From the NCBI RefSeq assembly GCF_029168945.1, contig NC_083605.1:33369280-33433279 (forward strand): DNA of 64,000 nt, written 5' to 3'. This stretch comes from Cannabis sativa (taxonomy: Eukaryota > Streptophyta > Magnoliopsida > Rosales > Cannabaceae). The notes beneath the pieces are model-generated. The model did not search any database and was not told where the DNA came from. It saw only the letters and a program-made list of their open reading frames with translations. Every line of letters starts with the position of its first letter. The stretch's first letter is position 1. Position numbers and translations under genes: made by a program. Positions 1 through 64,000 of this stretch are shown one piece after another.

Positions 1-302
1 TGTAGTGTGTCCCATGCTTCTTTTGCTGTTGCTGCGCCCATAATTCGTGGAAAAAGATTGTCTGCCATAGCTTGTTGCAAGTAGTATAATGCATGAGAAT
101 CTTTTTGTTGATTATCCTCTAGTGCCTTCTTTTGATCTTCCGAAAGAGATGTAATATCTTCCAGAATATTGATTCCTTCTTCAATAATTTTCCATAGATT
201 TTGTGGTCGAAAATAGGTCCTCATTTTGATGGACCAAAAATCATAGTTTTCTTCATGGAAAATTGGAAGAGGTAGAGAAGAGGGATTGGACTATGGACTC
301 AT
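1..302 (-). pseudogene. Copia retrotransposon gag, N-terminal part (runs off the window)
   Basis: Reading the minus strand from the ATG at 302-300 gives about 100 residues before the window edge. They include the motifs FHEENYDFWSIKMRTYF, NLWKIIEEG and ALYYLQQAM, then AKEAWDTLQ at the edge. This is the DUF4219/UBN2-type gag of plant Ty1/copia elements, which packages element RNA into cytoplasmic particles. Codon 4 is TAG (291-293), so this copy is broken unless translation starts downstream. It lies next to the primer site and LTR at 348-860, the expected order for a minus-strand element whose pol and 3' LTR are left of the window. The family assignment is secure; the true start is less certain. 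Confidence 0.8.
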
Positions 303-347
303 GTTGATGAGTGGAAAAAATTACACCCAGTGATATGATCGAATGGA

Positions 348-358
348 GCTCTGATACA
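348..358 (-). other. Primer binding site (initiator tRNA-Met type)
   Basis: On the minus strand this reads TGTATCAGAGC, one mismatch from the tRNA-iMet complement TGGTATCAGAGC used by plant copia elements. It sits two bases inside the LTR edge at 361. Confidence 0.7.
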
Positions 359-360
359 AC

Positions 361-860
361 TGATCATTTGAGAATAAATTTGTATTGGTTTAGATTTGAA
401 TAGGTGGATATGAGGAATAAGTGTTTAATAGTTGTTATGGTAATTGAAGTAGTGATGTTGATGAGTAGTTCTTGATTTAGTATATGAGAATAGTTTGGGC
501 TTAGAAGAGAGGGTTGTATGAGAATGTAGTAAGCTTTATTGATCATTTGGATGTTAGTTGTTGGGTGTGTTGGTTACAATTCGGAACCCTTGAAGGGGTA
601 TTTGTAGTTGCTCACCCCTTACACTTTATGGTTAGAATTATTTCTTCTAGATCCTTATTTTACTAGAAGGAATTATGTCCAAACAAATCTAAATATTTCT
701 AGAGTTCAACATAACTAGTATATTGTATACTTAATCTAATCTAAAATTATCTTAAGTTCTTAGATAATTTTTCTATAAGTGTATAGAAAGTTTTAAACTA
801 AATTGTGTAGAAATGTATACCAAATTCTAATACTAAACAAATAAAATTCTATTCTTGACA
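361..860 (-). repeat. 5' LTR of the minus-strand copia element
   Basis: This 500-bp segment reads on the minus strand from TGTCAAGAATAG (860) to AAATGATCA (361), with the canonical TG...CA ends, and abuts the primer site. A TATA-like TACAAATACC lies near 591-600 on the minus strand and would be the promoter. No second LTR is in the window. The boundaries rest on terminal dinucleotides and the primer site. Confidence 0.72.
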
Positions 861-894
861 TTTCTAATTATTATCTTTACAAGTAAATTAATTC

Positions 895-1315
895 TTGTTA
901 GTTTTAGAAACCAAAGCCCTTTATTCCGAGCACTCCAAACATTATTTTAACTAATGAGGCAATACTCGAGAGGCAGAATAGAGCCTCTTGAGTTTATTGA
1001 TTTTTTCTCTGAAAATTCACCAAATAGCTACTGAAGTGAACTTGTAGCAATATTCCAATTAAGCCACTTTTTGACTTCCTGTAGACACCTTTTACTTACA
1101 TCACAATCAAAAACCAAATATGCAATAGTTTTGCACAATAAGCAAATATCATCATGAACAATATTGTCTTTAAACAATTTGTCTCTAGTTTTTAACGTAT
1201 TTTGAAGAACTAGCCATGCACATAATAAAACTATGTTTAGGGAGATTGAATCTACCAAAAACTTTCTTACTCCAATGAAGTCGATTTAGTTCGGGCGAGA
1301 TGATGTTATAGCCAT
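895..1315 (-). pseudogene. LINE reverse transcriptase, zf-RVT C-terminal fragment
   Basis: The frame 1258-1028 has LKTRDKLFKDNIVHDDICLL, then LVFDCDVSKRC. This is the zinc-binding zf-RVT domain found after the reverse transcriptase in plant non-LTR retrotransposons. Just upstream, in another frame, is FNLPKHSFIM, the usual lead-in, so at least one frameshift is present. Downstream (about 895-950) a further frame gives a stretch like the usual IWRARN tail. The CACTA end at 1316 truncates the fragment upstream, which suggests that the CACTA inserted into or beside an older LINE copy. The gene is dead. Confidence 0.65.
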
Positions 1316-2052
1316 CACTACCACAAAATGTACTTTTTGTATTTGTTTTAAACTGGCACTTATACCTATAGTGTCAGTATATAGAACCAACACCTATTCC
1401 ACCGCGACAAAAAGTCTGAGTTTAGGTGTCTGTTATAAACCGAGACTAATGAGTTTTGGTGTTGTTTTAAAGTGTGCATATATATTTTTCCTTTTAGTGT
1501 TGATTTATAATTAACTGAGACTAAAGGTTTTTTTTTAGAAGTTTTTAGTAATGCAATTTAATATTATTTAGTTCATTTTATAAATTATTTAGCATCATCC
1601 TAGTTAGTAATTATTTTCAAAATTACCAAATTTTAGAACCCATCAAACTCTTAAAAGTCCCATTAATTTTTATAAAATTTTTGGCATTATAACGACTGCA
1701 AAGTGGATGTTTCCTATTTCAAAACCTATTAAAACATATAAAAAATATCCCAAAATTCCAGGACAATTTTCACAATCATTGGTCGATCGATGCCATGCCG
1801 AAGCTCTAGAGACTGACAAAGGCATAATGGTTTTTGGGGAACTTAAGATATTGGTTTTAAAGCTCATGGCAAGTGGAGAAAGGATATGGAAGTTATTTTT
1901 ATTGAAGGGGTTCAGAGTTGCTCAGACCTAAGCCAAGATATCTTAGCTCTGAAGAGTTATTCCATCACGATGAAGGGGGAGAAAGCTCGAGGATCGCAGG
2001 CCTTAGGGGTTTCAGGGCTTGTGGAGGTTAGCCATGGCCTCCGTTTAGGCTT

Positions 2053-3830
2053 TAAACACATATAAAGTTTAAGAAATCTTACATTGGGTGCAGCGGAATA
2101 TAATGTCTCCTTCCGCTCAGATCTCTAACCCTTGTATCCTGTCTGTCGCAAAGTATCACCAAGATCTGAGCCCGAATGTCCTTCTCTTGATTCTGGATTC
2201 TTCACAATCTTCCACACTATGATTGAGATACCACTTGATGTTTGTGGGCACTCACTCTATCACTCAAGGGCTTCGGTTTAGAAGAGAGGAAGAGAGAGAG
2301 GAGGTGGCGGCTAGGGTATAGGAAGAAGGCTTTGAGTTTTTCTCAGAAGGAATGAGAGGCATCATCTTTTTCCTAAAGCCATCACTACCTGTTTATAGTA
2401 AACCACCTAGGGTTAGGTTAGATTTATTTGGCATTAAAATAATAAAAAAAATAAATGGTAAATTGCACTATAACTGGCCGGCCATGTATGGATAATGGGC
2501 TTCCCTTTGCAATTTTGCCATTTTGTTATTTTTCCATCTCATTTTCTTAAAAACGCCAATTTTCCAATTTAACCACTTAAATGCCAATTCTAATTATTTA
2601 ATAACTAAAAATTAATTATTAAATAATATTGTCATTTAGTATATTTATTAGTTAGACTAATCAAAGTGTCTTAATCAACAAATAAACACTAGAAACTCTT
2701 TCTTCACAATTTAGCCCTTGCTTAGTGAAAATTCATAAACTAGACATAGTCTAATTTTAGGATTATAATTAATTAATTAAAATCAATTATTTGAGTCTTA
2801 CAAGAAGTATGGTCTCAACTAGTATGGGGACCATGGGCCTATACAATTGAGCTTCCAATAAGCTGAACTAGAATTTATCGAGTAAATTCCCTAACTTATT
2901 AATTCCTTATTGCATCCACTTATAGAACTTGGAATTGCACTCTCAGTCATATAGAGCGCTCTATATATTCTACCATATAGATACACTATCAACATTTAAC
3001 CATCGTTATAATCTCAATAATTAAAGATCCTTTATAGATGATTTACACCAAGTAGAAATAAATTTACCGTTTCACTCCTCAATGTATTTTATCCTTAAAC
3101 CACTTAGCTTCCTGTAAATGATATTTCAGTGAACTAAAATATAATCACTGAAACACGAGCTCTTCCATTTACCTATATTAAGCCAAGCTCGAAGGAAATC
3201 ATCGTTTCACTTCTAAATACTTATAGAAGCTATAGATTCCATATCTATGTTTAGCGCTCCCACTCAATCATACTACCATGTTCCCAAAATGTACGTATCA
3301 CCGTGACCAGAAAGTAGGTTTAACTAACAAATCAAAGAACATGAATAGCACGCCTGAGATTGAACCTGAGCATGTCAGGATTAAGATCTTTTGATCTAAG
3401 ATCAACTAGTGATATTGACTTAGAAAGATACAACGGTAGGATTATAATATCTTTACCAAGATCAATATCGGTCCAGTCCAATGTATACTCCATACATTCG
3501 AAACTAGTATACTTTGTTAATGTTCTGGAAAGAACATAACACTTATTCAAAGTGTAAGTACACTTCATCGCTGATTATCACATCAGTGTAAATCCAGTGC
3601 ACTGATGAATCAGGGACTTTGTCTTTTGAAGCATATAATCACAATCACATTGCACTGTGTTGACATCACTGTAATTGTAAATGATTATATGTTTTGGACT
3701 TAATAAATTTTGTATACATTAAAGGACAAACATGAAAACTACATGTAAACATAAATGACTTCTAATATTTTATTAATAACAAATCAGATTAGATTGAAAT
3801 GGGTTTTATTTAGGGCATAAAATCCCAACA
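2053..3830 (-). repeat. Partial LTR of the 1.9-kb copia family inside the CACTA
   Basis: This segment matches the LTRs at 7982-9870 (reverse), 27933-29828, 36239-40428 and 40949-42847. It runs from ACACATATAAAGTTTAAG near 2053 to GGGCATAAAATCCCAACA at 3830. The outermost roughly 110 bp of the left side are missing and there is no matching target duplication. It is one of the most diverged copies, so probably an old solo LTR or a truncated element. Open frames in it (for example 3332-3568) are not conserved in the other copies. Confidence 0.75.
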
Positions 3831-3982
3831 AAGAGAACAAAATTTTTCACTAATTACGACAAGGAAATTGCCGAAAAGATAATAAGTATATATTAATCAT
3901 TAATTGAGTACTACTAATGACTTAGTATATATAATTCATATACTAATTGCTTGAAAATGTGCATTAGACTCAATTAGAGGAG

Positions 3983-6178
3983 CAACTTACTCAGGGACAA
4001 ATTCAGGTCCATGGCCAAAATAATATCCTGACGCAGGCGCTTGGGACACCAGAGCATGTTGGACGTGTCAAGGCTGTTGGGTATGCTAGTACATGAAATG
4101 TTGTTTCCTTAGTTCTACAAAAAAATCATAGCGAACTTTATTTCATGATTTGTAGGTTCCTGACCAAGGTATCTAAACTGTTCGACAGGAAGAAAAGGGA
4201 AGTTTCTGATGTTGTGGCTCGGCAACAGAAGGAGATTGATAAATTAAAAGCAAAAATCCAATCCCTTAAATAGAAGAAAAACACTGCCCAACAAGAGGAA
4301 GAAGGAGAGGTGGTTGATCAGGCGTATGTTCCACAACAATACGCTAGTGAGTATGAGGGTCGACCACAAATCTATGTTGAGGAGTTTATTTCCCTCAATG
4401 AGCCACCTCTCCTGTATAATTTCGATGACCAGAGGGCCCTTGATCAACAAGTATATCTCTGCTCTGACAATATCGACAACATTGTGCCCCGAGCGTATCT
4501 GTACGAGCATCAGGGTCCAATCACTGTTCACTACAAGGACTACGATGATTCACATGCCCGGGTTCTGATTTCAAAAATGCTGGAAAAGGATGCTAAAATC
4601 CCAATCTCAATTAAAGGGTGCATATATATTAGGGAAGTAGCAAACATGTTCCTTCCTTGGCCTAAATATCTAATTGCAACACCCGAGGTAACTTTTGTTA
4701 TAAATTAATTATTAATGATTAGTGGAGTTTGAATATCTTCAATATTTAACCATAGTGAAGTAGGTTCTGCGAATATATGTGCTGCGGTGGGATGGATGAA
4801 TAAATAACTGTTAAATATGTGTTATTTGTCATTATACAGGCATGTTTAAAATTTTAGGGGGCATTCAATTACAGGCGTTATGCTGCCGAAAGGTAGAATT
4901 TGGATCAAATTTATATTTTATGGTGTGTTTTGTATAGGGTCCACTCGCTCGACCGCCTTCAAGATGTGATGCGTCGAAGGGGAAAGCTCCCATGCTTTCT
5001 CCACAAGGTGGTCATGATGAAGAAGATGAATTATTCTGGTGAAAGGTCATGGATTTGATCCCTAAATTGCTGAAATGGATGGTTGTTGAATTTCTGAACC
5101 TCAAAGGTAAACGTGATATAATAGCAATTCATGTGCCTAAGGGGGGATTCATAACACCGCGTACCTAGATCATGTAATCTGGAGAGGATTTGCAGCAGGT
5201 TGCATTGTGTGACTTCATCGGCAACCAGGGAATGTTGTTTGGAATGATGTATACTCTTCATTAATCTAATTAACCTTATATATCAAATTTTAGTAAAGTT
5301 ATTATAAGACACTAATACTTAACAATTTAATATAGGCACATCTAGGAGAGCATAAACAATTTGAGAAAAGTTTTCAAGTTTTACGACCCAGAGCTTCTCA
5401 GAGTGAATGGTATCAACGATGAAGAGAAGAGTGAGTCTTTTGACAATGCGACAAGACGATTTGCTGCTTGGTTATCATCGATGAATAAAAACCATCAAAT
5501 GTTCTTTATTCCTTCGAATATCGGGTAAACACTATTTAATTTTTTAGTGCTAATTGTTCATTTCTATATTATAAGTTAAAATTATTTTTATACTATTTTA
5601 CTTATACTCCAATATAATTTTCTAGTCCGCATTAGATGCTAGAGGTCGTTGTGCCAAGGAAAATTATCCATTTAGACCCTATACGTGACCACCAAGTTCC
5701 CGAACAAATTACTCAAATGTTGGGAAGGTAATAATTTAGTGACTATTTATGTAACAAATTGTTTAATTAACTAATGAATTGAAATGCTAATATAATTTTT
5801 CAAAGAGAGCATACAAATATATAGGGGCATCAAATGCGTATCTTGGCCTGTAGCCAAGAATTTCACTTGCAAATTGTCCAAGACAACCTAAAAACTAAGA
5901 ATGTAGTTTTTATGTTTTTAAATACATGACTCCCATTGTCTCACGTGCAAACCCCAATCGTTACATACAAGATCAAAAAGCTGTAAGCTTTAATTATTGA
6001 TTATAGTATTTATTATAATAACAAATAATAGTAATATATATAAACTAATATAAATTTTTATTTTTTTCTTACAGTTTGGAGATAAGCAGTAATATAATCT
6101 AAAAATTGATTTGTTACCATTACAACGACAATGGATAGAACGGTTCATAGCGGTGATTCACGAAGGCTTGGACGATTG
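3983..6178 (+). pseudogene. CACTA second ORF with C-terminal Ulp1-like cysteine protease, in pieces
   Basis: Exon-like blocks run in order. About 3990-4090: NNILTQALGTPEHVGRVKAV, the conserved block of CACTA ORFs. 4157-4708: a coiled-coil stretch (QQKEIDKLKAKIQSLK), a TAG stop near 4270, then about 130 residues ending FLPWPKYLI, similar to the DUF8039-type domain. 5350-5527: ATRRFAAWLSSMNK and FFIPSNIG, the Ulp1 approach. 5630-5730: catalytic His in PH then a stop where Trp is expected, MLEVVVPRK and the LDP aspartate block. 5875-5985: CPRQPKN, a stop, ECSFYVFKYM with the catalytic Cys. 6080-6178: the tail. The His-Asp-Cys triad is still legible, but several stops kill the gene. In intact elements this C48-family protein accompanies the transposase; its role in transposition is not well defined. 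Confidence 0.66.
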
Positions 6179-6496
6179 ATGTTGAAAGGCCTGAGAATTT
6201 TTCTTCCCTAGCTTATTTTTTTAGGTTAACTAGTGGGTAGATTTATTAACTTGTTAATACTTGGACTAATTGTTTAATATTTGTGTATAATTTAATTGTA
6301 ATTTATTTAATTACTTCTATGAAATGAAATTAGGTATTTTGGCCAATCATAAAATTAATTTAAATTATATTTAATATACCTTTTAAAAAAAATAAATATC
6401 TAATTTAAATTTAAATTAAATAATATAATATATGAATTAATAAATATATAGTTTAAATTAATTAAATTAAATTAAATAAACTGAAAAAAAAAAATA

Positions 6497-6741
6497 ATCC
6501 TTAGGTCTTTTCCGTCAGTTCCTAGGGTTGTATATGGGGTCGGTTATTAGCTAGGAACCGACGCCATATACACCTCTATGGCGTCGGTTCCTAGCAAATA
6601 ACTGATGTCATATGTACCCCTATGGTGTCTGTTATTTTAGACCTTAAAGCGTTACTTGGATCAGCATCGGTAGCGAATTTTACCAAAACCGACGCTGAAA
6701 GGCCTTAAAAACTACCTCTAAAAGGTATTTTTGTAGTAGTA
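6497..6741. repeat. CACTA 3' subterminal repeat array
   Basis: Short direct and inverted copies of words such as GGAACCGACGCCATAT and ATGGCGTCGGTTCC are packed into 250 bp, then the terminal inverted repeat. Such arrays bind the transposase in En/Spm elements. A diverged counterpart with the word GAGACTAA lies at 1430-1520 near the other end. Confidence 0.6.
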
Positions 6742-7004
6742 TTTCTAAAATTTCTTTTGAAATATGTGGAGAATTGTTGTAAATTATATAACTGATTATA
6801 TATTATATATTGAGGAAATTACACTTACTATGAGATTTTAAAAGTTCTTATGATAAATATGGCACATTTAAGTTTGACCAATTTATATGGTATTTTTTTG
6901 TTTTTAGATCTTTTTATGGTATTTTGTGTGCCATATATATGTAATTAGATTTTCAAATCCCATATTTAATGTTTTTATTTGTTTAAGAAGTTTAATTTGT
7001 CATT

Positions 7005-7981
7005 GATGCCGGAAAAGTCACCGGAGTTTACTGCAGGTGCCGGAAAAGTCACCGGAGTAGCGGTCGTTGCCGGAAGTCATCAGAGTTACTGCCGGTGCCG
7101 GAAAATTTGTCGGAATTGGCATTGTCGCCGGAAAAATCACTGAAAAAATCACCAAGAAATTACTTTCTTGGTGATTTTTCAGTTGACAATGCCAATTCTG
7201 ACAACTTTTCTGAAGCTAGCAACTACTTCGGAGACTTTTCCGGCACCGACAACAAACTTCGGAAAAGTCATCAGAATTGGCATAGTCACCGGAAAAATTA
7301 CCAAGAAACTGAAGAAACCAGTTTCTTTGTGATTTTTCCGGTATTTTTTTTTGACGATAATGGTAATTCTGACGACTTTTCTGGCGTTGGTAGCAACTCT
7401 GATGACTAATACACCGGCAACTACTCTGGTGACTTTTTCAATACCGACAGTAAACTCTGGAAAATTTGTTGGAATTGGCATTTTCCCCGGAAAACTAACC
7501 GAAAAAATCACAAAGAAACTGGTGTCTTTTCTTCATCAAGAAACCAATTTCTTAATGAAGAAACCAGTTTCTTAGTAATTATTTTTGTATTTTTTTTTTC
7601 TCTATTTGGTTGATTGATGAAACTGGTTTCAATTATTTTCAGCGTATATCATTTTTGTTTTTTTTTTTCATAATATTTATTATTGTTGTGTAACAAAACT
7701 AGTTCCTTGATGAAGAAACCGGTTTCTTGATGAAAAAACCACTTTCTTGGTGATTTTTCTAGTGATTTTGCTGGCGACAATGCCAATTCTGACGACTTTT
7801 TTGACGCCGGCAATAACTACGGTGATTTTTTCGACACCGACATCAAACTCCAGAATAGTCGTTGGAATTGGCAATGTCATCAATAAAATTACCGAAAAAA
7901 TCACGAAGAAACTAAGAAACCGGTTTCTTCATCAAGAAACCAGTTTCTTAGTGATTTTCCAGCGACAATGCTAATTCTAAC
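7005..7981. repeat. Array of alternating inverted repeats (GCCGGAAAAGTCACCGGA words)
   Basis: Words CCGGAAAAGTC and GGAATTGGCATTGTCGCCGG are followed by their own reverse complements, giving successive hairpin-forming units centred near 7163, 7322, 7545, 7720 and 7930. Several centres carry the palindrome-like GAAACCAGTTTCTT or GAAACCGGTTTCTT. The array continues at 9876-9999 after the solo LTR. Reading frames across it (for example 7095-7409) are by-products of the repeats. Confidence 0.72.
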
Positions 7982-9870
7982 TGTTGGGTTTTATGCCCTA
8001 AATAGAACTCATTTCAATATAATCAGATTTACTTATTAATATAGATCAGAAATAACATTTAATGTTGCATGGTTCACATGATTTATTCATGATTATATGT
8101 ACATAATGTATAAATTCATCTGAAACCCTTTTCACATACTTGATCCTGTTTATTGTGTCGTCAACACATTGGAACGTAAACATGACTATGTGAATAAAGT
8201 TTCCTAGATTTATCAGACACAGGGTTTTACTGATATGATAATCTACAACAGAGTTTACTTGCATTTGGAGAATTGCTATGTTCTTTCCAGAGCATTGGTT
8301 AAAGTAAAGCTCAGGTTGGATGCATGGAGTATGCATCGGAAGGGACCGATATTGAACTTTGACTTAGATTTATTAAACTTACCGTAATATCTATTCAAGT
8401 CAATATCGCCTAGTTGATCCTAGATCAAATGATCTTAGTTCTGTTATGATTAGGCTCAATCTCAGGAGGCTATTCATGTTCTTTAATTTGTTAGTTAAGG
8501 TTACTTTTAGGTCAGGGTGATACGTACATTTTAGGAACACGGTAGTGTAATTGAGTGGGAGTGCTAACATAAACATGGAATCTATAGCTTCTATCTGGCG
8601 AATAGTAAGCAAAGGATGATCTCCTTCGAGCTTGACCAAACGAAAATAAATGGTGGAGATCTCATTTCACATAAGCTGAAATATCATTCATACGGGGTTA
8701 AGTGTTTTAAGGATTAAATACATTGTAGGGTGTAACGGTAATCTAATCCCTTTACAGTGTAGATCATTCATATAGAGGATCATTGATCAAATTAGGATTA
8801 TAACAATGGATAACTAATGATGTGTCTATATGGTGGAACATATAGAGCATTCTATATACTGAGAGTCCAATTCTAAGTTCTATGCGTGGATTCAACGAAG
8901 AATTAATAAGTCACTGAATTTAGGTTATAAATTCTTGATCTGCTTATTGGAAGCTCGGTTATATAGACCCATGGTCCCCGCACTAGTTGAGATAATATTG
9001 CTTGTAAGACTCATATAATTGGTTTTGATTAATCAATTATAATTCTCAAATTAGACAATGTCTATTTGTGAATTTTTCACTAAGTAAGGGCAAAATTGTA
9101 AAGAAAGAGTTTTAGGGGCATATTTGTTAATTATGATACTTTGTATGGTTCAATTAATAAATATGATAAATGACAATATTATTTAATAATTATTTATAGT
9201 TATTAAATAGTTAGAATTGGCATTTAAATGGTTGAATTAGAAAATTGACATTTTTGAGAAAATCAGATGCAAAAAAGATTAAACTTCAAAATTGCAAAAA
9301 GTGAGGCCCAAATCCACACAATAGGGCTGGCCACTTTTGTAGGGTTTTCCCTCTGATATTTTCATTATTTTAATGCCAAATAATTCAAACCTAACCGTAG
9401 TGGAATGCTATAAATAGATAGTGAAGGCTTCAGGAAAATTACGCTTTTCTTCTGACTTTTCATTCAGAAAAAACTGAGCCTCTCTCTCTCCCTATCTTTG
9501 GCCGACCCCACTCTCTCTCTCCTTTTCCTTGAATTTCGAAATTCTTAGTGTTAGAGTAGTGCCCACACACAGCAAGTGATACCTCAATCATAGTGAGGAA
9601 GATCGTGAAGAAAGACTTTCAGCAAGAAGGAGTTTCAGCACTAAAGAATCAGAGAAAGATCCAGGTTCAGATATTGATAATGCTCTGCTACAGAAAGGAA
9701 TCAAGGGCTAGATATCTGAACGGAAGGAGTCATATTATTCCGCTGCACCCAATGTAAGGTTTACTAAACATTATATGTGTTTATTTCATCGTTTTAGAAA
9801 GTTCATATTTAGGGCTTTAATCAACATACTTGTGAGTAGATCTAAGATCCTGGTAAAATAATTTCCAATA
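7982..9870 (+). mobile_element. Solo LTR, 1889 bp, copia family (complete)
   Basis: The LTR runs from TGTTGGGTTTTATGCCC to TAAAATAATTTCCAATA and is flanked by the 5-bp target duplication CTAAC (7977-7981 and 9871-9875). Removing it restores a repeat of the surrounding inverted-repeat array (AATTCTAACGACTTTTT, compare AATTCTGACGACTTTTT at 7789). It lies in the opposite orientation to the copies at 27933 and 40949. It probably formed by recombination between the two LTRs of a full element. Confidence 0.9.
9409..9417 (+). promoter_or_regulatory. TATA box of the solo LTR
   Basis: TATAAATAG lies about 450 bp before the 3' end of the LTR. It is conserved, allowing for orientation, in the sister LTRs (for example near 28393-28401 on the minus strand), and is the expected retrotransposon promoter position. 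Confidence 0.6.
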
Positions 9871-9875
9871 CTAAC

Positions 9876-9999
9876 GACTTTTTCGGCGCCGGCAGCAACT
9901 CCGGCGACTTTTTCGGCACCAGCAGCTACTCCGACGACTTTTTCGATGCCGATAGCAAACTCTTATGACTTTTCCAGCACGAGTGACAACTCCGCGCGA
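9876..9999. repeat. Continuation of the inverted-repeat array after the solo LTR
   Basis: It contains further units of GACTTTTTCGGCGCCGGCAG and ACTCCGGCGACTTTTTCGG type, the reverse complement of the words at 7005-7100. It ends in ordinary AT-rich sequence near 10000. Confidence 0.65.
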
Positions 10000-10472
10000 T
10001 CACTATAGTTTTATTTGTTTTATTTTTTTAAAAAAAAATAAATACGAAGGAAATTATAATATTTTTTATGGTAATTTAATTAAGTTTTTATTTTTTATGA
10101 ATCTTAATTTCAGATTTTTTTTTTAGGAATTTTTATTATATAAATACTTACACACGGTTACCTCAACATTTTTACATTTTCCCTTTATTTTATTACATAT
10201 ATACCACATGCACACTCCCCCATGCATATGACACGTGCATCTCCTCCATCCCTCTTCAATCAACCATCAATCACTTCCCTCTCTTTTTTTCATTTTTTCC
10301 TTTGATTTTTCATTTCATTTCAGTTTTCTTTTTTTAAATATCTTGTAACTTCCATTGATGACTTATATCAATCATACCTTACATCATTTCCCTCTCTTTT
10401 TTTTTTATTATTATTATTTTCAATTTCTTTTCAGTTTTTTTTTTTTTAAAAATAAAACCTCCATAGCTGAAC

Positions 10473-10717
10473 TCTTCTCCTTCCCCTGTGCCAAAGAAAA
10501 GTTCTAAATTGGGATTGAAATCTGTAGCTAATAGGAATAAGAGCAAACGTCCTGTTGTTCAAGACAATGACTTCGATTTTGTTCCTCAATTGTCGAAACG
10601 TGAGTGAGCTCCTCTTATAAAGAAATCAAAGGTTGCTACCCATGAAAAAATTTCTCATGCTCCTGCTCAAAAAAATGATTAGGATGGTGCTCCTCTTCGA
10701 TCGCAGATTTGTTTTCG
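10473..10717 (+). pseudogene. Exon-like remnant with basic, low-complexity N-terminus; unknown gene
   Basis: One frame reads SPSPVPKKSSKLGLKSVANR, then KSKRPVVQDNDFDFVPQLSK, one stop, then KKSKVATHEKISHAPAQKND and a second stop. The inverted copy at 22560-22345 (minus strand) keeps the same frame with mostly conservative changes (KRPVVQDDDSDFAP). Its first stop is at a different position, and it ends at CAG followed by GT, a plausible splice donor. This pattern suggests an ancestral protein-coding exon that decayed independently in the two copies. It could be a Mutator-like element gene or captured host sequence; I do not recognise the family. Confidence 0.4.
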
Positions 10718-11912
10718 GTTTCTTTTTGGTTTTCCCCCATTTTTGAAATTTTTTCATATTCAACTTTTGTGGGTTTTGTGTTTATTGATTTCTCATTTTG
10801 TAATAGTTTTTTCATAGTTTTTTAATAGTGTAAACACCTTCTGTATGTATTTTTTTTAGTATGTTTTTTATTTAGTTGTTTCCTATCCATTTTTATATCA
10901 TCAATGGGTAACAATGAGATTTATCATCGATGTTGATGTTTAAAGAGTTTTTCCTGTATTTTAGTTTGTATACAGTTGTTTTGTAGTTTTATTATAGTTT
11001 TGCTACTTGCATATGTTATTTCATTATAAAACTAATATGCAACTATTTGCACAAAACTTACTATGTATAACTACTATTTCTTAGTTCCCGTCAAATTAAA
11101 TTCCTGCATAATATATAAACTATCATAAAACGATAAGGCAACTATAAGGCAACCAAAACAAAAAATAAACAGACTTATACGTAACTGGTTGTACCTTAAT
11201 TCGAATTTACTCTTCTTATTGTGTTTTTAAAAAAATATATTTATATTGGAAACCAGTAATTAATCAAAATGCAACTGTATATAACGTAGATGTATTATTC
11301 ATGAGATTTTTTTTTTATTTTTTCACATCATACATTGTTTTGGATTTGGTGGGAGATCCACATCTTTTTGTTACAGATCTACATTTCATGAATCTGGATT
11401 TCGATATTAGGGGGAGTTGTTTTGATCGAATAAAACAGAAAACAAATGTGTAATTTCAGTTTCTTCACAGTTTTTCAGATTTTTTTTCGTCATTTTCTGT
11501 TTAGATCATTGCAGGTCTTCTTTTCCAGTTGATTTCGCCATAATTAATGATTGTATTTTCCTCGTTTTGGTTGTTTTGCGGTTTTGAAACGATCGAGGTA
11601 TGTTCATCTTCATCGTTTGATATGTACAGTTGAAGGCTTAGTGCATGTGGTATTTTTGTAAATATTTGTATGTGGACTGTATAAATGTTTAATGGGCCGG
11701 TCCATAGTATTTTTTTAATTTTTTTCCTTTTTTGTATTTTTGTGTTTTTTTCTGTTCTTTTCAATGTTTTATATATATGGTTTTTTTAGAAAAAAAAAAA
11801 ACCATATTTTTAGTTTGATTGGTTAGATAATGTCATATTTAGTGGCATTTACTTTTTATTTCATATTTATCATAACCTTAATAATTTTTCCCATATTTTT
11901 AAAAAATAGCCC

Positions 11913-12235
11913 TTATATATATTATATAATCAATATATATTTCAAATAGGAAACGTGGCCACTTAATTTTTTGACTTGGTAGTATATACATGTATGCCAC
12001 TTAATTTTTGACTTGGTAATATATTGGAGTTTTATTGTGTTCCTATTAATTAGGATCAAGATCCACCTTTTTCTAAAAGATTAAAAGCAATGTTCATAAT
12101 GAATGTTAATGTTCTATATATTTCTATATATAATACTTAAGATAAAAAACAGAAAATATAACATATATCGCACATAGGGCATTATATATATACCATATAT
12201 AACTTATATATGTATATATCTTTTACATATATTTA
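11913..12235. other. AT-rich spacer
   Basis: About 320 bp between the Mutator-like element and the mini-Helitron. No coding stretch or structured repeat is visible. Confidence 0.6.
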
Positions 12236-12716
12236 CTAGATAGATGTTACGTGCCAAGTCACATATGTTAATTTTATTTTAGTTTTGAGTTTTTTTTTTA
12301 ATATCATAATCTTAAATTTAATAATATTCAATGTAGTGATAATCATTGAAATTTGAAAACATAATAGCGATTTAAATAAAAACAAAAATTATTATTATAC
12401 TTTGTAATAGTAATTAAAAAAAAAGTATCATTCGTCCTAAATTTATCTTCGGAATTAATAAAAATGTTCATTTAGTTAAATTATCAAAACATTCAAATTT
12501 AATTTAAAATAATATTTAAAATTTAACTAATTCTAAATATCAAAAATTTGAAAATAATTTTTAATAAAAAAATAAACAACATGAACAAATTTATTATTAA
12601 TTGCAACACTTTAGGTGGATTAATTATAAACAATATGAACAAATTTATTTTTTTTATTAAAAAAAAAAGTCACCCAATAATTTCTCATTATATAGCCACA
12701 TTTTATATAAAATAGA
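12236..12716 (-). mobile_element. Mini-Helitron, 481 bp, non-autonomous
   Basis: On the minus strand it begins TCTATTTTATATAAAATGTG directly after an A and ends with a hairpin (TATGTG, loop, CACGTA, one G-U pair) then ACATCTATCTAG followed by T. The 5' TC, 3' CTAG and A|T insertion site are the Helitron hallmarks. Its first 60 bases match the start of the larger Helitron at 14196, so both belong to one family. There is no coding content. Confidence 0.75.
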
Positions 12717-13329
12717 TATAATTGTTTTTGTCTGGGTTATGATATTTTTGGTGTTTCTGTTTTCTTTGTTCACTCATTGTAATGAGAAGACCTGTTGAAT
12801 TCTCGAGATTACTTTGTAAATTCTTAAGGACAATGTGTACGCCTCAAGCGTTATCATTTTATTATTGTATTTAATATTTTTGAACAGTTTTATTATGACT
12901 AAAGGTAAAATTTTTTGTAGTAAAATAATTTATAAATTTATAAAAAACTTATTATATTTGAAGTTTCAACAACCATGCTAGCACGTAGCTATATTAAACT
13001 ACTTTTCTTCTCTCCTTGGTAACGTTATGTCATGTACGTAATTTTCAACTATATGTTAAGAAGTGAAGTCCATATATTGGAAAATAAATATGGCACCTAA
13101 ATTTTAGTTTGCATTGATATGATAGAATAATTAGTGTCCGATTTCGTTTTCATCAATTTTCTGAGTCAAAATTTCACATATATATTACAATTGCACTTTT
13201 GTTATTTGACCGACTCCAACTGATCTAGAAACTCATCACTTTCAGTTCCATTATTTGCGTGAAGAACATTCTAAGCACACAAAAAATTCTATGCGCGTCT
13301 ATACAAAATATTATACATTGACATATATA
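12717..13329. other. AT-rich intergenic sequence
   Basis: About 610 bp with only short frames. Nothing recognisable was found on either strand. Confidence 0.55.
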
Positions 13330-13558
13330 GGGACATGATTTTGTTCCGTGTACTTTCACGGAATGTATTCCGTAATGTACAGCAGCCCTTAGATGAGAAA
13401 GTTATTTGATCTGAGGGCTGAGATTGATCTAGGGGTAATTAAGGTTAAAAAGTAGTAGCGTACTCTGACACTCATCTAATGTAACCTGAGACTCATCTAA
13501 TATACCACGGAATACCTGTACATTCTGTAAAAATATATTACGAGAAAAAATTGTATCC
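13330..13558. mobile_element. MITE-like inverted-repeat element, 229 bp
   Basis: The left end GGGACATGATTTTGTTCCGT and the right end read on the minus strand (GGATACAATTTTTTCTCGTA) align imperfectly for about 50 bp, both reaching the words GAATGTA and ATTCCGT. The flanks ACATATATA and ATATATATA match at 8 of 9 positions, but in a simple AT context. The superfamily (hAT or Mutator) is undecided. Confidence 0.5.
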
Positions 13559-14195
13559 ATATATATATTTAGTACATATACAGTTATTAAGTACTATTGC
13601 TAAAGTAGTCTATATTTGATCAAAGGAAAAAAGAAATATATTAAGAGGTTTATTACTACATCCCGACTCCATTATATCATGTGCATGCATGTGTAACGTA
13701 TGAGGATATATAACTACGCATACTATAAGTATAATTTATACACAACGTGATTATATGAAATATTAATTATTATTCCACACAAATTTAAATTTCGTGTCAA
13801 TTTTGCATAAATTTTAGGGCTTTTTTCATAAATGTACAACAAAAACAACATAATTACAAAAAATGTGCAAAAAAAAATTATTTTAAAAACTTATACATTT
13901 TGAAAACTTATTACATAAAACTATACATTTTAATCATTAAATAATAAAATATATTTATTAAAACACAAAATAAACAATTTCGTAAAATTAATTAAACAGT
14001 TTTATAAAAATAAACAAATTAAATATTTTTTTTAGTAAAAGATAAATGTTTATTATCTATTTTAGTATGAATTATTATAATTTAATAAGAATTTTTTTTG
14101 AATAAAATACAATATCAAAATTATAAACACTAATCTATATAAATATAAATCAATACTTAAAATTACTAAAAATAAACATGACACATAGAGTGATA
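13559..14195. other. AT-rich sequence ending in the Helitron target repeat
   Basis: Low-complexity AT-rich DNA without genes. The last 26 bases (14170-14195) match 18643-18668, the paralogous empty site of the Helitron. Confidence 0.6.
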
Positions 14196-14652
14196 TCTAT
14201 TCTATATAAAGTGTGGCTATATAACTAAAATTCTTGGTTTATGAAAAATTTATGGGTGACTTTTATTTTTATTTAATAAAATAATAAAATATTATTTATA
14301 TATAATAAAATAATAATAAAACAAATCTTATTAATATTTGAACTGATATTAAATATTAGCTTATACCATCAAAATTTGCACTGCCCACATATTTCGAAAT
14401 TTTTTTTTAAACTTTTGGCGGAAGATTATTACAGATCTGATGTCTGTTTTGGGAGAAAATTTAATTTTGTTAAGGCTTGAGCTTCCATAGAAACGAACTC
14501 CAAATCCTTTCTTGTAAGATTTTATATTTTTATTTTGTTTATTACGGTTTGGTAAACATGACATGCCGTATTTGTGTTTTGATTATATATAATATTTGGT
14601 TTCTTTTTGTTTTGATTATATGGAGTCTAACGTTTAATAGTGGGAATCTAAG

Positions 14653-14771
14653 AGGAGAACCCTGAATTTGTTGTAACAGATGAATCAGGGAGTAATGCCT
14701 CCACTAGCATAAGGAATCCTTTTAAGAGACGATATCGTCCAGTAGCTTCAAATGAGATACTATATATAGCG
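14653..14771 (+). pseudogene. Putative captured exon in the Helitron
   Basis: One open frame of about 40 codons (EENPEFVVTDESGSN, then NPFKRRYRPVASNEILYIA) is preceded by AG and followed at 14772 by GTATGG, so it has acceptor and donor signals. Base composition is visibly richer in G and C than its flanks. The family is not recognised. A chance frame of this length is possible, but the splice signals and composition argue for a real captured exon. Confidence 0.4.
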
Positions 14772-15814
14772 GTATGGTTTTATTTTGGTTATATTTTTTT
14801 ATCTGCGAATATATTTCTAGGATCTTTATAGTTCTCAGGTTCAAGTTTATTTGTTTGCCTCTCTTAAATGTTTATTTGTTTTTTTGTTTTGGCCAAAAAA
14901 AATCTCAAATATGGATGGTTTCAAAATTTGTAAATACATTTACAATGTATAGTTAGGTCTTGGTTATAGGTCCTTTAAGGGTGCTATTTGGGTGTAATCA
15001 AATGTTCTCGAGCTAATACAATTTCTGATTCATTAAAAAAAAAAAATTGTTTAAGAGAGGAGTAGTATGACTGAAAATGCATGAATTGACTTTCTACAGA
15101 ACTATGTGATTTTGTGTATGTCATTTTGTCAAGTAAATCAGGTGATTAGTAGTCTTTAAAGTTGTATTCTACTTCATTTTCTCTTATTCTGCAGGTTTCT
15201 CTTTAACAGTGCTACTAGAGTGAAATACAATAAAACTAAATTGAGAATCAACATTGTTTGTGATTCATAATTATTAATCTGAATACAAATTACATGATAA
15301 ATCTTTGTAATTCTGATCTATAAAACAATTTTTTTTTCAATCACAATAAGAATGACAACGATATTTTTTTCTTATTATTCTGTCACTATAGAAACTGAGC
15401 TTCTATGAAATTATTGATTGGATAGTTTCATATCTATAATTATGCAGATCATCTATTTGATAAAATGACTCAAAAAAGGTTTTTATCACCTCTTTAGCAT
15501 TGTTTGAATTGATTTATTGTTGTTGGTGTGGGTAATTCTTAAACCTAATAATACTTTTCCCTACCAGTAGTTTCATATATTTTTGTTTAGTTATTGGATG
15601 AAGGCCATTTTGTTTTCTCTATTAAATAAGTTTGAGGAATTTTTGTTGAAGCAATATTTCATTTCCTTTGGCCTATAATTATAAAAAAAAGGCCTAAATT
15701 TTGTCTATGATCTGTAAAAATCATTGTTTTCAATCACAATAAGGGTGCCAACAATTTTTATTATATAATAATATAGAAAAAATCTTTTACCAAAATATGT
15801 AGATACACCCTTTG

Positions 15815-16140
15815 TATTCAACAGCTCCTCCTACACATAAGTTGGTTCTTATTCCAGTGGCTCATTGAGTTTCTCAGCAGAATAATGGCTTATCTCAATA
15901 TGGACAGTAAATTATGCAAGGAACTCAGCAACAATAGCAACAAAAGAACCAACATGGACATTCAATGCAACAATTTAGGGGCACTTTGTACAATATGCAA
16001 CAGCCTGCAAGAAAGGGTCAATTGCAGCCAGCTGGTACTGGTTCAGTTTATAACCCACTTAATGAGAGAGACTCATCAGCAATGTGTTCTGCAATCTAAT
16101 ATGCCTCCCCTGTTGGATTAAGAAATGGGGCATGGGAACA
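15815..16140 (+). pseudogene. Putative captured exon, glutamine-rich
   Basis: In one frame the stretch reads SQQNNGLSQYGQ, stop, MQGTQQQ, stop, then QQKNQHGHSMQQF and further Gln-rich residues to QLQPAGTGSVYNPLNERDSS. Two of the visible stops are TAA or TAG where Gln would fit, as expected when CAA or CAG decays. It resembles the Gln-rich tails of plant transcription regulators but is too low in complexity to name. It lies in the same orientation as the block at 14653 within the Helitron. Confidence 0.4.
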
Positions 16141-16656
16141 ATATGCATGTATCTTTTCATCTTACTTGGTTTAAGTTTAACATGGGATTTAAGTTTCCAA
16201 TTAAAATTTAGTAAGTTGTGATCTGAAGTACTCTTACTAAATCTATATATTCTTTCCATTTTAATTGCATTAGAAAGCAAATTCATTTTTATATGCATAG
16301 GTGTGATATGTTTTTGCTCCTTTAATTTTCTTAGAGAATGATAAGATGTTTTGGTATTTTCTGAAGATATTACTAAATTGAATAATCACCATTGAATTAC
16401 AATATATTTTAAAAAAGCCTTATGTTTTCGCAATTGTAGATCTGGCATTTTCTAACTATATTTTTGCTTGATTTGGTATCCTAGCCATCTTATTTTGTTG
16501 TGAGAAGTGAGATGTTTAGTGGTGGTTGAATTTATCATAGTATGAGAGCAATATTAACTTAAAAGTTTGTATTTTTGCCTCCTTAGATATTTATCGTACA
16601 TGTTATTATTATTAATAGCTACTGATAACTTGAATGTTTATATTGAAATTTTTAGG

Positions 16657-16765
16657 TAGACAATATGTTCTTGTGCCATTAGCAACATTTGAGATTGAGG
16701 TTACTAGCTTTCCTCTAGAGATATTGTTGCAGCTTCAAATAATTGGGGTTGAGTTTGAAGATTAG
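16657..16765 (+). pseudogene. Putative captured terminal exon
   Basis: After the acceptor-like TTTTTAG (16650-16656) the frame reads RQYVLVPLATFEIEVTSFPL, then EILLQLQIIGVEFED and a TAG stop. It could be the last exon of the same captured gene as the upstream blocks. The family is not recognised. Confidence 0.33.
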
Positions 16766-17535
16766 AATAAAATTCTACAATGCTTTGTTTAAGTTCATTT
16801 ATCATGTTTCGAAATTTTTTTCACATTAAAAATAAATGCTAGACGAATACATATATTGAGATCAATGTACTATTTATTATTAATAACAAGATATGTATCA
16901 TTTATTTATAAAATAATTGTGTTTTACTTACCAAACACACTGACTCACTATTTGACTTAATGAGTTTAATCGTTCATATAATTATATTATTTTACAATTT
17001 TTTTTTTCATTTACAATAACATTCTAATACTATGCTCAAAAAAGAACTAAAAAGAATAACCTAACATTTTAATATTAAATTTATTTACAATTTTCATAAA
17101 TATACTATCATTGTTTTTAATATATTTAACTAAAATTTTGAATATGAATATTATTCCTCCAAACAAAACACTATATATTACTTAAAAAATAAATATATAT
17201 AAAATCTAGACTAAAACTAATCATACTCTCTCGGTACGTAACATTTCTCTAAATAACTTGTATTTTTCCACTTGTGTCTAAATATACTGCCAATTTTTAT
17301 TTGCACTGAAATTTCTCTGCATAATCTCAAATTTATCAACATCATTCCTATTCCGTTTAGCTAATTATTTTGTTTCTATTTATTGCATATTTTACCTTTT
17401 TAGATTGATTGTTTAGGAAATTAAAATTTTCTGTGTGCTGGTTTTAGGATTTTTTTCGTTGCCCTTGGAATATAGATCAGAAGAAGGATTAGTTGTTTTG
17501 GTTTTGTTTTTTGGATTTTTATCTAATTTGGAGTT

Positions 17536-17660
17536 TTGACCAATATGAATAAGAAGGATTCGTTCCACTTGTTTGCCATGGCCATTCGCATTCTGTGGTC
17601 GATTTTTTTTATAGTCCCATCACGCCCAATGAGTTCTTCCTCATTGGTGCCAGCAAAGGT
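17536..17660 (+). pseudogene. Putative captured coding block
   Basis: Two overlapping frames give KKDSFHLFAMAIRILWS, then FFYSPITPNEFFLIGASK after a shift in a T-run, followed by GGTGAG, a donor-like sequence at about 17658. This fits a frameshifted exon, but the gene is not recognised and chance cannot be excluded. Confidence 0.3.
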
Positions 17661-18243
17661 GAGTTTGATTCATAATCTTAATGTTGTTTCGAATGAATTA
17701 GTTTATTGGAATGAATAATTATTTGATGTATAGGATGATTGAATTCATCTAATGAAAAATCTTTATGCGTGGTCGTGCAATTTAGACATTAACCATCATT
17801 CTCCACAATTTTCACACGATTATTTTGAAATGGTCAGTTAGAATCTTACTCTCACTCTTAAGTGATTGATATACCCCTTTCACCACACCCGAGCTACAAA
17901 ATTTCAATCAGAGAAATTCAAAGGGGTTAACTATGAGAGCACATCCTTTTTTTAATTGGATTATTATTAAATTATTATGACATTTTTTTACTTGTAGTTT
18001 GCAATGATAACTATATATGATTATCAAGCTCGAAGTGAGTGAATGAGTTATCTTCATCACTTCTTATATTATTTGGTGAGGTCTTATATTATTTACATTA
18101 ATTGAATATATATATTAATAATCTCAAACAATAATTAATAATATTTTTTTTTAATTATTTATTGTATTATTTTTAAATAAAGCAAAACACATCTATCATA
18201 AAATTTAGTATATATACGTGCCTCGCACGTAACATTCTACTAG

Positions 18244-18812
18244 TAATAAACATATGTGAATATTATTATTTTGTTTATTAAATTAGTATGTTTAATAGAT
18301 AAAAAAACAAAATAAACATATATATACAAAGTATTTTATATTATTAGTATGTTTATTATAGTTGTAAACATAAAAATAGGCATAGCCAATTTATACTATA
18401 CTAAAATAAGTATATTTTTTTTCCTATTGTTTCTATATATTGATTATTTTTTAATGAGTTAGTGAACGAATTTTCTATTGAAATATAATTTTTACATCAA
18501 AAAATAAATAAACAAACATAACTTTTTAAACTCCAAAAATTATTTAATTAGAAAAAATAAACATGACACAATAAACAAAGAAAAAGATAAAGATAAACAA
18601 TTTTTTTTATATATATTATTTATTTTTTAAAAAATTATTAGAAAATAAACATAATACATAGAGTGATATAATAAACCTATGTGAATATTATTATTTTGTT
18701 TATTAAATTAGTATGTTTAATTAATAGAAAATAAAATAAACACATATATAAAATATTTTATATTATTGGTATGTTTATTATAATTGTAAACATAAAAATA
18801 AACATAGTTAAT
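18244..18812 (+). repeat. Direct repeat, period 425 bp, containing the empty Helitron site
   Basis: 18244-18390 and 18669-18812 are near-copies (TAATAAACATATGTGAATAT versus TAATAAACCTATGTGAATAT). Sequence before the second unit (18643-18668) matches sequence before the Helitron (14170-14195). The repeat therefore predates the Helitron, which entered only the first unit. Confidence 0.8.
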
Positions 18813-19195
18813 ATTATCATATATATAATAATCAATAACTATTACCATATATATTATAAAAAAAAAATCTAAAAAAAGTTTTTTAGTTATATATAAAAAT
18901 GTATGAGAAAATGATAATAAGTTTTTTTTGTACATATTTTGTAATTAATTAAAATAATGTATACAAAATTGTAAAATGTCCTAAATTTTATGATATTTTG
19001 ATCAGTTGTATATAGTAATTAGTTTGTTAATAATGTTTTAAAGAATGTATATTTTAAATTGTTAATAAGAATTAATATATATTTTCCATTAATTAATGTA
19101 TATTATCGCGTCAATATATAATTATAATAATTAGTCGTGTTATGTTTTTTTTTTAGGAAAAATAAAAGAATGGATTGTCTTTTAAAATTCATCCA
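18813..19195. other. AT-rich spacer
   Basis: Homopolymer-rich DNA. The short frame 18717-18935 is compositional and has no recognisable residue pattern. Confidence 0.55.
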
Positions 19196-19279
19196 TCGAT
19201 TCTATATAAAATATGTGGTTATCTCTCCTTTTTCTTAGTGAATAGATTAGTTTCGTTAGTTTATTAATTTCAGTATTAT

Positions 19280-19658
<379 letters not shown>

Positions 19659-20345
19659 TCAATTTTAACAAAATATCCCAATTAATTAAGAGAATAATTT
19701 TTATTAATTTTGTAATATTATTATATATATTTAAAAATAAAAGTTATATATAATATTTATATCAAAAAAAATAATTTAATTATAGATATATTTAAAAATA
19801 AAAATCACATCTACATATAATCACATCTATATAAAATATATATTTAAATTTTTTATTTTAAAAATGACTAATGATATATATATATACATGCTTCTAATAA
19901 TTTTTACACTTTATTATAACTCCTAACTACAAATTAAAATACTGTATCTATCACTATCATTATTTTTTTAAAAAATATATGTTTGGACATAATATATAAT
20001 ATATATTTTGAAAGCAATTAATTGTCTAATCAAATTCAAATTTTGTCAAAATATTTTTCTAATATAATCGTTATATATAGATAACAATATAAAATACGTA
20101 TAATAATTAAATTCATTTTTTTATATATAGATATAATAACATTTAATGAGCACATCAATGTAGCTCCAATAACTAAAAAAAATTCTTAAAGATCGAAATT
20201 TCAAATTCTATTTCATAAATTAAAAAATAAAAATATATTACTTAGTTAAAATAATTGAATATACATGTATTTTACTTAATATCACTTAAATAAATTTAGT
20301 TAAAAAAAAATTATTATATGTGCATTGCACGTAACATCAACTTAA

Positions 20346-20812
20346 TAATTATATATACTACTATGTATTATAAATTTTAAGTTTTTTAAGTTTTTTATCT
20401 TCACATATTTAACAATCCTATTAGATATATATTGAAACCAATAATTAATGTGATATGAGTTAAATAAATAAATAAAAAAAAACAATAATGTTACCGTGTA
20501 GAATGAGTGTAATTAACACTATAACATTAACGGTCCGTGTTATCCTTAGAAAAAAAATTTAATGTTACAATGTTAATTACAACTAGACAAAATTTGATAA
20601 TTGCCAAACCCACTTAAATGTGTAGAATGAGCAAACCCATTTGCCCATAGTATAAGTTATATATCATTATAACAACTAGCTACTCCGCTCCGCACGTACA
20701 AGACTTTTCACTTTTGAGTCAATAATCTAGGTATGTTGAAAATAACAATTAGCCATCCCCATCCTATTCCTAAAAAATAGAATAATTAAAAAACTGTTCA
20801 TAATAGTAGAAA
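20346..20812. other. AT-rich spacer with the left copy of the MITE target duplication
   Basis: No genes were seen. An ACTAG with a weak GC-rich stem at 20675-20700 resembles a minus-strand Helitron 3' end, but no partner end was found. Confidence 0.5.
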
Positions 20813-20992
20813 GAGCATTGCTATAATGTACCAGTGGTGTCTAACACCTTCTCGACATGTCACGTTGCGATTGGTTAGCGATACTCCTTAAAAACTATTA
20901 TATTAAATTATATGGGACTCGATACTTAGTTTGATAGCGATACTGACACATAGAAGGGTGTTAGGCACTACTAATACACTTTAGCATTTCTC
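20813..20992. mobile_element. Mutator-type MITE, 180 bp
   Basis: The terminal inverted repeats GAGCATTGCTATAATGTACC and (minus strand) GAGAAATGCTAAAGTGTATT align over about 38 bp. The element is flanked by an exact 9-bp duplication TAGTAGAAA (20804-20812 and 20993-21001). Nine-base duplications and GAG-type ends are the signature of Mutator-superfamily MITEs. It has no coding capacity. Confidence 0.87.
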
Positions 20993-21001
20993 TAGTAGAA
21001 A

Positions 21002-21289
21002 TTATAATACAATTAGTTAATACAACTCACCTTTTTAGAGATTGGTGATGAAGTGGAAATTAATTGTGATTAATTAGTTTAAGTAGTGTTTGATCGTTGT
21101 AGTCAAAACATGCTATATGTCGCCATGGTGGAAAAGGTCAAAGTAAATTAATCATCAATTAAATAATAATTGATATAATTACATAACGCCTCCTTTTCAT
21201 AACATACGTTCCCTCATTAGTAGCTACATGAAAAACATTTTTTTTTAACAAATGAAAAACATTTTATTGATAAATATAAAAGGGAAAAA
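21002..21289. other. Spacer without recognisable features
   Basis: About 290 bp of AT-rich sequence lying between the MITE and the inverted Mutator-like fragment. Confidence 0.5.
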
Positions 21290-22945
21290 AACAGAAAAAT
21301 ACAAAAAAAAGAAAAAAAATTACAAAAATACTATGTGTCGGCCCATTAAACATTTATACAGTTCACATACAAATATTTACAAAAATACCACATGCACTAA
21401 ACCTTCAGCTGTACAGAGCGAACGATGAAGATGAACATACCTCGATCGTTTCAAAACCGCAAAACAACCAAAATGAAACCAAAACGAGGAAAATACAACC
21501 ATTAATTTTGGCGAAATCAACTGGAAAAGAAGACCTACAATGATCTAAACAGAAAATGACGAAAAAAAAATCAGAAAAACTGTGAAGAAACTGAAATTAC
21601 ACATTTGTTTTCTGTTTTATTCGATCAAAACAACTCCCCCTAATATCGAAATCCAAATTCATAAAATGTTGATCTCTAACAAACAGATCTGGAGCTCCTA
21701 CCAAATCCAAAACAATGTGTCATGTGAAAAAATTAAAAAAAAAAAAAACATCATGAATAATACGTACGTTATATACAGTTGCATTTTGATTGATTACTGG
21801 TTTCCAATATAAATATATTTTTTTTAAAAACACAATGAGTAAATTCGACTTAAGGTACAACCAGTTACGTATAAGTCTGTTTATTTTTTGTTTTGGTTAC
21901 CTTATAGTTGCATTATCGTTTTATGATAGTTTATATATTATGCAGGAATTTAATTTGACGGGGACTAAGAAATAGTAGTTATACATAGTAAGTTTTGTGC
22001 AAATAGTTGCATATTAGTTTTATAATGAAATAACATATGCAAGTAGCAGAACTATAATAAACTACAAAACAACTGTATACAAACTAAAATACAAAAAAAA
22101 AACTCTTTGAACATCAACATCCATGATAAATCTCATTGTTACCCATTGATGATATAAAAATGGACGAAAACAACTAGATAAAAAACATATTAAAAAAATA
22201 CATACAGAAGGTGTTTACACTATTAAAAAACTATGAAAAAACTATTACAAAATGAGAAATCAATAAACACAAAACCCACAAAAGTTGAATATGAAAAAAT
22301 TTCAAAAATGGGGGACAACCAAAATGAAACCGAAAACAAACCTGCGATCGAAGAGGAGCACCATCCTAATCATTTTTTTGAGCAGGAGCATGAGAAATTT
22401 TTTCATGGGCAGCAACCTTTGATTTCTTTTTAGGAGGAGCTCGCTCACGTTTCGACAATTAAGGAGCGAAATCGGAGTCATCGTCTTGAACAACAGGACG
22501 TTTGCCCTTATTCGTATTAGCTATAGATTTCAATCCCATTTTAGAACTTTTTTTTGGCACAGGGGAAGGAGAAGAGTTCAGCTATGGAGGTTTTATTTTA
22601 AAAAAAAAAAACTGAAAAGAAATTGAAAATAATAATAAAAAAAAAAAAAGAGAAAAAGAGAGGGAAATGATGTAAGGTATGATTGATATAAGTCTTCAAT
22701 GGAGGTTACAAGTTATTTAAAAAAAAAACACAGAAAAGAAATGAAAAATCAAAGGAAAAAATGAAATAAAAAAAAAGAGAGATGGAAGTGATTGATTGTT
22801 GATTGAAAATGGATGAGGGAGATACACGTGTCATATGCATGGAGGGAGCATGTGGTATATATGTAATAAAATAAAGAGAAAATGTAAAAATGTTTAGGCA
22901 ACCGTGTGTAAGTATTTGTGTGATAAAAATTCTATTTTGTATTTT
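21290..22945 (-). repeat. Inverted partial copy of the Mutator-like element interior
   Basis: This 1.65-kb segment is the reverse complement of about 10100-11775, with modest divergence across its length. Matches include the exon-like frame at 22560-22345 (minus strand), the stretch around CGATCGTTTCAAAACCGCAA (21442) and the GCCCATTAAACATTTATACA stretch (21341). Neither the terminal repeat nor the CCGG hairpin array of the left copy is present, so this copy is truncated at both ends. With the left copy it forms an inverted pair spaced by about 9.5 kb. Confidence 0.8.
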
Positions 22946-22984
22946 TTGTATAAAAATTTCAATATAAATGTGTTTATGTAATAG

Positions 22985-23572
22985 AATTTTTAATTTAACA
23001 AAATTTTTTAATTTTCTACATCATCTTTAATAGATTATTCAAACTACTTAACAAAATATTCATTATTAATTTTATAATATTATTATTTATATTTAAAAAT
23101 AAAAATTATGTAGATATTTTATACAAAAAAAAATTATTAATTATATATTTTAAATTTTTAATTTAATTTAATTATATATATAAAAATAAATTTAATTTAA
23201 TTAAAGTTTAATTAATTAAAAATAAAAATTACATTGATATATAAAATATATATATATTTAAACCTTAATTTAACGATAAGTTTTTGTTTTAGAAATAATT
23301 AATGATATATAAATGCTTTTAATAATTTGTACACTTTATTATAACTACACTCTCTTAACTAAAAATTAAGAATATTATATATAACATTATTTTTTAAAAT
23401 ATATATTTGTACATAATATATAAGATATATTTTGAAAGTAATTAATTCTCTAATCAAACTCAAATTATATCAAAATATTTTTTAATATAATCCTTGTATA
23501 TAGAGAGATCAATATAAAATATGTATAATAATAATAAAAAAAATATTGTATATATAAAATACTGTTATACCC
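22985..23572 (+). repeat. Diverged direct copy of the 3' half of the 1150-bp Helitron
   Basis: AT-rich DNA that follows 19625-20130 through shared words such as TAATTTTATAATATTATTAT and CTAATCAAA(C/T)TCAAATT. It stops at 23572 where a gypsy LTR begins, so that insertion probably truncated it. There is no coding content. Confidence 0.55.
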
Positions 23573-24508
23573 GAAATTCGGCTACAATTCAAAGGATGAC
23601 TTATGTTAAGTAGTGGAATATGAACCACTTGATATAATGAATTTATATCATTTAATGCGAAGAAAAAGAATAACTCGTTAAATAAAAGACTAATAGAAAA
23701 TATTCATAACTCGCTGACTATGTAGTCTTCAATGAGACAAGGATAGAAAACTATTAAAACATATATCGACGAGACACATACCTGCCTCAAAATACACAAG
23801 CTCAAGAAGATAACTCATTTATTCATAAGAATAAATGCAGTACAACACAACCTCGAATGATGGATAAGCGTGGCATTTACTTCGCTATTCAAAAAGAACT
23901 TGGCAAGGCGAATGACTTGCTGACACTTAGTGTTTCTTTCACATTATAAAAGACAAGGATAACAACTTGAAAATATGGGAGATGCTATCATCCAAATCAG
24001 TATTGACCATTGACAAGTCAAACGAGATGTTATTATCCAAATTAGCATTAACCATCGACAAGTCAAGCGAGATGCTATTATCCAAATCATCATTAACAAT
24101 CGAAAGGATAAGAATAACAAGCAGTTTTGTAGTTATTAATTGTTATCCACACGTGATTTAAATAAAACGTGAAAATTAACCACGTTTCATCAAACATTTA
24201 TAATTTTAATTTAAATATAAATTACTGCCAACTTATATTCCTATAAATAGGAGCAGATCCCACAGAAAAAAGAATGGAGAATTTTAGAGAGAAAAACAGT
24301 AATACGATCAATTATATCTTGTATTAAATACTCAGAAAATATCTTGAATAAGATAGACTCATAGAGTATGTAGATTTAACTGCAAAATTATGTAAAAATA
24401 TCTTGTGTTATTTATACATTATTTATACTTTATTTATTCTTTATTATTTCCGTGTTTAAATTTATTACAAAAGGGCTTATTACTGGTTAACGAAAATTGG
24501 CGCTAACA
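23573..24508 (+). repeat. 5' LTR of a Ty3/gypsy element
   Basis: The LTR runs from TGTTATACCCGAAATTCGGC to GGCGCTAACA, with perfect TGTTA...TAACA ends, 936 bp. It is followed by the leader TTTGCTGCTTTCATTGAGAA and then gag, as in a plus-strand gypsy element. Three copies of a ~45-bp unit (ATCCAAAT plus GACAAGTCAA) lie at 23975-24110. No 3' LTR is present in the window. Confidence 0.75.
24242..24249 (+). promoter_or_regulatory. TATA box of the gypsy LTR
   Basis: TATAAATA lies 266 bp before the LTR end, followed by GC-richer U3/R-like sequence. It is the likely element promoter. Confidence 0.6.
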
Positions 24509-24589
24509 GTTTGCTGCTTTCATTGAGAACCTACGTGATAAAACTCAGAAAAATCCCTCCTTAGAAATAAAAATCTATCCACGGCTGAT

Positions 24590-26899
24590 AACAATCAAAT
24601 GATGAAAGTCATCGTGAGGAAACTGCACATCGCCCTGAGAAAGAACCAATGGGTTTCTCAAAGACCCCATACTTCTGAACAACACGTTCAAGAAGAAATT
24701 ATGGTGGTGATAATCAAAACTCAAAAGGAAGAAACGAAGAAACCAATGCTTCTACAGGATATGTACCTAGAAGTGAGGATGTTTATGATCCAACTAGGTA
24801 TGTACCCTTAGTTGAATTGGAAAATTGACAACTCTGGCAACACTTGGTCGAATCTAACCAGCAAAATGCTGAGTTGGAAAGAGAGGCTGCAGTGGCAAGG
24901 GAAACTCATCGAAATAATACACAGAAGTAACTTGATCCTTGGGTAAGAAGGCCACGAGGCAGACCTCGGGGCTCAAGAACCAAGAGGCAAGAAGCAAATC
25001 AAGGAAATCCCTAGAACACCTAGGAGGTGCAACCTGGGGATACTAGGGATTTTCCAGTGGATGAACGCCAAAATAACGAAGAACCACGTCGAGAAGTTCC
25101 TCAAAGATCTCAAGGATTTATGAATAAGGGGAATGCACGTAATGATATACCAGAGTCTTCTCGCAGGAATGAGGACACAAGGCAACCCCGATTTAGGGAA
25201 CAGGAAATCCCTCGTAATAACGAAAGAAATCCTGAGACTCAACCTAGGACAAGTGGGTTACCACCGAGACACCCACAACGTCCTTCTCCATTTGAAAGGA
25301 AATGAGTATACACGTATCTAACTAGAGGATGTGTATCAAACCTCTTCTGAAGGAGAAGGCCGGTGCAAGATGAGGCAAGTTCTAGTTCAAGATACTCTAG
25401 ATCTCAAGGACAGTCGATCAAGCAGAAAAACGCGAGAAGGAAGTAGGTATCACCGTTATGCTGATCAAGAAAGCATGAGCAACACACGAAGTTATCAATC
25501 TGAGAGTTACTCAGATACAAGATCTGTGAGCAACTATGAGCGAAGACAACCCGATCTTCGTGAACACTTGAATCGAAGACAACGCGATCTATGCAAGCGA
25601 TTAAATCAGAATTCACTTGACTTACACCATCAACTTAATGCAAATTAATAGCAAGTGGATCCCATCCAGTTGCGAATCACTGAGTTGGAGGATATGTTTA
25701 GAAAATAATAGGATGGGGAATACAGGAAATTACCTGCTATGACTCGAATGAGAAAACCAAGCCATTTCATCCTGATATTATGAATTCTCAATTACCTCAG
25801 GGATTCAAAAACCCACACATCTCGCAGTATGATGGGACTACGGACCCAGTCGCTCACCTAAATAACTAGAATACCATAATTTGAGCGAATAATGTCTCGA
25901 ATAATCGATGTATTTTATTCCCAACTTCATTGACTGTGGTAGCGAGTAGTTGGTTCGATAAATTCACTCACCATTCGATAACTTATTGGGAACAGCTATC
26001 CAAGGATTTTAAGAAACAATTTTAGGCTACTAGAGATAGGCGACCTGAAGCATCATCCCTAACTAACATAAAGCAGCAACCAGGCAAGTCACTTAAGGCT
26101 TACCTGAGTCGCTTTCGTACTGCAGCTGCAAAAGTTAGAAACTTGAATGACAGTATACAACTTACTACTCTTCAAGTAGGGATCACAACTGACCTTTCAA
26201 CAGCTGGGGGCGAGCTGTGGGATGACTAAGGTCGTCCAGTAAGAAATATTAATGAACTTAATGAAAGAGCACAAGTGTTTGTGTGCAAAGAGGAGGTGAG
26301 GAATGAGATGAAGTTGCTGAAGACTAGCTAAGGAAACAAACCCAGCACAAGTACTGCCACAGCAAGTACCATCTCAACAAAGGATGATAATCTAAGTGGT
26401 TCAAACACCAAATGAAAAGATGACTGAAGAGAATCATCTAAAAATAAGAAGAAATAGAAAAATCATGACAAATATGTGCCAATCTATATCGTGTACACCA
26501 AGTTGAATGAAACTTGTGAAAACATCTTTCTCGCAAATTAGCACAGGATTGCATTTCGCAAGCCCAAACCAATGAGACATGCGAGACATAAAGAAGATTC
26601 AACAAAATTTTGTTGAGTTCATAAAGACATAGGGCATACAATAGAAGAATGTCAACAACTGAAAGAGGAGATAGAGAGCCTTATCTGGCGTGGTTATTTT
26701 CGACAATATGTGAGGCGTCAAGGTAATGAGCCAAACCAGCCAAATCTGCCCAATCACCCAGATAATAAAAGATTACAACCTCCTCCTGTCGAGGGAGAGG
26801 ATATATTGGATATCTCAGGAGGGCTACATCTCGCTAGAGAAAGTTGTAAAGCCCAGAAAAGATATGTCAATGAAATAAAGAATGAGCAATCGGTGTTTA
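24590..26899 (+). pseudogene. Ty3/gypsy gag polyprotein, heavily mutated
   Basis: Pieces in several plus-strand frames follow gypsy gag order. There is an acidic/arginine-rich N-terminal half (25027-25305, for example RNDIPESSRRNEDTRQPRFR). The Retrotrans_gag core starts near 25795 with GFKNPHISQYDGTTDPVAHL and continues to SLTNIKQQPGKSLKAYLSRF near 26060. The segment after the core holds HKDIGHTIEECQQLKEEIES and GYFRQYVRRQ (26612-26720), which in intact elements is the zinc-finger region; one Cys is not in frame. Stops and shifts are numerous. The protein would form the particle shell of the retroelement. Protease, RT and integrase are missing because LTR G interrupts at 26900. Confidence 0.82.
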
Positions 26900-27172
26900 T
26901 GTTGAGCTTTGTGCCTTAAATAAAACTCTATTTCAATGTAATCTTCTCTATTCAAATATCAATAAAGAAACAAATTTAATTTCATTACTTGTTTAATGTG
27001 TTATTTGGTTCATGTGGTCATCTATTTACTTATTTGATTAATAAATTCATCCAAACCCTTATCACATTGATATTCTTGTTTATTGTGTTGTCGACATAGT
27101 GGAAAGTAAACAAAATTAAGTGATTAAATGTATTCCTATATTTATCAGCACACAGGGTTTAAATGATATGAT
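26900..27172 (+). repeat. LTR fragment G of the 1.9-kb copia family, plus orientation
   Basis: It begins TGTTGAGCTTTGTGCC, matching TGTTGGGTTTTATGCCC at 7982, and continues for about 270 bp of the LTR before LTR A breaks it. It is one of the most diverged family members and sits inside the gypsy gag. Confidence 0.72.
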
Positions 27173-27932
27173 TGTTGGAAATATTTTACCAGGATCTAGA
27201 TTTACTACCATGTATGTTTCATTAACATCCTAATATGAATTCTAAAACAATGAAATAAACACATATAAAGTTTAGTAAACCTTACATTAGGTGCAGCGGA
27301 ATATAATGACTCCTTCCGTTTAGATCTCTAGCCCTTGATTCCTTTCTGTAGCAGAACATAATCAAGATCTAAACTTGGATCTCTTTCTCTCCTACTTTGA
27401 TACTGATTCTCCTGCTTGTTGTTTGGAATCTCCTACAGTCTTACACACTATGATTGAGATACCACTTAATGTGTGTGGGCACTACTCTATCACTCAAGGA
27501 TTTCGAAATTGAAGAAGAAAAGAAGAGAGAAGTGGTTTCAGCTATAGAGAAAAGAATAGGAGGCTCAAATTTCATCTGACAAAGTTAACAAAGTTAAGTG
27601 TGAATGAGAGCCATCACTATCTATTTATAGGTAACCACCTAGGTTTAAGTTAGAATTCTTTGGCATTAAAATAATGAAAAATTAAATGATAAAAGCCTAT
27701 AAGAGTGGCCGGCCATGGGCTTTGGCTAATGGGCATCACTTATGCAATTTGGCTGTTTTATCATTTCTGCATCTCACTTTCTCAAAAATGCCAATTTTCA
27801 AATTCAACCATTTAAATGCCAATTCCAATTATTTATAACTAAAAATTAATTATTAAATAATATTGTCATTTAATATATTTATTAATTAGACATATAAAGT
27901 CTCTTAATTAATAAATAAACCTAGAATCTCTT
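27173..27932 (-). repeat. LTR A, left part
   Basis: It starts TGTTGGAAATATTTTACCAG, the reverse-orientation end of the same LTR family, and runs to CTAGAATCTCTT, where element B interrupts it. The same LTR resumes at 40434 (CTCATTACAATTTCGCCCTT), proving one broken LTR. Confidence 0.85.
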
Positions 27933-29828
27933 TATTGGAATTTATTTTACCAGGATCTTAGATCTACTCACAAGTATGTTGATTAACACCCTAAATATGA
28001 ACTTTCTAAAACGATGAAATAAACACATATAAAGTTTAGGAAACCTTACATTGGGTGCAACAGAATATAATGACTCCTTCCGTTCAGATATCTAGCCCTT
28101 GATTCTTTTCTGTAGCAGAGCATTATCAATATCTGAACCTGGATCTCTTTCTCTGAATCTTTGATGCTGAAACTCCTTCTTGCTGAAAGTCTTTCTTCAC
28201 GATCTTCCTCACTATGATTGAGGTATCACTTGCTGTGTGTGGGCACTACTCATACACTAAGGATTTCGAAATATTGAAGAAGAAAAGAAGAGAGAGAGTG
28301 GTCAGCCAGATAGGGAGAGAGAAGGCTCAGGTTTTTCTCTGAAGGAAAAATAGAAAATTTAAGTGTAATTTTCCTGAAGCCTTCACTATCTATTTATAGC
28401 ATTCCACTAGGGTTAGGTTTGAATTATTTGGCATTAAAATAATGAAAATATCAGTTTAAATTTTCTACAAAAGTGGCTGGCCCTATACTAGTGGATTTGG
28501 GCCTCACTTTTTGCAATTTTGCAGTTTTACCTTTTCTGCATCTGATTTTCTCAAAAATGCCAATTTTCTAATTCAACCATTTAAATGCCAATTCTAACTA
28601 TTTAATAACTATAAATAATTATTAAATAATATTGTCATTTATCATATTTATTAATTGAACCATACAAAGTATCATAATTAACAAATATGCCCCTAATAAC
28701 TCTTTCTTTACAATTTCGCCCTTACTTAGTGAAAAATTCACAAATAGACATAGTCTGATTTGAGAATTATAATTGATTAATCAAAATCAATTACATGAGT
28801 CTTACAAGCAATATTATCTCAACTAGTGCGGGGACCATGGGTCTATATAACCGAGCTTCCAATAAGTAAATCAAGAATTTAGCACTAAAATTCACTAACT
28901 TATTAATTCTTCGTTGAATCCACGCATAGAACTTAGAATTGCACTCTCAGTATATAGAATACTCTATATGTTCCACCATATAGACACATCATTAGTTATC
29001 CATTGTTATAATCCTAATGTGATCAATGATCCTCTATATGAATGATCTACATTGTAAAGGGATTAGATTACCGTAACACCCTACAATGTATTTATTCCTT
29101 AAAACACTTGACCCCATATAAATGATATTTCAGCTTATGTGAAATGGGTACTCCACCATTTATGTTCGTTTGGTCAAGCTCGAAGGAGATCATCCTTTGC
29201 TTACTATTCGCTAGATAGAAGCTATAGATTCCATGTTTATGCTAGCGCTCCCACTCAATTGCACTACCGTGTTCCCAAAATGTACGTATCACCCTGACCT
29301 AAAAGTAGGCTTAACTAACAAATCAAAGAACACGAATAGCCTTTCAAGATTGAGCCTAACCATAACAGGATTAAGAACATTTGATATAGGATCAACTAGG
29401 CGATATTGACTTGAATAGATTTTACGGTAAGTTTAATAAATCTAAGTCAAAGTTCAATATCGGTGCCTTCCGATGCATACTCCATGCATCCAACCTGAGC
29501 TTTACTTTAACCAATGCTCTGGAAAGAACATAGCACTTCTCCAAATGCAAGTAAACTCTGTTGTAGATTATCATATCAGTAAAACCCTATGTCTGATAAA
29601 TCTAGGAAACTTTATTCACATAGTCATGTTTACTTTCCAATGTGTTGACGGCACAATAAACATGATCAAGTATGTGAAAAAGTTTTCAGATGAATTTATA
29701 CATTATGTACATATAATTATGAAATAAATCATGTGAACCATGCAACATTAAATGTTATTTCTGATCTATATTAATAAGTAAATCTGATTATATTGAAATG
29801 AGTTTTATTTAGGGCATAAAACCCAAAA
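27933..29828 (-). repeat. 3' LTR of element B
   Basis: It spans TATTGGAATTTATTTTACC to AAACCCAAAA; the last bases differ from CCCAACA in sister copies by one change. The purine tract AAGTGGGAG (minus strand, about 29832-29840) adjoins it, marking the 3' side. Confidence 0.87.
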
Positions 29829-31100
29829 AACTCCCACTTGCACTAATATAAAACAAAAAGTGTGTTTCAAATAATCTCAACACCTTGATATACAAATCAA
29901 GTGTAGTAGTAGTAAACTCCTCGTAATAAGACCTGAAAGGTTGAATTAAACACAACCTTTTCTGTACCATTACTCTTCCTTTAATCACAAAATCATTGAT
30001 AATGTGAAATTCCTCTCTATATGTCTACTCTCTTGGGATACTGGATTCTATATCTTTGGCAACTACTTTTGGTTAATCAGGAAATTAACACTAGTAGTTT
30101 AAGGCAATTTGGAATGATGCCAAAAATGTATAGAACTTTCCTTAGACTGAATAAGTACCTTTCCTGCAACCTTAACATTCAGTCCCTTCCTGGTAGACCT
30201 AGAGACTTCAGATAGGTTTTGACACTTCTCCAAAATCACTATTCCACCCCCAGAGTAACCACCATCTTATCAGAAAGATTTACTAGCACAAAGGCAAATT
30301 TCGAAATCTGATATGGTGTAGTCTAAGAGTTTTAAACACACCCTTATAGACTAACATATAGTTCCTCTTCTTAATCTTAGGATTTACTTGATTGTCTTCC
30401 AATGTTCTTCTTCTGGATTAATCTGATACCTACTCATTACTCCCACTCAACAGCAGGTGTCTGGTCTAAGGCATACAAAAGCATATCTAAGACCTCTCAC
30501 TGTTGATATAAGAAATTCTTTCATGGCTTTATCTTTCCTAGAATAGTTAAGACTTTTCCTTAGATAAATAAAATCTATACCTAAGAAGTTGTGAAGCTTC
30601 TATAGATTTTCATTAGAAAGAAAATGCTTCAGCATCTTACTAAAGTAAGTTGCTTGCATTAGAGTAAGTAATTACCAGGTATACCACAAGCCATAGGTTT
30701 AGATAAACTCAAACATATAATACTAGGAACAGGAAGTTTGTTAAGTCCATTGAATAGACTTATAAACGAAAATTTCCTTTTATGTCCTTGTAATAGAAAA
30801 CTTTAGGTTGCTCCATATGAATGGATTAAACCATAGTTCTTTTGGCTTTCTTCTTAGTTTCTTATCTTGACAATCCATTACTTGTTTAAACTCACAATGG
30901 ATTTTAATCACTAGTGTCTCCCAAGTCATAAGAAGGTGAATTCCTAGAAACTCTCCCACTATGACAAGGTACCGTGAATTATGTCGAAGAAAACTAAATG
31001 GTATTAACCTCTTTGGTTGTGACAAGACAACAGAGGCAGTGGGATCATCATATGTAAGATGATAGAACACTTTTTGAATCAAGAATTAAATATCTCCTTT
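29829..31100 (-). pseudogene. Copia pol remnant (end of RT and RNase H)
   Basis: On the minus strand, decayed but ordered copia signatures appear. Near 30520-30470 is VRGLRYA plus RPDTCC (consensus type TRPDICYAVG). Near 30455-30400 is MSRYQINPEEEHWKTIK. Near 30320-30240 are DFEICLCASKS and VTLGGG. Near 30030-29960 is SRHIERN with an RNase H C-terminal look. Stops and frame changes occur every few tens of codons. The longest frame (31082-30780, 100 aa) is shared with element D (44152-43799), but I cannot assign it to a domain. These fragments place the whole LTR family in Ty1/copia. Confidence 0.62.
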
Positions 31101-34100
31101 ATTTGCTACTTGTTTTCAGACTTAGTCATTATCTTAGAAAAGTAGTATTTGTTTGAATAAACACTTTCTTATCTATTGACAATGGGATGGTCCACCCCTA
31201 ATCACTTAGAATAGCTAACAATCCATGGTTAACAGTTCTAGCTTTTCTTAAGATTTTGATTAGGTCATCCATGAATCTAGTAATGATTTACATTAAGTAT
31301 ACAACCATTACATCATTCTGAAATTGTATTACCATAGAAGGAATTAGGCAACGACTAGTAACTAATCATCAACATGCAACTCGAAATTTACGGGAGGTAA
31401 GTTTGGATATAATTCAAAAATCAATTTAATGATCTTTGAACTGCATATCTACTAACTATTTCTCCACCCCTATCAGTTCGCAAGATCTTTAACCACTTAC
31501 CTTAATGGTTTTAACCATTGCTAGAAATTAATGAAATTTTTCAAACATTTCAAATTTCTTGCTAAAAGGTATAATCTAGAGTTATCGTTTTAAGAATACA
31601 ACGAAAAACTCATATCCACTTCTGAATGTACATCCATCTGCGAATGAGATGAACTATTTCAGTGGATATAGGCATATTAACTCTTTGCAGAGATTAATCT
31701 TGTCAAATCCACTATGAACAAGATACAAATGCCATAGATAAAAAAAAATGTGGTAGTGTCTTTTGATGACTTAGGTATAGTTACATCAACGAGTCAATAG
31801 AATACTGCAAGTGGATCCTGGTCACAGAATACCTAACTCATATTCCATACAGTTTTAATCCATTAATATAAGATGGATATTAAACACTTGAGAAAGTGTA
31901 ACTGTATTGTATTCTGGAATTAGAAATATAAGAAAATTTCTATTGGTAATCTAAAATTAAAGTCAAAGACTTAAATTTATACCAAATATAATGAGTAATT
32001 CTATCTTGGACCAGCACTACTAATACAAACTCTAAGTCAGATTTGCCCATACAAGTAGGAGATTTCTAAGATTGAGGTTTTATATCAATTGGGAATAGAA
32101 TTTCGGGATTATAATCATATGCGTCATTAAATTTCTTAAGAGAAAATATAGAATGACATGAAATGATTTATAGACCATTCATCCAAGGATATATTTTTAA
32201 GCTAATTCGAAATGAATAAGCTAAGAGGAATTAGGATAATTTCGTTTATAAATAAGAATCCAACGATGCTTCGATTAGCGAAAGATAAAGTAATCTTATT
32301 TATGTAATCTTCTTGTTTCATATTGTAAAAAATACTAGTCTAAGGTGTCATCAATTGATGAACAGCTAGATGTTGCATATACAATATTTATCTTTCGAGA
32401 TCTTACACTATTATGTATGTCTAATGGTGAAAATCCATTAGGGATTTATCTCATTAGATAAACAAACATGTTAGACCAACAATGAAGATTCGAAATTAAA
32501 CTACAATTTAATAACAGAAAATAACATGGTTCAATATAAATTCATACACAATTCAGAAATTATTAAACATATAGCAAGTAGGAATGACAAGTGAAAATAC
32601 TAAAACTTACAATCCTAAATAATTTCCAAGGTTTTTCAACAAACTGATACAGTGTCCCGTTTAGGCGAGAGTCAAAGCATCATCCATTGAATAGAGTTGT
32701 CAGCTCATCTAAAATGATAACCATTCTAGCAACCTTTTATTCGATCAAGATTGGAATTCAGCGTTGTCCCGTTTAGGCGAGAGTCAATGCAATTCTATCT
32801 TATGAGCTTCCACCATTGTTTCATAATTTGCAAGTCAAGTATGGTCGCCACCATTAGGGTGATCCATACCATACAAAACACTTACAAACTACTTATCATT
32901 CGAGATTAAACGGTGCGAAATTGCTAATGAACGTTCCTCCATTAGGGAGGATTACTCACTAAAACAAACGCGGTGTAAAACCCACAATGGAGATCGAATG
33001 TCTTTTGATTAAAAGCTCATTATTTAAAAAGAGTTGTATTTTCTTTGATTCTCTTTATTTATTTTATTTATTTTAAATATATATTTATTTAATTAAAATT
33101 TCCAATTTAGAATGAAAAATTCTAAATATAAATTTTAATTTAATATTTATAAATTTTACTTAGATGGATATGAAAATAACATGAATTATTTCCATCTTAG
33201 TAATAATTTCCAATAAATATTTATAAAAATATTCAATTTAAGTTGTTACAAAATTAATTCAAATTAATTTACAACTCAAATTTAATTTTCTATAAATATA
33301 TATTGCATTTCGAAAAATTAAAGTATTCAAGCACACAATTTTCGAAAATGCATGTTAAAATAAAAAAATAATCCTGGAAAAATTATTCTAATTTAATGTT
33401 GGCCCAAAATTAATTTATAAAATTAATTTACAACAAAAAATATAATTTTCCTATTTAATTAAATATATAAGAAAAATTTCAAATATTTAAGTATGGTGAT
33501 GAAAATCAACTTAAATATTAATTTTCTATTTAATTAAATATACTAGAAAAATACTTCAAGCAAAAATATCATCTATCTAGATTTTCCTTTGACTAATTAA
33601 TTCAATTTCTAATAATATATTTTAATTCATTTATTTTAAATTAATCAATTAATGAAAAAATCATTGATTTAAGTTGGTCCAAAATTAAAATAAATAATTT
33701 ACAACTTTAATCTATTTTTCAAATAAAATTCGAAATTCCAGCATTTAAGAAATGCAATTTCGAAATTTGATTAATAAAATAAAGAAAAAATATATTTTGA
33801 AAATTATTTAAATTTAGTTGAAAAAATAAATTTCAACTAAAAATAATTTTCTATTTATTTAAGTGTCATGAAAAAAGAAATATTTAAGTATCATGATGAA
33901 AATCAACTTAGATATTTAATTTTCAAATTAATTAAATGTACTAAATTCAAGAAATAAATAATTAAGTGTAGAGAAGGCTTAATTATTAATCTCTAGTTTA
34001 ATACTAGGAAAAAAATATACTTAAAATAAATTGTACCAAAATTAATTATTTAAATAATTAATTTCACAATGTATAATATTTTCCTATTTAATATTAGAAA

Positions 34101-36220
34101 TAATAAGTTGCCTAGAAATAACTATCTAGAAAATATCATATTTGACTAAGTATCTTTTCCACAAAATTTTAAAAAATATCTAATTTAAGTTGTATTAGAA
34201 AAAAAAATCTAGAACTTAAATATTTTCAAATTTAAATTTAATTAAATATCAGAAATTAAGTTGTAACTACTTAATTTAAAAATATTCCATTTTAAGTTAA
34301 TATTCGAAAAGATATTAACTTAAAAAATATCTAAAATATTCCATTTTAAGTTACTATTTGAAAAGATGTTAACTTAAAAAATATCTAAAGAATCTTAATA
34401 ACCAATGCCTAAAATTCCTCAACTTAATTTTGAAATTTTAAATCCAAAAGATATTCAGATTTAAGTTAGTTAGTTGTTGATCATAACTAAATATCAACTT
34501 AAATAGGAATATTTAATGAAAAATTTAAATTAAGCTCCAGAAAGAATCTAGATGGTTATAATTCTATATTTAATTAAATACAAGAAAATAAATATAGTTT
34601 AGCTTAGAATAAAGAATTCTTTAAACTATAATTTTTCTTAAATTAATTTCAAAATAAATGAAATTAATTATGTTGCTAATCAATTTTATTAGGTTAAACT
34701 AGTTTAATTAACCTAGTACAGTTATTCAAATCAGGCAAATGGGCCTTCACAATTGGGGTGGTTCATGTGAGGGGGTGCTGGGTTCAGTATGTCGTACCCA
34801 CTACTATGGCTCCCAACTCTCACACAAGGCCCAAAAGAGAGGAATTTAACCTTAATAAGAACAACTGTTATTAATTGAATAGGCCCAAAAACTAAATGGG
34901 CCTAAATAAATTCTATCAAGAACTATGATAATTTATTTTAGCAACAACAACCTATATGCATCTATAATAAAATTAAACACATAGGCTCACACAGGCACAC
35001 TTTGGATGGGTTCTATCATGTTCCTAGGTCATACACAGATGAAAGAAGATTGTAAATATACTTGTTACAAATTATTATCTTGACCAAGGGAGCCATCAGA
35101 TCAATAGGTCTGGCAAAAGGTAACCATGGCTATTTGCAATCAAGTAATAATAGGTTTTTGAAAACTTACAAACAAGCTAAAACACATACTCCTGCAACAA
35201 GGTTAGCTGGATAGTTGGATGTAGGATTTATTTAATTTTAAATTAAATAATTAATTTCGAAATAATTAATTAAATAAATAAATTATTTATTTTCCAAAAA
35301 TTAAAATAAAATAAAAAAATTTCGAAAATTTAAAAAAAAAATTTAAATTTAAAATTAAACCTACAATTTTGAAAAATTAGGTTTCAACCAACCTAAATAT
35401 CATTTCAAAATTTGCTAACTACTTTTAAAATTTAAATGTTATTTTATAAATAAAAATTAAATAAAAAATTAGAAAAGATAAATGAATACCGTTTTCAGAT
35501 TTTAAATGTAATTTAAATAAATAAAATAACAAAATTTAAAAGTTAGCAAAATATCTTATATCTATTTAAAATTACATGATTATAGTTATCTTATTTTAAA
35601 TTTAAATAAGGTCAAATTATTTAAAAAAAGATTTAATTTAAAAAATTTAAAATCTGACCTTAAATTTAAAAATAAGATAAGATATAATCAAATTTAAAAA
35701 TAAGATAGATAATTAAGCAAAAAGATAGATACTAACTATTTTCAAATTCAAATTACACTAATATCTTGAATTAAATTTAAAAAATATTAAATTAATTCAA
35801 AATGATAATTAGAATTGAATTAGGAATAGTAATAGTATAAATATAGAACTACACAAAAAATCGGAAGTTAATTCCATGAAAAAGCATGAAAAAACGAAGA
35901 AAAACGAAAAAATTGTGAGCTGTACGGACAGCTTTCGCGATCGCAGAAAAATTTCAGCAGAGCTCCGATTTTTTTGAATCTTCAAAAAATCATAACTAAT
36001 TCAAATTAAATCGAAATTGAGTTCTGTTAAAAAGTAACTTGCTTAATTTTTTCCATACTATCCAATAAAAATAATTCCAGAAACAGAATCGCAATTATTT
36101 TTCACGAAAATTTACAAGCATCAATCAATCATCAAATAACACTCAATACAACATGATACCATCCAAAAACAAACAAACAATCGTTTTAAAGTCCAAATTT
36201 CTTGCAAGTAAATCAATTAT
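31101..36220 (-). other. Internal region of element B without recognisable gag or integrase
   Basis: 31101-32630 may be decayed pol. From 32640 there is a leader-like stretch with two copies of GTCCCGTTTAGGCGAGAGTC (32656 and 32766). 33040-36220 is extremely AT-rich, with a short conserved island at 34738-34860 and no frame worth noting. Element D keeps the same sequence, so this is the normal composition of the family and not local decay. Confidence 0.6.
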
Positions 36221-36236
36221 CATGGCTCTGATACCA
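36221..36236 (-). other. Primer binding site of element B
   Basis: The minus strand reads TGGTATCAGAGCCATG, an exact 12-base tRNA-iMet match plus four more, two bases from the 5' LTR. Confidence 0.88.
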
Positions 36237-38964
36237 GTTATTGGAATTTATTTTACCATGATCTTAGATCTACTCACAAGTATGTTGATTAATGCCCTAA
36301 ATATGAACTTTCTAAAACGATGACATAAACACATATAAAGTTTAGGAAACCTTACATTGGGTGCAGCAGAATATAATGACTCCTTCAGTTCAGATATCTA
36401 GCCCTTGATTCTTTTCTGTAGCAGAGCATTATCAATATCTGAACCTGGATCTCTTTCTCTGAATCTTTGATGCTGAAACTCCTTCTTGCTGAAAGTCTTT
36501 CTTCACGATCTTCCTCACTATGATTGAGGTATCACTTGATGTGTGTGGGCACTACTCATATACTAAGGATTTCGAAATATTGAAGAAGAAAAGAAGAGAG
36601 AGAGTGGTCAGCCAGATAGGGAGAGAGAAGGCTCAGGTTTTTCTCTGAAGGAAAAATAGAAAATTTAAGTGTAATTTTCCTGAAGCCTTCACTATCTATT
36701 TATAGCATTCCACTAGGGTTAGGTTTGAATTATTTGGAATTAAAATAATAAAAATATCAGTTTAAATTTCCTACAAAAGTGGCTGGCCCTATACTAGTGG
36801 ATTTGGGCCTCACTTTTTGCAATTTTGCAGTTTTACCTTTTCTGCATCTGATTTTCTCAAAAACACCAATTTTCTAATTCAACCATTTAAATGCCAATTC
36901 TAACTATTTAATAACTATAAATAATTATTAAATAATATTTTCACTTATCATATTTATTAATTGAACCATAAAAAGTATCATAATTAACAAATATGCCCCT
37001 AATAACTCTTTCTTTACAATTTCGCCCTTACTTAGTGAAAAATTCACAAATAGACATAGTCTGAATTGAGAATTATAATTTATTAATCAAAACCAATTAT
37101 ATGAGTCTTACAAGCAATATTATCTCAACTAGTGCGGGGACCATTGGTCTATATAACCGAGCTTCCAATAAGTAGATCAAGAATTTAGCACTAAAATTCA
37201 CTAACTTATTAATTCTTCGTTGAATCCACGCATAGAACTTAGAATTGCACTCTCATTATATAGAATGCTCTATATGTTCCACCATATAGATGCATCATTA
37301 GTTATCCATTGTTATAATCCTAATGTCATCAATGATCCTCTATATGAAAGATCTACGATGTAAAGAGATTAGATTACCGTTACACCCTACAATGTATTTT
37401 ATCCTTAAAACACTTGACCCCGTATAAATGATATTTCAGCTTATGTGAAATGAGTTGTAAAGCCCGCTTAGTTAATTTGGAAATTATCAGTTGTTTATGA
37501 TTGATTATGAAATTATTTATAGCTATTTAAATAATTTATTATACTGTTATTTATGTTATTCAGTATCTTGCATATTTTGCATTTCCGGTGTCCGGTATTT
37601 TGGAACTCGGCGTTTGGCTCAGTAGAAATCACAACTTAGTATGTTAGTAGTTTGGGGACGGGTTTTAGACATTGGGAATGTCGGGAATGGCCGGGAATTT
37701 AGAATTTCCCAAAAATACCCCTTTAGTGGTTTTTATGTGATTTTATGGTGGAGGGGCAAAATGGTCTTTTTGCCCCATTAGTGTTTTGTCTTATGTGAGT
37801 TATTAAATGGAATTAATGTTTAATTTAATGGTTTATTATGGCTGAAAAGAATGAGTATTTGTGACTTGTTTCATTTTATTCCTTTTTCTCAAAAAAAAAA
37901 CACTAAGTTAGAATGATAGAATTTTTCAAAGAAAAGCTCTCTTTCCTCTCCATTTTCGGCTGGGTATTGGGGATTCAAAGGCTGGGTTTTTCAAGCTTGA
38001 TTCATCACATTTTAGAAACTCTTGATTGTGGTATGTATCTCTTACTTGTTCTTCTTGGTCTTCTTGGAATTTTTGATAAAAAAATGAGTTAATGCATGAT
38101 AATTTGAATGTTGTTGCTGCTGAGTTTGATTGTTGATTTCTGAGGTTAAATCATGATTTTTAGATGTTAATTAAGCTACTTGTGGTGTATGATTCCTAGG
38201 TTGAGCATGCTAGAATTTTCTTATGCAAAAGTTTGGTTTTCAAAGTAAAAATTGAGAAGTTGGTGGCTGTAGTTGTTGCATGAACTAGGTTTTGTTTTCT
38301 GCAGTATTTCTATGCTAGTTTAAGAGGTTTTAAGCTAGTTTGATTGCTTGTTAGGTGGATTTGCTCAAGTTTGAGTTTAGAACTCAAAGCTTGAGCTCCA
38401 ATGGTGATTTTTGAATCTGTGAGTTCTGGGTTACTTTGAGGCCTTAGAAATGTTCTAGGGAAGGTATATAACAGGTCTGGAAAGTTTGAGACCATTTGGG
38501 GTTGATTTGGTCGAGTTATGAAAAAATTGGTTTGCTGCCTGCGAGGAACCGGAATTCCGGTTGTGATCCGGAATTCCGGATGAGGGTTCTGAATTTTCCA
38601 GAACCGGAATTCCGCTTGGGCAACCGGTCTACCGGTTGGGGAAAATTCAGGGACCCTAGTTTTCCTCGTTTTTATGTTTTAGGGGGTATTGCCATGCTTT
38701 TTATCGATAGGGAAACTTTTAGTTCCTAGTTTAAGTCCCCGGGAAGTGATTTAGCGTGTCACTTATAGCGTTGTGATTTTTATGGTTTAGGAGCCAGTAA
38801 TCCGCCTCTCAGCTTCAGTTCCAGTCAGGTTGGCCAAGCACACACTGAAATCGGAATCCAGGTAAGATTAGTATAACAGTATGCATATGTAGATTACATG
38901 TTTAGCGTGCATGTAGGAAGCCTATTAGATTACATTAGTTGTATGTTGGCTTCGAACCATCCAA

Positions 38965-39208
38965 CCCTGTCACGTCGGTACAGGCTGGAGTATGACCAGC
39001 AGCCGGAGTATGACCGGTTTGACCGATCAGGCTGACACTTGGTTGGTGGTTCCGTGCTATTGACGTATCCCGTCGGTACAGGCTGGAGTATGACCAGCGG
39101 CGGAGTATGACCGGTTCGACCGATCAGGAGGATATAGTAACACGTCGGTACAGGCTGGAGTATGACCAGCAGCCGGAGTATGACCGGTTCGACAGATCAG
39201 GTTGTTAC
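38965..39208 (+). repeat. Tandem array in solo LTR E (three ~60-bp units)
   Basis: Three units of CGTCGGTACAGGCTGGAGTA plus TGACCAGCAGCCGGAGTATG plus GACCGGTT(C/T)GACCGATCAGG are separated by variable spacers, at about 38973, 39071 and 39142. Confidence 0.82.
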
Positions 39209-39239
39209 GTGTCAATAGTACCGTCCCTATGAACGTTCA

Positions 39240-39335
39240 GAACTCAGTACCATGTTGGACATGGCAGTAGTGGCTCAGTACCATGTTGGACATGGCAGTA
39301 GCGGGACTCAGTATCGTGTTGGACACGGCAGTTAG
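39240..39335 (+). repeat. Second tandem array in solo LTR E (~32-bp units)
   Basis: Three units of CTCAGTACCATGTTGGACAT plus GGCAGTAG; the third has drifted to CTCAGTATCGTGTTGGACAC. Confidence 0.8.
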
Positions 39336-40433
39336 TATTATGTATGATATTATTATGCTTTTCTTACTGAGTCTTTCGACTCACAGTTTATGTTCATGTG
39401 TAGGTAAAGGCAAGGCTATTGCTGATGGACCGTGAGCGAGCTTATGAGATTGTACATGTCGGGGCGGTTAGGCCTGGAGCGTACGATCCTCGGGACAGCA
39501 AGGCTGAATTTTTGTAACTGGTCGTTAGACGACTTTTAATTTTATGTAATAGTTAAACAGTTAAAACTTTTGTAAATGATTTTATAAATCGGGATCCCGA
39601 GTCTTTTGTAATATGGTTTATAAGTTTAATTAAAAAGCAAAATTTTAATTAATCACGTTTTTCCATAAACCTCGTTGATTAGCAACGAGCTGCACAGTAC
39701 GTTTAAAAATCACGTAATACGCCTAAGGTAGTTAGGGTGTTACATGAGTACTCCACCATTTATGTTCGTTTGGTCAAGCTCGAAGGAGATCATCCTTTGC
39801 TTACTATTCGCCAGATAGAAGCTATAGATTCCATGTTTATGCTAGCGCTCCCACTCAATTGCACTACCGTGTTCCCAAAATGTACGTATCACCCTGACCT
39901 AAAAGTAGGCTTAACTAACAAATCAAAGAACACGAATAGCCTTTCAAGATTGAGCCTAATCATAACAGGATTAAGAACATTTGATCTAGGATCAACTAGG
40001 CGATATTGACTTGAATAGATTTTATGGTAAGTTTAATAAATCTAAGTCAAAGTTCAATATCGGTCCCTTCCGATGCATACTCCATGCATCCAACCTGAGC
40101 TTTACTTTAACCAATGCTCTGGAAAGAACATAGCACTTCTCCAAATGCAAGTAAACTCTGTTGTAGATTATCATATCAGTAAGACCCTATGTCTGATAAA
40201 TCTAGGAAACTTTATTCACATAGTCATGTTTACTTTCCAATGTGTTGACGGCACAATAAACAGGATCACGTATGTGAAAAAGTTTTCAGATGAATTTATA
40301 CATTATGTACATATAATCATGAAATAAATCATGTGAACCATGCAACATTAAATGTTATTTCTGATCTATATTAATAAGTAAATCTGATTATATTGAAATG
40401 AGTTTTATTTAGGGCATAAAACCCAACACTCTT

Positions 40434-40948
40434 CTCATTACAATTTCGCCCTTGCTTAGTGAAAATTCACAAAGTAGACATAGTCTAACTTTAGAATTAT
40501 AATTGATTAATCAAAATCAATTGTCTGAGTCTTACAAGCAGTATGGTCTCAACTAGTATGGGGACCATGGGCCTATATTTCCGAGCTTCCAATAAGTCGA
40601 ACCGAATTTACCAAGTAAATTCCCTAACTTATTAATTCCTTATTGAATCCACACTTAGAACTTGGAATTGCACTCTCAGTCATATAGAACGCTCTATATG
40701 TTCCACGATATAGATACGCTATTAGTTATCCATTGTTATAATCCTAATTTGATCAATGACCCTCTAATAGATGATCTACATTGAATAGGCACTAAATTAC
40801 CGTTACACCTTCAATGTTATTTATCCTTAAAACACTTAGTTCCGTATAAATGATATTTCAACGAAGTGAAATGAGATCTCCACCATTTATCTCTGTTTAG
40901 CCAAGCTCGAAGGATATCATCGTTTCACTTCTAAATTCCTATAGAAGT
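40434..40948 (-). repeat. LTR A, right part
   Basis: It resumes exactly where 27932 stopped after one CTCTT duplication, and follows the family LTR until CCTATAGAAGTTA, where element D's 3' LTR begins. The remaining ~900 bp of A are not in the window. Confidence 0.82.
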
Positions 40949-42847
40949 TATTGATGGAAATTTATTTTACCAGGATCTTAGATCTACTCACAAGTATGTT
41001 GATTAACACCCTAAATATGAACTTTCTAAAACGATGAAATAAACACATATAAAGTTTAGGAAACCTTACATTGGGTGCAGCGGAACATAATGACTCCTTC
41101 CGTTCAGATATCTAGCCCTTGATTCCAATCTGTATCAGAGCATTATCAATATCTGAACCTGGATATCTCTTTCTCTGAATCTTTGATGTTGAAACTCCTT
41201 CTTGCTGAAAGTCTTTCTTCACGATCTTCCTCACTATGATTGAGGTATCACTTGCTGTGTGTGGGCACTACTCATAGACTAAGAATTTCGAAATCTCAAT
41301 GAGGAAGAGAGAGAGAGAGAGTGGGTTCGGCCAAAGATAGGGAGAGAGAGAGGCTCAGTTTTTTCTGAATCAGAAGTGTAGAAATTTAAGTGTAATTTTC
41401 CTGAAGCCTTCACTATCTATTTATAGCATTCCACTAGGGTTAGGTTTGAATTATTTGGCATTTAAATAATGAAAATATCAGTTTAAAAATTCAAACCAAG
41501 TGGCCGACCATGTACAGTAATGGGCCTTACTTGGATTCTGCAGTTTTCTCAATTCTGCATCTGATTTTCTCAAAAACGCCAATTTTCAAATTCAACCATT
41601 TAAATGCCAATTCTAACTATTTAATAACTATAAATAATTATTAAATAATATTTTCATTTATCATATTTATTAATTGAACCATACAAAGTATCATAATTAA
41701 CAAATATGCCCCTAATAACTCTTTCTTTATAATTTCGCCCTTACTTAGTGAAAAATTCACAAATAGACATAGTCTAAATTGAGAATTATAATTGATTAAT
41801 CAAAACCAATTATATGAGTCTTAAAAGCAATATTATCTCAACTAGTGCAGGGACCATGGGTCTATATAACCGAGCTTCCAATAAGTAGATCAATAATTTA
41901 GCACTAAAATTCACTAACTTATTAATTCTTCGTTGAATCCACGCATAGAACTTAGAATTGCACTCTCAGTACATAGAATGCTCTATATGTTCCACCATAT
42001 AGATGCATCATTAGTTATCCATTGTTATAATCCTAATGTGATCAATGATCCTCTATATGAATGATCTACACTGTAAAGGGATTAGATTACCGTTACACCC
42101 TACAATGTATTTTATCCTTAAAACACTTGACCCCGTATAAATGATATTTCAGCTTATGTGAAATGAGTACTCCACCATTTATGTTCGTTTGGTCAAGCTC
42201 GAAGGAGATCATCCTTTGCTTACTATTCGCCAGATAGAAGCTATAGATTCCATGTTTATGCTAGCGCTCCCACTCAATTGCACTACCGTGTTCCCAAAAT
42301 GTACGTATCACCTTGACCTAAAAGTAGGCTTAACTAACAAATCAAAGAACACGAATTGCCTTTCAAGATTGAGCCTAATCATAACAGGATTAAGAACATT
42401 TGATCTAGGATCAACTAGGCGATATTGACTTGAATAGATATTACGGTAAGTTTAATACATCTAAGTCAAAGTTCAATATTAGTCCCTTCCGATGCATACT
42501 CCATGCATCCAACCTGAGCTTTACTTTAACCAATACTCTGGAAAGAACATAGCACTTCTCCAAATACAAGTAAACTCTGTTGTAGATTATCATATGAGTA
42601 AAACCCTATGTCTGATAAATCTAGGAATCTTTATTCACATAGTCATGTTTACTTTTCAATGTGTTGACAGCACAATAAACAGGATCAAGTATGTGAAAAG
42701 GGTTTCAGATGAATTTATACATTATGTACATATAATCATGAAATAAATCATGTGAACCATGCAATATTAAATGTTATTTCTGATCTATATTAATAATTAA
42801 ATCAGATTATATTGAAATGAGTTTTATTTAGGGCATAAAACCCAACA
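40949..42847 (-). repeat. 3' LTR of element D
   Basis: A 1.9-kb LTR from TATTGATGGAAATTTA to AAAACCCAACA, followed by the purine tract (minus strand AAGTGGGAGTTTG). It is closely similar to B's LTRs. Confidence 0.86.
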
Positions 42848-45800
42848 AACTCCCACTTGCACTAATATAAAACAAAAAGTACGTTTCAAATAATCTCAAC
42901 ACCTCGATATACAAATCAAGTGTAGTAGTAGTGAACTCCTCGTAATAGGATCTGAAAGGTTGAATTAACCACAACCTTTTCTCCACCATTACTCTTCCTT
43001 AATCACAAAATCATTGATAATGTGAAATTCCTCTCTATATGTCTACTCTCTTGGGATACTGGATTCTATATCTTTGGCAACTACTTTTGGGTTAATCAGG
43101 AAATTAACACTAGTAGTTTAGGCAATTTGGAATGGTGCCAAAAATGTATAGAACTTTCCTTAGACTGAATAAGTACCTTTCTTGTAACTTTAAGATTCAA
43201 TTCCTTTCTGGTAGACCTAGAGACTTCATATAGGTTTTTACACTTCTCCAAAATTACTATTCCACCCCCAGAGTAATCACCATCTTATCAGAAAGATTTT
43301 CTAGCACAAAGGCAAATTTCGAAATCTGATATGGTGTAGTCTAAGAGTTTTAAACACACCCTTATAGACTAACATATAGTTCCTCTTCTTAATCTTAAGA
43401 TTTACTTGGTTGTCTTCCAATGTTCTTCTCCTGGATTAATCTGATACCTACTCATTACTCCCACTCAACAGCAGGTGTCTGGTCTAAGGCATACAAAAGC
43501 ATATCTAAGACCTCTCACTGTTGATATAAGAAATTCTTTCATGGCTTTATCTTTTCTGGAATAGTTGAGACTTTTCCTTAGATAAATAAAATCTATGTCT
43601 AAGAAGTTGTGAAGCTTCTATAGATTGCCATTAGAAAGAAAATGCTTTAGCATCTTACTAAAGTAAGTTGCTTGCATTAAAGTAAGTAATTCCCAGGTAT
43701 ACCACAAGCCATAGGTTTAGATAAACTCAAACCTATAATACTAGGAACAGGAAGTTTTGCTAAGTCCATTGAATGGACTTATAAACGAAAATTTCCTTTT
43801 ATGTCCTTGTAATAGAAAACTTTAGGTTATTCCATGTGAATGGATTAAACCATAGTTCTTTTGGCTTTCTTCTTTGTTTCTTATCTTGACAATCTATTAC
43901 TTGTTTAAACTCAAAATGGATTTTAATCACTAGTGTCTCCCAAGTCATAAGAAGGTGAGTTCCTAGAAACTCTCCCACTACGACAAGGTACCGTGAATTA
44001 TGTCTAAGAAAACTAAATGGTATTAACCTCTTTGGTTGTGACAAGACAACAGAGGCAGTGGGATCATCATATGTTAAATAAGATGATAGAACACTTTTGG
44101 AATCAAGAATTATATCTCCTTTATTTGCTACTTTATTTTCAGACTTAATCATTTTCTTAGAAAAGTAGTATTTGTTTAAGCAAACACTTTCTTATCTATT
44201 GACAATGGGACGGTCCACCCCTAATCACTTAGAACAGTTAACAAACCATGGTTGACAGTTCTATCTTTTCTTAAGATTTTGATTAGGTCATCCATGAATC
44301 TAGTAATGATTTACATTAAGTATACAACTATTACATCATTTTGAAAGTGTATTACCATAGAAGGAATTAGGCAACGGCTAGTAACTAATCATCAACATGC
44401 AACTCGAAATTTCTGGGGAGGTAAGTTTGGATATAATTCAAAAAACAATTTAATGATCTTTGAACTCCATATCTACTAACTATTTCTCCACCCCTATCAG
44501 TTCGCAAGATCTTTAACCACTTACCTTAATGGTTTTAACCATTCCTAGAAATTAATGAAATTTTTTAAACATTTCAAATTTCTTTGCTTAAGGTATAATC
44601 TAGAGTTATCGTTTTAAGAAAACAACGAAAAACTCATATCCACCCCTGAATGTACATCCATCTACGAATGAGATGAACTACTTTCAGTGGATATAGGCAC
44701 ATTAACTCTTTGCAGAGATTGATCTTGTCAAATCCACTATGAACAAGATACAAATGCCATAGATTAAAAAAAATGTGGTAGTGTCTTTTGATGACATAGG
44801 TTTAGTTACATCAAAGAGTTCTTAGAATACTGCAAGTGGATCCTGGTCACAGAATACCTAACTCATATTCCATACAGTTTTAATCCATTAATAGAAGATG
44901 GATATTAAACACTTGAGAAAGTGTGACTGTATTGTATTCTGGAATTAGAAATATAAGAAAATTTCTATTTGGAATCTAAAATTAAAGTCAAAGACTTAAA
45001 TTTATACCAAATATAATGAGTAATTCTATCTTGGACCAGCACTACTAATACAAACTCTAAGTCAGATTTGCCCATACTAGTAGGAGATTTCTAAGATTGA
45101 AGATTTATATCAATTGGGAATAGAATTTTGGGATTATAATCATATGCGTCATTTAATTTCTTAAGAGAAAATATAGAATGACATCAAATGATTTATAGAC
45201 CATTCATCCAATGATATGTTATTGAGCTAATTCGAAATGAATAAACTAAGAGGAATTAGGATAATTTCGTTTAAAATAAGAATCCAACGATGCTTCGATT
45301 AGCGAAAGTCAAAGTAATGTTATTTATACAATCTTCTTGTTTCATATCGTAAAAATACTAGTCTAAGGTGTCATCAATTGATGAACAGCTAGATGTCGCA
45401 TATACAATATTTATCTTTCGAGATCTAACACTATTATGTATGTCTAATGGTAAAAATCCACTAGGGATTTATCTCATTAGATAAACAAGCCAAGTTAGAC
45501 CAACAATGAAGATTCGAAATTAAACTACAACTTAATAACAGAAAATAACATGGTTCAATATAAATTCATACACAATTCAGAAATTATAAACATATAGCAA
45601 GTAGGAATGACAAGTGAAAATACTAAAACTTACAATCCTAAATAATTTCCAAGGTTTTTCAACAAACTGATACAGTGTCCCGTTTAGGTGAGAGTCAAAG
45701 CATCATCCATTGAATAGAGTTGTCAGCTCATCTAAAATGATAAACATTCTAGCAACCTTTTATTCGATCAAGATTGGAATTCAGCGTTGTCCCGTTTAGG

Positions 45801-45857
45801 CGAGAGTCAAGGAAATTCTATCTTATGAGCTTCCACCATTGTTTCATAATTTGCAAG
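42848..45857 (-). pseudogene. Element D internal region, copia pol remnants
   Basis: Colinear with 29829-32840 of element B, including the RNase H and RT remnants (about 43000-43560), the shared frame 44152-43799 and the GTCCCGTTTAGG repeats at 45676 and 45789. Stops match those of B at most places, so the pol was already dead in the common ancestor of both copies. Confidence 0.62.
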
Positions 45858-45862
45858 TCAAG

Positions 45863-48800
45863 TGTAACGCCCCAATATTTTGTCTTATTTTACAAAATAC
45901 TATTTTTGATGCATTAATTAAAAAGATTCAAAGATGTTTGGAAATACACAGTGGGTTTTACAATGAATATGCAAAAAGGTGAATGATCATTCATATTAAA
46001 ACAAAATAAGTAGTTGAGTGTATTTTTCTTAAAAAAAAAATAAATTTGCAACATCCCACTGAGCTCAGATTACTTTATTATAAAAAAAAAAAAAAACCAA
46101 GGCTCCACCGGCGTTCTAGACCGTTTGCTCGTCCATAGCCCCTCGCAGTATACATACCAGAACTAACCCAGCTCATCAAACTTACATTCAATGTTCCCTG
46201 TCTATTGCCTGTAGGGGGAAAGTAAGGGGGGTGAGCTAAAAGCCAGTAAGGAAATGCTTAACATACAATAGCATTCAATACACTAAACATATCTTAAAAT
46301 TCACAATAATACGATTCTTTATAACATTAACGTATCCAGTCTTAACAAAATTATATGCCTTAGCTCATAATTGTAATTTAAATAACTCAAGATATGGAAA
46401 GCTATATCATATACCATATATTTGTACTAAACGAAACCATTACATATATGTAGGGATCACAACCCTGACATCATACTCATAGCACAATCATAGCAATAAC
46501 ATATAAAAATTATTTCAATCATATCATGTCTTTACCATAACATTGGCATATCATAGCCATTACCTACATAACCTGGGCCTAGCCTGGCCCTATAATATCC
46601 TGGGCCTAATCTGCCCATATAATAACCTGGGCCTATGTAGCCCTACCATTGTTATAGGATAGGGTATCTCTATATTCAACAGTAATATCACTGTATCATA
46701 CCCCACCATAACAATGTCATACACGAATCAGACAAATGTAGGGTAGGGTATCTCTACATTCAACGGCCTTACCCCGTATCATACCCCACCATGGCCCCTC
46801 ATTTGTACCTGAGACGTTAGCATACAACATACAACACACCACATACATCATACAACATACAACATACAAATCGTACCAACCATAATATATTTCGATTCAC
46901 AAACCCATATTGTGTCCATACCACACATTCTCAGTACTATATACACATTCATAATAATACATCACAAATAATATTTCAATAAACAAATAATTTAAATTAT
47001 GTAGTTCAACACATAAAAACTACTTAATTTCCTTACCTCAAATCCCGCTGCTTAAGACTTGTTATCTCGTCACTACTACCTATAATAAGACATGGGTCAA
47101 GGCCCTAATATTAAAATTCGTACTCTTACAATACAGAAGAAAGATCACTATTTTTGACCAACAACTACACTAATTCAATAAAAGTTTTCTTCATAAACAT
47201 TATAGGAAATTCCATTATCTTTCCAATGATATAAAGATCATTAAAAATGGATTAAAACCGAGGGAGTTATGATTGTTTTACTAAAACTATTTCTGAGAAG
47301 GAATATAGAGTAACGAAGTATACGACTTAGAAAAAATACAAACTTTTTGTATTGAAAGGTTCAGAACTAGAAGACAACATCCTCATGAAAGTTTTAGGAA
47401 ATTAAATTTCCTTTCCAATGATACCAAAATCTTTAAAATTGGAATTATATTGAAAGAGATATTGCAGTTTTACCAAAACAGTTTTGGAAGAACAAGATTC
47501 AAGAAACGAAGCAAATAATACAGAAGGAAAAAAACTTTTCGACATAGTATAACTCCGAATTAACGAAATGTTTCTTCATGAAACTTATGGAAAATTGAAT
47601 AAGCTTTGAAACCATATATAGATCATTAAAAATGGATGAGAATTGAGAGAGTTATGGTATTTTAAGTGAAAGTACTTTTTCTGGGAATATGAAAAAAATG
47701 ATTTACAACACTATCAGAAAGATGATAATTTTCGGTATAGAATATCACCGAAATGGTGAATAGTTTCTTCATAAAAATTTTATATCATTGAATAAGCTTT
47801 CTAACGATACAAAAATTGCTAGAAACAGATCAATATTGAGAGAGATATGACTATTTTACTAAGACAATAATTTTCAGAAAAAAATAAAAAAACGAGATTT
47901 TTTAACCTAAAAGTTCACAACAATAAGTGGAAGAACTCTCTTACCTCTTGATGACTCTTCTTAATCAGTGCTAGATCTTGAAATCTCAAATTATTAGAAT
48001 GGTGATGATGATCTCAATCTTATGTTGATGAAAATCATGAGTGTTGTTTGGCGAAGAGAACGAAACAAGAAGGAAAATTATAAATATTTGATAGATAGCG
48101 AGATGAATAACTTGTAGGGTATAGAATTTTATGAGTGTCTTCTCTAAGAATTGTGTTCAGGGTGAACGAAAGAGATTGAGATTGAGTTTTATTTTTCTCA
48201 GGGTTAGAGGCTCTGCATATTACGTATCAAGAATGTGATAGATTTAGGTTTTATAATCTAATTAAACCTATAAAAGAAAATAATAAAATAACCCCTATAA
48301 TCTGATGCTAATTTAACTCTAAATAGAATAATTAAATAAAAATCTTATTTGTTAGATATAAGTTTTAAATTTGAATTTTAAAACTTAGGGTTTCTATACT
48401 AAACTTAACAAGTTGTCACTTTGTACCTTAATTTTGACCACAAAAAATTTAAAATTACGATAAATCTATTTCTATATAATTTATAGATCTTTGAATTATC
48501 TTTCCAACGCCACTAAAATCACCTCAATCCAAGCTCTAGAACTCCAGATATGATCGTTTTAGTGAAACAGTTTTTAATCCTGCGAATTTATCCAAACCTA
48601 CGAATTTTTAACATTAATTCTATAATAATGTTATTTGACATCACTTATACCATTAATTAAAATCCACTAAATAATTTATAAACCCTAATAAACTTTCATA
48701 TTGGGCTATAATTAAATGATTACCTACCTTGTAAAAATACCATAGTATTTTACTTTCGCAGTTAATATAACTTTAACTCTCTCTAGAAAATTGGTACCAT

Positions 48801-48918
48801 AATCTAAGCAATAATCTCAACTCACTAACAACACAAATATATAAGATAATTATCCTCACACAATTAATATCCCAAGTAGAAAAAAAAAATTAAATACTAT
48901 TTTAATCTTGATATTACA
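45863..48918 (-). repeat. 3' LTR of element F, 3056 bp
   Basis: It runs from TGTAACGCCCCAATATTTTG to TTGATATTACA. It includes repeats of CCTGGGCCTA (46570-46640) and CATACAACATACAAC (46810-46870). The frame content is negligible. Confidence 0.82.
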
Positions 48919-51900
48919 TTCTACCCTCCTTAAAAGAAATTTCGTCCTCGAAATTTAACTACCAACACTCGGGGTGTTGAGTCTTCATGTCTTTCACCAC
49001 TTACTGCATTACCTCATTATCTACCATATATATGGACCCAATAAATATGCATTTAACCTATGTCTTATTGGTCAATCCATAACACATAAAATATACACAA
49101 CTTAATTAAGTATTATTATTTCTCTATACATTACTTAAATACCAAAATGTACTCCATTACAATAACGTACATATACATGCTTTAAATACATAAGTTTTGC
49201 AATAACATGCTCGTAATTTTATAAAAATTTCTTCTCTTATGAACATCCTTACATGTCATTAAGAGTTAAACTATTTATTCTCTAATGAACATCCTTACAT
49301 GCCATTAAGAGTAAAACTATTCATTCTCTCATGAACATCCTTACATGTCACTTGAGAACACATTATATAATACAAAAATAACAAACACAAAGAGTAGGGT
49401 AAAAGATCTTATGCAAACTTCTCTTTATTCCTTAGTTGAATGTTATTACCTATAAAAATCTTACTTCTCTACTTGATTTTCTACTATAAGGCTACAATGT
49501 CATTCTTTCAATTTCATAGATGTTACTCACTCATCGATAGACACTTGTTCCATGACACTTGGAAATAAACATTTAAGCTCTTTAAAAGGTCTTCTATATA
49601 TAAATATTTAATGATCCATTTCGACCACCTTTTTGTCTAACATTCACTTCTTGATATCCTTTATCCATGTATTCATTGCACTTGTCACGCCTTCACATTT
49701 TCCTAGGTAACTGCTGTCGGTTTCTTTTGTAGTCTCTTTCTTGTATCACTCTATTGTATTTTCTTTGCTAATCTCTCCTATGGTGCTTGGTCCTCCATTA
49801 CCCCCTTCAATCAAGTTGACTTGATTATGAGATTAGCTAGTTTTCTATACTAACTTCTATCTACTTTGGTATTATCTTGCTATAGTGGTGAACTTTGAAT
49901 CTGTAATGCCAATAGATTCTGATAGTTATGTTCAATGATTGCTTCTTCTAATATACTAGCCATCTGAGGTATCACATAACTTCATACTTATGATAGCATT
50001 GATTATTCCAGCCATATTCATGCCCTCTATATTGTAGCCTTCTTTAATTCACCAAAAAAATATCTCAACTTCTTAATTGTACTTCTAAGACTTTTAAATC
50101 TCTTAAACATACATTCCAATACTGATTATTTACTTAAGACTATACCATATATGTATTAAAACATAGAAAGCACACTAATAACCCCTTTAAAATAAGTTCA
50201 ACCCTACCATGGCTTATCGTAGCCTAACTATTTATTATCTGTTGACTATTAACAATAAGTCAACCATACCAATCTCATAATGTATTGTTTATCCAAGTTA
50301 TCAGGGTAAGGATACTATATATATAATTGGCAAACCATGTCGAACAGACCTTACTCTGTCCATCACTATTATACCTCCTATACCCCCACTTGTATTTGAT
50401 TTACTACTAGAGACTCAGTATTTATAATTCCTTAGTGAGGGATCCTTAACTCTTATTTTCTAAACTACCTTTAAAAAATAAATTTATAATTCACTTAAGC
50501 ATTTTATTCCATATTTGAATGCAATCATGTTATCAATATATCCATCCCTTTCCTTTTAAGTTCCTCACTTTCAATTAGATAAACTTTAGTTATTTTCCAG
50601 ATAATGGCTATTGTCTCATTCCAACTTAGATGTGTTCTTCTAGTATTCTCCATTACTAGCCCTCTAGGTCGGGAAAAATATCTATATTTATAAAAATTCA
50701 TTCCTCTCAATAATTTTAACTTTTGTCAGATCCATTGTCATTCTCTTCTCGAGCGATGTAAGGCGTAGAAATACCATCACTTTTAATCAAAGTTGCACTC
50801 TTTGTGATTTTTTTTTTCTTAGTTGACTCTTATGATGACACTCCAACATACTTATACTATTGTCCATAAAGCAAATTGTGAGTGGATTGTAGCTTTGTTT
50901 GCTTACGATGTGCCTTGAATCCATTTACGTTTCATGAGAATTTTCTAATCCCAATACTTCTCAAAGACTCGTATGGCCCTTGTCATGCCATGAAATTCTT
51001 TAAGATACGTCACTTTGGCCTTATATGTGTCTCACTTTTCCCATGTCTCTAATATTAGGGAGTCTTTCCTAACGTTTTCTCCTCAAGCTATGCACTACCC
51101 TTCTATTGTTGTGTCGATGGGTATGTAGAATCTAAGTATGTCACTCGTGAAAGTTAATTTCTCTTCTTCCTCTTTTGAATTTGTGATCTCCTCTCTATAG
51201 CTGTTTGTTGTACCACCCACCATAAATTTGTATTCACAGTGTATTAGTTGTGCAATTGTGACCTGTTCCAAGTAGTTGTCCTCTTGTTGTCTCTTCTTCA
51301 TGTTGTACCCAAATTGTTAGTCGTGCCTAGACCTTCTTAGTCTTTCTCCTTTGAAAATGTCACTGTCGAAACCATGCGCATTTTACTCTATTGTCTCCTC
51401 CACCAAGTAGATGACCTTGAGTTTAAAGTTTACAACTTTCCTTCGGTAATCTTTTATTTGTTAATGCTCTGTTTATCTCTTAGTGTTTAAGATGCCTTCA
51501 TAAGCTATTGCCTCAAGCTATTTTATCATGTCTCTTTCTATCTTCTTATTTTTGGATTCTATTCAGCACACTACACTCCTTTCTATATGATGGCATCGTC
51601 CTCTCCTGACTCATTTCTAAAACAGACTTCTCTCTAAAGTCTTTGCATACACTATTCATACTTCTTACCATCTAACTTAGGAGTGTGTAACTTATAGAAT
51701 ATCCAACAAGATAGTACTTGCTCCTTAAAGATCTATTCTTTCATCCTTCTTAATAAGTGGGTTTCGTAAAATATATTGTCCCAGTCTTGTATAACGTCTA
51801 CTATTCTAAGTCATCCCTACTTCCTATATGTTGGGCTTCCATTCATAGCTAGGTGCAGAGACCGCTTCTTCAACCATTCATAGATAGGTGAAAATATATG

Positions 51901-52635
51901 CGTAGTTGGCTATTGGTACATTTCATTATTTGCTTCAAGTTCCACTACTACTGTTGGTGATCTATTGCGCTGAGCCTGTGAAAAATTCTTCAACAAATCA
52001 TCTTAATCATGCTCGTAGTCCTTCCAATGCCTCTATTAGATCGTTAGCCTTACTATTATTGGGTTCTCTGGAACATTAAATATGTGTGGGTCAGCGGAAC
52101 ACACATCCTTAGCCCCCACCTCTATTGGTCGTTCCTTTCACATTGATTCTAACTGATCTTCTAGTTGCATGTGTGAGCTCTTACAAGAAATGTTGATTTA
52201 ATAGAAACAAAAGAGTTCAATTATAGGGAGAGAAGATTCCATGAATATATCTAAACTTAATGTTGTCAAGCTTAACTAGTAATATTCTATTTATCAAACA
52301 AAGTCTTATGAATTCCTAATATAATTTATTCTAAATTTTCAAGAAAGGAACATTATCCTTCCTAGTTTCAATTCAAGACAATAAAGAAAAATAAAACCTA
52401 TTCATATTCTACATAAAAAGTGTAATCAATCATAGCAGGTAATATACTCTTAATTTCTCTAAGCACCCACTACAGATGAGGCACTAATTCTAGGAAACAT
52501 ATTTTGACAAAAATCTATGTATCACATATAAAACTATTAATGGCAAAACTAAGCATATTAAAACTAACACTTACATTATAGTGAGAGGGATCTTTTCAGT
52601 CTTTTGTATGTATACTGTGAGTATCCTTCGGGCTA
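48919..52635 (-). pseudogene. Interior of element F: decayed gag-pol
   Basis: No frame exceeds 70 residues. On the minus strand the stretch around 52060-51970 gives LIEALEGLR and FVEEFFTGSAQ-like words in the position of a gypsy gag start. The purine-tract side (48919-48960) has the gypsy 3' signature. The frames 51301-51095 and 50710-50525 have no recognisable domain. I infer a long-dead polyprotein; much of it may be deleted, since 3.7 kb is shorter than a normal gypsy interior. Confidence 0.45.
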
Positions 52636-53424
52636 ATATGCCTTAGCTCATAATTGTAATTTAAATAACTCAAGATATGGAAAGCTATATAATATACCAT
52701 ATATTTGTACTAAACGAAACCATTACATATATGTAGGGATCACAACCCTGACATCATACTCATAGCACAATCATAGCAATAACATATAAAAATTATTTCA
52801 ATCATATCATGTCTTTACCATAACATTGGCATATCATAGCCATTACTTACATAACCTGGGCCTAGCCTGGCCCTACAATATCCTGGGCCTAATCTGCACA
52901 TATAATAACTTGGACCTATGTAGCTCTACCATTGTTATAGGATAGGGTATCTCTATATTCAACAGTACATCACTGTATCATACCCCACCATAACAATGTC
53001 ATACACGAATCAGACAAATGTAGGGTAGAGTATCTCTACATTCAACGGCCTTACCCCGTATCATACCCCACCATGGCCCCTGATTTGTACCCAGGAATGT
53101 CAATCTGGGCCATTTTCGCGGGCCGGGCCGGGCCCCCGGCCCGACGGGCCGACTGTGGCCCGCATTATTCGGGCTTTTATCGGGCTTCGGGCTTGGCCCG
53201 GCCCGGCCCGGTATATATTATTTCGGGTCGGGCCCGGCCCGGCCCGGTTTTAAATATTAAAAAAAAAACTAAATCCCTAAAAAAAAATCCCAAATTCTAA
53301 ACCTAAATCTCAGTTTCAATTTCGATTTCAATTTCTTCCTAAAAAAAAGGGTAAGAAAAACGTGAACGAAAAAGAAACGTTTCGAAAAAAAAAATTGTAA
53401 TGGGAATTAGATGAGAATTATTAC

Positions 53425-53507
53425 AGTAAAGGGTGACGAATTTCGGAGACCCAAGAGCCCCAATGTCTTTGACGAACGCCTCTATACCGCTGTTGAGGTC
53501 TAGCCAT
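53425..53507 (-). pseudogene. Captured exon 1 of an ERF003-like AP2/ERF transcription factor
   Basis: From the ATG at 53507 the minus strand reads MARPQQ followed by [20 protein letters not shown] and a split Leu codon, the first half of the DNA-binding AP2/ERF domain. This wording, including the MARPQQ start, is that of the ERF003/SHINE-like group of plant ethylene-response factors, nuclear proteins that bind GCC-box-like promoters. At 53424 the exon meets GTAATA, a splice donor at the position where these genes have their intron; part of that intron appears to follow. The rest of the domain and protein is missing. No stop or frameshift occurs in the 27 full codons, so capture or insertion is recent or the parent is conserved. 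Without exon 2 it cannot make a working factor. Confidence 0.88.
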
Positions 53508-53720
53508 GGAGGTTTAATAATGTCGAAACGTTTTTTGGTCAGTTCGGAGTGATTGAAATGAAGGTGTTTGATTTATTGCCTGAGAGAGATTTTGAACACT
53601 TTGGTTTTGTATAGCCAAAGAAGTGACTGTAGTATGTAGTGGAGAGGGGAAGAGAAAATGGGCAATGGGGATTTATATAACCGCTTCTTCCAGCCATTAT
53701 GAGGGGACCCATTGGGTTTT
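53508..53720 (-). promoter_or_regulatory. Captured ERF promoter and 5' leader with TATA box
   Basis: Upstream of the captured ATG, minus strand, is a pyrimidine-rich leader of about 135 bp and TATATAAAT at 53679-53671, about 165 bp before the ATG. Composition differs from both the GC-rich ends and the AT-rich LTR, supporting its origin with the gene fragment. Confidence 0.62.
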
Positions 53721-53895
53721 TTTTTTAAAAAAAAAATGATTTATTATTAAATATTAAATTGTCGACAAAGGAGGAAAAAATAATGTAAAATAAAAAATGT
53801 TTCTTTTCTAAGAGAAAATAAAAGAAAATGGTATGTAGTAGTAAGAAATGGTATGTATTAATGATTATACAGGCAGTCCTAAACAGGGGTCCAAA

Positions 53896-53989
53896 ACAAA
53901 AAGCACACGGTTTCTATATGCAAAATCTATTCATATACTAATACAAAAAGCACACGGTTTCTATATGCAAAATCTATTCATATACTAAT
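53896..53989 (+). repeat. Perfect tandem duplication, 2 x 47 bp, inside the hAT element
   Basis: ACAAAAAGCACACGGTTTCT plus 27 further bases occurs at 53896-53942 and again at 53943-53989. Confidence 0.92.
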
Positions 53990-56252
53990 ACAAGTCTTTT
54001 TAGAAAGAAAAAAAAAAAAAAAAAAAACCGGGTCGGGCCTAACCCGGCCCAATTATCTCGGGCCGGGCTTGACCCGCTAGGCCAAAAGAAGGAGCCGGGT
54101 CGGGCCGGGCCGGGCCAAAGTGATGTCGGGCCGGGCCGGGTTTGTGGCGGGCCGGGCCGGGCCCGGCCCGACTGACATTCCTATTTGTACCTGAGACGTT
54201 AGCATACAACATACAACACACCACATACATCATACAACATACAACATACAAATCGTACCAACCATAATATATTTCGATTCACAAACCCATATTGTGTCCA
54301 TACCACACATTCTTAGTACTATATACACATTCATAATAATACATCACAAATAATATTTCAATAAACAAATAATTTAAATTATGTAGTTCAACACATAAAA
54401 ACTACTTAATTTCCTTACCTAAAATCCCGCTGCTTAAGACTTGTTATCTCGTCACTACTACATAAGACATGGGTCAAGGCCCTAATATTAAAATTCGTAC
54501 TCTTACAATACAGAAGAAAGATCACTATTTTTGACCAACAACTACACTAATTCAGTAAAAGTTGTCTTCATAAAAATTATAGGAAATTCCATTATCTTTC
54601 CAATGAAATAAAGATCATTCAAAATAGATTAAAACCGAGGGAGTTATGATTGTTTTACTGAAAATATTTCTGAGAAGGAATATAGAGTAACGAAGTATAC
54701 GACTTAGAAAAAATAAAAACTTTTTGTATTGAAAGGTTCAGAACTAGAAGACAATATCCGCATGAAAGTCTTAGGAAATTAAATTCCCTTTCCAATGATA
54801 CCAAAATCTTCAAAATTGGAATTATATTGAAAGAGATATTGCAGTTTTACCAAAACAGTTTTGGAAGAACAAGATTCAAGAAACGAAGCAAATAATACAG
54901 AAGGAAAATAACTTTTCGACATAGTATAACTCCGAATTAACGAAATGTTTCTTCATGAAACTTATGGAAAATTGAATAATCTTTGAAACCATATATAGAT
55001 CATTAAAAATGGATGAGAATTGAGAGAGTTATGATATTTTAAGTGAAAGTACTTTTTCTGGGAATATGAAAAAAACGATTTACAACACTATCAGAAAGAT
55101 GATAATTTTCGGCATAGAATATCACCGAAATGGTGAATAGTTTCTTCATAAAAATTTTAGATCATCGAATAAGCTTTCTAACGATACAAAAATTGCAAGA
55201 AACATATCAATATTGAGAGAGATATGACTATTTTACTAAGACAATAATTTTCAGAAAAAAATAAAAAACCAGATTTTTTAACCTAAAAGTTCACAACAAT
55301 AAGTGGAAGAACTCTCTTACCTCTTGATGACTCTTCTTAATCAGTGCTAGATCTTGAAATCTCAAATTATTAGAATGGTGATGATGATCTCAATCTTATG
55401 TTGATGAAAATCATGAGTGTTGTTTGGCGAAGAGAACGAAACAAGAAGGAAAATTATAAATATTTGATAGATAGCGAGATGAATAACTTGTAGGGTATAG
55501 AATTTTATGAGTGTCTTCTCTAAGAATTGTGTTCAGGGTGAACGAAAGAGATTGAGATTGAGTTTTATTTTTCTCAGGGTTAGAGGCTCTGCATATTACG
55601 TATCAAGAATGTGATAGATTTAGGTTTTATAATCTAATTAAACCTATAAAAGAAAATAATAAAATAACCCCTATAATCTGATGCTAATTTAACTCTAAAT
55701 AGAATAATTAAATAAAAATCTTATTTGTACCTTAACAGGTCGTCACTTTGTACCTTAATTTTGACTACAATAAAGTTAAAATTACGATAAATCTATTTCT
55801 ACATAATTGATAGATCTTCGAATTATCTTTCCAACGCCACTAAAATCACCTCAATCCGAGCTCTAGAACTCCAGATATGATCGCTTTAGTAAAACAGTTT
55901 TTTATCCTGCGAATTTATCCAAACCTACGAATTTTTAACATTAATTCTATAATAATGTTATTTGACATCACTTATACCATTAATTAAAATCCACTAAATA
56001 ATTTATAAACCCTAATAAACTTTCATATTGGGCTATAATTAAATGATTACCTACCTTGTAAAAATACCATAGTATTTTACTTTCGTAGTTAATATAACTT
56101 TAACTCTCTCTAGAAAATTGGTACCATAATCTAAGCAATAATCTCAACTCACTAACAACACAAATATATAAGATAATTATCCTCACACAATTAATATCCC
56201 AAGGAGAGAAAAAAAAAATTAAATACTATTTTAATCTTGATATTACATCAAG

Positions 56253-56916
56253 TATGGTCGCCACCATTAGGGTGATCCATACTATACAAAACACTTACAA
56301 ACTACTTATCATTCGAGATTAAACGATGCGAAATTGCTAATGAACGTTCCTCCATTAGGGAGGATTACTCACTAAAACAAACGCGGTGTAAAACCCACAA
56401 TGGAAATCGAATGTCTCTTGATAATAAAGCTCATTATTTAAATAGAGTTGTATTTTCTTTGATTCTCTTTATTTAATATATATTTATTTAATTAAAATTT
56501 CCAATTTAGAATAAAAAATTCTAAATATAAATTTTAATTTAATATTTATAAATTTTACTTAGATGGATATGAAATAACATGAATTATTTCCATCTTAGTA
56601 ATAATTTCCAATAAATATTTAGAAAAATATTCAATTTAAGTTGTTACAAAATTAATTTAAATTAATTTACAACTCAAATTTAATTTTCTATAAATATATA
56701 TTGCATTTCGAAAAATTTAAGTATTCAAGGATACAATTTTCGAAAATGCATGTTAAAATAAAAAATTAATCCTGAAAAAATTATTCTAATTTAATGTTGG
56801 CCCAAAATTAATTAATAAAATTAATTTACAACAAAAAATATAATTTTCCTATTTAATTAAATATATAAGAAAAATTTCAAATATTTAAGTATGATGATGA
56901 ATCAACTTAAATATTA
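56253..56916 (-). other. Element D internal region, middle piece
   Basis: Colinear with about 32840-33510 of element B: the GGTCGCCACCATTAGGGTGA stretch, then AT-rich sequence. No coding capacity is seen. Confidence 0.75.
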
Positions 56917-56921
56917 ATTTT

Positions 56922-57053
56922 TGTAGAAAATAGTGATTCGAATTATATGTTTCGATTTCATAGAATAATACATATTTATATACAAAGCTAGGAGACTAAA
57001 TATCTACTAAATATCTAATTCTCTTACAGCTAATATATATCTAATATCTAACA
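56922..57053 (-). repeat. 3' LTR of element I, 132 bp
   Basis: It runs from TGTAGAAAATAGTGATTCGA to ATATCTAACA; the minus strand reads TGTTAG...TCTACA. Confidence 0.9.
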
Positions 57054-57060
57054 CTCTCCC

Positions 57061-57720
57061 TCAAGCTGGAGCATAGATGTTAATCATGCCCAGCTCGTTA
57101 CAAAGATAATCAACCCGCACTCCATTCAAAGCCTTTGTAAAAATATCTCCTAGTTGTTCTCCGGTCTTCACAAATCCTGTGGAAATCAGACCTTGTTGAA
57201 TTTTCTCACGAACAAAATGACAATCAATCTCAATGTGCTTAGTTCGCTTGTGGAATACGGGATTTGAGGCAATATGAAGAGCAGCTTGATTATCACACCA
57301 TAATTTTGCTGGAATAGAAGTCTCAAACCCGAATTCAGTCAAAAGCTGATAAATCCATATTACCTCACACACAGACTGGGCCATAGCTCTATATTCTGAT
57401 TCAGCACTGGATCTAGATACAACATTTTGTTTCTTACTCTTCCAAGAGACCAGATTGCCCCCAACAAATACACAATATCCTGAAGTGGATCGTCTATCTA
57501 CCTTGGAGCCTGCCCAATCTGCATCAGAAAAACACTCAATCTGGGTATGTCCATGATCCTTGTAAACTATACCTCGTCCTAGTGCTCCTTTCAAGTAACA
57601 TAAAATTTGCTCTAATGCTGCCCAATGATGAATTGTTGGAGAAGACATGAACTGGCTGATAACACTAACCGGGAATGCAATATCTGGACGAGTCACAGTT
57701 AAATAATTCAACTTTCCAAC
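57061..57720 (-). pseudogene. Copia element I pol: end of RT and RNase H
   Basis: This continues the pol frame after the TGA at 57721-57723. It opens VGKLNYLTVTRPDIAFPVSV, the conserved RT C-terminal block. RNase H follows: CFSDADWAGSKVDRRSTSGY (first catalytic Asp), SSAESEYRAMA (Glu), LWCDNQAALHIASNP (Asp) and KRTKHIEIDCHFVREK (His/Asp). It ends GMINIYAPA and TGA at 57063-57061, immediately before the purine tract. The domain is full length with all active-site residues and no further stop. RNase H degrades the RNA of the DNA-RNA hybrid during reverse transcription. Confidence 0.9.
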
Positions 57721-59058
57721 TCACCTGCGATATTTCTCAAGATCTTCAAATGGTTTCCCATCACGTGTAAGATGCACAGCTGGATTCATTGGAGCATTAC
57801 AAGGTTTTGCTCCCAATTTTCCTGTCTCAGTTAGCAAATCAAGTACATACTTTCTTCGAGACAGAAAAATACCTTGTTTACTCCGAGTAACTTCAATCCC
57901 CAAGAAATACTTGAGCTCCCCTAAATCTTTCGTGTTAAACTGGGTGTGAATGAAAGACTTAAGGGATGAGATGCCTTCAGTATCATTTCCAGTAATAACG
58001 ATGTCATCAACATACACCACTAAAAAAATGATACCAACAGTTGATCTTTTATAAAACACAGAATGATCTGACTTACTTTTCAACAAATCAAACTTCTCAA
58101 CAGCCTGACTAAATTTACCAAACCAAGCACGAGGGCTTTGTTTCAATCCATACAAAGATTTGCGAAGATGACAAACTCGCCCTAACTCCCCCTGAGCAAC
58201 AAACCCAGGAGGTTGCTCCATATATACTTCTTCCTCAAGATCTCCATGAAGAAAAGCATTTTTAATATCAAGCTAATGCAAAGGCCAATGATGAGTAGCT
58301 GCCATGGAAATGAACAGTCGAACAGATGTGAGTTTAGCAACAGGAGAAAAAGTATCACAATAGTCCACTCCATAGGTTTGAGCATAACCCTTGGCAATAA
58401 GACGGGCCTTTAAGCGAGCAACTGTGCCGTCTGGATTGAATTTAACTATGAACACCCATTTACACCCGATGGCCTGTTTTCCGGAAGGTAAATCAACCAA
58501 GACCCAAGTACCATTCGCAACCAAAGCATTCATCTCTTCTATCATTGCAGCAAGCCAACCAGGATGAGACATCGCTTCTCGAACAGTTTTAGGAATAGTG
58601 ATAGAATCAAGAGAAGCAATAAAATAACAAGAAGAAGAGGAGAGATGATTATAAGACACAAAAGAAGTAATAGGAAAAGTACATTGACGTTTACCTTTAT
58701 GTAGTGTAATGGGAAGATCATCTGAGATTTCCGGATCTGATGACGAAGATGCAAGTGCAGGACATGAAACAGGAGGTGGAGGAGGGGGGCGCCTGGTGTA
58801 CACTATAGGAGGCCGAGGGAGTGGTGGAGGTGGTAGGGGTGGTGGAGGTGTAGACATTGTGGGGGTGACGACCGAGGCAGGTGAAGGAACAAGAGACCCG
58901 CCAGAACATGTATCAGGTGCATAGGATGTGACAGAATAAACCAACAAATCATCATCCTCCCCGTGACTAGTAGAAGTAGTGGAAGATGAAAAATAAAGTG
59001 TATTTTCTACAAAGGTAACATCAATAGAAACAAGATATTTGTTGAGATCAGGACAATA
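57721..59058 (-). pseudogene. Copia element I pol: integrase tail, Pro-rich linker and RVT_2 reverse transcriptase
   Basis: After the TGA at 59061-59059 the frame continues with [11 protein letters not shown] and a Pro-rich linker (58920-58770). The RT start follows: [40 protein letters not shown] and [24 protein letters not shown] at 58275-58273 interrupts the block just before LDIKNAFLHGDLEEEVYMEQ, where copia RTs usually have Gln; the change from CAG would be one transition. The active-site YVDD is present (VVYVDDIVITGND), as is SLYGLKQSPRAW. The block ends at the TGA at 57723-57721, after LEKYRR. The reverse transcriptase copies element RNA to DNA in the cytoplasmic particle; here it is broken twice. 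Confidence 0.9.
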
Positions 59059-60235
59059 TCACCTATACCCTTTCTGAAGACGAGAATAACCAAGAAAGAC
59101 ACACTTTAGTGCCTTAGGATCTAATTTGGTGACAGATGGACGGACATCGCGAGCAAAACAAACACTGCCAAATACTCGCGGAGCAACTGGAAACAATGAC
59201 TTATTAGGAAAAAGAATTTTAAATGGAATTGCACCATTAAGAACAGAGGATGGCATGCGATTAATAAGAAAGCATGCCGTGGAAACTGCATCGGCCCAAA
59301 AAGGTTTAGGAACTTTCATTTGAAACAAGAGAGCACGTGCAGTTTCAAGAAGATGTCTGTTTTTACGTTCTGCAACACCATTCTGAGGTGCCGTATCAAC
59401 ACAAGAAGTTTCATGAAGCATGCCATTAGAGGTCATATAAGATTGAAATTGAGCAGACGTGTACTCTTTGGCATTATCACTTCTCAAAGTACGAATAGAT
59501 ACATTAAATTGAGTTTTAATCTCAGCACAAAAAGCACAAAATATAGAAAACAACTCAGAACGATTTTTCATTAAATATAACCGAGTTACACGAGAATAAT
59601 CATCCACAAAAGTAACAAAATACCTGAATCCAGGTTGAGACAAAATAGGAGAAGGACCCCAAACATCAGAATGAACTAACTCAAAAGGAACACTAGCACG
59701 TTTATGGACACGAGGACTCAAACTAACACGATGATGTTTGGCAAACTGACATGACTCACAATCTAACGAAGATAAACTACTATATTGGGGACACAATTTC
59801 TAGCAAAGGAAGGGATGGATGACCTAGACGACAATGAGCCTCAAAAGCGGAAGCAACACTCGAACAAGCAATAGAGGTTGGCGGAAGTGGGTCAAGAACA
59901 TACAAGCCACCAGATTCATGTCCTTTACCAATAATCTTCTTCGTCATAAGATCCTGAAACAAACAACGATCAGGAAAGAATGAGATGCAACAATGTAAAT
60001 TACGAGTGAGTTGACTAACAGAAAGCAAATTAAAGGATAAATCAGGTAAATGTAAGACTGATGACAAAGATAGCATAGGTGTAGGAACAATAGTGCCAGA
60101 TCCAAGAACAGAAGCTGTTGACCCATCAGCTAAGGTGACAACAGAAGTGGGACTGTGAGACTTAAAAGTGGAAAAGAGACGGGAATTACCTGTCATATGA
60201 TCTGTGGCACCAGAATCAATGACCCATTTTGAGGA
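59059..60235 (-). pseudogene. Copia element I pol: protease, GAG-pre-integrase and integrase core
   Basis: Just after the gag stop is SSKWVIDSGATDHMTG, the aspartic protease active site. The GAG-pre-integrase zinc region has HCRLGHPSLPLL and DCESCQFAKHH (HHCC), but a single-base frameshift near 59790 separates its two halves. The integrase core then shows the D,D,E triad: ELVHSDVWGPSP, RTLRSDNAKEYTS and NGVAERKNRHLLETARALL. It ends at the TGA at 59061-59059 after LGYSRLQKGYR. Intact proteins cut the polyprotein and join element DNA to the chromosome. Confidence 0.9.
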
Positions 60236-61240
60236 TTAGGAAAGAAGGCATGCATTAGAGTTACCTAAATCATCAATCGCAGTGACAGAAGAAGATGAAG
60301 ACTTAAGTGTTTCCTGATACCTTGAGAACTTGGCAAATTCATCAGCAGAAATAAGGACCGATTTGTCAGATGCATCACTAGTGCTGGCAATATTGGCAGA
60401 GTGTTGTTGTCGATTCTTAAACTGTAACTTCCTACACTCAAACTTGGTGTGGCTTGGTTTCTTACAATAATTGCACATGATGCTCCCAGAACTTTGTGTG
60501 CGGTTATCAGGTCCTTGTGAATTACCTCCTTTAAATCCACTTGGAGTAGAGTTCCTTTCCGGTGCAGAATTATTACGACTCACCAAGGCGCTATTAAGAG
60601 GAGTTGAAGAGGTAGTCTCTGTGCGAAAAACACGAGTAAACACATCTTGTAAAGAGGAGACATCAGAACCAGAGAGAACTTGTGACTTTGCAGAGTCAAA
60701 TTCAGATGAGAGTCCTGCAAGAAAACTCATAATAGCCATCTGTTCTCGTTGGCGCTGTTGAACTTTTACATCAGGACTAAAGGGTAATAGCACATTAAGT
60801 TCTTCATACGTTTTCTTGAAAGCCATAAAATAATTCACAAGAGACTTATCTTGTTTCTCCGCGCGATAAAAAGCTTTGCAAACATCATATATGCGAGATA
60901 TGTTGTCTTTGCCAGAATACAAAAACTCCAAGTAACCCATTAGTTCTTTAACCAATTCACAATGATTAATCAAACTAATTACCTCATTATCGATAGAATT
61001 TCGAATTTGAAGGAACAAGCGAGCATCCTCACAGAGCCATATTTTCCTTGAATCGTTTGTTTCTTCAGGAGGATCGTCAGTCAAGTGATCATCTTTGTCA
61101 ATACTCCTCAAATACAGTCGAATCGTCTTACTCCATTCCAAATAATTCGAACCAATCAACTTATGGTCCGTGATTTTAGACATCACGAGAACCACATCAG
61201 AAACAACAATTGATTTCGAATTTGATTTTTTCTCTGCCAT
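60236..61240 (-). CDS. Copia element I gag (open, 334 aa)
   Basis: I chose the ATG at 61240-61238 (MAEKKSNSKSIVVSDVVL), because upstream residues of the longer frame overlap leader sequence and the MAEKK start suits this gag family. The N-terminal gag domain has LIGSNYLEWSKTIRLYLRS (near residue 35) and KIWLCEDARLFLQIRNSID. The middle has YDVCKAFYRAEKQDKSLVNY and MAIMSFLAGLSSEFDSAKSQ. Near residue 258 is a CX2CX4HX4C zinc knuckle, CNYCKKPSHTKFEC, that binds the RNA. The frame ends in TAA (60238-60236) directly before the protease, so in this copy pol could be made only by readthrough; close relatives usually continue in frame. The protein would form the particle shell. Confidence 0.9.
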   Translation of the reverse strand: MAEKKSNSKSIVVSDVVLVMSKITDHKLIGSNYLEWSKTIRLYLRSIDKDDHLTDDPPEETNDSRKIWLCEDARLFLQIRNSIDNEVISLINHCELVKELMGYLEFLYSGKDNISRIYDVCKAFYRAEKQDKSLVNYFMAFKKTYEELNVLLPFSPDVKVQQRQREQMAIMSFLAGLSSEFDSAKSQVLSGSDVSSLQDVFTRVFRTETTSSTPLNSALVSRNNSAPERNSTPSGFKGGNSQGPDNRTQSSGSIMCNYCKKPSHTKFECRKLQFKNRQQHSANIASTSDASDKSVLISADEFAKFSRYQETLKSSSSSVTAIDDLGNSNACLLS

Positions 61241-61674
61241 AATCTCGAAACCAAAAAATTGACCGAAAAAGGAAGAGAGCAAACTCAAAGGAATAGATAT
61301 CCAAACACAAAGAAGACAAAAGTATCAAACCACAAAATGCGAAGAACCGCCGAAAACCGAAGCTAGGAGGACGAGAACGGAGCAGGAGTGGGACGGGCGT
61401 CGACCGCCACCGGAGAAGACGCCGGACGCGCCCTCACGCGCCGGCGCGTGGGATGACCGACAGCGGCGAACGACGGCGCGTGGGCCCCACGTGCGGTGAA
61501 TCTGGACGTCGGACTTTTGGGTTTTACAGTCCGGCGGCTGGGCAGTCCTCCTATGTGGGCGGTGAGAAAAAATTTTCACTCCAAATAGGGTTTTCGAAAA
61601 ACAACCCTAAACTCAAACCCTAATATTTTTTTTTTCAGAACCCTTATTTCGAATTTCGAATTTTGAATCACAAT
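61241..61674 (-). other. 5' leader of element I, GC-rich
   Basis: The leader between primer site and gag has a marked GC-rich block (61345-61560) with CGCC and GGCG words, unlike the AT-rich surroundings. The frame 61579-61325 there is probably not a gene. Confidence 0.6.
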
Positions 61675-61687
61675 GGCTCTGATACCA
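61675..61687 (-). other. Primer binding site of element I
   Basis: The minus strand reads TGGTATCAGAGCC directly after the 5' LTR, an exact tRNA-iMet match. Confidence 0.92.
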
Positions 61688-61830
61688 TGTAGAAAATAGT
61701 GATTCGAATTATATGTTTCGATTTCATAGAATAATACATATTTATATACAAAGCTAGGAGATTAAATATCTACTAAATATCTACTAAATATCTAATTCTC
61801 TTACAGCTAATATATATCTAATATCTAACA
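61688..61830 (-). repeat. 5' LTR of element I, 143 bp
   Basis: It is the same as 56922-57053 except for one extra CTACTAAATAT unit and single-base differences. It has the TGTAGA...CTAACA ends. Confidence 0.92.
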
Positions 61831-61835
61831 ATTTT

Positions 61836-64000
61836 CTATTTAATTAAATACACTAGAAAAATACTTCAAGCAAAAATGTCATCTATCTAGATTTTCCATT
61901 GACTAATTAATTCAATTTCTGATAATATACTTTACTTCAATTTATTTTAAATTAATCAATAAATGAAAAAAATCATTGATTTAAGTTGGTCCAAAATTAA
62001 AATAAATAATTTACAACTTTAATCTATTTTTCAAATAAAATTCGAAATTCCAGCATTTAAGAAATGCAATTTCGAAATTTGATTAATAAAATAAAGAAAA
62101 ATATATTTTGAAAATTATTTAAATTTAGCTGAAAAAATAAATTTCAACTAAAAATAATTTTCTATTTAATTAAGTGTCATGAAAAAGAAATATTTAAGTA
62201 TCATGATGAAAATCAACTTAGATATTTAATTTTTCAAATTAATTAAATGTATTAAATTCAAGAAATAAATAATTAAGTGTAGAGAAGGCTTAATTATTAA
62301 TCTCTAGTTTAATACTAGGAAAAAATATACTTAAAATAAATTGTACCAAAATTAATTATTTAAATAATTAATTTCACAATGTATAATATTTTCCTATTTA
62401 ATATTAGAAATAATAAGTAGTCTAGAAATAACTATCTAGAAAATATCTTATTTGACTAAGTATCTTTTCCACAAAATTTGAAAAAAATATCCAATTTAAG
62501 TTGTATTAGAAAAAATCTAGAACTTAAAATTTTCAAATTTAAATTTAATTATATATCAAAAATTAAGTTGTAACCACTTAATTCAAAAATATTCCATTTT
62601 AAGTTAATATTCGATATTAACCTAAAAAATATCTAAAATATTCCATTTTAAGTTAATATTTGAAAAGATATTAACTTAAAAAATATCTAAAGAATCTTAA
62701 TAACCAATGCCTAAAATTCCTCAACTTAATTTTGAAATTTTAAATCCAAAAGATATTCAGATTTAAGTTGGTTAGTTGTAGATAACTAAATATCAAATTA
62801 AATAGGAATATTTAATGAAAAATTTAAATTAAGCTTCAGAAAGAATTTAGATGGTTATAATTCTATATTTAATTAAATACAATAAAATACATATAGTTTA
62901 GCTTAGAATAAAAAATTCTTTAAACTATAATTTTCTTAAATTAATTTCAAAATAAATGAAATTAATTATGTTGCTAATCAATTTTATTAGGTTAAACTAG
63001 TTTAATTAACCTAGTACAGTTATTCAAATCAGACAAATGAGCCTTCACAATTGGGGTGCTTCATGTGAGAAGGTGCTGGGTTCAGTATGTCGTACCCACT
63101 TCTATGGCTCCCAACTCTCACACAAGGCCCAAAAGAGAGGAATTTAACCTTAAAATGAACAACTGTTATTAATTCACTAAGCCCAAAAACTAAATGGGCC
63201 TAAATAAAATCTATCAAGAACTATGACATTTTATTTAGCAACAGCAACCTATATGCATCTATAATGAAATTAAACACATAGGCTCACATAGGCACACTTT
63301 GGATGGGTCCTATCATGTTGCTAGGTCATACACAGATGAAAGAAGATTGTAAATATACCTGTTACAAATTATTAACTTGACCAAAGGAGCCATTAAATCA
63401 TTAGATCTGGCAAAAAGTAACCATGGCTATTTGCAATCAAGTAATAATAGGTTTTGAAAACTTACACACAAGCTAAAACACATACTCCTGCAACAAGGTT
63501 ACCTGGATAGTTGGATGTAGGATTTATTTAATTTTAAATTAAATTATTAATTTCGAAATAATTAATTAAATAAAAAATAATTTTCAAAAATTTAAAAAAA
63601 TTTGAATAATTTGAAATTTTTTTTTAAAAAAATTAAATTTAAAATTAAACCTACAATTTTGAAAAATTAGGTTTCAACCAACCTAAATATCATTTCAAAA
63701 ATTTGCTAACTACTTTTAAAATTTAAATATTATTTTATAAATAAAAATTAAATAAAAAATTAAAAAAGATAAATGAATATCTTTTTCAGATTTTAAATGT
63801 AATTTAAATAAATAAAATAACAAAATTTAAAAGTTAGCAAAATATCTTACATCTTTTTAAAATTACCTGATTATAGTTATCTTATTTTAAATGTAAATAA
63901 GGTCAAATTATTTAAAAAAAAAATAAATATTTAAAATCTGACCTTAAATTTAAAAATAAGATAAGATATAATCAAATTTAAAAATAAGATAGATTATTAA
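61836..64000 (-). other. Element D internal region, AT-rich outer part to the window edge
   Basis: Colinear with about 33515-35720 of element B, including the island with GCTGGGTTCAGTATGTCGTA (63077, compare 34778). No coding stretch is present; it is cut by the window end before the primer site. Confidence 0.75.

Follow-up and report, generated by a model that had tools for sequence, protein, structure and literature searches.

A non-autonomous hAT element of Cannabis sativa that carries the front end of ERF003, from its upstream region into the first intron

The stretch of DNA analysed here, referred to as the window (64,000 nucleotides, G000:C5:33369280-33433279 of a 770-Mb Cannabis sativa assembly), contains a short transposable element with the front end of an ERF gene inside it, which raises the question of where this front end came from, how it entered the element, and whether it has any role in its present position. 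The boundaries of the element are well defined (Table 1). Its termini are CAGGAATGTCA and, on the opposite strand, TAGGAATGTCA, no transposase is present, as no frame of at least 100 aa was listed inside 53092-54183, and it lies in one LTR of a retrotransposon of which the sister LTR is empty. When the element and one copy of the duplication are removed, the joined flanks are identical to positions 46618-47018 of the sister LTR at 393 of 401 aligned columns without a gap at the insertion point, and TTTGTACC is present only once in the sister LTR (46802-46809). Direct comparison therefore bears out the earlier sequence-only reading, which had placed here a 1092-bp element that is flanked by an exact 8-bp duplication and missing from the sister LTR. 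The two LTRs differ by 51 mismatches in a 2569-column alignment, and the minus strand of the piece adjoining the left LTR resembles the end of a Gypsy polyprotein; the probable orientation of the host retrotransposon is therefore minus, which is also that of the ERF fragment. Elsewhere in the window (57061-61288, minus strand) there are frames which by eye resemble a Copia retrotransposon polyprotein. An explanation in terms of an RNA family was rejected, since Rfam gave no match at the gathering threshold anywhere in the window.

Table 1. Coordinates of the element, its insertion site and the captured ERF003 stretch (positions in the window).
Feature	Position	Strand	Remarks
Non-autonomous hAT (Pack-hAT) element, 1092 bp	53092-54183	-	Ends, family, empty site
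8-bp target-site duplication, left copy, TTTGTACC	53084-53091		Exact; single at the empty site of the sister LTR
8-bp target-site duplication, right copy, TTTGTACC	54184-54191		Exact
Left end of family type (element 1-238)	53092-53329		11-bp TIR, GGGCCGGGCC-type subterminal repeats, A-rich tract
Right end of family type	54004-54183		A-tract, GGGCC repeats, TIR
Retrotransposon LTR hosting the element	52636-56248	- (probable)	LTR-pair alignment
Sister LTR with empty site	about 46353-48919	- (probable)	Empty site 46802-46809
Captured ERF003 stretch (element 250-912)	53341-54003	-	Match to parent G000:C1:47243378-47243988
Coding part of exon 1, ATG to splice donor, 83 nt	53425-53507	-	Identical in four genomic copies
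TATA-like box to start codon, 164 nt without ATG	53508-53671	-	Includes captured leader
TATA-like box, TATATAAA	53672-53679	-	Same in parent
8-bp insertion	53689-53696	.	In all three element copies, not in parent
47-bp tandem duplication, captured upstream region	53893-53986	.	Double in three element copies, single in parent
A8 tract at capture junction, candidate microhomology	53341-53348	.	Also in parent intron
11 bp between family DNA and ERF003 stretch	53330-53340	.	Supplies predicted acceptor AG on minus strand
Predicted 86-nt intron	53339-53424	-	Captured donor and intron body; acceptor AG external to ERF003 stretch
Predicted second exon, element DNA	53269-53338	-	Ends 50-aa fusion frame; prediction only

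The origin of the insert could be traced to one gene on C1. Element positions 250-855 match this parental locus with 97% identity, a second piece (61/61) extends the match to 912, and the first alignment with the parent has 592 identical columns out of 611, with 4 mismatches and 15 gap columns. On the parental side the capture is a contiguous block of 611 bp that begins 445 bp ahead of the ATG and ends 14 bp short of exon 2, inside or adjacent to an A8 tract; it comprises ERF003 upstream DNA, the leader, exon 1 and the greater part of intron 1. In the parent gene a 97-bp intron separates the two exons, and the spliced product of 191 aa has an AP2 domain and is 100% identical to the annotated Cannabis sativa ERF003 (191 aa). 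On the minus strand of the element the ATG (53505-53507) is followed by 28 codons and then by a GTAATA donor; the 28-residue piece on its own gave no Pfam or PDB-sequence match at E up to 1, so that domain searches were rejected as a route to its identification and it is through the DNA match to the parent that the piece is assigned to ERF. The capture of promoter, leader and first exon from an ERF003-like gene, as first suggested from the sequence, is hence supported by the 611-bp match, and a TATA-like box, the leader, the start codon and the splice donor described on the minus strand are indeed present. The limits originally given to the captured stretch (53425-53720) were too narrow, as homology extends beyond the coding exon into the upstream side, the leader and the intron, but it does not continue past the element: the match to ERF003 stops inside both ends.

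We searched the whole genome with the first 606 of the 663 bases of the insert (all 13 first-look candidates scored, 20 rows; simple repeats skipped), and only four lengthy matches came up, namely the window copy, the ERF003 parent and, at C2:63.55 Mb and C1:75.54 Mb, two sister copies with a deletion; a donor element for the window copy was not found in this search. Two loci on C10 match at 84-85%, over 81-167 and 81-143 of the 606-base query, and a C10 paralogue was rejected as the source of the capture because the match is confined to the coding exon. These loci could be taken to mean that the similarity reflects a conserved AP2 exon, or else that the element is an assembly chimera, but the match to the parent spans non-coding DNA on both sides and there are three separate copies with derived changes in common, and we consider either explanation scarcely credible; chance or domain-only similarity was rejected on the basis of the parent alignment and the whole-genome search. 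Part of the ERF003 upstream region, at about 53718-53769 (query about 378-429), gave a further 14 short matches in the genome at 84-90%, several of them in tandem.

The three element copies have in common the 47-bp tandem duplication, the 8-bp insertion and one substitution, none of which is present in the parent, and these derived changes most simply indicate a single capture event. Divergence from the parent is low, as the window copy has 4 mismatches in about 596 ungapped columns; in a wider alignment which includes homopolymer and border columns, the differences from the parent are 6/606 for the window copy, and 14/522 and 8/522 for the sister copies L010 and L011, respectively. Both sisters share a deletion of element positions 205-324 and have lost the end of the intron and the acceptor region, and they also have about 3 kb of left flank in common (98.8% identity over the stretch including the element, with 478 bp at 100%), from which it follows that they represent one insertion plus a segmental copy. 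Neither has a matching target duplication: there is a break in the right end of the C2 copy, while the C1 copy has complete ends flanked by unlike 8-mers, which might be due to irregular transposition or to a later rearrangement. The segmental copy between C1 and C2 breaks off inside the hAT right end. Because the sisters lack the duplication and share their flank, clean transposition of the captured stretch is seen for the window copy only.

The element is one of many members of a hAT family in which the ends are conserved, the interiors are varied, and long members contain an open transposase frame, as judged from the sequences recovered. A genome search with the element gave at least 53 matching pieces (40 of 222 candidates scored). 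From 20 stretches a first set of 16 loci was obtained by removing L009 (the parent), L015 (refetched at greater length as L029), L018 and L026, and 13 of these 16 have exact 8-bp duplications; L010 and L011 do not, and L022 would be the fourteenth if, on our own reading, its end is placed 2 bp outward. A further 16 regions yielded nine exact duplications, one with a single mismatch, one with unmatched flanks and five without a complete pair of ends. After exclusion of L030, L034, L035, L040, L042 and L043, which have no matching duplications, 27 elements were compared, and over their first 160 bp the 26 others agree with the window copy at 143-158 positions. The TIR pair of the family is TAGGAATGTCA and TGACATTCCTA, with the 3' 11-mer retained in 24 of the 26 other elements; the mismatched first base of the window copy (C) is private to it, all 26 others having T. 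By our own count the interiors fall into 11 groups, as defined by stretches of at least 80 bp.

Five long members (L029, L031, L033, L036 and L037) are 4.6-4.8 kb in length and have exact duplications, and transposase frames were read in three of these five (L029, 630 aa; L036, 677 aa; L033, 677 aa). The L036 frame, the only one used for a Pfam search, contains zf-BED, hAT-like_RNase-H and Dimer_Tnp_hAT domains, and matches the Hermes transposase by sequence. Together with the 8-bp duplications and short TIRs, these long relatives uphold the initial classification of the element as hAT-type. The transposase frames of the 4.8-kb elements L029, L033 and L036, all with exact duplications, are closely similar, and the family may have been recently active. 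We rejected L028 (G000:C1:28.74 Mb) as an autonomous element, since its long frame (1045 aa) is by eye a LINE-type reverse transcriptase; this frame lies in about 3.2 kb of inserted DNA that interrupts an L024-like hAT element, and a 16-bp overlap suggests the target duplication of the insert.

ERF003 is not the only gene of which this family carries a part. The interior of L019 and of its near-copy L020 (G000:C5:57.73 and 57.91 Mb) joins 669 bp matching C8 (99%) to 103 bp matching C7 (99%), as traced with all four candidates scored. The part derived from the C8 gene comprises upstream DNA, the leader and some 175 codons, which continue in frame into a new short tail from C7; the resulting chimeric frame of 195 aa is open, matches LEA_2 and has a TATA-like stretch upstream. 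A protein search with this chimeric frame at 1e-40 returned seven rows, of which the best was NDR1/HIN1-like protein 10 of hop (85% identity, 90% query coverage); Cannabis does not occur among the three rows with a name, the other four being nameless, so that the search gave no sign of the chimera being annotated. As L019/L020 also carries upstream DNA, the leader and the first part of a gene, it weakens the view that capture of a promoter plus exon 1 is unusual. The interior of L017 (G000:C9:47.86 Mb) combines pieces matching C7 (90%) and C4 (95%), the ends of which overlap by 4 bp (40 of 70 candidates scored), and these matches may be relatives of the donors and not the donors themselves. 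Another sister element, L023 (G000:C1:34.15 Mb), contains an ABC2_membrane exon, by eye of a PDR-type transporter.

With the parent, the insert, a family with conserved ends and transposase frames, and other interiors derived from two chromosomes, the element can be classed as a Pack-hAT, and the account which we consider likely is that 611 bp of ERF003 were captured once by template switching during repair, that the element was later moved in trans by a transposase of the family, and that the ERF003 stretch is now a passenger. The parent, the extent of the capture, the shared derived changes, the duplication, the empty site and the long relatives can be read from the assembly itself; for the steps that connect them, we infer that a hAT element was broken, that its repair would have switched template into the front end of ERF003 on a single occasion, and that the resulting element would then have been mobilised by its own family's predicted transposase. 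Alternatively, two hAT elements may have flanked the front end of ERF003 and the block between their outer ends may have left as one unit, a model which has been argued for Pack-TYPE elements of all DNA superfamilies in rice and maize (PMC8903248). In the one genome analysed, however, the parent borders show no hAT remnant or footprint, and the two-chromosome interiors of L019 and L017 would need extra steps, which makes this model an unlikely one for the Cannabis element. Template switching is favoured by these two-chromosome interiors, by the parent ERF003 being uninterrupted at both borders of the capture, and by the A8 tract at one junction, although in A-rich surroundings such a match could be fortuitous. 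The right junction has no clear microhomology in the alignment of copy and parent. Nor is the left one a clean switch between two known templates, because the 11 bp at 53330-53340 match neither the parent nor the 26 other elements and also gave no match in the genome search; the DNA to the left of it, up to about 53329, is the last part of the family-type left end, and is found at one other locus (C1:22372989, 98% over 45 bases).

The same junction is what gives the window element a distinctive feature, a predicted swap of the splice acceptor. Read on the minus strand, the captured T-tract runs straight into AG and G that do not belong to the ERF003 stretch, and this AG is predicted to replace the lost acceptor in the parental phase: splicing at this position would keep the phase (HPLLK) and give a 50-aa open frame, while the unspliced frame has a stop after 28 codons. 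If the captured promoter works, the predicted product would be a fusion peptide of 50 residues, in which the beginning of the AP2 domain is joined to a basic tail.

It could be argued that the element is a functional chimeric mini-gene, with transcription from the captured promoter and splicing at the junction leading to a half-AP2 peptide that modulates or competes with ERF003 or its kin. The retention of a TATA-like box, leader, start codon, exon 1 and donor would fit this, as would the AG after the T-tract in the parental phase with its 50-aa open frame and the identity of exon 1 in all four copies. The capture is young, however, with only 4 mismatches in the alignment to the parent, so that identity of exon 1 is expected without selection, and selection on the captured stretch is not inferable at such divergence. 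Since both sisters have lost the intron end and the acceptor, and the fragment has no second AP2 part and no Pfam match, a functional mini-gene appears very doubtful indeed. A related and broader view, in which the hAT family would act as a shuttle for promoters and first exons and the mobile half-AP2 mini-gene would feed chimeras or interfere with its parent, is in our opinion very unlikely, but if true, each landing could bring a complete ERF003-style promoter, a start codon and a splice-ready first exon. Somewhat better, though still rather unlikely, is the suggestion that the silenced element is a source of siRNAs from the ERF003 stretch, which would act on the promoter or transcript of the parent. 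This would be helped by 611 bp of near-identity including upstream DNA, and by the presence of several copies, one of them within a retrotransposon LTR, but among the 25 listed of 46 inverted pairs near the element, those touching the capture are short A/T-tract matches, and hence no ERF003 hairpin is evident. Most likely, the front end of ERF003 is at present a passenger, carried along with the transposon and not itself selected for any function.

What makes this case valuable is its completeness, together with the acceptor swap predicted at the junction. It is unusually complete in that the parent, borders, derived changes, empty site, sisters and likely source of transposase are all found in one assembly, and the two-chromosome interiors make template switching and the fusion of neighbouring insertions testable against each other across Cannabis genomes. 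Should the captured promoter be active, the element would be a concrete example from a crop of a hAT transposon spreading the front end of a regulatory gene.

Gene capture of the Pack-hAT kind is already known in plants, and our literature search found no paper on the Cannabis hAT family, which is not proof of absence. In the maize Ac element, too, the 11-bp TIRs differ in their outermost base (C/T), and the duplications are likewise of 8 bp; the Cannabis family differs from Ac/Ds in TIR sequence, and both of its ends normally begin with T. In the western clawed frog a multicopy Pack-hAT was reported, and template switching with microhomology has been proposed in the same work; here the genome is that of a plant, and the order of break, switch and excision is indistinguishable. 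Pack-MULEs also capture gene fragments, some of the derived genes having two or more parents, and MULE TIR promoters are said to drive the interior (PMC3310237, PMC4858842). Unlike these Mutator elements, the Cannabis element has short hAT TIRs and 8-bp duplications, and its capture brings its own TATA-like box. The Pack-hAT (Pack-TYPE) elements of rice and maize are likewise non-autonomous hAT-superfamily elements with TIRs, conserved ends and a host-gene fragment inside, and the published account of plant Pack-TYPE elements favours fusion of neighbouring insertions (PMC8903248). Compared with these, the Cannabis family stands out by long members with an open transposase frame, by an insert made up of upstream DNA, leader and exon 1, and by two other interiors that each have two donors; the parent gene shows no sign of paired elements.
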